From Marinitoga lauensis (GTDB taxonomy: Bacteria; Thermotogota; Thermotogae; Petrotogales; Petrotogaceae): 64,000 nt of DNA. Below the pieces are notes generated by a model. That model worked only from the letters and a program-made list of their open reading frames with translations, made no database searches and had not been told where the DNA came from. The position numbers were made by a program, and so were the translations under genes. This document shows positions 1 to 64,000 of this stretch, piece after piece; the first letter of the stretch is position 1, and each line of letters opens with the position of its first letter. Location of the stretch: assembly GCF_004135675.1 (NCBI RefSeq), contig NZ_QHLX01000007.1, forward strand, positions 1-64,000, given 5' to 3'.

Positions 1-728
1 GAAATATTCCTAATATAGTTATAACTTCATCAATTGGATGTCCCTTTAAATGTACATATTGTGTAACTCCAAGAATGTGGAAATATCAAAAAAGAAGTAT
101 AAGAAATATAATTACCGGACTTGAAAAAATTCTTCAAAAGAAGCCTGTAGAAGATGTAGTATTTTTTGATGATGCTTTTTTAATACACCATCAAAAAGAA
201 GAATTATTAAAAGAACTTTCAAAATTTGACGTTAGATATCACCTTCCAAATGGAATACATGCTCGTTTAGTTGATAAAAAAATTGCGAAGTTGTTTGCTA
301 AGGCCAATTTTAAAGTTATAAAATTAGGATATGAAACATCAGATGAAGAAATGCAGATAAAAACTGGTGGAAAAGTTACAAATGAAGATTTAGTAAAAGC
401 TGCAAATTATCTTTTAAATGAAGGATTAAATGAAACATCAGCATATATTATGGCAAATTTACCAGGCCAAAAAGTTGAAGATGTTTTAAGAGGAATAGAT
501 TTTTGTTTTGATTTAGGGATAATTCCATCAGTAAATGAATTTACACCAATTCCAAATACTCCGCAATATATGGATTTAGTTTCCAGAGGATGGTTGGAAA
601 TTGATACAGATCCACTTCTTTTAAACAATTCTTTTTTACCATATTGGTGGGAATATGGTATGAGTGTTGATGAAATTGAGAAAATAAAAGCTTATTTACG
701 CGATAAAAAAGCGGAAAGAGGGAATTAA
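1..728 (+). CDS. Radical SAM protein, 5' end outside the window
   Basis: The reading frame is open from the first bases (codons begin at position 3) and ends at the TAA at 726-728. Near the start it reads GCPFKCTYC, the CxxxCxxC motif that binds the radical-SAM 4Fe-4S cluster. Further on come a glycine-rich strand (KLGYETSDEE) and an ANLPGQ segment of the kind seen in the (beta/alpha) barrel of Elp3/MiaB-like enzymes. The motif lies so close to the window edge that an upstream domain, perhaps cobalamin-binding, is probably missing. The substrate cannot be told from this part. The next gene starts 2 bases after its stop, so they are probably co-transcribed. Confidence 0.8.
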   Translation, partial: NIPNIVITSSIGCPFKCTYCVTPRMWKYQKRSIRNIITGLEKILQKKPVEDVVFFDDAFLIHHQKEELLKELSKFDVRYHLPNGIHARLVDKKIAKLFAKANFKVIKLGYETSDEEMQIKTGGKVTNEDLVKAANYLLNEGLNETSAYIMANLPGQKVEDVLRGIDFCFDLGIIPSVNEFTPIPNTPQYMDLVSRGWLEIDTDPLLLNNSFLPYWWEYGMSVDEIEKIKAYLRDKKAERGN

Positions 729-729
729 G

Positions 730-1080
730 ATGGAAGAAAATTCTGAAGAAATAAAAAATTTGATAGAAGATTTAAATAAAATAGAAAATTTAATAGATAG
801 AATTATTGTAAATGGCGATTTTGAAACGTTACCAAAAATTTTAGACCAGAGAAAAAAGATTTTAGAAAAAATGACAAATTTTTCATCAAATGAACTAATT
901 CAAAATCGTATAGATAAGTTATTGAAAATAGATGAAGCAAGAATAAATACAATAAAAAATGAAATGGAAAAAATTAAAAGTCAGTTAAAAACAACAAATA
1001 TAGGTAAGAAAGCTATTAAACATGGTTATATGAAAATACAGGAAGAATTTACAAGACGAAAATTTAATTCTAATGGGTAG
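730..1080 (+). CDS. Small coiled-coil protein, possibly FliT/FlgN-like flagellar chaperone
   Basis: A 116-residue, highly charged, all-helical protein with heptad-like Leu/Ile spacing and no membrane segment. Its layout (helix, a short DFETLPKILDQRKKIL segment, then a C-terminal helix ending GKKAIKHGY) resembles FliT-type flagellar export chaperones in length and pattern. This is a resemblance only, with no diagnostic residue. It starts 2 bases after the preceding stop and is followed 9 bases later by the MoxR-type ATPase, so the three look like one operon. It could instead be an unrelated small coiled-coil protein. Confidence 0.5.
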   Translation: MEENSEEIKNLIEDLNKIENLIDRIIVNGDFETLPKILDQRKKILEKMTNFSSNELIQNRIDKLLKIDEARINTIKNEMEKIKSQLKTTNIGKKAIKHGYMKIQEEFTRRKFNSNG

Positions 1081-1089
1081 GTGATCTGA

Positions 1090-2178
1090 ATGAAGCCAAG
1101 TGATATAAAATTTTTATCAAAGAAAATTATGGAATCAGGAGAAATTCCTTTAATATGGGGACATTTTGGTGTTGGTAAAACGGATATTGCACGTGATATA
1201 GCCAGAGAAACAAATCGTGAGTTAATTATATTGGTTATATCTCAAATGGAACCAGGTGATTTAATAGGATTACCTTCAAGAAGTGAAGAAAAGACTGTTT
1301 TTTTAAAACCGGATTGGTGGCCTGAAAAGGATAATACAATTATAATGATAGATGAGATAAATAGAGCTCACAGATCTATTAGAAATGCTATAATGCAACT
1401 ATTATTAGACAGAAGAATACATAATCATATTTTGCCAGAAGGAACATGGATAATGGCTGCAGCCAATCCACCAGATGATGATTATGATCAGGTGGATTTA
1501 ATTACAGATCCTGCATTTATGTCCAGATTTTTTCATTTGAGTTTAAATCCGGAAGTAAATGAATGGACTCTTTGGGCAAAAGAACAACAGGTAACTGATG
1601 AAATTATATCCTTTATAAAGGAATATCCAGAATTTATTTCCAATGGTAAAAGTGTATCATTTAGATTAGATTTAAAGCCCAGTCCAAGAAGTTGGTATAA
1701 ATTGGGGAGGGTTTTAAATAATCTTTCAAAAGATGAAATTAAAGAATATGCATATATATTATCTTCAGGAATTGTTGGTCCAGAAGCTGCCAGGACATTT
1801 GTGAATTATCTTGAAAATAAAAGTAATTTACCTACTCCTGAAAAAGTACTTTATGATTTAAATGATAATTTGATAAATAGAATAAAAACTATGAGTATAG
1901 ACGAAAGAAATTCTATAATATTAAGAATAAACAAATACTTTGAAAATCTTGAAGAAGATGAAATGGTGAAAATATTGGATAATTCTGAACATAAATTAAT
2001 AGCACGAAATATAAAAGACTTATCTTCCGTTATTTCAAAAGATTCAGCATATTCAATTTTAAGAAGTATAGATCATTATGCAAATAAGAATAAAGGTTTA
2101 AAAAAAGCATTTTTTGAAAAGTTGTTTGAAGAGTTGGCTATTGTTTTAGATAATGTAAAGTGGTTAGAGGAGATTTAA
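1090..2178 (+). CDS. MoxR-type AAA+ ATPase
   Basis: A 362-residue AAA+ ATPase of the MoxR/AAA_5 type. Walker A is GHFGVGKT (about residues 24-31) and Walker B is IIMIDEINRA (about 80-89). The sensor 1 region reads MAAANPP. A PSPRSW segment in the C-terminal half resembles the lid region of MoxR proteins. Members of the family usually act with VWA-domain partners to insert cofactors or remodel proteins. No VWA gene follows here; the next gene is an aldolase after a 56-base gap. The start ATG has a Shine-Dalgarno-like AGGTGAT just upstream. Confidence 0.82.
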   Translation: MKPSDIKFLSKKIMESGEIPLIWGHFGVGKTDIARDIARETNRELIILVISQMEPGDLIGLPSRSEEKTVFLKPDWWPEKDNTIIMIDEINRAHRSIRNAIMQLLLDRRIHNHILPEGTWIMAAANPPDDDYDQVDLITDPAFMSRFFHLSLNPEVNEWTLWAKEQQVTDEIISFIKEYPEFISNGKSVSFRLDLKPSPRSWYKLGRVLNNLSKDEIKEYAYILSSGIVGPEAARTFVNYLENKSNLPTPEKVLYDLNDNLINRIKTMSIDERNSIILRINKYFENLEEDEMVKILDNSEHKLIARNIKDLSSVISKDSAYSILRSIDHYANKNKGLKKAFFEKLFEELAIVLDNVKWLEEI

Positions 2179-2234
2179 CAGTATTATGATATAATTAATT
2201 TGAATTATAATATTACTCGTTGGGAGGGGTTAAA

Positions 2235-3182
2235 GTGCCTTATGTAGATACTAAAGTTATTTTAGAACATGCTGATAAACATGGATATGGTGTTCCAGCT
2301 TTAAATATTAACAACCTTGAATTTTTACATTATATAATTGAAGCTGGAATAAAAATGAGATCACCTGTTATAATAGAAACAAGTCAGGGTGCGATGAAAT
2401 ATGCTGGAAATGGTGATTTTAGAAAAGGTGCAGAAATTTTTGTAAAAATGGTAAAAACATTTGCAGATGCAGCAGACATTCCTGTTGCATTACATCTTGA
2501 TCATGGAAAAAGCTTTGAATATATCGTTGCAGCAATTAAAGCAGGATATTCTTCTGTAATGATCGATGCTTCAGAGTATCCTTTTGAAGAAAATATGAAA
2601 ATTACAAAAGAAATTGTAAAAATTGCTCATGCGGCAGGTGTATCAGTTGAAGCAGAATTAGGACAATTGGCTGGAGTAGAAGATGAAGCAGTTGCAGCAG
2701 AAAATGTTTTAGTAAATCCTGAAGAAGCAAAAATTTTTGTAGAAGAAACGGATGTTGATTTCTTAGCTCCTGCAGTAGGAACATCACACGGTGCATTTAA
2801 ATTTAAAGGTGAAGCGAAGATAGATTATGATAGAATCAAAAAAGTTAAAGAATATGTAAAAAGACCATTAGTATTACATGGCGCATCATCAGTAGTTCCT
2901 GAATTTGTTGAAATTGCAGAAAAACATGGTGCAGATTTTGGTGGAGCTAAAGGTGTTCCAGCAGATATTTTAAGAGAAGCTGTTAAATGTGGAATTAATA
3001 AAGTTAATACAGATACAGATTTAAGAATAGCTTTTGTAGCTGGATTAAGAGAATTCTTAAATGGAAATCCAAAAGAATTTGATCCAAGAAAATATTTCAA
3101 ATTAGCAAGAGAATATACAATAAAGGTTATAACAGATAGAATGGAAGTTCTTGGCTCAGCAGGAAAAGCAGACTTATTCTAA
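2235..3182 (+). CDS. fba: Class II fructose-1,6-bisphosphate aldolase
   Basis: Catalyses reversible cleavage of fructose-1,6-bisphosphate to dihydroxyacetone phosphate and glyceraldehyde-3-phosphate in glycolysis and gluconeogenesis. Class II (metal-dependent) features are visible: the LHLDHG motif with the catalytic Asp and a zinc-ligand His, VGTSHGAFK, LVLHGASS (another His ligand), and the phosphate-binding NTDTDLR segment near the C terminus. Length, about 315 residues, is normal. A longer frame opens at TTG 2220, but GTG 2235 is preferred: the ribosome-binding site GGGAGGGG (2222-2229) would otherwise lie inside the coding region. A strong terminator follows, so transcription probably ends here. 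Confidence 0.95.
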   Translation: MPYVDTKVILEHADKHGYGVPALNINNLEFLHYIIEAGIKMRSPVIIETSQGAMKYAGNGDFRKGAEIFVKMVKTFADAADIPVALHLDHGKSFEYIVAAIKAGYSSVMIDASEYPFEENMKITKEIVKIAHAAGVSVEAELGQLAGVEDEAVAAENVLVNPEEAKIFVEETDVDFLAPAVGTSHGAFKFKGEAKIDYDRIKKVKEYVKRPLVLHGASSVVPEFVEIAEKHGADFGGAKGVPADILREAVKCGINKVNTDTDLRIAFVAGLREFLNGNPKEFDPRKYFKLAREYTIKVITDRMEVLGSAGKADLF

Positions 3183-3191
3183 TATAATCTA

Positions 3192-3219
3192 AATCCCGGA
3201 AATTTTTCCGGGATTTTTG
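3192..3219 (+). terminator. Rho-independent terminator after fba
   Basis: AATCCCGGAA and TTCCGGGATT form a 10-bp stem around a short T loop, followed by a T-run. It lies 9 bases after the aldolase stop. Confidence 0.9.
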
Positions 3220-3253
3220 CATTTTAACAATAAAAAGTAGGGTGATGGGAAAA

Positions 3254-5835
3254 ATGAAGAAAATGGCATTGTTTTTATTTATTATTTTAGTTACTATAAT
3301 ATCTTTTGGAATTGATTACCAACTTATAAAAAGAAATGAATTTATATTGGATAACATAAAAAAATACGCAGAAGAAAATTGGCCTAAAGTGGAAACTAAA
3401 AATTTAATAATCTATTTTGAAAAGGACAATAAATTTTCAAAATACGCCTGGATTGTAGCCCAAAGAGAACAAAAATTTCTTGATGAAATGTTTGATTTTT
3501 TAATATAAGAAATGTGAGGAAAAAAGTGAAGGTATTTATTTTAAAAGATAATGAATTAAGTTCAATAGTGAAGGTAGAAGGGTTAGCAACTCGAGGAGAA
3601 TATATTTATACCACACCATGGGCGTTAAGACATGAACTGGTTCATTTTGTTGAATCACAATTTCCTTATGAAAAGTATAGAGAGAATTATAAAAAAGAAA
3701 AGATTAATTCTGAAATATTGGTGGAAGCAATACCGCAATACTTCTCTACAGAGTATTCAACATCATATTTGAAATTTATTTTTAAATATGGGAAAAAACT
3801 GAATTTTGATAATTCAGAAGATATATTGAATGAAATGGAAGAAAAGAATAATATTTATAGATATGGACCATCATTTTTTGAATATTTATTGAGTAAATAT
3901 TCTATTGAAGAAATAAAAAATTTATATGTGAATTTATTTACCAATGTTGAAGAAATAACAGGTATGACTTTTGATGAATTAATTGTAGATTGGATAAAAT
4001 GGATAAAAAGTTATAAAAATAATGACTTTAAGGGAATATTTGCGTACTATTATTTTTATTATCTTTATTATGATAATTATATAGTTCCAAATATAGAACT
4101 CCAAAATATTTACAATTTTAAAACAGATAAAAAAGTTGCTGTATATGGTAATGATATTATCAGACATATTAATAATTATATAGAAATAATAAATCCTATA
4201 GAAAAAGAATATAAATTATTTAAAGGTAGCTATATTTTAGATGAAAATGAAAAGTATGTAATTACATATGATGTTTTTTCTGATATTTTTGAATTAAAAA
4301 TTTATGATAGGAAAACACAAAAATTATTAGATGTTTTTACACTTGAGAATTATAAAAATAATTTTCCTATGGGTAAAATTATAGATAATTTTATAACTAT
4401 TTCAAATGGAAAATTATTGTTTTTTTATAATTTGCAGGCAAAAAAGATTGAAAAAACTATTCCATATAAAAATATTGAAACGATAAAAAATATAGATGAT
4501 AAAATTATAATTGGAAAATCTGATGGGACATTAGATATAATAAAAAATTATAATATTCAAAACACTATAAAAATTTCAAATTGGTTTATAAAAAAGGTGC
4601 TTTCAACTGAAAAATATTTGATAATAACATCAGGGTTTAATAAAATAACTTTTCTGGATAAAAATACATATGAAATAGTAAAAGTTTTACGTCCTGAAAA
4701 CGATTATATTAGTGCTACAACTTCAAAAAATAATTATCTTTATGTATTATATTTATCAGGAAAAATATTAAAAATAGATCTGAATAATTTTAACATAGTA
4801 AGGTCTATTAATGTAGGTAGAATTGCATATCCTGAAATGGGATATTTAACAGATAAGCTATTTGTTAAATACATAGATGGATATTTAAGATTTTATTCTC
4901 TTGATAATGATATTGAAGAGAATAGAAAATATTATAGAAAGTTCAGAAATTTAAAATCATTTTCCGATTATATAGAAAATGAAGAAAGTTTTTATGAATC
5001 AGATGATGTTATAGTTTCTTATACTAAAATTGGGGATTATGAGATTATAGAAAATGAGTTTTGTGAAGTTACTGTAAAAAAGAACAGTAAAGAAATATTA
5101 AATATCGAATTATATGATTATATTAGCAATATAAAAATAGAAAATGATAAATTATTTATTTCCACAGAAGATGGTGAAATAAGATTATATGATTTAAAAA
5201 ATAAAAAATTACTTTTTAAAAAACAAACATATCAAGTAGCGGGAGATTTTGATGGAGAATATATATATTATGGGAATAAAAACAGAGAAATAGTAAAATA
5301 TGATTATAATACAGGTAAGGAAATAAAAAAATATTATGGGAGTTCTGGATATATAGTAGAAGTAAAAAAAGATTCAGGTAGTAAAATTATAATATCATAT
5401 TATTCAAAAGATAAATTCAGGAATTTTAGTAATACTCCATCTAATAAAATAATTCTTCACTATGATGATAATGGGAATTATTTTAAAAGCATAATTACAA
5501 CATATCCTATAAAGAAAATAAAGGTTTTAAAAGATAAAAATAAGATACTTGTTGAAGATACCGAGTCAAATTTATTTATATATAACTTATTAAATAGTAA
5601 TATGGAAAAAATAATTCATCATCCTTTTAGGAAAATTAAATCGATAGATATAAATAATGAAAAAATAATATTAACAGATGGGAAGTTTATAATAATAAAA
5701 GATTTAAAAAGCAATAAAGAAGTTGGAAAATATTTAATTGATAGTGGTTATATTAATTTTGTAAAATGGATTTCCGAAAATGAATTTATATATATTCAGG
5801 AATATAAAATATATAAAGTTAAATTATATCAATAA
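3254..5835 (+). CDS. Exported metallopeptidase-like protein with beta-propeller-like C-terminal half (one frame break)
   Basis: Two frames (to 3508 and from 3514) join as one protein if one T is added in the T6 run at 3496-3501. The N terminus (MKKMALFLFIILVTIISFGI) is a signal peptide or membrane anchor, so the product probably acts outside the cytoplasm. A gluzincin-like HELVHFVE sits about 30 residues into the second part, with a downstream VEAIPQYFSTEY that could carry the third metal ligand. From about residue 260 the protein becomes a long series of beta-strand repeats (IYDRKTQKL, LYDLKNKKL, KYDYNTGKE), as in WD40/PQQ-like propellers. Substrate unknown. Start 3254 was chosen for its spacing to AGGGTGAT. 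Confidence 0.7.
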
Positions 5836-5844
5836 TGAAATGAG

Positions 5845-6456
5845 GTGATTGAAATATATTTTTCAATATTAAAACCAGTAGAAACAACGATAAAAGTAAA
5901 ACGTTCAGAGTTTATTGGTAATATAAAAAAAGTAGATACAGAAGAAGAAGCGAAAGAATTTATAAAAGAAATATCTTCAAAGTATCGAAATGCTACGCAT
6001 AATTGTTGGGCATATAAAGTGAAAAATAATAAATTTAATTATTCTGATGATGGGGAACCATCTGGAACAGCTGGAAAACCTATATTTGGTATTATTGAAA
6101 AATATAATTTAATAAATGTTGCAATAGTAGTAACTCGATATTTTGGTGGAGTAAAACTCGGAGTAAGAGGATTAATAGATGCATATTCACAATGTGCAGA
6201 AGAAACTGTATTGAAATCCAGGATAGGAAAGTATCTCGATTTAAAAATATATAAGATAAAAACCGATTATTCAAAATATGCAGAAATTGAGAGATTATTA
6301 AAAAGATTAAAAGGATGGAAAATAGTAAATCAGGAATTTATGGCAGATGTAAAGTTTGAAATTGCAATAGAAGAAGATAAAGAAAGTGAAATAATAGAAA
6401 TATTAAAAAATAAAGGGAATATAGAATATTTAAGAACTGAAGAAATTGGAATGTAA
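5845..6456 (+). CDS. yigZ: YigZ/IMPACT family protein
   Basis: A full-length (203-residue) member of the YigZ/IMPACT (UPF0029) family. The N-terminal domain has the family motifs: KRSEFIG, ATHNCWAY, DDGEPSGTAGKP and VVTRYFGGVKLGVRGL. The C-terminal part is the RNA-binding-like ferredoxin fold. The bacterial role is poorly defined, possibly linked to translation. The start is uncertain: GTG 5845 is the in-frame candidate but lies inside the AGGTGATT that would normally be the ribosome-binding site. The last 264 bases are copied at 8519-8782 because an insertion sequence landed at its 3' end. Confidence 0.9.
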   Translation: MIEIYFSILKPVETTIKVKRSEFIGNIKKVDTEEEAKEFIKEISSKYRNATHNCWAYKVKNNKFNYSDDGEPSGTAGKPIFGIIEKYNLINVAIVVTRYFGGVKLGVRGLIDAYSQCAEETVLKSRIGKYLDLKIYKIKTDYSKYAEIERLLKRLKGWKIVNQEFMADVKFEIAIEEDKESEIIEILKNKGNIEYLRTEEIGM

Positions 6457-6590
6457 CATTCTTCCTCTTTATAAATTCCGAACCTGTTTCTGGTTCGGAA
6501 TGATTAAAATTAGTGCCTATGTTATTATTTTTTTCACTCATAGAGGAGGAGTTACATAAAATATTACAGGCTACCATTATTTCCTTTTTT
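6193..6590. repeat. Left copy of 398-bp direct repeat flanking the insertion sequence
   Basis: Identical as far as I compared it with 8519-8916. It begins inside yigZ (TGTGCAGAAG) and runs through the yigZ stop and the downstream hairpin to a T6 run. The two copies directly abut the two ends of the IS element, as expected for a target-site duplication. Confidence 0.92.
6475..6501 (+). terminator. Hairpin after yigZ
   Basis: ATTCCGAACC and GGTTCGGAAT form a perfect 10-bp stem around a 7-base loop, 18 bases after the yigZ stop. It lacks a T-run, so it may be a weak terminator or RNA-stabilising hairpin. The second copy is at 8801-8827, within the duplicated segment. Confidence 0.5.
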
Positions 6591-6604
6591 CCTGCCTTTG
6601 ACAG
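6591..6604 (+). repeat. Left terminal inverted repeat of the IS
   Basis: CCTGCCTTTGACAG. It matches the reverse complement of the right end at 11 of 14 positions, including CCTG and TTTGACA. Confidence 0.8.
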
Positions 6605-6784
6605 CAATTTGGCGATTTTAAGGGAAATGGAACGGTAGAATGCGGGTTTGAGGCGTGTATTTTTCAGGAAGTCGAAAAATTGTGTGGCTAACTTTTGTTA
6701 CAGAGAATTAACTATAATTAGTAATATATTAGTCCTTTTGGTGGTATAATATATATGACAACCACTGAAAGGAGATGTTTTAAA

Positions 6785-8378
6785 ATGTATCCTAAAATAT
6801 CAAAAGTGAAAGGAAAAAGATATTTAAGGATAATGGAAAGCAAAAGAGAAAATGGAAAAGTGAAACAGCATACAGTAATAAATTTTGGAAATATAGATAA
6901 GTATAGTAAAAAAGATATAACAAAACTTGTAGATAGTCTTTTTAAAATATTTGAAATAGATGAATATGAAAAAATAGAAGATGATTTAATGGAAGAAATA
7001 GCAAGAAGAAATTACGGAGCCAAAGTAATAGTAAATAAGATATTTGAAAGATATGAGATGAAAAGATATTTTGAAAGACTGGATAAAGAAATAAAATACA
7101 ATGCAGAAGAAATGTTAAAAATAATGGTGATGAATAGAATAGTAGAACCGAAGAGTAAATTGGGAATATTTAATAATTTAGAGTATTTTGGATATAACAA
7201 AGTGGAAGTTAAAAAGAAAAAGACCTGGAAGAAAAAGATGTAATGTTGCACTGGTTATACAGAACATTGGATATATTAGCAGATAATAAAGAGTCGATAG
7301 AAAAACATATGTATAATCAAAGGATAAGTTTGTTTAATACAACGGTAGATTTAGTATTTTACGATGTAACAACATTAGCGTTTGAAACACAACAAACAAA
7401 TGAAATATTACAAATGGGATATTCAAAGGATAAGAAATTTAATGAGTCGCAAGTAGTATTAGGGATGTCAATAGATCAGGATAGAATGCCAGTTAGTTTT
7501 GATATATATGCAGGAAATACATTTGAAGGGCATACATTTAAAGATTCAATAGAAAAAATGAAAAAAGAATATCAATTAGGAAAAGTAATAGTAGTAGCAG
7601 ATAGAGGAATGATGAGTAAAAAAAATATAGAAGTAGTAGAAAATTCTAATTATGAATTCATAGTAGGAAAATCAATAAAACAGTTAAAAAAAGTAAATAT
7701 ATTTGAAGGAGAATTCATAGAAATAGCAAAAGGAATAAAATATAGAGAAGTAGAATATGAAAATAAAAGATTACTCATAATATATTCAGAAGAAAGAGCT
7801 AAAAAAGACAGAGCAGATAGACTACGATTAATAGAAAAAGCGAAAAAAATGTTAGAAGAAGGAAATATAGATTCCAAAAGTAAAAGAGGAGCGAAAAAAT
7901 ATTTAAAAGAACAGAACAAACAAAATTATATATTGGACATAGAAAAAATAGAAAATGATGAAAAATACGATGGATACTATGGAATAATAACAAACACAAA
8001 ACTATCTCCAAAAGAAATATTAGAACAATATCATACATTATGGAAAGTAGAAGAAACATTCAGAACATTAAAAAATTATCTTGAAACAAGACCGGTATTT
8101 CATTGGACACCGAAAAGAATAAAAGGACATATTGTAATGAGTTTCATATCTTACATAATTCAAAGAACATTAGAATTAGAACTGGAAAAAAATAATATTG
8201 AATACTCTCATGAAAAAATAAGAGAAGCTATAAAAAAATGGAATACTCTGAAATAAGATTAAAAGACAAATTATTTGCATTAAGAGCCAATTTAAACGAT
8301 TTTCAAAAAGCCATATTAAAAACATTAAAAATAGAAAAACCGAAAAAAATGATGGAATTAGATGAATTTAAAAAATAA
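6785..8378 (+). CDS. IS1634 family transposase (two frame breaks)
   Basis: Three frames join into one DDE transposase of about 530 residues if one A is added near 7215 and one near 8237, both in A-rich runs. The N terminus (MYPKISKVKGKRYLRI) and the catalytic blocks are typical of the IS1634/IS4-related group: FYDVTTLAFET (first Asp), VVADRGMMSKKN (second Asp), and a C-terminal YHTLWKVEETFRTLK (Glu in a Y-x-x-x-W-x-x-E-x-x-F-R context). ATG 6785 follows the ribosome-binding site AAAGGAGATG; the upstream ATG 6755 would overlap it. As breaks also occur in essential genes here, this copy may really be intact and active. Confidence 0.88.
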
Positions 8379-8504
8379 TCTCCTAAAACACGCATGAAAA
8401 GCCAAAAAGGAGGATGTGTGTGGCTAATTTCTCTTTTTATAAAAAGTTAACAATAGCTATTTTTTTGAATAATTCTACTTTTTAGAATTTTGTTGATAAT
8501 AATA

Positions 8505-8518
8505 GTGTCAAACTCAGG
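8505..8518 (-). repeat. Right terminal inverted repeat of the IS
   Basis: The reverse complement reads CCTGAGTTTGACAC, pairing with the left end. It directly abuts the second 398-bp repeat copy. Confidence 0.8.
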
Positions 8519-8782
8519 TGTGCAGAAGAAACTGTATTGAAATCCAGGATAGGAAAGTATCTCGATTTAAAAATATATAAGATAAAAACCGATTATTCAA
8601 AATATGCAGAAATTGAGAGATTATTAAAAAGATTAAAAGGATGGAAAATAGTAAATCAGGAATTTATGGCAGATGTAAAGTTTGAAATTGCAATAGAAGA
8701 AGATAAAGAAAGTGAAATAATAGAAATATTAAAAAATAAAGGGAATATAGAATATTTAAGAACTGAAGAAATTGGAATGTAA
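8519..8782 (+). pseudogene. 3' fragment of yigZ created by target duplication
   Basis: Encodes the last 87 residues of YigZ, identical to the C terminus of the full copy at 5845-6456. It has no ribosome-binding site and no N-terminal IMPACT domain. It is a by-product of IS insertion and should not be counted as a gene. Confidence 0.93.
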
Positions 8783-8916
8783 CATTCTTCCTCTTTATAA
8801 ATTCCGAACCTGTTTCTGGTTCGGAATGATTAAAATTAGTGCCTATGTTATTATTTTTTTCACTCATAGAGGAGGAGTTACATAAAATATTACAGGCTAC
8901 CATTATTTCCTTTTTT
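8519..8916. repeat. Right copy of 398-bp direct repeat
   Basis: The offset to the left copy is a constant 2326 bases. It contains the last 264 bases of yigZ and the following hairpin. Beyond 8916 the sequence continues as the original flank toward the AAA-ATPase gene. Confidence 0.92.
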
Positions 8917-8971
8917 AATACCACTATTCTATCTGTTTTTTCTATTTCGCTTACGTCATGACTCGCCAATA

Positions 8972-10513
8972 TTATCGTTTTTCCATTTTTTCAATAACAT
9001 AATCCACAATATTTCTTTTCTCAGAATTTATGTTTATTCCTATGAGATATATTTCTTTTCCTCTGTATTTTTCATAATATTTCTTCTCTTTTATTTGTTC
9101 TATCGCTTCTTCTGCACTTTTGTCTAATTTTGCCTCAAATATATATACCTTTTCATCGAATTCTAATACTACATCGCTTCTTCCTAAATTTGTCATTTCT
9201 TCTGCTCTTACGTTTAATCCTGCTATTGCCAGTATTGCAAATATTAATGAGTGATAATATCTTTCTTCTTTTTCATGTAGATTATACGGTATTGAACTTA
9301 TTACTTTTTTTATTTCTTCTATTAATCCTTCTATATCATTGTCATATATCTTTTCATATATTATATTTTCTGCTTCATCTAATCCTTTTAATCCATAGTT
9401 TGCTTCCAATATCAATCTTGAGAAACTGCTTTTTACTTCTATGTTTGGATAGTCAAGTATATATTTCTTTTTTAATCCCAATTTTTTTATCCCTTTAAAG
9501 GTTAAATATCCTGCCTGTGTAAAGAATATGTTTGCATTTGCATCTTCTATTTCTCTTGTTGAGAAATCCATTGCACTTACTGTCTCTTTTACTAAGTCTT
9601 CATATGTTATCTTTTTGTTTTTTATGTATTCGTATAGGAATGATGGTGATCCACTTTCAAACCAGTAATTTTTAAATTCCTTTTCTTCAAAGAATTTTAA
9701 TATTGAGAATGGATTATATACATAATGTTCTCCATCAAATGAAAATCCATTATAGTACTCTTTTAATCCTTTTAATAATTCTTCTTCACTTATTCCCATT
9801 TCTTTTGATGTTTCTTTTATGTGCTCTTTGAAATAATGTTCAAGTTCTTCCTGTGTATATCCTAACATCTGTGAGTATTTTTTGTTTAACGATATATCGT
9901 TTAAATTATTTAATGCAGAGAATACTCCTGTTTTTGTGAATTTTGTTATTCCTGTTAAGAATACAAACTTTATATATTCGTCTTTTGATTTGATACTTAC
10001 ATAGAAATCCCTTAATATTTCTCTATATCTTTCTGCTTTTTCTTTGTTATTTATATTATCAAGTATTGGTTTTTCATATTCATCTACCAGTATTACTACC
10101 TTTCCTTTTTTTGATAGTTTTATTATTAACTCATTGAATGCAAATTTATAATCTTCTTCTTCAATATTTACTCCATTTCTTTCTGCTTCTAATTTTAGTA
10201 TTTTTGTTAGACTTTTTTTCATTCTTTCTTCGTTATCTGTTGCTACATCTAATAAATTTATTCTTATTATTGGATACTCTTTAAAATCCCATTTGTCGTA
10301 TATATATGTATCCTTAAATAATTCTTTTTCTCCTTTGAATATATAATATAATGTTGATACTGTTAAACTCTTTCCAAATCTTCTTGGGCGAGATAAAAAT
10401 ATTGGTACTTCTGAACTTATCAGGTCATATATATATTTTGTTTTATCTACATATACATAATTTCCTTCTATTATCTTTTTATAATCCTGTACCCCTATTG
10501 GCAATTTTTTCAT
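8972..10513 (-). CDS. AAA-ATPase-like protein with C-terminal PD-(D/E)XK nuclease-like domain
   Basis: A 513-residue protein of the widespread AAA-ATPase_like (DUF1703) type. The N terminus MKKLPIGVQDYKKI and the Walker A-like SRPRRFGKSLT are characteristic; Walker B is VVILVDEYEKP. The C terminus carries the nuclease-like fold: GRSDVVLEF followed by VYIFEAKLDKS (D...ExK). The family is common and often multicopy in anaerobes; its role is unknown, with mobile or defence functions suspected. Start 10513 is preferred over 10534 because AGGAGGTGG lies just upstream of it. The gene faces the IS insertion site. Confidence 0.85.
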   Translation of the reverse strand: MKKLPIGVQDYKKIIEGNYVYVDKTKYIYDLISSEVPIFLSRPRRFGKSLTVSTLYYIFKGEKELFKDTYIYDKWDFKEYPIIRINLLDVATDNEERMKKSLTKILKLEAERNGVNIEEEDYKFAFNELIIKLSKKGKVVILVDEYEKPILDNINNKEKAERYREILRDFYVSIKSKDEYIKFVFLTGITKFTKTGVFSALNNLNDISLNKKYSQMLGYTQEELEHYFKEHIKETSKEMGISEEELLKGLKEYYNGFSFDGEHYVYNPFSILKFFEEKEFKNYWFESGSPSFLYEYIKNKKITYEDLVKETVSAMDFSTREIEDANANIFFTQAGYLTFKGIKKLGLKKKYILDYPNIEVKSSFSRLILEANYGLKGLDEAENIIYEKIYDNDIEGLIEEIKKVISSIPYNLHEKEERYYHSLIFAILAIAGLNVRAEEMTNLGRSDVVLEFDEKVYIFEAKLDKSAEEAIEQIKEKKYYEKYRGKEIYLIGININSEKRNIVDYVIEKMEKR

Positions 10514-10553
10514 CGATTCCACCTCCTGATTCAATTATATCATATCAATAATA

Positions 10554-10575
10554 AAATGAGGCTTTTGCCTCATTT
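10554..10575 (-). terminator. Terminator after the ABC exporter gene
   Basis: AAATGAGGC and GCCTCATTT form a 9-bp stem around a 4-base loop, 15 bases past the ABC exporter stop. The flanks are T-rich in both orientations. Confidence 0.75.
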
Positions 10576-10590
10576 ATTTTTAATATGAGC

Positions 10591-12539
10591 TTATACATTT
10601 TTCATTTTCACAAAGTTCCTGTAGATTTTACTGTATAATTTTTGATTTTTGACTAATTCATCGTGTTTCCCTTTTTCTATTATTTTTCCTTTATCAATAA
10701 CTATTATTTCATCTGCCAATTCTTTTATGACATTTATTTTATGCGATATTATTATGCCATTTTTATTTTCAATATATTTTTTCAATATTTTGAGATTTTT
10801 TTCTTCTGATATTGCATCAAGACTTGTAAATGGTTCATCTATTATAAATGGTCCATTATGTTCTGGCAATAAAAATCTTGCCATACACACTCTATTCTTT
10901 TCTCCACCAGATATTTTTTTACCTCTTTGACCTAACTTTCTATTTTCCAATTTTTCAAGTTCCAATTCCGATATTATATTTTCATATTTTTCCCGTATGT
11001 AGTAATTCCGTGAAAATAGTACTTCAGCTATAAATGATATATTAATTTTATTGTTTCTAATTTTTTCTGTTATTTCATACAGGATTTTCTCCTTTTCTGT
11101 ATAACAGTCATTAATATTATATATTTCATATATCATTTCTATATATTCATTGTTTAGTGTTTTAATATTCAAAGGCTCTTTCATTTTTTTTATTTCTTCC
11201 ATAAATTTAAATAATTGATTTTTGTAATTTTTCAACTTTTCCATGTATTCATTCTCAGGTAATCCAATTTTTCCAAGAGTCACATTAAAATTCAAATCTT
11301 CATCAAATATTTCCATTTCCTGTGAATAATACTTTATACTGGAATAAATAAAAGGTTTATGTATTTTTCTTACATCAATATTTCCTAATTCCACATATCC
11401 TTTAAGAGGAGATATTTCTCCAAAAATCATTTTTAATATTGTACTTTTTCCTTCTCCAGATAAACCCACAAGACCTATTTTTTTATTTATTTCCAGATTA
11501 AGGTTTTCTATTATCTCCGCATTGGAATATGAAAATGAACAATTGTTTATTTTTATTGTATTATTTTCAGGTAAATATAATTTTGGCTTTTTTAAAAGAT
11601 TATCTTCTATTCGCTTATAAAACATTTCGAATTTATTTATATTAGAATATATTTCCTGAATTGAATCTATAGGTTTAAATACAATAGGAAAGTAGGATAA
11701 TATTGCAATAAATGCTGATAATTCCAACTTCTCTTTCTGTATTTGAAACATTGCAAATATAAAAAATAACGTCAATACTATATTTTTTATGGCGGTTATC
11801 GCTGAATTACCAAATATAGATGCGTATGATGCTTTTTTAAAGTAATTATCTCTTTTTTTAAATAGTTCATATACCATATTTTCAAGTTTTAATATATTAC
11901 CATATCCACTTATACTTCTTTTGTTTTCAATAAACTCTAACACTTTTGGATTTGTTTCAAATACCAGTTCCCGTGCTTTTGTAAAGTTATTTATATGTAT
12001 TTTATTTGTTATCTTTATTATAGTAAATATTAATATATAAGAAACTATAATTAATGCCGGAAAAATCAATGTCCATTTTGCCGAGATTATTAACGCAACT
12101 AAACTTACCATAACACCTATAATCATGGAAAAGTAATTCTTTTTTAACAACATTGATATTTGTTCAGAATTCCCAAAAAGGCCTGTCATATATGCCCGGG
12201 TCCTCTTTGATCAATAATTTTATTATCCTGTCTCGTTATGGAAGACAATAGTTCATATTGTATTCGGCCCTTTAAACTTCTAAATAGATTTTCTAATAAT
12301 AATGATTCTATTATGCATATCAGAGAAATGGTTAATCCTGATACAAGAAAAACAAGAATTAATCCGTTTTCAATATTATTTTTAATAATAGCATCTATTA
12401 TATTCTTTTGAAGTAATGGCAATACTATAGTGAGAATATTCACTATAATTGAAATTAACATTATAAAAAACACATTTTGTTTTATTCTTTTTCCAAATCT
12501 TGATGATACAAATTTAAAAACAATTTTTATTTTACCCAT
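10591..12539 (-). CDS. ABC exporter (fused membrane and ATPase domains), probably exports the modified peptide (one frame break)
   Basis: Two frames (12539-12186 and 12189-10591) join by adding one base near the CCCGGG at 12195, giving about 650 residues. The N-terminal half has about six hydrophobic segments (type IV exporter fold). The C-terminal half is an ATPase: Walker A GLSGEGKST, Q-loop YSQEMEIF, signature ISGGEKNR, Walker B FIIDEPFTSLD, H-loop ISHKI. About 135 residues separate the Q-loop from the signature, roughly twice the usual, so there is a helical insertion. There is no N-terminal C39 peptidase domain. It lies 15 bases downstream of the radical SAM maturase, so export of the peptide product is inferred from context. 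Confidence 0.85.
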
Positions 12540-12554
12540 ATTCAGCTCCTTCCA

Positions 12555-13820
12555 TTAAGAAATACCTAAAATCTTTTTTAGATGTTTTTCTTTTAATTTT
12601 GGAATCAATCTTAAAGATAATTCTGTCATTTTTTGAGAATATATACACCAATATATATTTTTATCATCAGAGGAACCTGTGAGTTTCAAATCGTTATAAC
12701 TACATCCATGAGAACATGTATATCTATTCCAACATTTTTCACATTTTTTAAAACTAAAATTTAAATTTATTTTTTTATTCCTGAATTTATATTTCCCATT
12801 TTATATTCTATTTCTGATGAATATCTATGACAGGGATAAATATCGCCTTTTATATCTATAGAATAGGTTGTTTCACCTAAACCATAACTAAATGCATTTC
12901 TAATTTTAGGCATAAAAATTCTTCTAATATGATCTGTAAATAGCCCAAATGGGAAATCATCATGAACTTTAATATATTCTACAATGTATTCATAGAGATT
13001 TTCAAGTTGAGACAATAATTTAGGATAAGTATTTTTAATATTAGGATTTAAAATATCTGGTGGAACATTAACTTCTCTAAATCCTAATTTAAGCAAATCA
13101 TCATATATCTCTACTAAAGATATATCAAAATCAAAATAGGTACCTATAGCATGTACTTTTTTTATTTTATTTAATAAATAATCTAAATTTTTTACTATTA
13201 AATCATATGAATTTTTTTGATTTATTAAAGGACGTTGAAAATTTTGAATATTCCTTCCACCATCAATACTTACTGCAACACCAAAATTATGTTCATAAAA
13301 AAATCTATTCTTTCTCTACTTAATAAAGTTCCATTTGTAACTATATGAAATTGATAAGATTTTTCTCCTAAATATTTTTTATTAGTATATTCTACAGTAT
13401 TTATAATTTCTTTAAATGCTAATAAAGGTTCTCCACCAAAAAAGATGATATATGCTTCAGCATCTTTAGGAGTCATTTCCATAAATTTATCAATAGCTTT
13501 ATAAGCAATTTCTGATGGCATTATTCCTTTTTCTTTTCCGTAATCTCCATGATTTGCAAAACAATATATACATTTTGCATTACATATATTGGCTATACAT
13601 AAAAACAATCCATAACGTTTATTTTTTGTATTTAAATTTTGATATTCATCAATCTTAGTAATCCTATTTTTATAAAAATTCAATATATTATTTTTTCTTT
13701 TTCATCAACAGAACTATTCAAAGTTTCATATTCATTTTTATCTAAATAAAACAATTGTTTATAATCTGGTAAATATAAAAAGAAATTAAATTTATCTCTA
13801 AAAACATGATATTGAATCAT
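12555..13820 (-). CDS. Radical SAM/SPASM peptide maturase (three frame breaks)
   Basis: Four segments join as one protein of about 420 residues after adding single A residues in runs near 13690, 13290 and 12775. The start MIQYHVFRDKFNFFLYL, after AAAGGAGC, is a short N-terminal region like the peptide-recognition part of RiPP maturases. The cluster motif is CNAKCIYC, followed by IIFFGGEPLLAF (GGE motif) and VSIDGG. The C terminus is a SPASM domain with auxiliary-cluster cysteines: YPCHR, then CEKCWNRYTCSHGC (Cx2Cx5Cx3C), then WC. Enzymes of this type install thioether or related crosslinks in ribosomal peptides. The 45-residue precursor lies just upstream and the exporter just downstream. Confidence 0.88.
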
Positions 13821-13877
13821 TTATTTAGCTCCTTTCTTCTAATAATTCATAAAAGTATATTAAAATATCAAAATATA

Positions 13878-13922
13878 CTATCCACAAGGATAGCATAAAA
13901 GCTATCCCTATTTTTCTATCCC
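13878..13922 (-). promoter_or_regulatory. Competing hairpins between precursor and maturase genes
   Basis: In transcript direction the gap holds GGGATAG, GGGATAGC, GCTATCC and GGATAG in succession. The single GCTATCC can pair with either of the first two (stem GGGATAGC/GCTATCC, 6-base loop) or with the last (ACAA/TTGT loop). No long T-run follows. It may act as an RNA-processing or attenuating structure that lowers maturase expression relative to the precursor; function is inferred. Confidence 0.55.
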
Positions 13923-13928
13923 TGCTTT

Positions 13929-14066
13929 TTAAGTTGTAAATTTTGGCCAGCTATCATCTGAACCACATCCTGCATATTCACAAGATAATATAATTTGTGA
14001 ATCTTTTACTAAATCTTTAAAATAAGGATTAATTAAAGGTTGTTTAATTTCAACTTTGTGTTCCAT
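13929..14066 (-). CDS. RiPP precursor peptide, 45 residues
   Basis: A short ORF starting ATG at 14066 with a strong ribosome-binding site (AAAGGAGGA) and ending TAA at 13929. The N-terminal part (MEHKVEIKQPLINPYFKDLV) is charged and leader-like; the C-terminal part reads SCEYAGCGSDDSWPKFTT, with two Cys and clustered Gly/Ser/Asp/Trp as expected of a modified core. It sits immediately upstream of the radical SAM/SPASM maturase in the same direction. Two Cys residues and nearby Asp residues would fit a thioether-type product (sacti- or ranthipeptide), but I recognise no known family. No double-glycine cleavage site is evident. Confidence 0.8.
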   Translation of the reverse strand: MEHKVEIKQPLINPYFKDLVKDSQIILSCEYAGCGSDDSWPKFTT

Positions 14067-14104
14067 TAAAGTATTCCTCCTTTCAAAATTAAATTCACCC
14101 ATAA

Positions 14105-14120
14105 TCTTTAGCGCTAAAGA
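14105..14120. promoter_or_regulatory. 16-bp perfect palindrome upstream of the RiPP precursor
   Basis: TCTTTAGCGCTAAAGA is a perfect palindrome located 39 bases upstream of the precursor start and downstream of the putative -10 element. It is suitable as an operator for a dimeric regulator or as a small leader hairpin. Confidence 0.55.
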
Positions 14121-14165
14121 AAAATCAGCCGACTGAAGAATTTTTGGTTTAGTTTACAAAAACAC

Positions 14166-14171
14166 ATTATA
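14166..14171 (-). promoter_or_regulatory. Putative -10 element of the RiPP operon
   Basis: On the minus strand the sequence is TATAAT, about 100 bases upstream of the precursor start. No good -35 match is visible at 16-18 bp, so this is a weak assignment. Confidence 0.35.
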
Positions 14172-14227
14172 TTACAAAAGTATCATATGTTATAATATTA
14201 ATAAAACAATTGAGCATAGAATTGTTT

Positions 14228-14358
14228 TTATTCAGAAACTTCAGTTTGAATATGAAGATTGGTTGAATGAGTAGCATAATCTTTATTATCATCTCCTGCA
14301 AATACCATTGATGAAAATATAATAATTCCTGTGAGTAATAATATAATTATTTTTTCAT
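14228..14358 (-). CDS. Small secreted peptide with signal sequence (probable one-base break)
   Basis: After ribosome-binding site GGAGGTGG, ATG 14358 opens with A-rich codons and meets a stop at once. Adding one A to the A6 run gives MKKIIILLLTGIIIFSSMVF, then AGDDNKDYATHSTNLHIQTEVSE and stop: a classic signal peptide, an A-x-A-like cleavage region, and a hydrophilic tail of about 22 residues. Even uncorrected, the frame is open from ATG 14374 or 14398. It lies upstream of the RiPP operon in the same direction and is divergent from the helical-repeat gene at 14655. A signalling or bacteriocin-like role is possible but not shown. Confidence 0.55.
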
Positions 14359-14374
14359 ATTTTCCACCTCCCAT

Positions 14375-14510
14375 TTTTGATTTTAGCATTTCTAACATGG
14401 TTTTCAAGTCTTTTTTGACTTCTGTAAATATGTTTATTTCTGCGTTTCAGAAGATGCCAAAACAACTTTTAAAATTTTTCTTATTTTATCACTTTTTTTA
14501 ATATTATATT
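14375..14510 (-). other. Possible second small ORF upstream of the secreted peptide
   Basis: Open segments on the minus strand read KIRKILKVVLASSETQK and then EVKKDLKTMLEMLKSKMGG. They would join into one basic, helical peptide of about 50 residues ending against the secreted-peptide start if two or three single-base deletions are assumed. No convincing start codon with a ribosome-binding site is visible. Otherwise 14375-14654 holds only AT-rich intergenic sequence, presumably with the divergent promoters. Confidence 0.25.
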
Positions 14511-14654
14511 ACGTAGTTCAAATGATGATTTCACGCTAGTTATAATATTGTTCTCATTTTTCTACCAAAATACTCCGTAATTTGGTTGTAATAAAAGAGT
14601 GATGTAAATAAAACAATACAACTTAGTAAAATACTTTTTAAGAAGGTGATATTT

Positions 14655-16075
14655 TTGAATAATTATAGATTAAAAAATATTATATTTATCGTTCAACATG
14701 GTTCGTTTTCAAAAGCTATAATCAATTACTTACTGGATATAATTGATGATGAAAGTTTAAGATATTATTTATTGTTATTAAAATCGATATGGGATTCAAA
14801 ATATAGAAATGCTTTTAAATATGCAAATAAAGTGATTTCAACAACAACAACAATATTGAGAGAACTTGCAAGATTTGAAAAGATATGGATATTATCTTTG
14901 AAAAAAAGACAAAATAATATGATTGAAGAAATTAATATACTCAAAAACAATTTATCGTCTCTTCCTGATTATGCAAGAAATTTAATAATTCCAGGATTAA
15001 AACTTTTGGGAATAAGATTAGATATAGATGAAAACTTGAGAATTTATAGTCAAAAATACGAAGGATATAAAAATCAACAATCAATAATAAAATATTCAGA
15101 AGCAAGAAAAAAATAAAAAAAGAGAATTACAATAAAGCATACGAATTATTTATAGAAGGATACTTTCTTGCAAAAGAGTTTCCTCATCCTACAATGATTT
15201 GTTCTGGATTAAATAATGCTGCATGGTGGATAAGAAATGAAGATAAGAAAAGAGCTTTAATTACAATTAATTTACTTGAATATTATATTGGTTATTATTT
15301 TGAAGATTTGAAATATATATATAACTGGTTGGATACAATTTTTGAAGTCAGAAGAATTAATAATGATCCAGGGATTTCTGAAGTATATAATATAGTAAAT
15401 GGCTTAAAAGAGTTTTTTAATGAAATAAATATAGATAAGAAATTTAATAGAAGTTTTTATTCAGAAGAATTTAAAAGAGAAACAAAAAAGATATTCAAAG
15501 AAAATATTGTTAAATTTAAAAATCAAAAAGAAACAAAAATACCGGAATTATTTTTTGCAACATATACAGCATTAATAGAAAAACCACATTTTACAAAAAT
15601 TCATGTTTTAAGATTGATTTTTGAAGGAAATAAAGATAAAATCATTAAATACTTCTCAAGGGATTATGAGAAGATGTATTTTTTTAACTTGATGCTTTCA
15701 GATTTTGACGTGAAAGAAGTTGAAAAAAGATTATTGAATCCAGAAGATTTTAAAATTGCTGAACATAATATTTCAGCATTTTTTATTGGAAGAAAAAAAC
15801 TCATCATTGAGCTTTTTAAAAAGGTGAAGAATTTTAAGGAATTAGTTCTTCATTATTTTGAGCTTAATGATAAGGAAATGAGAATATTTGATGTGTTTTT
15901 GAGAAATTGTGTTCGATATGATATTAAATGGCATATTACACCTTATCCTGAAGGTAAAATCAAAGATTTTGCAATAAAATATGGTCCTGGTCAAAAAAGA
16001 GTTGCTTTAGGTTATTACTCTTTTGAAGATGATGAAAGAGCTTTTCTTGACTCTATTATTGAGAAGTTTATATGA
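14655..16075 (+). CDS. Helical-repeat (TPR-like) protein of unknown function (one frame break)
   Basis: Two frames join by one added A in the A7 run near 15110, giving about 473 residues, almost wholly helical. The segment NYNKAYELFIEGYFLAKEF resembles a TPR helix pair, and similar periodic helices continue to about residue 300. I see no helix-turn-helix, signal peptide or catalytic motif. TTG 14655 is chosen because GAAGGTGAT precedes it. It is transcribed away from the small secreted peptide and the RiPP operon. By analogy with TPR peptide receptors it could sense a peptide, but without a DNA-binding domain this is speculation. Confidence 0.6.
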
Positions 16076-16081
16076 GAAGGT

Positions 16082-16117
16082 ATAATAATGCCCCGGCATA
16101 AGCCGGGGCATTATTAT
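16082..16117. terminator. Bidirectional hairpin between converging genes
   Basis: A 16-bp perfect stem (ATAATAATGCCCCGGC with its complement) and ATAA loop sits between the stop at 16075 and the malG stop at 16126, serving both directions. The tail is AT-rich rather than pure T. Confidence 0.8.
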
Positions 16118-16125
16118 TGTCATTA

Positions 16126-18716
16126 TTATCCTTTTACAGAACCCTGGGTTAATCCACCAACTAAGTATTTTTGCATTGATAAGAATAGTAATACCATTGG
16201 AACTGCTCCTAACAATGCTGCAGCTGTAAATAATCCCCATTCCGTTTCAAACGGACCTGATGTGAATGTTTGTAAACCAACAGCATATGTGAAGTTTTGT
16301 TCACTTGATAATACAATTCTTGCAAGAACAAATTCATTAAATGTGCCCATGAAAGATAATATAGTTACAACAGCTAAAATAGGTGATGCTAATGGTAGCA
16401 CAATTAGCCAGAATGTCTGAAATCTTGTTGCGCCATCAATCATAGCGGATTCTTCCAGAGAGTCTGGTATTGTGTCATAATATCCTTTGATGAGCCACAT
16501 ATTAAAAGAAACACCACCCAAGTATACAAAAATCAATCCGGATAATGTATCCAATCCAATAAAGCCAAAGTAATCTCCCATAAATTTAAGCATTCCATAT
16601 AATGCAACCATGTACATTATTGCAGGGAACATTTGAATAAGCATTAAATATAGTAAGCCTTCTTTTCTTCCAACAAATCTCATTCTACTGAATGGATATG
16701 CTGCAACAGCTGTTATCATCACTGTTAAAATGGAAGTTAAGCCTGCAACAATAATAGAATTTAACAACCATCTTAAGAAAGGTTTTCTTTGCTTTGGATT
16801 CCAATTATCCAAAAGATCATATATATTTTTATCAATATTTCTTAAATCAGATTTTAATGTTTTGTATTTTATAGAATCTGCCAGATCTGAAACAATTCTT
16901 GAAGCCCTTGAAAGATTAGCTTTGGCTGGGCCATATTGCGAATTGTATATTGATGAAATTTTCATTACCGGTACAATGTCAGCAGTATAACCACCATAAT
17001 TAATTTTTAAATAATCATATGAGTTGTTTTCAAGTTTTTCGAGATTTGGGTTTATTTCAGATATTATTTTTTCAAAAGAAGCTTTACTTTTCAAAAATTT
17101 ATCATTAGCTTCTTCAATATTTTTTCTTAATGTAAATATGTTTAGATCTTTTTTAGAAGGTTTATAAAATTCAAATAATTTAGAACTTAGTATATCTGAG
17201 AAATATTCTGATTCATAATAATTAGAAATAGGTATTTGAGCTATGCTTTTTATAATAGCAAATTCACCATATTTTTTTAATTTTTTAAAGTTTTCCAGAG
17301 TAGATTTGTTTTTGCTATATAATTTATTGTATTTTTCCTGGGTTGTTCCTAGTCTGGTATTTAGTTGGTTAAGGGTATTTTGATAATTTTCAAGTTTTTC
17401 AAGATTTGTTTTTAGATTTAAAGTTAGAGAGTTTAATGTGTTTAATGTTGTTTTTACACTTTTTATTGTTTCAACAAGAGTTTTATATGCTGGTGATACA
17501 TATTCAAGATCTGGGTTTATATATTTTAGGTTATTTTTTAACCATACAAATGATTTTGTATAAGTTTCAATAGCATTTTTATAATTTTCGAAATCAGCAA
17601 GGCTTTCCATATTTTTATTTATTTCTAAAAATGTATCTGAAATATAGTTTATATCATTATATAGAGCTATAACATTACTATTATTAATTTGTTGATTTTT
17701 ATATTTTTTAAATATATTAACTGCAGATTCTATTTTTAAGCTATCTGGTGCATAAATTTCTAGCAATGAAGATAAATCATTATTATACTTAACTATTAAT
17801 GATTCAATTTTAGATATATTATTTTTTGTAATAGAAATATTTTTCTGTATATCTTTTATTTCACTTTCATATGAATTTATGTTTTTGAGTTCTTTTCCAA
17901 GCATTTCTTCTTCTAAATTTTCAAAATATGAATCAATTTTTTTGCATTTGATAAAATATCGTTCCATTTATCAGTAAGTTTTTTTACTTCAGGAGCTAAA
18001 TTTAAAATATTTTCGTTGTTTTCTATTTTTAACCATTTTTTATATGTTTTTATTTTCCATAAAATATATTTAGGTGATGTAGAAAATATTGTTGATAATG
18101 TATTTTGGTAATATTTTTCGTTTTTTGCTGTTTTGGGGATTTTATTTAACATGATCAATATTTCATTTCTTAATTTATAATAATCACTAATTAAATTTTT
18201 TAAATTGTTTATTTCTACTGATATTTTCTCTATAGTAACATTTGAAGTTATAGATTTTTCAATCTCTTCTAAATTTTTTAATTCGGATACTCTTGATTTA
18301 TTTATATCCTTGATAATGTCTTTTTTGTTAATTTCTAAAGAAGATAATAGATTTTTAAAATTGGAATCAATTTCACTTAAGTATGTATTTGTTTGTGAAA
18401 TATAAGTGTTAAAATCAGATAATTCACTATTTAATTTTTTATTAGCTTCTTCCAGACTTAGTTGAGAATTTTTCCCTATAAAATGTGCAGTTCCGTTTAT
18501 ATCCTTTATTAATTCTGGAACAGTAGCTCTTGGAAATAATAGATCTCTATAATAATTTAAGGTAATTCTCGATGAGAAAAGCTTTGGTGAGAAAGCAGCA
18601 TTATCTCTTCTTATGGATGTAGTTACAACCCATACTAAAGGGAATAGAACGAGTACAATAACAATAATTAAAAATATATGTCTTAATATATAATTTTTCT
18701 TTTGTATCATAGCCAT
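16126..18716 (-). CDS. malG: Maltose/maltodextrin ABC permease MalG with giant extracytoplasmic insertion (one frame break)
   Basis: Two frames overlap at 17913-17967 and join by one added T/A at the run near 17940, giving about 863 residues; E. coli MalG has about 296. After the first membrane segment (residues about 13-33) comes a segment of about 600 residues rich in Lys, Glu, Asn and Leu heptads, predicted extracytoplasmic coiled coil. The last 215 residues are the normal permease core with EAA loop EESAMIDGATRFQTF. Extended MalG proteins are known from Thermotoga, as I recall. Its ATG overlaps the malF TAA by one base, so the two are translationally coupled. No ATPase or binding-protein gene adjoins. 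Confidence 0.88.
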
Positions 18717-20495
18717 TATCTGCTCACCTCTTCAAAAGCACCTGATAATTTGAAGTTGAAATAACTTATTGCTGAAACTATAGCGAAAATTAGAATAGAT
18801 ATTGCACTGGCAAATCCAAAATCCTGACCTCTTGAACCTTCAAAAGCTAATTTATATGTATATGAAATTAAAATATCTGTGGAACCTGCTGGTGTGGTTG
18901 CACCAGGCATTGCCGGACCACCACCAGTTAAAAGATATATATTTACAAAGTTATTGAAATTAAAAGCAAAACTACTTACTAACAGAGGAGTTAAAGAAAC
19001 CATTAATAACGGTAATGTGATTTTTCTAAATTGAGTCCATCTGGTTGCACCGTCTATAGAAGATGCTTCATACAATTCATCTGGAATACTTTGCAAAGCA
19101 CCCAGAGTTATGGTCATCATATATGGAAAACCCAACCAGGTATTCACAATTAAAACAGCTACCTTTGCCCAGAAAGGATCATTTAACCATTTTATTGGTT
19201 GCAATCCTAAGTTTGTGATAATAAATCTGTTTATGATACCATATGTTTCATTGAAAAATCCATTTCTCCATATTAATACAGAAATGAAGGCGGGACAGCC
19301 CATGGAATAATCAATAATGTTCTATATAATACTCTACCTTTCATCAGTTTATCATTAAGCATTAAAGCTAAAATCATACCAATGATAAAGCTAAGCAATA
19401 CGCTTAAAGCCGCATAAGTAAAGGTCCATGAAAATATTTTTAAAAAAGGGCCTGATATTTTAGAATCTTTTCTTATCCTATCAAATTGATATGTTCCGAC
19501 AAATGAAGAATATCCGATTAATCTTATTAATTCTCCTTTTTCGTTATAATCCCAGAATGCACTATCTCTATCCACTAACTCTTTATTTGTTCTGGTATTA
19601 AATATTATAGTTTTATATGTTTTTTTGTTGTTTGAAAAAATAGGTTTTACTCTTAGTTCATATATTCTATAGGCTTCTGAAAATCTTTTGTAAATATATC
19701 TTGAAGATAATCTATATTTTTTGCCATCATAATTTGTAAGTTCTAAAACTCCTAAATATTTCTGTCTTAAAACAGAATTGTAATAGGCAGCATTTTTGAA
19801 TGTATCTGGATCAGTTGGGGAATAGAAATATACATATTTAGTTCCATCTTTTGATTCAAAGCCAAGAACATTGTTCATTTTCTCTTCAATGGATAAGTTT
19901 TTAAATGTATTATCAAGTTTTCGTTTTAAAAATGCAGTATAAGTATTACCATTAATGGAAACTGTCATAGAATTTTCGTTTACAGGTTTTAAATTCGCAG
20001 AAGCGTTTTTGGGATTTCCTTTTGAATCATAAACAATTTCTTTCGGTTTTTCTGAGAGTAATATTTCTTTATCATTATATAGTGCAATCAAAAAATCTTC
20101 AGTAGGTTTGAAATTCTCCAGTTTTACAAAAATTTTGAAATTATAGCTATTGCCATTTTCTGGTTCGTATAGATAATTTGGATCGTTTAAAAGGATCTGA
20201 ATAGCTTGATCCTTGTGAAGAGGTGACCAGTTCCGTAGTTTGTAAAAGCAGTTCTAACAGTATAATATATTGGATATACAGTTAGAATAAATAGAAAGAA
20301 CATTGCAGGCAAGGTATATCTATATGGATATCCTTTTTTTGAGAAAATAGCCACATTTGCTAATACTACAAAAGCTGCGATAACAATTGCCAGTCCATAA
20401 TTTCCTAAACCGGATAATATAAAAATAGACCATATTAATCCGGCATTCATTAGAGCAATTACCGTGTATAACAAAATCTTACCAAGAGTTTTCAT
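18716..20495 (-). CDS. malF: Maltose/maltodextrin ABC permease MalF (two frame breaks)
   Basis: Three frames join with single added bases near 20215 and 19290, giving about 593 residues. Three hydrophobic segments lie in the first 80 residues, then an extracytoplasmic domain of about 250 residues (beta-rich, with NYDGKKYRLSSRYIYKRF), then the permease core with EAA motif YEASSIDGATRWTQF. MalF proteins usually carry a large periplasmic loop (P2) that contacts the binding protein; the insert here is at the equivalent place and somewhat larger. It is the first gene of the malF-malG transcript. The start ATG 20495 follows AAGGGAGGG. Confidence 0.9.
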
Positions 20496-20559
20496 GGTGT
20501 CCCTCCCTTAAAATGTATGAAAAATTTTGATTTTTGGCTATAAACAATAATACTCAAAT

Positions 20560-20589
20560 ATTATAACATAAAATTGGCTTTTTTATCAA
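20560..20589 (-). promoter_or_regulatory. Putative malFG promoter
   Basis: On the minus strand TTGATA and TATAAT are separated by 18 bp, about 65 bases upstream of malF. It lies in the divergent gap between malF and the methyltransferase gene. Confidence 0.6.
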
Positions 20590-20664
20590 TTTGAAAATAA
20601 AATATTATGTTAAAAAATAAATGTTATAATAAATATAATAAATAAAATTAAAAGAGGTGCGAGA

Positions 20665-21771
20665 ATGGAATATATAGCCTTATGTGCTTTAGGTTTAGAA
20701 AAGGTACTTTCTAACGAATTAAAAAAAATGAATTATAAGATTGAAAAAGCAAATGATGGGATGGTTGAATTTTTAGGAGATGATTATGATTATTATAAAT
20801 TAAATGTTCATTTGAGAACAGCTGAAAGAATTTTTATAAAAATAGGAGAGTTTAAAGCAGAAACATTTGATGAATTGTTTGATGGGATTTTAGATATTCG
20901 TTTATCCCGTTTTTTACCAAAAAATGGGAAAATAGTTATTGATAAAGTTAGAACTGCTAAGTCTTCTCTTTATAATCAATCTGTTATTCAATCAGTTGTA
21001 AAAAAAGCTATAATTGAGAAGTTAAAGAAGGAATATAATTTGAAATTTTATAATGAGGAAGAAGGAATATATAAATTGCGCGTTTATATAAAACGTAATA
21101 AAGTAACATTAGCATTGGATACAACTGGTGAAGGATTGCATAAAAGAGGATATAGAAAATTGGTGAGTGAAGCACCCCTGAGAGAAACAATTGCAGCAGC
21201 GATGATTTTAAAGGCGGGTTGGAAAAGAAAACATGTTTTAATAGATCCTTTTTGTGGTTCTGGAACAATTCCCATGGAAGCAGCTATGTATGGGTTGAAT
21301 ATAGCTCCAGGATTATACAGACATTTTTCATTTGAATTATGGTATAATTTTGATAAAAAAAGATTAGGTAAGACTAAAAAAGAAGCGGTTGATTCTATAA
21401 AATATACAGATTTAAAAATATATGGTTTTGATAAAGAATATAAAATGGTAGAAATAGCAAAAAGAAATGCAGAGAATTTTAAGTTAGATAAGTATATACG
21501 ATTTGAAAGAAATAATATGGAAAGTATAAAATTGGAATATGATGAAGGGTATATAATTACCAATCCACCTTATGGGGAAAGAATAAAAGATAAAAAACAT
21601 GCAGAGAAAATATATGAACAAATGAGATATTTGAGAAAAAAGTATCCTAAATTCAAATACTCTATAATAACTTCTCATGAAAAATTTGAGGAATTTTTTG
21701 GAGCTAAATCTGATAAAAAAAAGAAAATAATAAATGGCAAACAAACTTTATATATATATGAATATAAATAA
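20665..21771 (+). CDS. THUMP-domain RNA methyltransferase (RlmL/YpsC type)
   Basis: A 368-residue S-adenosylmethionine-dependent N2-guanine methyltransferase of the RlmL/YpsC family. The N-terminal 160 residues form a THUMP RNA-binding domain. The catalytic domain shows the SAM-binding motif DPFCGSGTIPMEAA and the N-methyltransferase motif NPPYGERI. Family members methylate 23S rRNA, or tRNA in some lineages; the exact base is not deducible. The ATG follows AGAGGTGCGAG. It is divergent from malF and 16 bases upstream of the HD-GYP gene. Confidence 0.88.
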   Translation: MEYIALCALGLEKVLSNELKKMNYKIEKANDGMVEFLGDDYDYYKLNVHLRTAERIFIKIGEFKAETFDELFDGILDIRLSRFLPKNGKIVIDKVRTAKSSLYNQSVIQSVVKKAIIEKLKKEYNLKFYNEEEGIYKLRVYIKRNKVTLALDTTGEGLHKRGYRKLVSEAPLRETIAAAMILKAGWKRKHVLIDPFCGSGTIPMEAAMYGLNIAPGLYRHFSFELWYNFDKKRLGKTKKEAVDSIKYTDLKIYGFDKEYKMVEIAKRNAENFKLDKYIRFERNNMESIKLEYDEGYIITNPPYGERIKDKKHAEKIYEQMRYLRKKYPKFKYSIITSHEKFEEFFGAKSDKKKKIINGKQTLYIYEYK

Positions 21772-21787
21772 TCAAGGAGAATGAAGA

Positions 21788-23237
21788 ATGGATAAATATT
21801 CATTGATAAAGGTATTTAAAAAACAAAGTATTATTTTATTAGGTTTGGTATTTTTATTTCTATATCCGGTAACCATATATTTTAACATAAGAGACGAGAT
21901 TAATTATAAGAAAAATGTTTTTAATAAAATATCACATATATTTTTTACTGAAATTACGAAAGAAATTGATAATAATTTGAGTATGGCAAAAAAAATAATA
22001 CTTGAGAATCCTCCGCAAGAAATATTAAATTCAATAAAAGAAGTTGGAGCGTTTGGAGGATATTCTGTTATAAAAGATAAAGAACTTTTTAATTATTCTT
22101 TTGAAAATAATAAAGTTATATTAAAAAAGGTATTTTTACCTATTGCTATAAGAGAAGTATTAAGAAAAATAAATTTTGATGGGAACTTTGTGATAGTATC
22201 TTTCAAAAAAGAGGTTATTTGTTCAGATGAAAAAAATATAGAAAAAATAAATTTTAAAAATATAAAATTAATTAATAAGAATATTATAAAATTAAATGGT
22301 AAATATTATTATGTGAGATTTAATGATAGTACATATAGTGTATATCCAATATATATATTATTGGATCTCAATTTGAATTTAATAAATTATATTTTGAAAA
22401 GTAGCGTTCAGTGGATGGCTGTGATAATTATTATATTTTTAATATCTTTCTGGATAGATAAAAGATATTATATAAAAATTCAAAATAGTATAGAAGAATT
22501 TTCTGTAGCAGTTGAGGAAATTGGTAATAAAATTTTAAAAGGTGAAAAGACAGATTATACTATTTCCAATACAAATATAAAAGAAATAGATGATATTGGA
22601 AGAACTCTGGATATTATGTTTAAAAATAATATAGAATATATCGAAAAAAATAAAAATCTTATACAGGAAATTATAGTTTTGTTGGGAAATATTTCTGAAT
22701 TTAGAGATGAAATAACTGGTAATCATATAATTAGAGTTGGAAAGATAGCTGAGATAATAGCTTCAAAAATTTTTGAAGATAAAAAAATAGTAAGAGAATA
22801 CTATTATGCAGCACAAATGCATGATATTGGAAAGATAGGAATACCGGATAATATATTATTAAAACCTGATAAATTAAATAAAAAAGAATATGAACAAATG
22901 AAAGAACATACTAAAATAGGATATAGAATTCTGAAAAAAATAGATGATGATTTTTTGATTTAGCAGCGAGAATAGCTTTATATCATCATGAAAAATTTAA
23001 TGGAAATGGATATCCTTATGGACTTGAAGGTAAAGAAATACCAATTGAAGGGAGAATAGTCGCTATTTGTGATGTGTTTGATGCATTGGTTTCAGAAAGA
23101 CCTTATAAAAAAGCTTTTCCGATAAATGATGCAATAAAAATAATAAAAAAGAGAGTGGAAAACATTTTGATCCAGAAATAGTAAAAATATTTCTTGATAA
23201 TATTGATGAAATAAAAAAATATTATAAGGGGATGTAA
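21788..23237 (+). CDS. Membrane HD-GYP domain protein (two frame breaks)
   Basis: Three frames join with single added bases in the T run near 22955 and the A run near 23150, giving about 483 residues. Two membrane segments (residues about 15-35 and 205-225) bracket an extracytoplasmic sensor-like domain; a HAMP-like stretch follows. The C terminus is an HD-GYP domain: MHDIGKIGIPD, the EHTKIGYRIL helix, LYHHEKFNGNGYPYGLEG and ICDVFDAL. HD-GYP proteins usually hydrolyse cyclic-di-GMP or related dinucleotides, so this may convert an external signal into second-messenger turnover. The next gene begins 2 bases after its stop. Confidence 0.87.
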
Positions 23238-23239
23238 AT

Positions 23240-24337
23240 ATGAAAATGCGAAAATTAGTTATTCTGATAATCATTTTGATATTTACATACTTTATTATTC
23301 CAAGAAAGAATCTCACGATAGTCACACAAATGTCGGAAAGCGAAACTAAAGGATTGGAAAAAATATTGAAATCTTATAGTTTGACTCATTTTATCAATTT
23401 TGATATAAAAAGGATTCCTTTTTCAGGACATTTTTCCAGAATTAAAGAGATTATGGATTCTGGCCAGAAAGTAGATATAGCAAGAGTTGATATAAAGATG
23501 CCAGAATGGTTTAAAAAGTATATTTATGAAAAACCAAAATTACAAGCGGTTGATTGCCTTGTAATGATATATAATAAGAGGTATGTAACTCATCTTCCAA
23601 ATTCGTTAAATGAATTATGGGATTTCATTGAAGAAAATACAATAGATATAAATGGGAAAAATTTTAAATCTCCAAATTTTGATAAAAACAAAATAGATAA
23701 ATATGCAATGTTTTTGCCATATAATTCAGGTTGGTGGATGAGTACAATTTTTGGAAGTGAAGATAAAAATTTTTTAACAAAAAATGTAAATAAAGAAAGA
23801 TTTATAAAAATAGCTGAGAAAATCAAGTTTTTATATAAAAATAATCTTATTCCAAAGTTGTCAGAAGATTTTTATGATGATATGATGAAAATGTTTTCTC
23901 AAAATGAGGTAAAAGTAATATATAATGGTCCATGGAGCTTTTCTACCCTAAAGGAGAAAAAAGTGGATTTTGGAGTTGCTTTATTGCCTAAAGGGAAAGA
24001 TACAAGGTTTTCACCAATGGGTGGTCAGCAATGGGTAATTTTAAATAATACGAAGTCTGTTAATCAAGTTTTTAAATATCTTTCAAGTGATAGAGTGGCT
24101 GAAAAATTTTATAAATATAACAGGACAATTATGCCAAATGAAAAACTCTTAGGAGAATTAGAAAAGAAAGGTGATATAGTTGCAATGCAATTAAAAATGG
24201 CAACACCTATTGACAATAAAATGGATTATATTCTTTATAAATTTTTTAGTGATGATTTTATTAAGTATTTAAATGATAACATTAATTCAGAACAATTATT
24301 CAATAATTGGTTAAAAATGATAGAAAAGAGGAGCTAA
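23240..24337 (+). CDS. Extracellular solute-binding-like protein, membrane-anchored
   Basis: A 365-residue protein with an N-terminal hydrophobic anchor (KLVILIIILIFTYFIIP) and no lipobox. The remainder resembles family 1 (MalE-type) substrate-binding proteins: LTIVTQMSESETKGLEKIL at the start of lobe 1, VIYNGPWSFSTLKEKKVDFG and ALLPKG in lobe 2, and a Trp-rich segment (NSGWWMST). It follows the HD-GYP gene by 2 bases rather than a transporter gene, so it may act as an external sensor partner. Alternatively it serves the malFG permease encoded 3 kb away. The stop codon lies in the loop of a terminator. Confidence 0.72.
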   Translation: MKMRKLVILIIILIFTYFIIPRKNLTIVTQMSESETKGLEKILKSYSLTHFINFDIKRIPFSGHFSRIKEIMDSGQKVDIARVDIKMPEWFKKYIYEKPKLQAVDCLVMIYNKRYVTHLPNSLNELWDFIEENTIDINGKNFKSPNFDKNKIDKYAMFLPYNSGWWMSTIFGSEDKNFLTKNVNKERFIKIAEKIKFLYKNNLIPKLSEDFYDDMMKMFSQNEVKVIYNGPWSFSTLKEKKVDFGVALLPKGKDTRFSPMGGQQWVILNNTKSVNQVFKYLSSDRVAEKFYKYNRTIMPNEKLLGELEKKGDIVAMQLKMATPIDNKMDYILYKFFSDDFIKYLNDNINSEQLFNNWLKMIEKRS

Positions 24338-24349
24338 AGCTCCTCTTTT
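24324..24349. terminator. Bidirectional terminator
   Basis: AAAAGAGGAGC, TAAA loop, GCTCCTCTTTT. It ends the solute-binding gene on the plus strand and the methylmalonyl-CoA operon on the minus strand. Confidence 0.88.
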
Positions 24350-24768
24350 ATGATATTATTATTAAATCCTGATCGCCGTCTATATTATCTCCTTTTTTAA
24401 CAAGTATTTTTTCCACAACCCATCATAATCGCTAAGAATTTCATTTTCCATTTTCATAGCTTCAATTACCAATAATTTTTGTCCTTTTGTTACTCTATTT
24501 CCTTCAGCTACATTAATATCTACAACTACTCCTGGTAAAGGAGCTTTTACAACATTTTGACCCCTGAAACTGGAGCAGTAACGGGTTGAGGTTTTGGTTG
24601 TGGCTTAGGAGCTGGTTTAGGACCAACATTTTGAACAGGAGGTGGTGTAGGAACAGATTCAACTTTTTGTGTTTGAACAAGTTGAGAAACGGTATTTTCA
24701 ACACCTAATTCTTCTACTTCAACTTCATAACTTTTACCATTAACTTTTACATTAAATTTTCTAATCAT
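24348..24768 (-). CDS. Biotin carboxyl carrier protein (two frame breaks)
   Basis: About 140 residues after adding one base near 24555 and a G in the GGG run near 24415. It has an N-terminal domain (MIRKFNVKVNGKSYEVEVEE), a Pro/Lys/Ala-rich flexible linker, and a biotinyl domain with the biotin-attachment motif EAMKMEN. The carrier shuttles carboxyl groups between the carboxyltransferase and its partner. ATG 24768 overlaps the preceding oadG stop (ATGA) and is preceded by AGGAGGGAG. It is the last gene of the mutase operon. Confidence 0.9.
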
Positions 24769-25136
24769 TTTCTCCCTCCTAATCTTTTTGCTCGCCATGT
24801 CATGGTAGGCGGTAACATTCCCCACATACTCTGCTTTTTATTTTTTGTTATAGTAGTGGGTTTTATGCTCTTTATTCTATATGATTTATTTCCAATGAAC
24901 ATTGAAACTGCTCCCGTAATAGCGGCAACTATTTCGCTATCATCTTCAGCTTCTTTTGATAATTCGATATTATTTATAGGTTTTGGATTTTGATGAGGAA
25001 TATTTATTTCTTTTTTTACTTTTTTTTCATTTTGAGGTGAAATAAATCTAAAAAATACAAAAAACATACTTAGAATAAATAAAACTAAAAACACAATCGC
25101 AATTCCTACAAACGTAATGGACAATACATTACTCAT
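24765..25136 (-). CDS. OadG-like small membrane subunit of Na+-translocating decarboxylase
   Basis: About 123 residues: one N-terminal membrane helix (ITFVGIAIVFLVLFILSMFF), a charged linker, then a conserved-looking segment with EDDSEIVAAITGAVSMF. This is the pattern of the gamma subunit (OadG/MmdD) that anchors biotin-dependent sodium-pumping decarboxylases. ATG 25136 follows GGTGGTG. It sits between the carboxyltransferase and the biotin carrier. The beta subunit (the multi-helix sodium pump) is not in this window. Confidence 0.82.
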   Translation of the reverse strand: MSNVLSITFVGIAIVFLVLFILSMFFVFFRFISPQNEKKVKKEINIPHQNPKPINNIELSKEAEDDSEIVAAITGAVSMFIGNKSYRIKSIKPTTITKNKKQSMWGMLPPTMTWRAKRLGGRK

Positions 25137-25150
25137 AATCACACCACCAA

Positions 25151-26702
25151 TTATAATGGAATATTTCCATGTTTTTTATTTGGTCTTGCTTCTGCTTTTG
25201 ATTCGGACATAAATAATGTTTGAATTAAAACTTTTCTGGTTTCTCTGGGGTCTATAACATCTTCGATATAACCTCTTCCAGCTGCAACATATGGATTAGC
25301 AAATTCTTTTTTGTATTCTTCAATTTTTTCCATTCTGGTTTTTCTGGATTTTCAGAATTTTTATATCTTTTCTAAAGATTATATTTGCAGCTCCTTCAGA
25401 ACCCATAACAGCAATTTCAGCTGTAGGCCATGCAAATACAAAGTCTGAACCAATATGTTGTGAAGCCATAGCAATATATGCTCCACCATATGCTTTTCTT
25501 AAGATAATAGTTAATTTTGGAACAGTAGCTTCACTGTATGCATATAATAATTTAGCACCATGTCTTATTATTCCTCCGTGTTCTTGATTAACGCCTGGCA
25601 AGAACCCGGGTGTATCAACAAATGTGATAATAGGGATATTAAATGCATCACAAAATCTAATAAAACGGGCAGCTTTATCAGAGGAATTTATGTCTAAAGC
25701 ACCTGCTAAGAATTTTGGTTGATTGGCGATAATTCCCACGCTTTTTCCGCCGATTCTTCCAAATCCAACCACTATATTTTGGGCATAGTATTTATGAACT
25801 TCAAAGAAAGAATCTTTATCTAAAACTAAATTCAATATATCTCTAACATCATAACTCTTCTTTGGATTTGGTGAAACTATATCATAAATTGCTTCTGGTA
25901 AATCAAAGTTATTGTCGAAATCAAAATCTTCTGGAGTTTCAAGATTGTTTGATGGTAGGTATGACAATAATTTTTTAGTAATGTTCATAGCTTCTTCATC
26001 TGAATTTGCTACAAAATGAGCTACACCACTTTTAGCGTTATGAGCCATAGCTCCACCTAATTGGTTTTTATCAACATCTTCACCGGTAACAGCTTTTATA
26101 ACCTGAGGTCCAGTTATAAACATTTGGGAGGTTTTATCAACCATAATTATGAAATCTGTTATAGCTGGTGAATAAACAGCACCTCCGGCACATGGACCTG
26201 CAATAATAGTGATTTGTGGAATAACACCAGAAGCTAATGTGTTTCTATAAAAGATTCCGCCATATCCATATAAAGAGTCTACACCTTCTTGAATTCTAGC
26301 TCCACCTGAATCGTTAATACCGATTATAGGCATGCCATATTTCATAGCCATATCCTGTAATTTCATAATCTTTTTAGCATGCATTTCACCTAATGAACCA
26401 CCTTGAACGGTGAAATCTTGTGAATAAATAGCTACTTTTTTACCGTTTATTGTTCCAATTCCTGTTATTACGCCATCATAGGGAAATGTTTTTTTGTCTA
26501 ATCCAAAATTTGTACTTCTATGTTTCACAAAAATATCTGTTTCCACAAATGATCCTTCATCAATTAAAAGTTCAATTCTTTCTCTGGCAGTTAACTTTCC
26601 AAGTTTATGTTGTTTCTCTATTTTTTCAGGTCCGCCGCCTTCAAGTAACTTTTCTTTTCTTTTTAAAAATTCTTCGTAAATTTCCTGGAACTTTTCATCC
26701 AT
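25151..26702 (-). CDS. mmdA: Methylmalonyl-CoA decarboxylase alpha / propionyl-CoA carboxylase beta subunit (two frame breaks)
   Basis: A biotin-dependent carboxyltransferase of about 516 residues. Family landmarks are EKQHKLGKLTARERIELLIDEG near the N terminus, INDSGGARIQEG, the GPCAGGAVYSPA acyl-CoA oxyanion region, VDTPGFLPG, and AYGGAYIAMAS in the second crotonase-like half. Two single-base deletions between 25360 and 25335 split off the last 60 residues. It transfers CO2 between methylmalonyl-CoA/propionyl-CoA and biotin. The adjacent OadG-like subunit favours the decarboxylase assignment; sequence alone does not separate the two. Confidence 0.92.
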
Positions 26703-26733
26703 TTAATACACTCCCTTCAAGAGGATAATTATA

Positions 26734-27137
26734 TTATTTATTATTATGTTCAACTAATTCTACTAAAACACCATTGGTTGTTTTTGGATGTAAAAATACA
26801 ACCTTTGTATTATGAGCACCAGGTTTAGGTTCATCACTTAATGGTTTTAGTCCTAATTCTTTTGATTTTGAAATTATATCTTTTACGTTGGCTACTTCAT
26901 AAGCTATATGATGAATTCCTTCTCCTTTTTTAGCTAAAAATCCCGAAATTTCAGAATTTTCGTGTAATGGTTCTAATAATTCTATTCTTGTATCACCTGC
27001 TTTTATAAAAGCAACTTTTAATCCTCTATCTTCTAATACTTCTTCACCAGTTATTTCTAACCCAAGTAAATCATTATATAGTTTTAAAGCATCTTCAATT
27101 GATTTAACGGCTATGCCGATATGATCAATTTTTTCAT
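26734..27137 (-). CDS. mce: Methylmalonyl-CoA epimerase
   Basis: A VOC-fold protein of about 134 residues that interconverts (R)- and (S)-methylmalonyl-CoA. Features are KIDHIGIAVKSIEDAL (metal-binding His), the DTRIELLEP strand, GEGIHHIAYEV, and a C-terminal VLVELVEH with the metal-binding Glu. In the sequence as given it is in frame with the upstream GTPase. I place the start at ATG 27137 because GAGGTGG lies 6 bases upstream and adding one A to the following A-run gives MKKIDHIGIAV, a normal epimerase N terminus. Confidence 0.88.
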
Positions 27138-28055
27138 TTTTATCCACCTCACATATATACTTTATTATTTTTTCCTTTAAATCAATCATATTCTCAAAAT
27201 CAAAATTTGATGATTCAATTATACCATCAATATTTCTAATTATTGAACTCCTAACCCGTCTTTTCATTCTTCTTTTTTTCCTGAATTCATACTCTCCGGT
27301 TTTTTTTATTTCCTCAAAATGGTTATCTATCCAATTAACAATATTTTTAATATTTTCATTTCTTATTGCACTAATAGGAAGAATTATCTTAGATTTTGTT
27401 TCACTTTCTAAAGACAATGTGTTTTTTAATTGTAAAACAAATTTATCTGCTTCTGGTAAATCCATTTTATTTACGACATATGCATCAGCAATTTCCATTA
27501 TTCCTGCCTTAAACATTTGAATTTCATCGCCGGTATTTGGAGATAATACTAATAATATAGTATCTGCAACGAATATTACTTCTATTTCTGATTGTCCTGC
27601 ACCAACTGTTTCGATTATTATTTTATCAAAGCCAAATGATTTCATAACATCCACTATATCATATATTGAATCACATAACCCACCAACACTACCTCTTGAA
27701 GCAACACTTCTGATATATATATTTTCCTTTCCAGAAAGATTTCTCATTCTAATTCTATCACCTAAAAAAGCTCCACCAGAAAAAGGACTTGAAGGGTCTA
27801 CAGCAATTATTCCTATTTTTAATCCTTGATTGCTCCATTCTTTTACCATTTTAGATAATGTAGTACTTTTTCCTGCCCTGGACTTCCGGTAATACCGATT
27901 ATTTGTGTTTCTTTCTGAGATTTTGGTAATTGTGAAATAATATCCCATGCGTAATTTATATTATTTTCTACGAGGGAAATTACCTGAGCAAGTGCATATT
28001 TTTCCCCTTTTTTAAATTTTTCTATTATTTTATCAAGCTTCTTTTGAAATTGCAA
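27125..28055 (-). CDS. meaB: MeaB/ArgK-type GTPase, methylmalonyl-CoA mutase chaperone (one frame break)
   Basis: A G3E-type GTPase of about 310 residues that loads and protects adenosylcobalamin in methylmalonyl-CoA mutase. Two frames join near 27880 by one added base, restoring the Walker A GITGSPGxGKST. Also visible are AVDPSSPFSGGAFLGDR, ETVGAGQSE (switch region) and VVNKMDLPEAD (NKxD). The start is TTG 28055 after AAGGTGA, overlapping the end of the mutase small subunit. The end assumes the base deletion discussed under mce, placing the stop at 27125-27127. Without that correction the frame continues into the epimerase. Confidence 0.88.
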
Positions 28056-28430
28056 TTTCTTTCACCTTGCCGATTATTGTTTCAAGAGGAGTTCCGGGAC
28101 CAAACACCTCTTTTATTCCCATTTCTTTTAAAGCAGGTATATCGTCTTCTGGTATAATGCCACCTAAAAATACAGGTATATCAGCTTCTTTTTCTTTTAA
28201 AAGGTTTAAAACTTTTTCACATAGTTTCATATGTGCTCCAGATAATATAGACAATCCAATTATTTGAACATCTTCTTCTAAAGCTGTATTTACAATATCT
28301 TCCGGGTTTGCCTTATTCCGGTATAAATAACTTCCATTCCTGCATCTCTTAAAGCTCTTGCTACAACTTTTGCACCTCTATCATGACCATCTAAACCGGG
28401 TTTTCCAACTAATACCCTGATTTTATCCAT
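28033..28430 (-). CDS. mcmA2: Methylmalonyl-CoA mutase, cobalamin-binding subunit (one frame break)
   Basis: A stand-alone B12-binding domain of about 132 residues. It has the lower-ligand motif LDGHDRGAK (DxHxxG), SILSGAH and [10 protein letters not shown], all typical of the mutase C-terminal domain. The break near 28310 is fixed by one base. The two-subunit arrangement (separate catalytic and cobalamin domains) is usual in archaea and many thermophiles. ATG 28430 follows AGGAGGACT. It lies 34 bases downstream of the large subunit. Confidence 0.92.
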
Positions 28431-28464
28431 TATTAGTCCTCCTCTTTATTATTTTTTATTATAT

Positions 28465-30146
28465 TTATAATATTACGGCTTCATGATATTCGCCATAAAC
28501 ATCTCTCAATACATCAGTAATTTCACCTAATGTAGCATAAGATTTTACAGCTTCTAATATATATGGCATAACATTTTCTTTATTTTCAGCAGCATTTCTC
28601 AATTTTAAAAGATTCTTTTTAACGAGTTCGTTGTTTCTTTCCTGCCTTAATTTTTTAATTTTTCTTTTTGTCTTTCTTCAACTTCTGGATCAACCTTTAA
28701 TATAGTAACACTTTTTTGTTCTTCCTCAACTGTAAATTTATTTAATCCTACAATTACTTGTTCTCCATTTTCAACTGCTAATTGTGATTCATAAGCAGAA
28801 TTTAATATTTCTTTTTGAATATATCCATCTTCGATAGCCTTAACCATTCCACCCATTTTTTCAATTTTCTCAATGTATTTTAAAGCTTTTTCTTCAATAT
28901 CTTTTGTTAGTGATTCGATTACGTAAGAACCAGCAAATGGATCTACTGTTTCAGTAACACCAGATTCATAAGCTATTATTTGTTGAGTTCTTAAAGCTAT
29001 AGTAGCAGAAAGTTCTGTAGGTAACCCTAATGCTTCATCATATGAATTAGTATGCAATGATTGCGTTCCACCTAATACAGCGGCTAAAGCTTGCATTGTA
29101 ACTCTAATAATGTTATTTAAAGGTTGTTGAGCGGTTAATGTGGAACCTGCGGTTTGTGTGTGGAATTTCAATCTTAAAGCAGCAGGATTTGTTACGTTAA
29201 ATTTGTTTTTCATCAATTTTGCCCATAATTTTCTTGCGGCTCTAAATTTTGCAATTTCTTCAATGAAGTTATTATGAGCATTAAAGAAGAAGGATAGATT
29301 CTTGCCAAATACATTTGGATCTAATCCAGCTTTTATAGCTGCTTCTACATATGCTAAACCATCAGCTAATGTAAATGCAACTTCCTGTGCAGAATTTGCA
29401 CCGGCTTCTCTAATATGATATCCACTTATACTGATTAAATTAAATTTAGGTAAGTATTTTGAACCATATTCAAAAATATCTACAATTATTTTCATTGAAG
29501 GTTCTGGTGGGAATACATAAGTGCCTCTTGCAATATATTCTTTTAAAATGTCATTTTGTATAGTACCTCTTAATTTTTCTTGAGAAACTCCTTGTTTTTC
29601 GGCTACTGCTATTAACATCGAAAGTAAAATAGAAGCAGTAGAATTAATTGTCATAGAAACGCTGACTTTATCTAAAGGAATACCATCAAACAATATTTCC
29701 ATATCTTTTAATGAATCTATAGCTACACCAACTTTCCCAACTTCTCCTTCAGACATAGAATGATCAGAATCATAACCAATTTGCGTTGGTAAATCAAATG
29801 CTACTGAAAGACCTGTTTGTCCTTGTTCTAAAAGATATTTATATCTTTTATTTGATTCTTCGGCAGTTGCGAAACCTGCGTATTGTCTCATGGTCCAGAA
29901 TCTTCCTCTATACATTGTTGGTTGAACACCACGTGTAAAAGGATATTCTCCAGGGAATCCAATATCTTCTAAATAATCTATATCTTTTATGTCTTCTGGA
30001 GTATATAATCTTTTTAATTCTTCATTATAAGTAGTTTTAAATTTTTCTTTTCTTTCAGGAAATCTTTCTAATGTCTTTTTTAATGTGCTTTCTTCCCACT
30101 GTTTTTTCTTTTCAGAAATTTTGTTTATATTTTCTTCTTTAAACAT
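28465..30146 (-). CDS. mcmA1: Methylmalonyl-CoA mutase, large catalytic subunit (one frame break)
   Basis: About 560 residues once the last 60 are joined by one base near 28660. It interconverts succinyl-CoA and (R)-methylmalonyl-CoA. Diagnostic segments are [24 protein letters not shown]-like text ([19 protein letters not shown]), [43 protein letters not shown] and [16 protein letters not shown]. As the first gene it leads an operon for the mutase, its chaperone, epimerase and the carboxyltransferase set. That pathway could link succinate and propionate and perhaps drive a sodium pump. The ATG is preceded by CTGGAGGTG. Confidence 0.95.
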
Positions 30147-30298
30147 AAAGCACCTCCAGATAATTTTTTGTATGAATATCCCATAATATATTTTACAATA
30201 TTTTTCTTTTTTTTGCTAATGAAAAAAACCACAATAAATCATAATTTCAACTAATAATTAAGGATTATCTTCAATATAATAAGAATAATAAATTGGCA

Positions 30299-30327
30299 TT
30301 GACAATAATTATATGTTATTATATTAT
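30299..30327 (+). promoter_or_regulatory. Strong sigma-70-type promoter for minC and downstream genes
   Basis: TTGACA and TATTAT separated by exactly 17 bp, 35 bases upstream of the minC start. It is the best consensus promoter I saw in the window. Confidence 0.8.
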
Positions 30328-30362
30328 ATAGATATTAATTGAAAATTACGGGAGGTTTTTGT

Positions 30363-30974
30363 ATGGCTTCGGAAAAGGAAATAGTGTATCCTAAATTTAT
30401 TGATGGAGACATCATTTTTTTCTTAGAAAAAAATGTTACACAAAAGCAACTTTTAGAAGAACTTTCTGAAAACCTGGAAAAATTGGGTAATTTTTTTTCA
30501 GAGGGGGACGGTTTTTATATTTTAGTGAAAAATCCAGAGATGTATTCTATAGTGCCAAAAGTTGGTAAATTAGCTAAAGAAAAGAAATTGTATTTATCTG
30601 GCGTATATTTTGAAGATTTACCAGAGATTAAGAAGAAGAAAAAGGAGTTTAGATTAAGTGGAACAAATATATATAGAAAACATGTGAGATCTGGACAAAT
30701 ATTAGATAATCCTGGTGATATAATTATATTTGGAAACGTTAATCAAGGAGCAGAGATTCGTGCTGGTGGAAGTGTAATTGTTTTTGGTAAAGTAAGAGGT
30801 ACAGTTAGAGTTGGAATGACACAACACAAAAATACATTTATTGTAGCTTCTGAAATGGATTCACCATTAGTAGAAATTTGTGGTATAGTATTAAACAATT
30901 ATGCATGGCCAAAAGGCCCTGTTTCGATACACTATGATAATGATCAAATAAATGTTGAACCTATAGAATTATAA
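30363..30974 (+). CDS. minC: Septum-site determining protein MinC
   Basis: About 203 residues. The C-terminal half carries the MinC beta-helix signature: HVRSGQILDNPGDIIIFGNV, NQGAEIRAGGSVIVFGKVRGT and VRVGMTQHKNTFIVASEM. MinC inhibits FtsZ assembly away from midcell, normally with MinD, which is not encoded nearby. ATG 30363 follows GGGAGG at the proper distance; the longer frame to 30339 would include that site. The next gene begins 13 bases later. Confidence 0.9.
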   Translation: MASEKEIVYPKFIDGDIIFFLEKNVTQKQLLEELSENLEKLGNFFSEGDGFYILVKNPEMYSIVPKVGKLAKEKKLYLSGVYFEDLPEIKKKKKEFRLSGTNIYRKHVRSGQILDNPGDIIIFGNVNQGAEIRAGGSVIVFGKVRGTVRVGMTQHKNTFIVASEMDSPLVEICGIVLNNYAWPKGPVSIHYDNDQINVEPIEL

Positions 30975-30987
30975 TGGAGGTTTAAAT

Positions 30988-32022
30988 ATGAAAAGTGTTG
31001 AAATTTTAAAGATTTTAAGTGATGCAAATGGTGTTTCAATGTATGAAAATGAAGTTAAAGAAAAAATTATAGAGTTATCAAAAAAAATTTCAGAAGAAAT
31101 CGAAATATTTGATGCTGGTAAAAGTTCTTTAGGAATAAAATATGGAAATGGTGAAAAAAAGATCGGATTATTTGCACATATGGATGAAATAGGATTGGTT
31201 ATTTCTAAGATAGTAGATGAGCAATTTGCTATGGTTCATACTATTGGTGGTGTAGATCCAAGAACATTAATATCAAAAAGGGTTAGGTTTTTTACTGAAA
31301 ATAGTGAGAAATTAGGATTAGTTGGAATGTTAGCGCCTCATTTACAAAAACAAGAACATAGAAATGCAGCACCAGATTTTGACAATTTATATGTAGATTT
31401 TTCGATAGATGGTGGAACAGAAGATATTGAAGTTGGAGACATTGGAGTTGTTGAGGTTAAAGCTGAGGAATTAAATGGAAAGGTTACAGGTAAAGCTATT
31501 GATGATAGAGCAGGTTGTGCTGTTCTTTTAAAGACATTAGAATATTTGAAAAAATTTAGAATAGAAGATAAAACAATCTATTTCTTATTTAATCAAGGTG
31601 AAGAAATAGGATTAAAGGGAGCTAAAAGAACAGGTTTTGAAGTAAATCCAGAAATTGGAATAATATTAGATGTAACCTTTGGAAGCGATACTCCTTCACA
31701 TTTTGAAAAAATCGAAATGAGTAAAGGACCTGCTATAGCATTAGGTCCTACGATGAATAATGAAGTTACAGAAAAGATTATTAAAACGGCGGAAAGATAT
31801 AATATAAAATATCAGCTCGAACCACTTCCGATGAGAAGTGGAACAGAAGCTGATATTGTTCAAATTGTAAAATCAGGAATAAAAACAATAGGAGTTTCTA
31901 TTCCTATTTTAAACATGCATTCTTCAGTAGAAGTTGTTGATCCTTCTGATATAGATGCAGCTGCAATGTTAATAGCTCATTTCATAGCAGATTATGGTAA
32001 AGAAGGTGAAGTGAATGAATGA
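30988..32022 (+). CDS. M42 family metallo-aminopeptidase, first of three
   Basis: A 344-residue di-zinc aminopeptidase of the FrvX/TET type (family M42). Visible motifs: FAHMDEIGL (metal His and Asp), GKAIDDRAGCAVLL (bridging Asp), FNQGEEIGLKGA (catalytic Glu pair), LDVTFG (Asp ligand) and an IPILNMHSSVEVVD segment near the C terminus (last His). TET peptidases form dodecamers that degrade peptides from the proteasome or the diet. Its stop overlaps the start of the second copy (ATGA-type), so the three genes are co-transcribed. Confidence 0.93.
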   Translation: MKSVEILKILSDANGVSMYENEVKEKIIELSKKISEEIEIFDAGKSSLGIKYGNGEKKIGLFAHMDEIGLVISKIVDEQFAMVHTIGGVDPRTLISKRVRFFTENSEKLGLVGMLAPHLQKQEHRNAAPDFDNLYVDFSIDGGTEDIEVGDIGVVEVKAEELNGKVTGKAIDDRAGCAVLLKTLEYLKKFRIEDKTIYFLFNQGEEIGLKGAKRTGFEVNPEIGIILDVTFGSDTPSHFEKIEMSKGPAIALGPTMNNEVTEKIIKTAERYNIKYQLEPLPMRSGTEADIVQIVKSGIKTIGVSIPILNMHSSVEVVDPSDIDAAAMLIAHFIADYGKEGEVNE

Positions 32023-33043
32023 TTTAATGAGATATTTGCCGGAATTAACAGAATTACCCGGTATATCAGGTAGGGAAGATAAGATTAGAGAATATATATT
32101 AGAGAAAATAAAGGATAAGGTGGATGAATACCACGTTGATGTAATGGGAAATCTCATTACAAAAATAAAGGGTAAAGATTCATCTAAAAAGGTAATGCTA
32201 TTAGCTCATATGGATGAAGTAGGATTTATGGTAACTAAGATAAATGATGATGGAACATTTCATATCTCTCCAGTCGGAGGAGTAGACCCACGTGTTGTAT
32301 TTTCACAAAGGTTAAGAGTTAATGGAGAAATCTTATCTATAGTTCAAATTAAACCAATCCATCTTCTAAGCGCAGAAGAAAGAAAATCGAAGCCTGGTTA
32401 TAATAGTTTTAAAATATATACAGGATTTTCAAAAGATGAGTTAAAGAAAAAAGTAAAGATAGGGATATGGTAACTTTTGATACAAAATTTTATATAAAAG
32501 GCAATAGAGCAGTAGCAAAAGCTTTTGATGATAGAGCGGGATGTTCATGGATGATGAATTTGATAGATAAAATATCAGAAGGTAATAAGCCGGAGTATGA
32601 TACATATTTTGCTTTTGTTGTTCAGGAAGAAGTAGGATTAAGAGGTAGTGGAGTTGCTGCTTATCAGATAAACCCGATGTAGCTTTAGTTTTAGAAGGTA
32701 CAACAGCAGGAGATTATCCACTATTAGATAAAGATAAATGGGCAACGCATTTAGGTAACGGTCCTGCTACGTTTTTTATGCATTCAGGAGTGGTATTATC
32801 AAAAGAAATCTTTGATAAAATTGTGAGTGTTGCAAAAGAGAATAATATTAAACTGCAATTTAAAATGAGAACAGCAGGGGTACAGATGCTAGAAGACTGG
32901 CTACAACATTAGATGGTATACCTTCAGGAATTTTAGCTGTTCCGTCAAGATATATTCATTCACCAAATACTATTATAGATATTAATGATTATATAAATGG
33001 TTATAAATTATTGGAATTATTAGTAATTGAAGGAGGATTTTAA
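32015..33043 (+). CDS. M42 family metallo-aminopeptidase, second of three (three frame breaks)
   Basis: Four segments join by adding a G near 32462, a C near 32673 and a G near 32878, all in G/C runs, giving about 343 residues. M42 landmarks are LAHMDEVGFMV, KAFDDRAGCSWM, VVQEEVGLRGSG, a VLEGTTAGD segment, and RYIHSPN for the last His. A Glu replaces the expected Asp in the LEGTTAGD motif; Glu also occurs in some family members. It lies between two paralogues and overlaps the first by 8 bases. Confidence 0.9.
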
Positions 33044-33047
33044 AATA

Positions 33048-34046
33048 ATGAAAGATTTAATAAAAAAATTGACTGAGGCCAAATCTCCAAGCGGTAGGGA
33101 AAAAGAAATAAGGGATATTATAATAGATGAAATTAAAGATTATGTTGATGAATATAAGATTGATAAGTTAGGTAATTTAATAGCTATAAAAAAAGGTGAA
33201 AGTGAAAAAACAATATTGTTTGATGCTCATATGGACGAAATAGGATTGGTGGTTACACATATTACCAATAATGGATTTTTAAGAGTGGAACCAGTAGGTG
33301 GAGTTAATCCAAGAGTTTTAATAGGCGCGAAAGTACAATTTAATGGGCATGTAGGAGTTGTTGGTTTTGAAGGAGAAACAATGGAAGAATATTCAAAAAA
33401 TATGAATAATATCAATTTTGATATATTATTTGTCGATATTGGGGTTAATTCAAAAGAAGAAGCGGAAAGAATAGCTCCAATTGGGACATTTGGAACTTAT
33501 TATGCATATTTTAATGATTTAGGAGATAAAGTTGTTTCAAAAGCTTTAGATGATAGAATTGGTTGTGCTATTATGATAGAAGCTATAAAAAAGATTGATA
33601 AACCTAAAAATAATCTAATATTTGCATTTACAGTTCAAGAAGAAGTAGGATTAATAGGAGCTTCTGTAGCAGGTTATAATTATGATATTGATATGGCTAT
33701 TGCTCTTGATGTTACTGCAGCTGCCGATACTCCAAAAGCATTTAAAAGAATGGCAATGAAATTAAATGAAGGGCCTTGCATAAAAATAAAAGATGGATAT
33801 ACTGTAAGTGATAAATTTGTTGTAGACACATTAAAAGATGTTGCAAAAGAAAATAATATAAAATATCAAATGGAAGTATTGTTGTTTGGAGGAACAAATG
33901 CAGGAGGTTATCAGATAACAAAATCAGGAATACCTTCTGGAACTATTTCTATTCCTACAAGATATATACATACTCCTCATGAAATGGTTTCAATGTTTGA
34001 TGTTGAAGAAACCATTAAGTTAGTTGTAGCTTTAGCAAATAAATAA
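33048..34046 (+). CDS. M42 family metallo-aminopeptidase, third of three
   Basis: About 332 residues and intact. It shows FDAHMDEIGLVV, KALDDRIGCAIM, TVQEEVGLIGA, LDVTAAADTP and RYIHTPHEMV, the full M42 metal and catalytic set. ATG 33048 is taken because AAGGAGGAT (33030-33038) precedes it; the frame from 33027 would span that site. Three tandem M42 paralogues also occur in Thermotoga maritima (TM1048-TM1050, from memory), suggesting differing cleavage preferences within one degradation system. Confidence 0.94.
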   Translation: MKDLIKKLTEAKSPSGREKEIRDIIIDEIKDYVDEYKIDKLGNLIAIKKGESEKTILFDAHMDEIGLVVTHITNNGFLRVEPVGGVNPRVLIGAKVQFNGHVGVVGFEGETMEEYSKNMNNINFDILFVDIGVNSKEEAERIAPIGTFGTYYAYFNDLGDKVVSKALDDRIGCAIMIEAIKKIDKPKNNLIFAFTVQEEVGLIGASVAGYNYDIDMAIALDVTAAADTPKAFKRMAMKLNEGPCIKIKDGYTVSDKFVVDTLKDVAKENNIKYQMEVLLFGGTNAGGYQITKSGIPSGTISIPTRYIHTPHEMVSMFDVEETIKLVVALANK

Positions 34047-34058
34047 TATGGTGATTAA

Positions 34059-35748
34059 ATGAAAAAACATGAGTTTTTTAAAGACTTTTTTGTTTTTAGT
34101 TTGATAATATTTATTTCTTTATATATTTTTTTATTTTATATGAATACAAGATATTTGGAAAGAACGGTTGAAGAAATAGTAAACCGTTCTTCTATTTCTG
34201 TTGTAAATGCTATTAATGAATATAATAAAAAGTATGAAAATCTTTCTAAAGATTTTAGTAATGATATAAGAATTAGTTCGTATACAAAGTCTTTGGTTTA
34301 TTTTTCATCTAATTTTGATGATTCGAGATTACATATGTATGAAGCTACGTATAAACGTTTGAACGAATATATTAAAGAAAAAATGGGAATATTAACCTTC
34401 AATGGAAAGGTGATTATTACAGATTTTGATAAAAATATATTATATCCTCAAAAGGTTAATCTTTTAGATTATAATATATTTGAGACAAATTTGATAGGCC
34501 TTGAAAATAGTAAAGGGCTGATTAAATATTCTCCAATGTTTTCCTTTAATGGAAAAACATTTTTTTATCTTTCTACATTTATTTTTGATGTAAATCAAAT
34601 TCCTGTTGGTTATTTATCTTTTGAAGTGAATGTTAATTTTGATTGGTTGAGTCAATTTTCAGTGAATGAGATGAGCTTTTATATAGTGGATAATAAAACA
34701 AAACTTATTTGGCCAGGACTTTCTTTACCATATTTTATTTATTCAAAATTATTTTTGTCTAAGGAAGAAAATAGAAGGTTTAATTTTAATGGAAAAGTGT
34801 ATGATATTAAAAAAACAGACTTTGGTAATAGCATTTTTCTTTTATCTGTTTTTGAAAATAGAAATTTATATATTTATTCAATAATGTATTTTATGTTGAT
34901 TACAGTTTTTTTTGTCAGCATAATAGTTGTGTGGATAAAAAAATATTTTCAACACGAGAGCAATATTTCAATGAGGCTATCTAATATTGCAGAAGACTTA
35001 GGAATAGAAAATGAAGAGTTAATTATTGATAGTATAAGAAATATTAAGCATATCAGGAAAGTTCTTTTTCAGGAAGTGTCAACTTTTGAAGAATTTGAAA
35101 ATAAAATATTAGATGCAATCAGGATTTATGACGATATAATATATATTTCTTTTTATAGGAAAAGATCAAATAACATAGATTATACATCATATGAAATATA
35201 TAGCTCTGAAAATTATAATATATCAGATGGGACAATAGAAATATTAAAAAGTACAAAAAATTTTTATGAATATTCTTTTGAAAAAAGAATATTTGACCTG
35301 GATGGTTTTTTAATAATTAAAAATAATAAATTTGGAAATATTGAAAAATCCATAATTTTTGATGGAGTATTATTTTTATTAAAAGAACTTTATATAAAGA
35401 AAAACAAAGTATATAATGGTGAGAATTTAAAAAAATTTTATTTTGAGAAAAGTTTTAAAACTATTTTAATTGCTAAATTTGATGAAAAAATAATTAATTT
35501 GAAATCAATAGACATATTTAGAAGTTATATATTTAAAATTCAGAATAATTTAATTTTTTAAATACATTTGGTTCTGATTTTAATAATGAAATAATAGATT
35601 ATATAGATATTATTTGTGAGTTCGAAGGAGTAAATGCTAAATTTATTAGTTTCAGGATTCCAAAATATGAGGCTAAAAAAAGAAGTTATTTAAAGAAATA
35701 GAAAAAATCTTAAAAACACCATGGGAAAAAATTGAAAGTTCATATTAA
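34059..35748 (+). CDS. Membrane sensor-like protein (two frame breaks)
   Basis: About 563 residues after adding one base near 35558 and one near 35690. Two membrane helices (residues about 10-30 and 275-297) enclose an extracytoplasmic domain of about 240 residues ending VGYLSFEVNVNF, reminiscent of Cache ligand-sensing domains. The cytoplasmic part (about 265 residues) shows no histidine-kinase, GGDEF, EAL, HD or MCP motif I can recognise; a degenerate output domain is possible. It starts 12 bases after the third M42 gene, so it may be co-expressed with the peptidases and sense peptides, which is inference only. Confidence 0.6.
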
Positions 35749-35775
35749 AAAATAGCCTTTAAAAGGGCTATTTTG
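35748..35775. terminator. Bidirectional terminator between sensor gene and eno
   Basis: AAAATAGCC and GGCTATTTT form the stem with A/T runs on both sides. It lies between converging stops at 35748 and 35776. Confidence 0.8.
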
Positions 35776-37781
<2,006 letters not shown>

Positions 37782-37800
37782 GTTTTCTCCCCTTTTCCTT

Positions 37801-37827
37801 AAAAAAAGGGTGGACAAAAACCACCCC
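37801..37827 (-). terminator. Terminator between tsf and pyrH
   Basis: On the minus strand GGGTGG and CCACCC form a stem with a 7-base loop, followed by seven T. It lies 5 bases past the tsf stop and 20 bases before the pyrH start, so it probably attenuates read-through into pyrH-eno. Confidence 0.8.
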
Positions 37828-37831
37828 TGTA

Positions 37832-38431
37832 TTATTCTCCGATTTCAAATCTTGCAAATCTTGAAACTTGAATATTTTCCCCAATTTTTGCAATAGCTGC
37901 AGTAATAAGATCTTTTATTTTTTGACCTTTTTGTTCTGCAAATACAAATTCCTGTTCTAATAAACAATTATCTTCAAAGAATTTGTTTATTTTGTTTTCT
38001 ACAATTTTTTCAATAATATGTTCAGGTTTTCCTGATTCTTTCATTTCTTCCATATAAATTTCCTTTTCTTTAGCAATAATTTCTTCGGGAACATCTTCTC
38101 TTTTTAACCATTTTGGTCTCATTGAAGCGATTTGTAAAGAAATTTGTTTAGCTAATTCATGGAATTCTTCTGTTCTTGCAACAAAATCTGTTTCACAATT
38201 TAATTCTAGTAAAACACCAATTTTTTCATTGTGATGAATGTATGAATAAATAATTCCTTCGCCAGTGCTTCTGCTAGCTTTTTTTGCAGCTTTTGCTGCA
38301 CCTTTTATTCTTAAAATTTCAACAGCTTTATCAAAGTCGCCATCAGCTTCTACTAAAGCATTTTTACAATCCATCATACCTGCACCAGTTGCATCTCTTA
38401 ATTTTTTTACGTCAGCAGCAGTTATAGCCAT
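37832..38431 (-). CDS. tsf: Elongation factor Ts
   Basis: A 199-residue nucleotide-exchange factor for EF-Tu. It opens with the UBA-like domain ([20 protein letters not shown]) and [12 protein letters not shown], then the core [13 protein letters not shown]. The length is shorter than E. coli Ts (283) but typical of Thermotogota and other groups lacking the second core subdomain. rpsB, its usual upstream partner, is 24 kb away on the other strand. Confidence 0.96.
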
Positions 38432-38494
38432 TTCAATTCCCTCCTAATATTTTCTTAAAATTCACAAGAATTTTAACATAATAACTTTTCTTTT

Positions 38495-38983
38495 TTAAAC
38501 ATTGTTATTACTAATTTTTTTAATTATAGCATTTTCTACATTTTTAGGTACCCATTGTGAAATATTACCACCGAATTTAGCAACTTCCTTTACAATTGTA
38601 GAAGATATAAAAGAAAATTCTGTATCTGTCATTAAAAATAATATTTCTACATTTTCATTTAAAGATCTATTGGCGTTTGCAAGTTGTAATTCATATTCAA
38701 AATCAGAAACAGCCCTTAATCCTCTAATAATAACATTAATGCCTTTTTCTTTGGCATAATCTACTAATAGCCCGTTGAAACTTTCAACTTTAATATTTGG
38801 GAAATTCTTTAAAGACTCTTTTGTAATTTCAATCCTTTCATCAATAGAAAAAAAGTATTTTTTATTTATATTATTTAATACCACAACATAAAGTTCATCA
38901 AATATTTTGGTAGCTCTTTTTATTATATTAAGATGACCAAACGTTATAGGATCAAAACTACCGGGATATATGGCTTTTGACAT
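38495..38983 (-). CDS. coaD: Phosphopantetheine adenylyltransferase
   Basis: About 162 residues; catalyses the penultimate step of coenzyme A synthesis. It contains [18 protein letters not shown] (the T/HxGH nucleotidyltransferase motif) , [21 protein letters not shown] and [17 protein letters not shown]. The start [10 protein letters not shown] at 38983 has CTGGAGG upstream. It begins immediately after the mnmA stop, so the two are coupled. The longer frame to 39019 overlaps mnmA. Confidence 0.96.
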
Positions 38984-38984
38984 A

Positions 38985-40075
38985 TTATACCTCCAGATAT
39001 TTTTCGATTTTTCCTGCACCTAATATAACGCCTTCATTATCATAAACAACAGCAAATTGACCGGGTGTAACTGCAAAAATTGGTTCTTTAAATATAACTT
39101 TTATTTTATTTTCATCTATTTTTTCAATAAAGGCGTCTTTTTCCTCATTTCTTTTTCGTATTCTGCATCTTGCCTCAATTTTTTCAAAATCCACTAAAAA
39201 GTTAAAATCTGTTGCAATTAAACCTTTAAAATATACTTTATTTGTTGGTGCAACGATGATTTGATTTTTTTCAGGGATTATTTTATATACATGCATTTTT
39301 ATATTTGGATTTTTAAAATATTTAATACCTGTTCTTTGTCCTATGGTGTAATTGATATAACCAGTGTGTTCACCAATAACATTACCTTCTAAATCTAATA
39401 CTTCCCCGTTAGATATATTAATATTATTGTCTTTTAAAAAACGTCTATAATCATTATCAGGAATAAAGCACAACTCTTGACTATCTACTTTCTTGGCTAT
39501 ATTTAAATCCAATTTTTCCGCGATTTTTCTTATTTCTTCTTTTGTATAATTTCCATTGGGAAATAATATTTTAGATATATATTTTTTATCAATATAAGCT
39601 AAAAAATATGATTGGTCTTTGGAATTATCAATACCTTTTTTTATAACATCTGTATTATATTTTTCCGAATATTCTCTTATAGCATAATGACCAGAGGCAA
39701 CAAAATCAGCATTAAATTCCTTGAGTAACTCCACTGCAAGTCCAAATTTGAAATATTTATTACATAACATACAGGGATTTGGTGTATAACCTTTTTTATA
39801 TTCATTGATAAAATAATCAATTATTTTATTTTTAAATTTTTCATATATTTTTATAACTTTTAATTCAAAACCGAGTTTATTGGCGATTCTTAAAGCATCA
39901 TATGTATCAGAAGGACTACAGCAAATTTTTTTCTTTTCAGGTATTTTTAAAAAAACTTCGTCAGGAATAGTTTTAAAATGTACTCCTATAATCTCGTATC
40001 CCATCTCTTTAGCTAAATAAGCAGCAACTGAACTGTCAACTCCCCGCTCATTAGCATTATTAATTTTTTCTTCAA
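38985..40075 (-). CDS. mnmA: tRNA-specific 2-thiouridylase MnmA (one frame break at the N terminus)
   Basis: Inserts sulfur at C2 of the wobble uridine in Lys, Glu and Gln tRNAs. The core is plain: [17 protein letters not shown], the first catalytic Cys in [29 protein letters not shown], the second Cys in [10 protein letters not shown], and YTIGQR. As given, the frame runs into the upstream Rrf2 gene and the ATP-binding motif is spoiled (NERGVDSS). Adding one G at the GGGG run near 40045 restores LMSGGVDSS and gives a start at TTG 40075 after GGGAGG. Confidence 0.93.
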
Positions 40076-40513
40076 CAGTATTTCCTCCCATTAATTCCAA
40101 TTTTTCTCCTAATTTCACTAATTCAGCAAGCGTTATTTTAGAAAGTTCCTGCATTAAAATAGTGTTTACCTTTTTCCATATATATCCAACAGCACATTCT
40201 GAACCTAATGTTTCACATTTTCCAGTAACAACACATTCATATGATTGAAAAGGCTTATCAAGTATATAAATAATTTCACTTAGTTTTAAATTTTCAGGTT
40301 TTTTGCTTAGAGCATAACCACCATATCTTCCTCTTACAGAATCAACTATTCCGTATTCCCTTAATTCGCTAAAAATCTTTTCTAAAAAATCCTTAGGTAT
40401 TTTTTGTTTTGAAGACAATTCATTTATAGAAACTCTTTCAACACCATTTTTATGAAGAATCGCAAGTTCATATAGAGCCCTCAGAGCGTAACTACTTTTA
40501 ACAGTTAATCCAT
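40036..40513 (-). CDS. Rrf2-family (IscR-like) Fe-S transcriptional regulator (one frame break)
   Basis: About 159 residues. The N terminus, after adding one G next to the ATG at 40513, reads LTVKSSYALRALYELAILHK, a standard Rrf2 winged helix, followed by IPKDFLEKIFSELREYGIV and VRGRYGGYAL (wing). Three Cys in CVVTGKCETLGSEC resemble the IscR [2Fe-2S] ligands. It overlaps the start of mnmA and probably controls genes for iron-sulfur or sulfur metabolism; the mnmA linkage fits this. ATG 40513 follows AGGAGGT. The end assumes the mnmA frame correction. Confidence 0.88.
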
Positions 40514-40517
40514 AATT

Positions 40518-42717
40518 TTACCTCCTATTTTTTTTACCAACAACATAAACACTTACATTTTGTGTATTTTGAGCAAGTCTTACATCATTAATATATATAT
40601 CTAAACGATTACCTATAATCTTTGAACCTATATCCTCAATCTCGAAAAAACCGAAATTTGGAGAGTTCCTAAATTCTGGTATATATACAACAGTTCCTAA
40701 TGGTAAATATTTTGGATCTGCAGCTACCGTAACCCATGGTCTGGGGACATTTTGAGATTTTGTCAACCTGAATGCTGGATAATAAATTATTTTATCATCC
40801 CATTCGGTATAAAATGTTGCTTTGAAATTACCAATATATTTGAAAAATAATCTCATAGGATCTTTAGGTTCGCCATTTTTCCATATTTCAAAATTAAATA
40901 ACTTATCTTTTTTAACATTTCCCAGGATAGTTTCTGAATCTACCCATTTTCCTTCTTTTATATTAATAGATACTAAATTGGAATAAACAGTAACAACACC
41001 ATTCCCATGGTCGATTTTAATGTAATAACTATTATTAGATGATTTTCCTGCTTCTAATATTCTTCCAGTAATGCAGGTTTAACTGTTTCATTTTTTAATG
41101 GTAATATTCCAAGACCTACAGATACACCTGTTGAGATTCTATCTCCAAATCTAATAACTATTCTTTCATAATTTGCAGGTGTAGTATAACTTAAGGGCCA
41201 GTTTAGAAACTTTTCAATATTATTAACAGGAATGATGATTTTTTGTCCAACTCTAATAGTTCTTGGATCGTCTATATTATTTGCTACTTTTATTAGATCG
41301 ATACCATTATAACCTAAACCAAAAGCTATTGCAATCTGACTTAAAGTATCGCCAGGTTTTATTTTATAAATAATTTGATCACCAGAACCAAATAAATTTT
41401 TAATTTCTGCATTTGAAAAAGAAATTAAAGCATTGGTTAATTCCCTTTCAAGTTCCTCTAATTTCGTTTTATATTTTTCATCAAAAGTGTTTATTGGTCT
41501 TGAAGATAATAATTCAAAAGAATTTTTCAGGTTACCTATTGTTTTATCTATACTACCCAGTTTTTCTTCAAGACTTTTAATTTTAAGCAATTCTTCACTT
41601 TTTGTTTTATAAAACAGTTTTGCAACTTCTCTTTGAGTTTCAGTTTCAACAGATTCATAGACATATTTTTTCAGATTTTCTTCACTTATAATTCCAGATG
41701 TATTTTCTTTGAATTTAGAGTAATCATTTTTTAAAGAATCCAGATCATTTTCAAGTGTTTCAAAATTTATTTGCCAGATTTTGTCTAATGAATTTACTGT
41801 TTTTAGTAAATTATCAATGTTTGTTTTAACGGATTTATCAATAAAATTTTTAATTTCAGTAGAACTGAGGGTGATTTTATATAAATCTGTACTTAAATCT
41901 TTTAATCTTGTGTCCAATATTTCGTTATTTTGATTCAGAGTAGTTAAACGTTTATCTAAATCGGAAATACGAACATTAATATTTGAAAAGTTCTCATTAT
42001 TATTTTGTTTAAACCTAAGAAATTCAGCATAATAATCATTCATTGAATTTTGAACAGTTGTTATACTTGAGTTTAAAGAAGAAATGTTTTGATTTATGGT
42101 GTTTATCGATTCTTTAAACTGCTTATCTAAATATTGAATTTTTGAATCCATATAATTTCTATTATCTGTAAAAATTGTCGAATCTTCAGTAATAAAATTT
42201 TTTGTAATTAATGATAATTCATCTTTTTTTACCGTTTCATTATTTAAAATTTGTATATTATCTTCGATATTTTTTATCCTGGTTTCAATAGTATTTAATA
42301 TTTCTGTATAAAATTTATCGTCTTTTCTTTTTTCAAATTCAGAAACTTTACTTTTTAAATTATCTAAAGATTCTTTTATAGAGGACAATTCAGAATTATA
42401 ATCTTTTAATAACTGTTGGATATGTGTATTAGACGAATTGAGTGTATAAGATATATTTTTTATTTCGTTTTTTAACACCATAATATTATTAGAAATATCA
42501 TTTATTTTTTATTTGTTTTATTAATATAATCTTTATACTCATTAATAGTTTGATCATAATTGCTTAAAGTTAATTTTAAAGAAGCAACTTCACTTTCCAG
42601 ATTATTTATTCTATTTTCTATTTCTGGATTTGGAGTAGGTGTTTGTAATAAAGAACATGAATTTAAAAAAATATTTATTATAAATATGAGTATGAATATA
42701 AAAAAGTATTTTTTCAT
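40518..42717 (-). CDS. Cell-wall lipoprotein: coiled coil, LysM, degenerate M23, 3D domain (two frame breaks)
   Basis: Three frames join with single added bases near 42507 and 41065, giving about 733 residues. It begins with a lipoprotein signal (MKKYFFIFILIFIINIFLN then SCS, lipobox Cys). A long coiled coil follows (residues about 25-430), then a LysM motif (YKIKPGDTLSQIAIAFGL), an M23/LytM-like segment (IDHGNGVVTVYSNL, FEIWKNGEPKDP), and a 3D domain (GTVVYIPEF, GFFEIEDIGSKIIGNRLDIY). The M23 part lacks the HxH metal motif, so it is probably a non-catalytic, EnvC/NlpD-like regulator. It likely binds peptidoglycan from the inner face of the toga. Confidence 0.82.
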
Positions 42718-43373
42718 TATAAATCACCTTTCAAAAATTCTGCTTTTTTTATGTAAGGGTTTTTGCTGTTTCTATATCTTCCTATAAGTTTGTTAAAAAA
42801 TTCTTTTGCTTCTTTTCTTTTGCCTATACGTAAATTAGTATAACCTTTAAAAAAATAATATAAGATTAATTCTTCGTCTGAATTCAGGTTTTTAAAATTT
42901 TCTTCTAATATTTTTACAGCAGAAATTAATAATTTTAGTTCTTCCATTATTTTATCCTCATCCCTGAAAATCCAGGCAAGTCTGATTAAACTTTTGGCAA
43001 CATTTCCAGGTTTGTTAAGGATTTTATATATTATTCCTGCAAGAGCATATTGTTTTTTTAAAAAATCTATGTCTTTATTTTTGGAGTTATCAATTCTTCC
43101 TAATTTGTTACGAGCTCTTTTTAAATAATCTTTTAATTCTTTTTTTGTTTCTTTAGAAACTTTTTTTAATAAATCAGTATCTTCGGAGAAGAATGTAAAT
43201 CCGCATTTTGGACAGGTTAAAATAGAAAAATTTTGTGGATTTGGTCCCTTAAAAATGGGTTTTAAATCATCATCATATTTTTCAATTCTAATACTGTCAT
43301 ATTTAATTTTAGTGTAATTAAAAGCTCTTCCGCATAAAGGACAGGTGGTAGAATCTTCCCAAAAGTCTCCCAT
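42717..43373 (-). CDS. DUF2225 family zinc-ribbon/TPR protein
   Basis: A 218-residue protein of the DUF2225 family. Two CxxC pairs (CPLCG near residue 11 and CPKCG near 54) form a probable zinc site; the rest is helical with TPR-like character (LYYFFKGYTNLRIGKRKEAKEFFNKL). Function unknown. Its TAA overlaps the ATG of the lipoprotein gene, so the two are translated together. It is the first gene of the lipoprotein transcript. Confidence 0.85.
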   Translation of the reverse strand: MGDFWEDSTTCPLCGRAFNYTKIKYDSIRIEKYDDDLKPIFKGPNPQNFSILTCPKCGFTFFSEDTDLLKKVSKETKKELKDYLKRARNKLGRIDNSKNKDIDFLKKQYALAGIIYKILNKPGNVAKSLIRLAWIFRDEDKIMEELKLLISAVKILEENFKNLNSDEELILYYFFKGYTNLRIGKRKEAKEFFNKLIGRYRNSKNPYIKKAEFLKGDL

Positions 43374-43553
43374 TTTTTACACCTCTTTTATATCTTAATA
43401 CTGCTAAGATTATTTTACCATTTCATTGCAAATTTTCCAAATATAACATATTAAATTTTATATTCTGATAAATAGAAAATTTTGAAATTATGGTAATTAA
43501 TGATAAAATATATGTTGTGAAAATAAATGTAAAAATTAGGCAGGAGGTTGAAG

Positions 43554-44459
43554 ATGGGATTTTTTAATAAAATAGCTAAAGGATTGAAAAAAACAAGAGA
43601 TAAATTTTTTGGAAATATCAAAACATTATTCTCTGGAAGAAACCTTGATGATGATGTTTTGGAAGAGCTTGAAGAAATAATGATTTTATCAGATGTTGGT
43701 GTTGAAGCTACACAGGATATATTGAAAAAATTAAAGGAGAGATATAAAAAAGAAAAAAATGAAGACCCACTTTTACTTTTAAGGGATATTATGGTAGAGC
43801 ATCTTGAAAACAGACCTTTGGAATTTAATCCAAATAAAAAACCCTTCGTTATTTTAGTAGTAGGAGTGAATGGTACAGGAAAAACCACTACTATAGCAAA
43901 ATTGGGAAAAATTTATAAAGAAAAAGGTAATGATGTTGTATTTGCTGCAGGAGATACATTCAGGGCAGCAGCTATTGAGCAATTAAAAGAATGGGGAAAT
44001 AGATTAAACATCGATGTAATTGCACATTCACATGGTTCAGATGCTGCGGCTGTGGCTTATGATGCTTTAAATCATGCAGTTGCTAAAAATAGGGATGTTG
44101 TTATTATTGATACGGCAGGAAGATTACACACTAAAAGTAATTTGATGGAAGAATTGAAAAAAATAAAAAGGGTAATTCAAAAAGTAATTCCTGATGCTCC
44201 ACATGAAACGTTACTGGTGTTGGATGGGACAACAGGGCAAAATGGAATAATTCAAGCTCAGGTTTTTAAGGAAGCTATTGATTTAAGTGGTATAGTGATT
44301 ACGAAATTAGATGGTACTGCAAAAGGTGGAATAGCTTTTGCTATAAATCAGGAAATAGGTATTCCTATTAAACTAATTGGTGTTGGAGAAAAAGCAGACG
44401 ACTTGCAAATTTTTGATCCTAAAGTTTATTGTAATGCACTATTGGGTATAGAAGAATAA
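43554..44459 (+). CDS. ftsY: Signal recognition particle receptor FtsY
   Basis: About 301 residues, intact. The NG domain is complete: the helical N domain (DDVLEELEEIMILSDVGVEAT), G1 VGVNGTGKTTTIAKLG, AAGDTFRAAAIEQL, VIIDTAGRLHTKSNLMEEL (G3), TKLDGTAKGG (G4) and IGVGEKADDLQIF. The acidic A domain is nearly absent, common outside proteobacteria. ATG 43554 follows CAGGAGG. A terminator ends the unit. Confidence 0.96.
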   Translation: MGFFNKIAKGLKKTRDKFFGNIKTLFSGRNLDDDVLEELEEIMILSDVGVEATQDILKKLKERYKKEKNEDPLLLLRDIMVEHLENRPLEFNPNKKPFVILVVGVNGTGKTTTIAKLGKIYKEKGNDVVFAAGDTFRAAAIEQLKEWGNRLNIDVIAHSHGSDAAAVAYDALNHAVAKNRDVVIIDTAGRLHTKSNLMEELKKIKRVIQKVIPDAPHETLLVLDGTTGQNGIIQAQVFKEAIDLSGIVITKLDGTAKGGIAFAINQEIGIPIKLIGVGEKADDLQIFDPKVYCNALLGIEE

Positions 44460-44460
44460 T

Positions 44461-44490
44461 AGAGACCATAAAAATTATGGTCTCTGTTTT
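44461..44490. terminator. Bidirectional terminator between ftsY and upp
   Basis: AGAGACCATAA and TTATGGTCTCT form a perfect 11-bp stem with a 3-base loop, followed by a T-rich tail. It lies between converging genes. Confidence 0.9.
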
Positions 44491-44495
44491 AATTT

Positions 44496-45158
<663 letters not shown>

Positions 45159-45240
45159 CTAATTATACCATAAAAAATTTTGAACAATTTAATTTTTTTG
45201 ATAAAATATATAAAGATTTAAAAAAGATAGAGGTGAGGGA

Positions 45241-46414
45241 ATGAAAATATTGTCATTGATGAAATATGAACTTTTAAAAATTTTTAGGAATAAAGGATTT
45301 TTATTATCATTAATTATTATTCCTGTATTATTGTCGTATATGGGTTCTAATTTGTTTCCAGAAAATATGTTATCTGATTATAAAATAGCTGTATACAATG
45401 AAGATAATTCTTTTTTAGGTAGATTTGGTTTTCTTTTTTTAAGTCAATTTTTTAAATGGAAAGATGCAGTTCAGATAACATCTAAAAATGAGTTAGTAAA
45501 AGCTGTAAAAGATAACGAATTCGATTCAATTTTAATAATACCGAAAGGTTTTATGAATGATTTAAAAAATTATAAAGATACAAAGTTAATTTTAGTGCCA
45601 AATCCCAATGATCTGGATAGTAGTGTAGCAATTTATACAGTTGTAAAAGCTTTATTTAATGAATTATCAGGAATACCTGAAATTTCAGCGGGATCTACAA
45701 CTCAATTTCTTTTAAAAGGAGGAATTTCAGTTGATAAAAAGAGAAATCCTCCAGATATTGAGATACAAATTCCCAATATAAAAGATGGAAGTTTGAAAAA
45801 TATAAAAAATGCATCTCTGGACTTTCAGGACATGTTAGCTCCTTCAGCTATTCTTGTTTTAATATTAATTTTCTCAATGGGAGGTATAGGGATTTCTATT
45901 TCACAAACTCGGGAGAATGGATTATTGGATATATACAGAGCAAATGGGTTAAAAATCTGGGAATTTTCATTATATAAGCTTTTTACATATGTTATTTTGG
46001 GCTTGTTTCGAGTATTATTACATTTTATGTATTCAGACATTTTGGAAGTAATTTCTCAGGTGGAGAAATAAATATGATGATTTTAATAGTTTTAAATGTT
46101 TTTATGTTTGCAACATTTGGATTATTAATTGCATCCATTTCAAAAACTACAAGAACTACAACGTTTTTATTAGCTATATTTATGGGTACAATGATTCTAT
46201 TTGGTGATGTGCTAATTTCAATTCCAAAAGACTCTATATGGTATAAATGGTCATACGCATTACCCATAAAATATTCCATAGATTCTTTAAGAAAAGTGGC
46301 CTTATTGAATTATAATCTTTCAATGGTAAGTAAAGATTTGTATATAATGCTGCTATTTACAATAACGTCTTTCGTCGTTAGTTATGTATCGCTTTCTTAT
46401 ATTGAAAAAAATAA
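45241..46414 (+). CDS. ABC-2 type transporter permease (two frame breaks)
   Basis: Two main frames join near 46005 by one base, giving about 390 residues. Layout is typical of NatB/YhaP-type permeases: one N-terminal helix (GFLLSLIIIPVLL), a large external loop (residues 40-190), then a cluster of five membrane helices with SMGGIGISISQTRENGLLDIYRANG. A third break near 46408 removes the stop; adding one A there gives SYIEKK and stop at 46412-46414, just before the terminator. The ATPase partner is not adjacent. Substrate unknown. Confidence 0.8.
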
Positions 46415-46430
46415 GATAATAAGTTATTAC

Positions 46431-46470
46431 AAAAGTGGCCCATTTTGTCAAAATGGGCCACTTTTTTATT
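46431..46470. terminator. Strong bidirectional terminator
   Basis: A 16-bp perfect stem containing AAGTGGCCCATTTT with a 3-base loop and a T-run, between the ABC-2 gene and kbl. Confidence 0.92.
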
Positions 46471-47648
46471 TTATAATATTTAATTCTTTCCCTATTTTTT
46501 CAAATTTTTCTACTGCAAAATCTAAATCTTCTTTTGTATGTGCAGCACTAATCATAACTCTAATTCTTGCTAATCCTTTAGGGACTGTTGGATATCCTAT
46601 TGATTGAGCAAAAATTCCTTCTTCAAATAACTTTAAGCTAAATTCTTTAGCAACTTTTGCATCATATAACATTACTGGAGTTATTGGTGTTTCACTATGC
46701 CATGTATCAAAGCCTAAAGCATTTAATTTATCTTTGAAATATTTTGCATTATCCATAATTTTTTTACCACTTCTCCGCTTTCTGTCAATATTCTAACTGC
46801 TTCTAATGCAGCGCCAGTTTCAGCAGGAGATAAAGAACTACTAAATAAGAAAGGTCTGGCTTTTTGTTTTAAATAGTCGATTAATTCCTTTTTTCCAGCG
46901 ATAAATCCACCAACAACACCAAAAGCTTTTGATAAAGTTCCAACTTCAATATCAACACGACCATGCAAATGGAAATGATCTACTATACCTCTACCACTTT
47001 CACCAAGAACACCTTCGCCATGGGCATCATCAACCATTACAATAGCACCATATTTTTCTGCTACTTCAACAATTTCGGGTAAAGGAGCTAAATCACCATC
47101 CATACTAAATACACCATCTGTTATAATTAAGAGTCTTCGAGCACCATTATTTTTAGCTTCTTTTAATTTTTCTTCAAGGTCTTTAACATCTTTGTGTTTC
47201 CAAACATATTTTTTGGCTTTTGACAGTCTTACACCATCTATTATACTGGCATGATTTAATTCATCAGATAGGATAGCATCTTCTGCTGTAGTAATTGCAG
47301 GTATAACAGCTTGATTAGCATTAAATCCAGATTGAACAACTAAAGTTGCCTCTGTTTTTTGAATTCAGCAAGCTCCTTTTCTAATTGATGGTGAATATCC
47401 ATTGTTCCGGCTATACTTCTGACAGCACCTGGACCAACACCATATTTTTCAACAGCTTCGATAGCAGCTTTTTTAAGCCTTTCATTGTTTGCAAAGCCAA
47501 GATAGTTATTTGAACATAAGTTTAATACCTTTTTTCCATCAACTTCAAACCATGCGCCTTGAGCACCGTTTAATGTTCTAATAGTAACAAAAAGACCGTT
47601 TGTTTTTAATTCGTTCATTTCAGAAACTAATTGTTCGTAAAAATTCAT
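46466..47648 (-). CDS. kbl: Glycine C-acetyltransferase (2-amino-3-ketobutyrate CoA ligase) (two frame breaks)
   Basis: About 395 residues after adding bases near 47362 and 46752. A PLP-dependent alpha-oxoamine synthase that cleaves 2-amino-3-ketobutyrate with CoA to glycine and acetyl-CoA. Landmarks: [51 protein letters not shown] (PLP Asp and His), [13 protein letters not shown] (Schiff-base Lys) and FSSSLSP. It lies 10 bases downstream of tdh, forming the two-step threonine degradation pathway. Confidence 0.94.
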
Positions 47649-47658
47649 AATATTCCCC

Positions 47659-48696
47659 TTATTCTGAAATTTTTAGTACAATTTTTCCGCTTTTTTTCGA
47701 ATTCATAAGTTCAAATCCTTTTTCAAATTCTTCCATTGGAATAACATGAGTAATCAATTTTGATAAATCTATCCTTTTTGTCCTTAACCATTCTGAAGCT
47801 ATTTGCCATGTTTCAAACATCTTTCTTCCAGTTATACAATGAATGGTGATATTTTTAAATACTGCGGTATTCATTACAAAAGGAACAGGATTTGTTGGAA
47901 AAACTCCTAAAATAGCAGCTTCTCCACCATTTGTTAAAGCTTCAATTCCATCATTTAATGCGTTTGGATTACCTGACATTTCTAATAAAACATCAGCTCC
48001 ATCATTATTTGTTAATTTCATAACTTCCTCAACTAAATTCTTTTCTGAAGGATTTATAATGTAATCAGCTCCCATTTCTTTTGCCATATTTATTCTATAT
48101 TCTGAAACTTCACTAACAATTATAGTAGCAGCACCGGAAATTTTTGCAACCTGAACTGCAATTGCACCGATTGGGCCAGCCCCTGTGATTAAAACTGTTT
48201 TTCCTCTTAAATCCACTGCTGTTACGGTATGAATAGCATTTCCTAATGGTTCCATAACTGATGCATATTCTTTGGGAATTGATGGATCTAATTTCCATAA
48301 TACAATTTCTGGAACAACAACATATTCTGCAAACACACCATCTCTATCCACACCTAAAATCTTCATATTTTTACAAACGTGCATTTTTCCTGTTTTACAC
48401 TGTTTACATACTCCACATGGGATATGTGTTTCGGAGGCTACAATATCGCCAGGTTTTAAACCTTTAACCATCGGACCAACTTCTACAACTTCACCCACAA
48501 ATTCATGTCCGTCAATTTGCGGGGTTTTAATTCTTTCCTGTGACCATTCATCCCATTTCCAGATGTGAAGGTCTGTTCCACAGATAGATGCGTTTAAAAC
48601 TTTTACTTTAACTTCATTTGGTTCTTTGATTGTTGGTATTTCTACATCATCTAATACAAATCCTTTTCCTGGAAATTTTTTTACAATGGCCTTCAT
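47659..48696 (-). CDS. tdh: L-threonine 3-dehydrogenase
   Basis: A 345-residue, zinc-dependent medium-chain dehydrogenase oxidising threonine to 2-amino-3-ketobutyrate. It shows the catalytic zinc ligands in [14 protein letters not shown] and [13 protein letters not shown], the structural zinc Cys cluster [22 protein letters not shown], and the NAD loop [16 protein letters not shown]. The pairing with kbl settles the substrate. ATG 48696 is chosen over TTG 48705; its ribosome-binding site is weak. The gap 48697-48837 holds nothing recognisable beyond AT-rich promoter-like sequence. Confidence 0.95.
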
Positions 48697-48837
48697 AGTT
48701 CCCAAGATAGTTCACCATCCTTATTTTATATTCATTCTTTAGTTTAACTCAAAAATGAAAAAAATTTCAATGTCATTTTTTTCAGATTATTCTTTATTAG
48801 AGTTCATGTAAAAGGATAATATTGAAATATGTTCGTT

Positions 48838-49332
48838 TTACTTAGGATTATAATAAAAAAATTCTTCATCTTCCACAATAACGTTGCTTTCTAATAAAGA
48901 GTTAATTTTATCTATAGAAATATAATTTAATATAAAGTCTTTTGGAAGTCCTTTTATCTGAGGACTCCTATTATATATTTTTCTCAAATTTAACAATAAT
49001 ATTTCTTCTTCTCTTTTTTTCATAAATGAAGCTATTTCAAGAAACGTAATTTTGAGGTTTAAAAAGAATTTGTCGTAATAATCTTTATCTTTTAAAAGTT
49101 CAGTAAAAAGTTGATAAGATTCTTTTTTGAAACGAGTTTTTCCAACTGCATAATAATCAATTAAGTTAATTCCAAAAACTAAAGAGTCAAGGCCAAAATA
49201 ATCACCTTCACAAAATACCTGTCCTAGTTTTTCCTTTTCTTCATATTTTAATGTAGAAATAACGAGTCCGGTTTGGATATAAGCAATTTCTTTTATATCT
49301 TTTGAAAGGTTTGTTATTAATTCACATTTCAT
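48838..49332 (-). CDS. Cyclic-nucleotide-binding-like protein, second of a pair
   Basis: About 164 residues. The N-terminal part (YIQTGLVISTLKYEEKEKLGQVF, EGDYFGLDSLVFGINLIDYYAVG) looks like a reduced cyclic-nucleotide-binding jelly roll with the G-x-Y-F-G element, followed by helices and a short C-terminal KGLPKDFILNYISIDKINSLLE that could be the remains of a winged helix. It overlaps the upstream paralogue-like gene by 11 bases. Possibly a CRP-like regulator or partner of the upstream protein. Confidence 0.6.
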   Translation of the reverse strand: MKCELITNLSKDIKEIAYIQTGLVISTLKYEEKEKLGQVFCEGDYFGLDSLVFGINLIDYYAVGKTRFKKESYQLFTELLKDKDYYDKFFLNLKITFLEIASFMKKREEEILLLNLRKIYNRSPQIKGLPKDFILNYISIDKINSLLESNVIVEDEEFFYYNPK

Positions 49333-50170
49333 TTTTATCACCAACATTTTTTTTATTAAATATATTTAGAAATGAGTCATAATTTTCAATTCTTATCATC
49401 ATTTCTCCCCATGCTGGAATTCCCCAAAATCTTAATATTTCCAGATATTCTTCAAGAACTTCTTTAATTCTTTTGGAATCATTGCAATAGATACAGGATA
49501 AATATAAAAAATATTTTACCAGAGCTCTATCTTCTATTTCTATGGATTTCTCAAATCCATATATCAAGTCTTCGCAAAGTTGACTGTTATCAGCATTTTT
49601 TCGTATATAATTTGTTGTGAAAACTATTATACCCGCCAGATCAATATTTTCTTTATTAAATAGTGATTTAAAGCTTTCTGTAGCTATTTCAGGATCTTCT
49701 GGGAGCTCAGATTCAAATATTTCTCCAGCATTTAAGATTTGGTCTAACTCTGCTAATAGTACATCTGTTTCGTCAAGTTGCATATCTTCAATAAGATCTT
49801 TTCTGTTTGTTACCATAGCTTTTGAAATTAAAAGTTCATAAATATTGGGTGTAACTCCAAATAAACTTTTAAAAAATAGATTTATATATAATTTACCCAC
49901 ATGTTCAATGAATAATGAAAATTCTTTTTCTTCTAATATTTTTGAAATGCTGTTTTTATCTATTTTAAGTACTTCTACTTTTGTATTTGCAATATAACTT
50001 TCTAATAAAGGCTTTCCTGTTATAAAACTCATCACACCAATAAATTCTCCAGAACTCAATTCTCTGTTTTTAAGGGAGGTATTAACTTTTCCAGAAATAA
50101 TATAATAACAAAAGTTATAAATTTCATTTTCTTTTAATAGTATTTCGCCAGGATTAAAAAAATCTTTCAT
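49322..50170 (-). CDS. Cyclic-nucleotide-binding domain protein without HTH
   Basis: A 282-residue protein. The N terminus has the CNB fold: MKDFFNPGEILLKENE, YYIISGKVNTSL, SSGEFIGVMSFITGKPLLESYIANTKVEVLKI. The usual CRP helix-turn-helix is missing. Instead comes about 150 residues of helices (LDETDVLLAELDQILNAGEIFES; TPR-like DRALVKYFLYLSCIY). The ligand-binding Arg/Ser signature of cAMP-binding proteins is not obvious, so the ligand is unknown. It lies 11 bases after the PBP gene in a minus-strand string. Confidence 0.7.
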   Translation of the reverse strand: MKDFFNPGEILLKENEIYNFCYYIISGKVNTSLKNRELSSGEFIGVMSFITGKPLLESYIANTKVEVLKIDKNSISKILEEKEFSLFIEHVGKLYINLFFKSLFGVTPNIYELLISKAMVTNRKDLIEDMQLDETDVLLAELDQILNAGEIFESELPEDPEIATESFKSLFNKENIDLAGIIVFTTNYIRKNADNSQLCEDLIYGFEKSIEIEDRALVKYFLYLSCIYCNDSKRIKEVLEEYLEILRFWGIPAWGEMMIRIENYDSFLNIFNKKNVGDKNEM

Positions 50171-50181
50171 ATTAGCACCTT

Positions 50182-52202
50182 CTATTTATTGATAGCAATG
50201 TATAAATCAGGAAAATAATAATCCATAAAGAATTTTTCTCTAATATATATATTATATGTATTTTTTTCTCCTAAATCTAAAGAATTTTTAAATTTCTTTA
50301 TGTTAGATTTGTCAAATTCAAATAGTTGAAAAGATGAATTTTTATTATCATCATAGTCATAATACTTTAGAAATAAGTCAGGGAATAAAAATTCATAATT
50401 TTGTATATTCTTTATATAGTTTTTTTTACTAAAAAATAATTCTTTTTTATTAAAATTATTCGATATAAAATTTTCAAAAGAAGTATTTGAAATATTATTA
50501 GAATAAAAAAAGAATTTAGGAACTTTTGTTAGAGGAATATAAGAATAATAAATATTTAAAATTTTTCGTGCTATAGGGATCGCATGTGTAGTTGATAATA
50601 AGAATTTTCCATCTTTTCTTGTTGAAATGGAAATTTTACCATCATAACCTGAAAACCACACTGAATACTCAGCAGTTCCAGTTTTTCCATAAAATTCCTT
50701 TTTTACTGGGAAAAGGTTTTTAGCTGTTCCTTCAGAAACAACACTCTCTAAAAGATTATTCATTATACTATAAGATTCATTTTTTATGGTTTGTATCTTT
50801 TTTTCTATTTCGGGTGTTTTTTTATAAATTAAATTTCCATTTTTGTCATATATTTCATCTATTATATAAGTTTTAGGAATTAGACCATAATTTGGGAATA
50901 TTGTAAATGCTCTGGCAATATTAAATACATTACTTTCTAAGGTTCCAAGAGATAAGGTTATATCATGGGGATAAAAGCCTTCAATGCCAATATCTTTTAA
51001 AAATTTTTCGACAGTAGAAATTGATTTTTGAGGTGAATTTTCTAAACTTAAAAACAAATGAATTGAGGGAATATTTATTGAATGGATAAGAGCATCTTTT
51101 AAAGAGACTTCCCCTTTAAATGTTTTTTCGAAATTTTGTGGTGCCCAGTTTCCAATTTTTAATGGTTCATCTATTAATAATGTATTTGTATTATATCCTT
51201 TGTTTAGAGCCAATAGATAATAAAATGGTTTTATTGTCGAACCAATTTGACGATATGAATAAAAAACATCATATTGACTTCCGAAAAAACTGATAATTTT
51301 ACCAGTTTTATTATCTAATATTATAGCACTTTGAGATGCTTGCCATGTATCTTTTACAGTTTCAAATAAGTCTCTATCTATTGTAGATTTAACTATATAT
51401 CCTCCACCGATTAAATTTAATTTGGATTCTTCGTTTTTTATTGCAAGAAGTAACTGTAAGTTATTTTCATCGAAATAAGGCTTTTTAAATTCTATATTGT
51501 TTAAATACTGAGTATATAATTTATAATCATTATTGGTTAATAACTGATTGTTTAATAACGAGTTTAAAATAATCAATGCCTGTTTTTTTGCTCTTAATGG
51601 ATGTTTATATGGATTATAGTATTCTGGGGCGTTTATAATTCCGACAAGTATGGAAATTTCCGACAAATTTAGATCTTTTAAATCTTTTCCAAAATATCTT
51701 TTTGCTGCAGCACCAAAACCATTTATATCATTACCTAAATAAGCAATATTTATATATGATTCTAAGATTTCGTTTTTAGTGTAATATCGTTCAACCCAAA
51801 ATGAAAGAAATATTTCTAAAATCTTTCTGGATATAACCTTTTTTGACTCAAATATATATTTTTTATAACCTGTTGAGTAATGGTGCTTCCACCATATGTT
51901 GTGCCTTTAGTTAGATTTGTAATAATAGCTCTTGTGAATCCTTTTAAATTGAAACCAGGATGTCCAAAAAAATCTCTATCTTCAGACCATAATAGTGTGA
52001 ACAATAAATCTATAGGTGCATCTGATAATTTTGTATATACGAATTTTGGGGGTAAAATTTCACTGTTATTTGAAAAAAGGTATGTATTATAATTATTATT
52101 GAATGAAAAAATAGATTTTTTTACAAAAAGTCTATGCGTATAACTAAATAATGTGATTCCAGCAATAAGAATTACCAGAAGTCCTGATAAAAAATATTTC
52201 AA
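50182..52202 (-). CDS. Class A penicillin-binding protein (one frame break)
   Basis: About 673 residues after adding one C near 51833. Bifunctional peptidoglycan synthase. Membrane anchor YFLSGLLVILIAGITLFSY; glycosyltransferase motifs SEDRDFFGHPGF (catalytic Glu), GGSTITQQVIKN and the YINIAYLG segment; transpeptidase motifs GSTIKPFYYL (SxxK), SINIPS (SxN) and YGKTGTAE (KTG). The TP-domain tail is shorter than in PBP1A. It closest resembles PBP1A/1C of Thermotogota in order and spacing. It is read divergently from the DUF2344 gene. Confidence 0.93.
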
Positions 52203-52293
52203 TGCTTATTCCTCCATTTAAAATGATTTTAATAAAAATAGTATATAATAAATTTTGTTCAATTTAATTATATCATATAATGGAGTGAGGATA

Positions 52294-52844
52294 TTGAAAT
52301 ATCTTTTAAGATTTAAAAAATTTGGTAAATCTATTTATATCTCACATAATGATACTTTAGAAGAAATAGAAAGAATGTTAAGAAGAGCAAGAATAGATTT
52401 AGAATATACAAAAGGGTTTCATTCTAAACCAAAATTAAGTATTTCTCAAGCTGTTCCACTTGGTTATGTTAATAGAGCACTTTATGTTGTGTTAAGTACT
52501 AAAAGTATACAAAGTTTTTCAAATTTTAACAATTATGTATCTGAAGGATTCAAATTAATAGAGTATAAATCTGTGGAAGATAATTATAAGTTGAAAATAA
52601 AATATTATTCATTTAGAATTTATATATCAGAAAATTTATTTCCTTTATTTAATGAGAAGGTTCTTAATGGAGACTTGAAAAACAGATTTGTGGATTTAGA
52701 TTATGAAATAAATAAAAATGGAATTTATGTGTTAAAATATAAACAGGAATATAATAAAATATACAATATATGGAAGATGTTTAGTGAAATTAAGGAAGAT
52801 TTTATATTTTATCCTATTGTTTATGATGTGATATGGGGGATTGA
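52294..52844 (+). CDS. DUF2344 (radical SAM-linked) protein
   Basis: About 183 residues. The N terminus [34 protein letters not shown] and [17 protein letters not shown] match the DUF2344/TIGR03936 family, which is often fused to or next to a radical SAM protein. No such gene is adjacent here, and function is unknown. TTG 52294 follows GGAGTGAGG. As given, the frame runs straight into the response regulator; adding one G to the G5 run at 52836-52840 gives a TGA at 52842-52844, just before that gene. Confidence 0.8.
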
Positions 52845-52845
52845 C

Positions 52846-53214
52846 TTGAGCAAGAAAATTTTAATTGTAGATGATTCTGATGTATTAAGGAAAATATTAT
52901 CTTTCAATTTTAAAAAAGAGGGTTTTGAAGTATATGAAGCAAGAGATGGCGAAGAAGGGCTACAAAAAATAAAAGAATTAGTTCCAGATGCAGTTTGTCT
53001 TGATATAATGATGCCAAAAATGGATGGATTTACGGTTTTGAAAATGCTAAAGGAAGAAAATATAAAAATTCCTATTTTAGTTTTGACAGCAAAAGGTGGG
53101 GAAGAAGATGAAAACTTAGCCCTTTCTCTTGGCGCTTTTAAGGTTGCGACAAAACCTTTTAGCCCAAAGAATATTGTGGATATTATAAAACAGGCGGTGG
53201 GAGTAAATGGATAA
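52846..53214 (+). CDS. CheY-like response regulator
   Basis: A single receiver domain of about 122 residues. It starts [15 protein letters not shown] (acidic pair Asp-Asp), has the phospho-acceptor in [14 protein letters not shown], the conserved Thr/Ala in [11 protein letters not shown], and Lys in [11 protein letters not shown] 52846 is taken as start because GGGGGAT precedes it by 5 bases. Its end overlaps the start of the SpoIIE phosphatase by 8 bases, suggesting that the two act in one pathway. Confidence 0.88.
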
Positions 53215-54606
53215 GGCCACCGAATATGGATTGGAGATTTATCGGGAATTAAACGATAAAATTAAATATTATAAGGATGAACCTAAAGATCTTGAAGAAA
53301 TTAAGAATAGGGTAAAGATTTTAATAGAAGAATTATTTATCGAAAGTGAAAATTATAGAATGCAGTTAGAAGAGTTTTCACTTCAATTAGAAGCTCAGGT
53401 TGAAGAATTATCGAAACTATATGAAGAATTAACAGCGGTTCTTGATATAGGGAAAATTCTTCATGAAACACTGGATCCTAGAACCTCAATGGAGAGCATT
53501 CTGGAGAGAATAAAAGATATAATTACTTATGATGATATAGTTGTTGGAGAATTTTCTGATTTTCCACCAAGGAAGGATTTTAAGATTTTACATGCGGATT
53601 TTAACTCTCTGGATTTTGAGAAAACAGTGCAATTTATTGACTATTTAAACGAGTCAAATAAGGTAAAACCATTGATATTTGAAAGAAATCCTTTAACCAA
53701 TGAGGAAATCCCTATTATGTTTGTACCCATAGAATCAAGAATAAAAATATGGGGTTTTTTTCTTTTTTATGGTTCAAAAAAAGGTATATTTACAGCTGGA
53801 AATAGAAAAATAATGGAATCTATTTCTGAGCAAATTGCTTTTAGTTATGATACTCTTGACTTTTTAAACAAAAAAATAGAACAGGAAAAATTAGGAGAAC
53901 AATTAAGAATAGCTTCTGAAATACAGAAATCTCTGTTACCAAAAAAAATACCGCAATTTGAAAGTGTTGATATAGAAGCATTTTATAGGCCTGCATATGA
54001 TATTGGTGGAGATTATTATGATGTTGTTGATTTAGGAGAAAAAGTTTTTCTTGTTCTGGCAGACGTTTCTGGTAAAAGTGTTCCTGCTGCTTTAATAATG
54101 ACTTCGTTTAGGTCGATATTAAGGCATGAAATAGAAAAAGAACATGATTTAACAACAATTGTTTCGAATTTGAACGATTATATTTCTAAAGAAATTCCAC
54201 AGGACAGATTCGTTACTTCAATTTTTATAATGTTAGATTATAAGAATAAAAATATTGAAATGATAAATTGTGGTCATAATCCGACATTAATTTTGAAAGA
54301 TGGGAGTTAATGTCTTTTGAGGCTGAATATATGCCGATTGGAATTATGGAAGGGTTTGTTTTTGAAAGTCAAAAATTAAATTATGAAAATAATATAAATA
54401 TTGCTTTATATACAGATGGGGTAACGGAAGCAAGAAATGAAACTGGAGATGAATTTGAGCTAGAAAGATTAATAAAAATATTTGAAGAGACAAGAGATAT
54501 GAGTTCAAAAGAAATTATTAAAACAATAATAAATGAATTAGATAAATTTGTGGGAAAAGCATCTCAACATGATGATACAACAATAATGATAATAAAATCA
54601 AAATGA
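53207..54606 (+). CDS. RsbU-like SpoIIE (PP2C) phosphatase with GAF-like domain (one frame break)
   Basis: About 467 residues after one base is added near 54303. An N-terminal coiled coil ([27 protein letters not shown]) leads to a GAF-like domain (residues about 75-220), then a PP2C/SpoIIE phosphatase: [26 protein letters not shown] (metal Asp), [34 protein letters not shown] and HDDTTIMII. Such enzymes dephosphorylate anti-sigma antagonists or receiver-controlled partners. The adjacent receiver probably controls it; no STAS or anti-sigma gene is nearby. Confidence 0.9.
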
Positions 54607-54627
54607 TTTTAAAGGAGGTATTTTATT

Positions 54628-55379
54628 ATGTCAGGTCATAACAAGTGGGCAAATATAAAGCATAGAAAAGCAGCGCAGGATGCAAAAAGGTCAAAAATAT
54701 TTACTAAACTTATCAGAGAATTAACTGTTGCTGCTAAAGAAGGTGGAGCAGATCCTGAATCAAATCCGAGGTTAAGAACTGCTATTGAAAAAGCAAAAGA
54801 AGCAAATATGCCGAAAGATAAGATTGAAGCTGCTATAAAGAAAGGTGCAGGAGGAACAGATGCAGATTCATATGTAGAAATAATGTATGAAGGATATGGA
54901 CCAGCAGGGTTGCGATAATAATGAGAGCTTTAACAGATAATAAAAATAGAGCTGCCCAGGAGGTAAGACACATCCTTTCAAAGCACGGTGGTAGTTTAGC
55001 AGAAAGTGGAGCAGTTGCATGGAATTTTGAAAGAAAAGCTATGATAATTGTTCCAAAATCAGAAATAGCTGATTTAGACGAATTTATGATGGTTGCTCTT
55101 GATGCTGGTGCTGAAGATGTAATTGAAGATGAAGAAATACAGGTAATAGCTTCTCCAGATGATATGGCCCAGGTTAGAGATACATTGAAAGATATGGGAT
55201 ATTCTGTAAAAGCAACATTAACATATATACCAAAAACAACAGTTAAAATTGCAGGTTCAGATGCAGAAAAATTATTGAAATTACTTGATGCATTGGAAGA
55301 TAGTGATGATATTCAAGAAGTATTCGCCAATTTTGAAATAGATGACGAAGAAATGGAGAGATTAGCACAAAATATGTAA
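54628..55379 (+). CDS. yebC: YebC/PmpR family translation/transcription factor (one frame break)
   Basis: About 250 residues after adding a G in the GGG run near 54908, which restores [20 protein letters not shown]. The N terminus [21 protein letters not shown] and [21 protein letters not shown]-type sequence ([19 protein letters not shown]) are diagnostic. YebC proteins help ribosomes through difficult motifs and were earlier described as transcription regulators. The ATG follows AAAGGAGG. It is otherwise normal in length. Confidence 0.95.
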
Positions 55380-55418
55380 TTCAAAGGGCTATTTGCCCCT
55401 TGTTTTTAAGGTGATTTA

Positions 55419-56200
55419 ATGAAAAAAACTTTCTTGCTTTTAATGCTATTTTTGAATTTATCATTTATAATTTTTTCGAATAATCTTTTTTTTACATACT
55501 CAAATAACGGTGACCTAAAAATAAATTATAATTTTGATTTTGAAGCAACAAATTTGTATGTTGCTAATGTTTCTTTTTATGCTATAATAAAACCAGAAAA
55601 TAAAGATTATATTAAAGTTTCCAGTATAGATGAAATTTTAAATTATTTAAAATTTTATCAGCCAGGGTTTAGTATAAATTATAAATATAAAGAAAAAAAT
55701 TTTAATGATCCGAATTATTTTATTTGGTCAAACAAATCGTTTTTAATTTCCTTTGAAAATATATTTTTTAAATATCCCGTATCTTACATTGTTTCAAATG
55801 GGATGGTTGGAATAAATTTAAAGAAAAACTTTAGTAATTATTTTTATTGGATAAATTTATATGATTTTTCTGAAACATCATTTGGCTATTATTTGGGCAA
55901 TAAAGTAAAAATAGGTTTTTTCATAGATACGTTGAGTAAAAAAGATGATTATGGTTTTTTTTTAACTTTTGCAAATATTGGTATAATTACAATATCAAAA
56001 AATAAAATTTTTGTAGAAATATTGAGTAAAGATATAAATTTGTATCTTGATTTTAAAAATAAGACAGATATAATAAGAAGTGATTTTTTAAAAAAGTAGA
56101 GAACGAATTTGAAATGACTTTGCCAATAATACAAGATAATATATATTTTGTTATTAATTCAAATAAAAAGTATGGAATAAAATTTAATATCAATTTTTAG
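55419..56200 (+). CDS. Exported protein of unknown function (one frame break)
   Basis: About 260 residues after adding one A near 56090. It begins with a signal peptide (KKTFLLLMLFLNLSFIIFSNN) and continues as alternating hydrophobic/aromatic beta strands (Phe, Tyr, Asn rich: NYFYWINLYDF, FGYYLGNKVKIGFFID). That pattern could suit an outer-envelope beta barrel or beta-sandwich, but no known family is evident. The stop lies 11 bases before cheR, inside its ribosome-binding region. Confidence 0.6.
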
Positions 56201-56211
56201 GAGGAACAATT

Positions 56212-57030
56212 ATGAATGAAAAAAGTTTATATTCTTCACCTTATGATGACAGAGAATATGTGTGGTTGTTGGATAATATAGCCAGACATTTTCAGCTTGA
56301 TTTAAGAGGTTATAAACAGCATAGGGTTAGAAGAAGAATCGATATGTTAATGAGAAAATATTCTTATAAAGATTATAAAACATATTTTGATGATCTGAAA
56401 AAAAATAGTAAATTATGGGATGAATTTTTGGATAAACTAACCATTAATGTTACAGAATTCTTTAGAAATCCAGAAAAATGGGATTATTTAAAAAAACATA
56501 TTTTACCACGGATATTAAAAGAAAGAAATACGAAAACAAAAATATGGAGTGCTGGTTGTTCTACTGGTGAAGAACCTTATACTCATGCGATAATTCTGGA
56601 GGAATTGAGAGCACCAAAAAATATAAAAGTACTTGCTACAGATCTGGATAAATTTGTATTACAAAAGGCAAAAAGAGGAATCTATTCAGAAAGATCTATG
56701 GTTAATGTACCTGAAGATATAAGAAAAAAATATTTTAGAAAAGTAAATAATGATTCTTATGAAGTTTTATCTCATGTAAAAAGTAGGGTAATATTTAAAC
56801 AACATAATCTTTTAATGGATAAATTTGAAAATGATATAGATTTAATTTCATGTAGAAATGTGGTTATTTATTTTGATATGGATGCTAAAAATAAGTTATA
56901 CAAAAACTTTGCCAATTCTTTGAGAAAAGGTGGCGTACTATTTGTTGGATCAACAGAAAGGATATTTAATTATAAGAGTTTAGGATTGGAAGTAATAGAA
57001 CCTTTCTTTTATCAAAAAGTGAGTGATTAA
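56212..57030 (+). CDS. cheR: Chemotaxis protein methyltransferase CheR
   Basis: A 272-residue intact protein that methylates glutamates on chemoreceptors. The N-terminal helical domain (YKQHRVRRRIDMLMRKY) and TINVTEFFRNPEKWDYL precede the SAM-binding domain with IWSAGCSTGEEPYTHAI, LATDLDKFVLQKAKRGIY, and DLISCRNVVIYFD. The presence of chemotaxis fits the CheY-like gene and the FliT-like gene, but no flagellar cluster is seen here. ATG follows AGGAGGA. Confidence 0.95.
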   Translation: MNEKSLYSSPYDDREYVWLLDNIARHFQLDLRGYKQHRVRRRIDMLMRKYSYKDYKTYFDDLKKNSKLWDEFLDKLTINVTEFFRNPEKWDYLKKHILPRILKERNTKTKIWSAGCSTGEEPYTHAIILEELRAPKNIKVLATDLDKFVLQKAKRGIYSERSMVNVPEDIRKKYFRKVNNDSYEVLSHVKSRVIFKQHNLLMDKFENDIDLISCRNVVIYFDMDAKNKLYKNFANSLRKGGVLFVGSTERIFNYKSLGLEVIEPFFYQKVSD

Positions 57031-57484
57031 TTTGGATTGGCTGATTCCATTTATATTAGTGCTTGATCAAATATCAAAAAAATTGGCTCAAGAATATTTA
57101 ATGGGAAAAACTATACATATTATAGGGGATTTTTTAACCCTATCTTATGTAACTAATACGGGAATAGCATTTGGAATATTTCAAGGACATCCGTTTATTA
57201 TGGGAATTATTGCAACTTTTGTGGTTACAATAATATATATATATAGAAAAATTCATCTTAAACAACACAAGTCTTTTTTGTTTGATTTATCAACTGTTTT
57301 TATAATAGGTGGTGCTCTTGGGAATATATATGATAGAGTAAGAATTGAATATGTTGTTGATATGTTTAGCGTTAAATATTTCTCTGTTTTTAATGTTGCA
57401 GATTCTTTTGTAACTGTAGGAGGAATCCTTTTGGCTATTTATTATTTAAAAAGGAGCAATGATCCGTGGAAGAAAACTTTTTAG
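57023..57484 (+). CDS. lspA: Lipoprotein signal peptidase
   Basis: A 153-residue, four-helix membrane aspartyl peptidase. It has VLDQISKK, VTNTGIAFGIF, GGALGNIYDRVR (first catalytic Asp) and FNVADSFVTVG (second). GTG 57023 overlaps the end of cheR; its own end overlaps the start of rluD by 19 bases. It processes lipoproteins such as the multidomain one at 40.5-42.7 kb. Confidence 0.95.
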   Translation: MINLDWLIPFILVLDQISKKLAQEYLMGKTIHIIGDFLTLSYVTNTGIAFGIFQGHPFIMGIIATFVVTIIYIYRKIHLKQHKSFLFDLSTVFIIGGALGNIYDRVRIEYVVDMFSVKYFSVFNVADSFVTVGGILLAIYYLKRSNDPWKKTF

Positions 57485-58398
57485 TTACGAATAGAGAAAA
57501 TGGTTGGAGATTGGATAAATTTGTGGTTGAAAAAGTGCCAGAATGGATTTCCAGAAGTTATGTTCAAAAAGCAATTAAGCAGGGTCAGATAATAGTAAAT
57601 GGTAGTCTGAAAAAACCATCTTATAAAATAAAAAATGGTGAAATAATAACAATAGAAGTTCCTGATAAACCACCTTCAATAGAAGTTTTACCAGAAGATA
57701 TACCATTGAATATTATTTACGAGGATAAAGATATAATAGTAATAAATAAACCACCTTTTATGATAGTTCATCCTGTTGTAAATAAAGTAACTGGTACATT
57801 GGTAAATGCTTTGTTATACCATTGCAATGATTTGCAAGGAATAGGTGGAGAATTAAGGCCAGGTATAGTTCATAGACTTGATAAGAATACTTCCGGGGCA
57901 ATTGTTGTAGCTAAAAATGATTTGGCTCATCAATCTTTAAGTAAGCAATTTAAAGATAGAAAAACAAAAAAAACTTATATAGCTTTGGTAAAAGGTATTT
58001 TAAAAAATAAACATGGAGAAATAAATGCTCCATTAGCCAGACATCCAAAAATTAAAATAAAAATGGCGGTTGTTCCAGGTGGAAAAGAATCGGTTACATT
58101 ATATAGAATAATAAAAGAATTCAGAGAGAAGGCTTCATTAGCCTGGATTAATTTAAAAACAGGAAGAACTCATCAGATCAGGGTTCATTTTAAATATATA
58201 GGACATCCGTTATTAGGTGACGATGTATATGGGAGGTCATCAGAAGATTATAAGTATGGTATTGAAAGACAGATGTTGCATGCATTAAAATTAGGGTTAT
58301 TTCATCCTAGAACTAATGAATGGATGGAGTTTATAGCTCCTATTCCAGAGGATTTTAAAAAAGCAATGGTGAATTTGGAAAAAATAACAGAAAATTAA
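57466..58398 (+). CDS. rluD: RluD-family 23S rRNA pseudouridine synthase
   Basis: A 310-residue enzyme. An N-terminal S4 RNA-binding domain (RLDKFVVEKVPEWISRSYVQ) precedes the pseudouridine synthase core with IVHRLDKNTSGAIVVAKN (catalytic Asp), ALVKGI, and LKTGRTHQIRVHF. The family modifies 23S rRNA; RluD-type assignment is by overall order. GTG start at 57466 overlaps lspA, as in many bacteria where lspA-rluD are adjacent. Confidence 0.93.
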   Translation: MEENFLVTNRENGWRLDKFVVEKVPEWISRSYVQKAIKQGQIIVNGSLKKPSYKIKNGEIITIEVPDKPPSIEVLPEDIPLNIIYEDKDIIVINKPPFMIVHPVVNKVTGTLVNALLYHCNDLQGIGGELRPGIVHRLDKNTSGAIVVAKNDLAHQSLSKQFKDRKTKKTYIALVKGILKNKHGEINAPLARHPKIKIKMAVVPGGKESVTLYRIIKEFREKASLAWINLKTGRTHQIRVHFKYIGHPLLGDDVYGRSSEDYKYGIERQMLHALKLGLFHPRTNEWMEFIAPIPEDFKKAMVNLEKITEN

Positions 58399-58456
58399 CA
58401 TAGTCTTGTTATATATTAAAAAATATTGTCGTAAAATAAAGCGCGAGGTGTTTTAC

Positions 58457-59011
58457 ATGTCTAATGATAAATTAAGAGATACTAAATTGATATATGATTT
58501 AGATAAGATTGAGGAAAAGGAGTCTTTTGCCTTTAAGTTAGAATGGCAAGAGATAGATACACCTGAAGGAATATTCAATATAGTTTCTCCGGTAGATATA
58601 GAATTTGAAATAGAAAAAAATTCCGAAGGTTTTATTTTGAGAGGAAAAGTTGAAACTATTGTGGAATTAGTTTGTTCAAGATGCTTAAAAAAATATAATG
58701 AAAAAATAAAAGGTGAGATTGAAGCTTATTATATAAATAAAAGATTTTTTGATTTATATACAAAAAGTGAAAAGCTGGAGTCCCTGGATAATATAATTTT
58801 CTTTTCAGAAAACAAAGTGGATATTACAGATAGGATTATCGAATCCATATTGATGGAAATTCCAGATAAACCATTATGTAAAAAAGATTGTAAGGGATTA
58901 TGTCCGATCTGTGGAATAGATTTGAATGAAAATCCAGATCATAAACATGAGGAAGAATATATAGATCCAAGGTTTGAAAAATTATTGGATATATTTAATG
59001 ATGAAAAATAA
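58457..59011 (+). CDS. yceD: YceD/DUF177 protein
   Basis: About 184 residues of the DUF177 family, conserved upstream of rpmF and implicated in 23S rRNA/large-subunit maturation. It has VELVCSRCLKKYNEKI (CxxC) and the C-terminal CKKDCKGLCPICGIDLNENP with paired Cys. ATG 58457 follows GCGAGGTG; the longer frame to 58406 passes through it. The yceD-rpmF-plsX order is the classic bacterial arrangement. Confidence 0.92.
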   Translation: MSNDKLRDTKLIYDLDKIEEKESFAFKLEWQEIDTPEGIFNIVSPVDIEFEIEKNSEGFILRGKVETIVELVCSRCLKKYNEKIKGEIEAYYINKRFFDLYTKSEKLESLDNIIFFSENKVDITDRIIESILMEIPDKPLCKKDCKGLCPICGIDLNENPDHKHEEEYIDPRFEKLLDIFNDEK

Positions 59012-59033
59012 TAAATTTTAGGAGGGATTATAA

Positions 59034-59218
59034 ATGGCTGTACCTAAGCAAAAAACATCAAGAGCAAGAACACACAGAAGAAGAGCAGCAAATTTATACA
59101 AAGCAATAAAGGTGAATGTTACAAAATGTCCTAATTGTGGAGAACCAAAACTCCCCATAGAGTATGTTTAAATTGTGGATACTATAATGGAAAGCAAATT
59201 TTGGAAATAGGTGAATAA
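59034..59218 (+). CDS. rpmF: Ribosomal protein L32 (one frame break)
   Basis: About 61 residues after adding a C to the CCCC run near 59152, which restores the zinc-binding pair CPNCG...CLNCG. The N terminus AVPKQKTSRARTHRRRAAN is the standard L32 sequence. As given the frame stops at 59169-59171, too short and lacking the second CxxC. ATG 59034 follows TAGGAGGGA. plsX begins 2 bases after its stop. Confidence 0.94.
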
Positions 59219-59220
59219 TA

Positions 59221-60212
59221 ATGCCTGAAAAAGCCAGAATCGGCTTGGATTTATTTGGAGGAGATAACGCGCCCAGATCGAATTTAGAGGGCGCGATTTT
59301 TGCATTAAAAAACAATTTTATTGAAGAATTGTATTTAATTGGGGAGAAGAAGGTTTAAGAAAAAAGATACCACAAGATTTACATTCGAGAATTAAATTTA
59401 TCAAAGCAGAAAATGTTGTAGATAATCATACAAAACCAACAGAAGTTTTAAGGTTGAAAAATAGTTCTATTTATATAGGGACAGAAATGATGAAAAATAG
59501 TCAATTAGATGCGTTTGTAAGTGCAGGTAGTACGGGCGCGCTGCTTGCAGCAGGAACATTTGTTACAGGTAGAATTAAAGGTATAGATAGACCCGCTTTA
59601 GTTATACCATTACCTGGTAAAGGCGGTAAACCAAGAGTATTAGTTGATGGAGGAGCTAATGCTGAATTAAAACCTGCTCATTTTATATCTCTTGCAAAAG
59701 AAGGAATAGCTTTTGCAAAATTTCTTGGCATAAAAGAACCAAAAATACATATATTAAATATAGGAACTGAGGAAAGTAAAGGCACAAAACTTGTAAAAGA
59801 AGCTGCAGAATACCTTAAGAATGACAAAAATATAAATTATACAGGATTTGTTGAAGGAAGAGATATTTTTGAAAAAGAAATAGACGTTATTGTTACAGAT
59901 GGTTTTACAGGAAACAATACATTAAAAACAATAGAAGGAACTGCATATTATATTCTTTCTGAATTAAAAGAAAAAATTTCTAATGGTGGAATATTTGCTA
60001 AGTTGGGAGCACTTTTAATGAAAAAATCATTAAAAGGTTTAAAATCAAGCCTTGATTATAGACAATATGGTGGAACATTTTTTCTTGGAATCAATGGGAT
60101 TCTTGTAAAAGCTCATGGTTCATCTGATAGTGAAGCAATTTCGAATGCTCTTAAAGTTGCAAATAAGGCAGTTGAAGAAAAGATAATTGATAGGATAAAA
60201 GAATTATTGTAG
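59221..60212 (+). CDS. plsX: Phosphate acyltransferase PlsX (one frame break)
   Basis: About 331 residues after adding a G in the GGGG run near 59340. It makes acyl-phosphate from acyl-ACP for phospholipid synthesis. Segments are RIGLDLFGGDNAPRSNLEG, DNHTKPTEVLR, DAFVSAGSTGALLAAGTF, VLVDGGANAELKP, NIGTEESKGTKL, FVEGRDIF and IVTDGFTGNNTLKT. It directly follows rpmF. Because the gene is normally indispensable, the break is very likely a sequencing error. Confidence 0.94.
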
Positions 60213-60224
60213 GAGGTAAATACA

Positions 60225-62051
60225 ATGTGTGGAATTGTGGGATTGGTAGGGAAAAAAGAAGTAAAGGTAAAAGATATAGTTAATGGATTACAAAAATTAG
60301 AGTACAGAGGCTATGATTCAGCGGGGATAGCATTTTCACAAAATAATCATGTAGAATTGATAAAAACTACAGGAAAGATAGCAAATTTAAGGGAAGAGTT
60401 GAACAATGAAATGGAAAAAGAAATAAAGATAGGAATTGCACATACAAGATGGGCAACGCATGGAGGAGTCACAGAGTTAAATGCACATCCGCATACAGAT
60501 TGTACAGGTAAAATAGCGTTAGTGCATAATGGAATAATAGAAAACTTTCAAGAGTTGAGGAAAGAGTTAATAGAAAAAGGACATAATTTTAAATCAGAAA
60601 CAGACACAGAAGTAATAGCGCATTTAGTAGAAGAATATTATGAAGGAGATTTATTCAAGGCGGTATTGAAGACAATAAAAAGATTAGATGGAGCATATGC
60701 AATAGGAGTAATACATATCGATGAAAAGAAAATAGTTTCAGTAAGAAAAGGAAGTCCATTGGTGGTAGCGTATAATGAAGATTATGCATTATTAGCATCA
60801 GATATAACACCAATAATAAAATATACGAAAGATGTATATTTTATGAATGACAATGAAATGGCGGTATTGGAACCTGGGGAAATAGAGTTTTATAATATAA
60901 ATGGTGAAAAAATAGAAAAAAAATCAGTACATATAGATTGGGACGAACAGGCAGCAGAAAAAGGTGGATATGATCACTTTATGTTAAAAGAAATAAATGA
61001 ACAACCAGAAGCATTAAAATCAGCAATAACTGGAAGGATAAAAAATGGCGAACCGATAATATCAGAAATAGATAATCTAAAAGAATTTATAAAAAATGAA
61101 TTAAAGAAGATATTTATAGTAGCCTGTGGAACAAGTTATCATGCAGGATTAACCTTTAAATATTTCATGAACAGATATTCAAAAATAAATGTAGATATAG
61201 AAGTTGCATCAGAATTTAGGTATATGAATCCACATGTAGATAAAAACACATTAGTACTTGCAATATCACAATCAGGAGAAACAATAGATACATTAGAAGG
61301 AATAAGAATAGCAAAAGAAAAAGGAGCAAAAGTAATAACAATAAGTAATGTATACGGTTCAACAATACCAAGAGAGTCACATGGAGCAATATATATGAAC
61401 ACAGGACCGGAAATAGGAGTAGCGGCGACAAAGACATACACAGCGCAAATAGGAATATTATATGCATTAGGAGCAAAAATAATAGAACTAACAGAAGGAA
61501 TAAATGAAGAAATAAAAGAGATATTAAAAGGTATAGAAAAGATGCCAGAAATATATAAAGAAGTATTAAAACTAAACGAAAAAATAAAAGAATTAGCAAG
61601 AGAATATGCAAATTATCAACATATGATGTATATAGGAAGGGGCTTTGGATATCCAACAGCATTAGAAGGAGCATTAAAGTTAAAAGAAATCAGTTACATA
61701 CACGCAGCGGGATATCAGGCAGGAGAATTAAAACATGGACCAATAGCATTATTAGATGAACAATTTCCCGTATTTGCAATAATACCAAGGGATTCATTAT
61801 ATGAAAAGATGAAATCAAACCTAATGGAATCAAGAGCAAGAAATGCAAATATAATAGCAATAACAACAGAAAAAAACGAAGAAATAAAACAATTAACGAA
61901 TGAATATATAATGATACCAGAGGCACATGAAGCATTATATCCATTAGTAATGGCGCCGGTAATACAATTGTTTTCATACAATGTAGCAGTATTGAGAAAA
62001 CTCGATCCGGATAAACCGAGAAATTTGGCGAAAAGTGTTACAGTGGAGTAA
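60225..62051 (+). CDS. glmS: Glutamine-fructose-6-phosphate aminotransferase
   Basis: A 608-residue, intact enzyme making glucosamine-6-phosphate, the first step to UDP-GlcNAc. The N-terminal Cys nucleophile (MCGIVGLVG), RGYDSAGIA, HTRWATHGG and HNGIIEN define the glutaminase domain; the isomerase has two SIS domains (VACGTSYHAG, ISQSGETIDT, GRGFGYPTALEGALKLKE, and LRKLDPDKPRNLAKSVTVE at the end). No glmS ribozyme is seen in the 12-base gap before it. The ATG follows AGGAGG. Confidence 0.97.
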   Translation: MCGIVGLVGKKEVKVKDIVNGLQKLEYRGYDSAGIAFSQNNHVELIKTTGKIANLREELNNEMEKEIKIGIAHTRWATHGGVTELNAHPHTDCTGKIALVHNGIIENFQELRKELIEKGHNFKSETDTEVIAHLVEEYYEGDLFKAVLKTIKRLDGAYAIGVIHIDEKKIVSVRKGSPLVVAYNEDYALLASDITPIIKYTKDVYFMNDNEMAVLEPGEIEFYNINGEKIEKKSVHIDWDEQAAEKGGYDHFMLKEINEQPEALKSAITGRIKNGEPIISEIDNLKEFIKNELKKIFIVACGTSYHAGLTFKYFMNRYSKINVDIEVASEFRYMNPHVDKNTLVLAISQSGETIDTLEGIRIAKEKGAKVITISNVYGSTIPRESHGAIYMNTGPEIGVAATKTYTAQIGILYALGAKIIELTEGINEEIKEILKGIEKMPEIYKEVLKLNEKIKELAREYANYQHMMYIGRGFGYPTALEGALKLKEISYIHAAGYQAGELKHGPIALLDEQFPVFAIIPRDSLYEKMKSNLMESRARNANIIAITTEKNEEIKQLTNEYIMIPEAHEALYPLVMAPVIQLFSYNVAVLRKLDPDKPRNLAKSVTVE

Positions 62052-62066
62052 TGGAGGTGAAAATTA

Positions 62067-62435
62067 GTGAATATAAAATCAGAAGAGGAGATTTTTGAAT
62101 TAACAAAAGAAATAGTGAAAGTATTGGATGAAAAAGATGGTATTGATATTAAGATTTTAAATATGAAAGAATCTCCATTATTAGTAGATTATTTTATTAT
62201 TGCTACGGGTAATTCTGAAACGCATTTAAATGCTTTAAGAGATACAGTCGTAGAAAAATTTAAAGAAAAAGGTCACGAATTATTATATTATGATAAAGAT
62301 AAAGGTTATGAATGGTTAATAATTGATGGTGGAAGTATAGTTGTTCATCTATTTACTGAAAATGCAAGGGATTTTTATGATTTAGAAGGTTTATGGAGTG
62401 AAGTAGAGAGAATTAATATTGAGGAATTAAAATAA
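62067..62435 (+). CDS. rsfS: Ribosomal silencing factor RsfS
   Basis: A 122-residue protein of the RsfS/Iojap family that binds L14 and blocks subunit joining when nutrients are scarce. It shows IKILNMKESPLLVDYFIIATGNSETHL-type sequence (DYFIIATGNSETHL), GYEWLIIDGGSIVVHLFTENARDFYDLEGLW. GTG 62067 follows GGAGGTG. It lies 15 bases after glmS, so is probably co-transcribed. Confidence 0.95.
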   Translation: MNIKSEEEIFELTKEIVKVLDEKDGIDIKILNMKESPLLVDYFIIATGNSETHLNALRDTVVEKFKEKGHELLYYDKDKGYEWLIIDGGSIVVHLFTENARDFYDLEGLWSEVERINIEELK

Positions 62436-62439
62436 AACC

Positions 62440-62520
62440 TCACACACCGTTATGCAGTTTCCTCGGTGCCTGCAATAGGTCGGAAACGTAGGGCGGTGGA
62501 GGTAAAAACCAAAAACTGGA
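62440..62520 (+). ncRNA. Structured leader of rpsB
   Basis: The gap between rsfS and rpsB can fold: CCTC and CACCG near 62440 pair with CGGTG and GAGG near 62495-62503; TTTCC pairs with GGAAA; TGCAG pairs with CTGCA. It is the most GC-rich noncoding stretch in the window. A likely role is autogenous control by ribosomal protein S2, as known for rpsB leaders elsewhere, but I do not recognise a named family. Confidence 0.6.
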
Positions 62521-62529
62521 GGTGTTGGT

Positions 62530-63336
62530 ATGTCAGTTATCAGTATGAAACAACTTTTAGAAGCAGGTGTTCACTTTGGGCATAGAACAAGAAGATGGAA
62601 CCCAAAGATGAAACCATATATTTTTACAGAAAGAAAAGGTATTTACATTATTGATTTACAAAAATCTTTAAAAGCGGTAGAAGAAGCATATGAATTTGTT
62701 AGAGATCAGGCAGCAGAAGGTAAAGTGATCTTATTTGTTGGAACGAAAAAACAGGCACAGCAAATTATTGCTGATGAAGCAAAAAGAGCAGGAGCATATT
62801 ATGTAAATAACAGATGGTTGGGTGGATTATTAACAAACTTCCCAACAATCAAAAAAAGAATTAAAAAGTTAGAAGAATTAGATGAATTTGTAAATTCAGA
62901 AGAATTTGAAAAATTACCTAAAAAAGAACAAAGTAAAATTAAAAAGATGTACGAAAAATTAGACAAAAACCTTGGTGGTTTAAGAGGAATGAAAAAAATC
63001 CCGGATTTATTATTCTTAATTGATCCAAGAAAAGAACAAATAGCTGTTGCAGAAGCAAATATGTTAGGTCTTCCTGTAATTGCATTGGTAGATACAAATT
63101 GTGATCCAGATCCAATAGATATTGTAATCCCTGGAAATGATGATGCTATTAGAGCAATAAAATTAATTACTTCAAAAATTGCAGATGCATATATTGAAGG
63201 TAGAGAAGGAAGAATGGGAGAAGAACCAGTTTCATCAGAATCTGAAGAAGAAGTTATAGATGCTGTTGAAGAAGTAACAAAAGCAAAAGTAGAAGCAGAA
63301 GAAAAATATGGAGAAGTCGTTGAGGAAGAAGAGTAA
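62530..63336 (+). CDS. rpsB: Ribosomal protein S2
   Basis: A 268-residue, intact protein. It opens [26 protein letters not shown] and includes [61 protein letters not shown] and [12 protein letters not shown]. The acidic C-terminal extension ([13 protein letters not shown]...) is longer than in E. coli S2. ATG follows TGGAGGTG. Unlike most bacteria, tsf is not downstream; miaB is. Confidence 0.97.
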
Positions 63337-63347
63337 TTGAGAATAAT

Positions 63348-63370
63348 AAGGGGGTATCCCCTTTTTTATT
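63348..63370 (+). terminator. Terminator after rpsB
   Basis: AAGGGG, GTAT loop, CCCCTT and a T-run, 12 bases after the rpsB stop and before miaB. It could be partial, because miaB follows closely. Confidence 0.85.
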
Positions 63371-63393
63371 TATGAATTTTGGAGGTGAAAAAA

Positions 63394-64000
63394 GTGAAAT
63401 TTTATATTAAAACATTTGGCTGTCAGATGAATGTAAATGAATCTGAAATTATGACAGGAGTATTGGAAAAAGAGGGCTTCGAATGGACAGAAAATCCACA
63501 AGAAGCAGATTTTATTATTTTAAACAGTTGTGCAGTAAGAGAAAAAGCAGAGCATAAGCTGTATGGAGCAATTGGTCATTATGAAAAATTAAAGAAAAAA
63601 CGAGAAGATTTAGTTATAGCTGTAGGTGGATGTGTGGCAGAAAAAGAAAAGAAAAATATATTAAACAGATTTCATGGAGTAAATTTTGTTTTTGGTACAA
63701 GAAATTATATGGATATAAAGAATTTATATGATAAGGCTAAAAAAGATAAAAGATTTGCGGATTTTTCGGATAATTTTGATAAAATAACAGCAGAATTGCC
63801 AAAACATCCATATAGCAAACATCACGGATGGATAAATATTATTTATGGGTGTAATAAATACTGTACATATTGTATAGTACCATATACAAGACATTTTGAA
63901 AAGAGTAGACCCATAGAAGATATTCTCAAAGAAGTAAAATATTATAACGATAATAATTATAGAGAAATAACCTTTTTAGGTCAAAATGTTGACTCGTATG
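63394..64000 (+). CDS. miaB: tRNA methylthiotransferase MiaB, 3' end outside the window
   Basis: The open frame runs from GTG 63394 (after GGAGGTG) to the window edge. KFYIKTFGCQMNVNESEIM and ILNSCAVREKAEHKLYGAIG carry the first two Cys of the auxiliary cluster, VGGCVAEKEKK the third. The radical-SAM motif CNKYCTYCIVPYTR follows. MiaB adds a methylthio group to i6A37 in tRNA. The CIVPYTR motif favours MiaB over RimO or MtaB. The remainder, including the TRAM domain, lies beyond the window. Confidence 0.92.
   Translation, partial: MKFYIKTFGCQMNVNESEIMTGVLEKEGFEWTENPQEADFIILNSCAVREKAEHKLYGAIGHYEKLKKKREDLVIAVGGCVAEKEKKNILNRFHGVNFVFGTRNYMDIKNLYDKAKKDKRFADFSDNFDKITAELPKHPYSKHHGWINIIYGCNKYCTYCIVPYTRHFEKSRPIEDILKEVKYYNDNNYREITFLGQNVDSY

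What the first reader, a model, noticed from the sequence alone, without database searches (positions are those of the whole stretch)
10591..14066. RiPP-type locus: 45-residue two-Cys precursor, radical SAM/SPASM maturase and ABC exporter
A short precursor (ATG 14066) with a strong ribosome-binding site is followed by a radical SAM/SPASM enzyme (Cx3Cx2C at the start, Cx2Cx5Cx3C near the end) and an ABC exporter, all in one direction. The precursor core, SCEYAGCGSDDSWPKFTT, has two Cys plus Asp/Ser/Trp and fits no RiPP family I recognise. The gene order is diagnostic of a ribosomally made, radical-SAM-modified peptide; the crosslink type is unknown. Maturase and exporter are frame-broken in the sequence as given, so automated tools would probably miss the cluster.
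Basis: partly seen in the sequence, partly recalled or inferred. Interest (0 to 1): 0.82.

Follow-up and report, generated by a model that had tools for sequence, protein, structure and literature searches.

The report
Conserved two-cysteine modified-peptide gene cassette
A tiny peptide gene, an iron-sulfur enzyme that probably ties a ring in the peptide, and a dedicated pump form a small cassette found almost unchanged in unrelated bacteria, here sitting behind what looks like a secreted-peptide signalling switch.

Summary
The finding is real: precursor, radical SAM/SPASM maturase and ABC exporter lie on the minus strand as described. The frame breaks match an assembly-wide indel background (about 1.3-1.4 per coding kb), and a same-genus genome, G003, has the cassette intact. 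Over four lineages the 13-residue core keeps C-x-Y-x-G-C-G-x-x-D-x-W-P while the leader drifts: an apparently undescribed RiPP precursor family. The maturase is nearest the PapB/nif11/SCIFF group but passes no NCBIfam cut-off listed. The Asp four residues after the second Cys (CX3D, the freyrasin/PapB motif) never changes while its neighbour does, so I infer one Cys-Asp thioether ring (unproven). Upstream lie a divergent TPR-like regulator gene and a Sec-type 43-residue peptide. This pair recurs in the phylum (26 of 33 regulators examined, against 1 of 167 control ORFs) and lies near many SPASM genes, which suggests RRNPP-like quorum control; nothing functional was tested. Caveats: the window maturase carries two substitutions at invariant residues; the adjacent regulator lacks the HTH and is frame-broken in both genomes.

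The parts
14646..16075 (+). regulator-like gene, divergent, TPR-like family, frame-broken, without the HTH segment found in other members
   Evidence: ORFs 14646-15116 and 15194-16075; profile A1 matches at 14661-15131, 15098-15445, 15425-16072; HTH segment absent by comparison with A6
14228..14358 (-). 43-residue Sec-type peptide, candidate pheromone precursor, one frame break at its start in this assembly
   Evidence: intact homologue in G003 and similar peptides next to most regulators examined
13929..14066 (-). 45-aa RiPP precursor, core CEYAGCGSDDSWPKFTT
   Evidence: 89% identical in G003; core conserved in four lineages
13884..13911 (-). hairpin between precursor and maturase (attenuator-like)
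   Evidence: z -1.86 in the window (10 of 200 shuffles as good), -2.34 in G003, -6.13 in L067, -8.10 in L158; no room for one in G928
12555..13820 (-). radical SAM/SPASM maturase, about 422 aa, RRE-like N-terminus, three frame breaks in this assembly
   Evidence: intact 97% identical copy in G003; AlphaFold2 model of the Butyrivibrio relative
10591..12539 (-). ABC exporter without a C39 peptidase match, with about 90 extra residues inside the ATPase domain, one frame break in this assembly

Best explanation
This is a three-gene RiPP cassette. The 45-residue precursor is bound through its leader by the N-terminal RRE-like domain of the SPASM maturase. The maturase uses SAM radical chemistry and two auxiliary clusters to make one thioether between the second core Cys and the Asp four residues on (CX3D, as PapB does in freyrasin); the first Cys, in CxYxG, either stays free or takes part in a second, unknown linkage. 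The ABC exporter moves the product out, and an unlinked protease must remove the leader, since the exporter shows no peptidase domain. A hairpin after the precursor gene would let the cell make more precursor than enzyme. In the window's phylum the cassette sits behind a divergent TPR-like regulator and a Sec-type peptide, which I take to be a quorum-type switch. Shown: the genes, their order, the conservation, family placement and the recurrent regulator/peptide pairing. Inferred: the crosslink, leader binding, export and quorum control.
For: Same order precursor-maturase-exporter in G003, Butyrivibrio L067, G838 and G928. Core invariant C1 Y3 G5 C6 G7 D10 W12 P13 in four lineages, with position 9 being D, S, A or D. 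PapB is the best NCBIfam model for the three intact maturases scanned (220.7, 225.8, 229.6 bits), and two Paenibacillus controls score 434.2 and 431.2. CteB is the best PDB match by sequence (1.5e-48) and by fold (2.8e-23). Model pLDDT 88.2 with a beta3-alpha2 N-terminus. Seven SPASM-region Cys invariant in the 44 sequences of A7. Regulator/peptide: 15 of 33 against 1 of 167 control ORFs with a strict filter; 26 of 33 against 1 of 167 with the basic-pair filter, 27 of 33 against 17 of 167 without it. 15 of 25 SPASM-type hits in six genomes lie within 5 kb of a listed regulator match, circular-shift mean 0.86, 0 of 20,000 shifts as high. PapB acts on CX3D (PMC9413430, abstract and passages).
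Against: PapB cut-off of 340 bits not reached; the tree leaves the backbone open and gives no sign of joining this clade to PapB, its nearest row being L126 on a long branch. Only one of the two Cys has a conserved acidic partner at +4. The window maturase has R226I and C313Y at positions invariant in relatives, so this strain's copy may be dead. The regulator next to the cassette is frame-broken in the window and in both G003 copies, and the window's lacks the HTH. G838 and G928 have other genes upstream (a BlaI/BlaR1-type pair in G838), and in L067 the contig ends about 190 bases before the precursor, so the regulator pairing with this cassette is seen only in the window's genus. Ten of 25 SPASM-type hits are not near a listed regulator. 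The hairpin is weak in the window (z -1.86) and absent in G928, where 15 bases separate precursor stop and next start.
Confidence: 0.58

Rival explanations
1. A RiPP of the same cassette but with another linkage: an alpha-carbon (sacti) thioether, or a carbon-carbon or Cys-Tyr/Trp link using the equally invariant Tyr3, Gly5 or Trp12.
For: Tyr3, Gly5, Trp12 and Pro13 are as invariant as Asp10; the maturase passes no NCBIfam cut-off among the families listed.
Against: Best-scoring models are PapB, nif11 and SCIFF; the sactipeptide RumMC and cyclophane YhhB models score 75-84 bits where listed; the nearest solved enzyme is CteB.
Confidence: 0.33
2. The short ORF is an attenuator or leader peptide that regulates the maturase operon by Cys/Trp availability, not a substrate.
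For: A hairpin follows the ORF in three lineages; Cys and Trp codons are conserved.
Against: Core residues other than Cys/Trp (Y, G, G, D, P) are conserved at protein level, with several written in different codons; G928 has no room for a hairpin; the operon encodes a peptide-maturase-type enzyme and an exporter.
Confidence: 0.03
3. In the sequenced strain the locus is a decaying pseudogene cluster with no product.
For: Frame breaks plus two substitutions at invariant residues, one an SPASM-region Cys.
Against: The frame-break rate is that of the genome background; codon differences of the maturase against G003 are mostly synonymous (35 against 12) and the precursor core is identical.
Confidence: 0.25
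4. The upstream regulator and secreted peptide are a separate module unrelated to the RiPP genes (for example a surface or toxin-like peptide with its own regulator).
For: Regulator copies also occur far from the SPASM-type hits, for example in G007 and several in G002 and G003.
Against: The clustering with SPASM genes is far above chance, and in G003 and the window the peptide and RiPP genes point the same way.
Confidence: 0.3

Closest known systems
PapA/PapB (freyrasin), ranthipeptides
   Same: PapB is the best-scoring maturase model; the core has an invariant CX3D; SPASM enzyme
   Different: 220-230 bits against a cut-off of 340; one CX3D rather than six; extra invariant CxYxG and WP; separate clade in the tree
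SCIFF/CteB (thermocellin)
   Same: Nearest solved structure by sequence and fold; thioether chemistry in the family
   Different: Two Cys in the core, not six in 45 residues; SCIFF model 172-199 bits against 425
TM1315-TM1319 locus of Thermotoga maritima (TM1316 peptide)
   Same: From recall: a small Cys peptide with radical SAM enzyme and ABC transporter, highly transcribed in stationary phase; only the paper's title was seen, in a reference list
   Different: No sequence comparison could be made here; the paper was not held
Rgg/SHP-controlled RaS-RiPPs of streptococci
   Same: A secreted peptide and an intracellular peptide-binding regulator next to radical SAM RiPP operons (PMC12445099, abstract and passages)
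   Different: No sequence link to the regulators here was seen; HTH in the middle of the protein or missing; peptide with a Sec-type signal; another phylum
RRNPP quorum-sensing families
   Same: Small Sec-type propeptide adjacent to a TPR-like protein (criteria from PMC10075063, passages)
   Different: TPR support is weak, the receptor is mostly longer (28 of 33 over 500 aa), the HTH is not N-terminal where present, and the phylum is not Bacillota

Membership tests
RiPP (general) | Precursor peptide beside its modifying enzyme, core conserved | tested here: met
   Four lineages, same order, core conserved
RiPP (general) | Peptide is made, modified and released | not testable with these tools
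   Needs mass spectrometry
PapB ranthipeptide maturase (NF047865) | Score at or above the 340-bit cut-off | tested here: not met
   220.7, 225.8, 229.6 bits; controls L113 and L122 434.2 and 431.2
PapB ranthipeptide maturase (NF047865) | CX3D/E in the core | tested here: met
   Asp at second Cys +4 in four lineages
PapB ranthipeptide maturase (NF047865) | Cys sulfur to beta-carbon thioether | not testable with these tools
   Needs MS/NMR
SCIFF maturase (TIGR03974) | 425-bit cut-off and a six-Cys substrate | tested here: not met
   172.4-199.4 bits for the three intact maturases; two Cys in the core
Nif11-type maturase (TIGR04064) | 518.7-bit cut-off | tested here: not met
   196.8-212.6 bits
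Anaerobic sulfatase maturase (TIGR03942) | 349-bit cut-off | tested here: not met
   87.5-101.3 bits
Radical SAM/SPASM | CX3CX2C and seven SPASM-region Cys | tested here: met
   Invariant in the 44 sequences of A7 and present in G003; one SPASM-region Cys reads Tyr in the window; Pfam SPASM just under its cut-off (21.2 against 21.5 in G003)
RRE-containing maturase | N-terminal winged-helix RRE | tested here: inconclusive
   beta3-alpha2 N-terminus in the model; match to CteB over 440 alignment columns; leader binding not tested
RRNPP | Propeptide 10-100 aa, adjacent to receptor | tested here: met
   26 of 33 regulators against 1 of 167 control ORFs with the basic-pair filter; a stricter filter gives 15 of 33
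RRNPP | Propeptide secreted by Sec | tested here: inconclusive
   Own hydropathy filter, not SignalP
RRNPP | Receptor of 250-500 aa | tested here: inconclusive
   5 of 33 within, 28 longer, range 455-628 aa; the window's gene spans 1430 bases, about 476 codons
RRNPP | TPR repeats in receptor | tested here: inconclusive
   Pfam TPR_12 E 0.0052 and 0.13 in two of eight scanned, below cut-off; PDB profile match to RPN6 E 0.023
RRNPP | Peptide binds receptor and changes transcription | not testable with these tools
   Needs binding and expression assays

The most novel reading that the evidence does not exclude
The phylum of the window carries its own large family of intracellular pheromone receptors: TPR-like proteins with an HTH in the middle (lost in some copies), each divergently paired with a Sec-exported 40-50-residue peptide with variable tail, present in several copies per genome and switching on diverse radical-SAM RiPPs. 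One of these RiPPs is a mobile cassette shared with Clostridia whose product is a small CX3D-bridged ring with an additional CxYxG element, possibly a second unknown linkage. This would be RRNPP-type control of RiPPs outside Bacillota and a new ranthipeptide-like class.
Probability: 0.38. Interest if true: 0.8.

Novelty: new variant of a known kind. Interest (0 to 1): 0.62.

Why it matters
A 13-residue core kept across distant genomes, with one crosslink motif already understood in PapB, gives a minimal and readily testable substrate for ranthipeptide-type enzymes. If the regulator/peptide pair is a quorum switch, it would bring peptide quorum sensing of the RRNPP type to a phylum where my two paper searches in an open-licence library found no report, and would give a handle on what the Cys-rich radical-SAM peptides of this phylum, such as TM1316 (recall), are for.

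Tried and rejected
Rejected: sulfatase-maturase reading. Rejected as main cause of the frame breaks: pseudogenisation, although the two substitutions keep it open for this strain.

Led nowhere: viral-contig scans with the single maturase (6 stretches, no relative), alignment A3 (8 weak hits, best E 1e-6) and regulator alignment A6 (9 stretches, no relative); exact core DNA pattern in viral contigs (0); precursor in plasmids (none); maturase in plasmids and phages (160 and 60 records, all under 60% identity; the 20 rows listed of each are at most 32%); regulator in plasmids and phages (none at 1e-3). In drawn samples at E <= 1e-60 or 1e-70 close maturases were rare: 1 of 397 (family of G061), 2 of 391 (class), 2 of 130 (family of G838), 1 of 398 (phylum of G061); each count includes the centre genome, and at most four candidates a genome were scored in the rows shown. 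Among 61 genomes near the window, the window's and G003 have the precursor clearly; seven others gave matches of E 0.187-0.8. The fold of the window's regulator piece was useless (pLDDT 44.4).

Rows dropped: in the tree, L116 and L139 (internal stop) and five rows under 400 aa, leaving 73 of 80 loci plus 8 others. In one search the regulator list was the printed part, which was cut, so 15 of 25 is a lower bound; the 25 include weak hits (to E 1e-3). Control ORFs were every ORF of 300 aa or more in 20 stretches of G003 that lay at least 750 bases from an end, some perhaps spurious; the 33 regulators were those of full length in fetched loci, not a random draw, and two had almost no upstream sequence. 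L051 has a peptide by the strict filter but is a miss. Three of 21 rows were paralogues of a multi-copy gene; one search recounts without them.
Full report
What is there. On the minus strand the window holds a 45-codon ORF (ATG 14066), a radical SAM/SPASM gene in several frames (13820-12555) and an ABC exporter gene in two frames (12539-10591). Two further elements lie upstream: a short Sec-type peptide on the same strand (14358-14228, frame-broken at its start) and a divergent gene on the plus strand (14646-16075, frame-broken).

Why the frames are broken. A same-genus genome, G003, has the precursor (89% identical), a 422-aa maturase (97%) and a 649-aa exporter, all unbroken. I compared 20 stretches of 20 kb from each genome, plus the window. 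Over 48,622 aligned columns inside long G003 ORFs, the window's genome shows 56 frameshifting deletions and 13 frameshifting insertions, about 1.4 per kb, against 16 in-frame indels. Three of the 21 aligned rows were paralogues of a multi-copy gene; without them it is 51 and 8 in 44,109 columns, 1.34 per kb. Four breaks in about 3.4 kb of cassette genes is that same rate. So the breaks are best read as assembly error. Two things remain against a live copy in this strain: Arg226 reads Ile and Cys313, an SPASM-region Cys, reads Tyr. Both residues are invariant in the three-member family alignment and, at the matching positions, in the 44 sequences of A7.

Relatives. A scan of genome contigs with an alignment of eight SPASM maturases found Butyrivibrio sp. 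INlla18 (L067) at 41% identity and E 3e-101; the next best was E 1e-48. Directly upstream of it lies a 41-residue ORF with core CYYEGCGADDGWP, and downstream an exporter of 635 aa. Searches of drawn genome samples gave two more: G838 (2 of 391 genomes counting G061), core CDYAGCGASDSWP, and G928 (2 of 130 counting G838), core CYYAGCGVADSWP; both have the same gene order. In four lineages core positions C1, Y3, G5, C6, G7, D10, W12 and P13 are invariant. Pairwise identity is 9-10 of 13 in the core and 3-9 of 19 in the leader, which aligns without gaps up to the first Cys; one leader Lys is invariant. The four precursors have no Pfam or NCBIfam match over a cut-off; the best chance-level E was 0.024. 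In G928 the cassette follows what I recognise by eye as rpoA in a ribosomal operon, and in G838 it follows a BlaI-type repressor and a BlaR1-type M56 protein, so it looks like a movable unit that different regulators have taken over.

The enzyme. For the three intact maturases scanned, the best NCBIfam model is PapB (220.7, 225.8 and 229.6 bits) and the 340-bit cut-off is missed; two Paenibacillus proteins scanned as controls score 434.2 and 431.2. SCIFF, nif11 and sulfatase-maturase cut-offs are missed by more. The PDB sequence profile puts CteB first (E 1.5e-48). An AlphaFold2 model of the Butyrivibrio enzyme on 44 sequences (pLDDT 88.2, pTM 0.89) begins with three strands and two helices, as an RRE would, and Foldseek again puts CteB first (E 2.8e-23). 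An ML tree of 81 rows gives the family one clade (100/99); two PapB rows and three SCIFF rows fall in other supported groups, but the backbone is open and many branches are long, so the wider placing is unsure.

The crosslink. The second Cys is followed by Asp at +4 in every lineage found, whereas +3 is Asp, Ser, Ala or Asp. PapB joins Cys to the Asp beta carbon in CX3D and tolerates zero to six intervening residues in vitro (PMC9413430, abstract and passages); a review, read in passages, describes PapB as strict for CX3D (PMC8172795). I therefore infer one Cys6-Asp10 thioether. The first Cys has Gly at +4, so its fate is open. This is inference from motif and family, not a result.

Export and expression. 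The G003 exporter has membrane and ATPase domains but no C39 peptidase match, so leader removal is left to another protease. Its ATPase match covers 226 residues for a 137-position model, and the extra segment is shared by the three exporters aligned. A hairpin sits between precursor and maturase in the window (z -1.86), G003 (-2.34), L067 (-6.13) and L158 (-8.10); in G928 only 15 bases separate the two ORFs.

The upstream pair. The divergent gene belongs to a family with no Pfam match over a cut-off in the members scanned. A profile finds it in 59 of 103 genomes of the window's phylum at E <= 1e-8, with up to 18 match pieces in one genome, a gene sometimes giving two pieces. Members have helical, TPR-like N-termini (PDB profile to RPN6, E 0.023). 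Several have an XRE-type HTH near residues 300-360 (Pfam HTH_3 E 2.5e-4, 21.4 bits against 23, in L182; weaker HTH hits in three more of eight scanned; HipB E 0.036); it is missing from the window's copy and some others. Under a strict filter 15 of 33 full-length members have a divergent Sec-type peptide ORF within 700 bp, against 1 of 167 control ORFs. Under a looser filter it is 27 of 33 against 17 of 167, and asking in addition for a basic pair near the start gives 26 of 33 against 1 of 167. In six genomes of one or two contigs 15 of 25 SPASM-type hits lie within 5 kb of a listed regulator match; circular shifts average 0.86 and none of 20,000 reaches 15. Ten of 25 do not, including the three in G007 and the three in G023 by the listed matches. 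Neighbouring hits are not independent, so the shift test overstates the number of separate events.

What the pair may be. Of the five RRNPP criteria listed in PMC10075063 (passages), propeptide size and adjacency are met; secretion and TPRs are supported only by weak means; receptor length (250-500 aa) holds for 5 of 33 members, the rest being longer, though the window's gene would be about 476 codons. Streptococcal Rgg/SHP systems likewise sit in front of radical-SAM RiPP operons (PMC12445099, abstract and passages). My searches for RRNPP with Thermotog- (one paper, on phage-plasmids) and for Thermotoga with quorum sensing, peptide and tetratricopeptide (five listed, none on this by title and start of abstract) found no report. 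Against a role at this very locus: the regulator is frame-broken here and in both G003 copies at about the same place, and the pairing with this cassette is seen only in the window's genus: G838 and G928 have other neighbours and the Butyrivibrio contig ends just upstream.

Prior art. A 2014 survey lists one sactipeptide-type cluster in nine Thermotogae strains, in Thermosipho melanesiensis (PMC4289311, passages). TM1316 of Thermotoga maritima was seen only as a title in a reference list; what I say of it otherwise is recall. No paper holding Marinitoga with radical SAM and peptide was found (0).

Verdict. A real, conserved RiPP cassette for which I found no family name: new variant of a known kind. 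I put 0.95 on RiPP, about 0.6 on a Cys-Asp thioether given that, and about 0.5 on quorum-type control by the upstream pair in general.

Noticed in passing
window 6193-6492 and 8519-8818: A 300-nt exact direct repeat flanks transposase-like ORFs (6755-8256) and duplicates the end of the gene at 5845-6456; insertion-linked duplication or assembly artefact.
   Followed up: partly
L049:1-4652 and 4802-6808 (G003): A second cluster (345-aa radical SAM/SPASM, 109-aa small protein, two ABC proteins) beside a near-identical duplicate of the same regulator and secreted peptide.
   Followed up: no
whole assembly G000: About 1.3-1.4 frameshifting indels per kb of aligned coding DNA against G003, mostly deletions; gene calls from this assembly are unreliable.
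   Followed up: yes
L050:2801-3010 (-), near maturase 4364-5593: A 69-aa Cys/Asp-rich peptide with several CX3D spacings by eye, downstream of another PapB-like maturase (262 bits, cut-off 340).
   Followed up: no
L051:4774-6989: A one-Cys 47-aa peptide followed by a GNAT acetyltransferase and an SPASM maturase, with the divergent regulator/peptide pair upstream.
   Followed up: no
window 14646-15116; L051, L066, L159, L160, L164, L172, L173: A run of four to ten Thr of variable length in the regulator in copies from the window's genus; the other rows of A6 have at most two in a row.
   Followed up: partly
window 16126-18716: Sugar-type ABC permease ORFs (by eye) with a long coiled-coil-like stretch between the first and last membrane parts, split over two ORFs.
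   Followed up: no
window 8972-10534: AAA-ATPase-like/PDDEXK_9 gene with relatives of 81-84% DNA identity in three of the 20 G003 stretches, so a multi-copy family.
   Followed up: no
L189:3562-5349 (G838): Penicillinase-repressor-type regulator and BlaR1-type M56 protein directly upstream of the same RiPP cassette.
   Followed up: partly
L126:5466 (+): Beside the maturase that falls next to this clade in the tree, a 98-aa Cys-containing ORF that looks to me like it has a Nif11-type leader.
   Followed up: no
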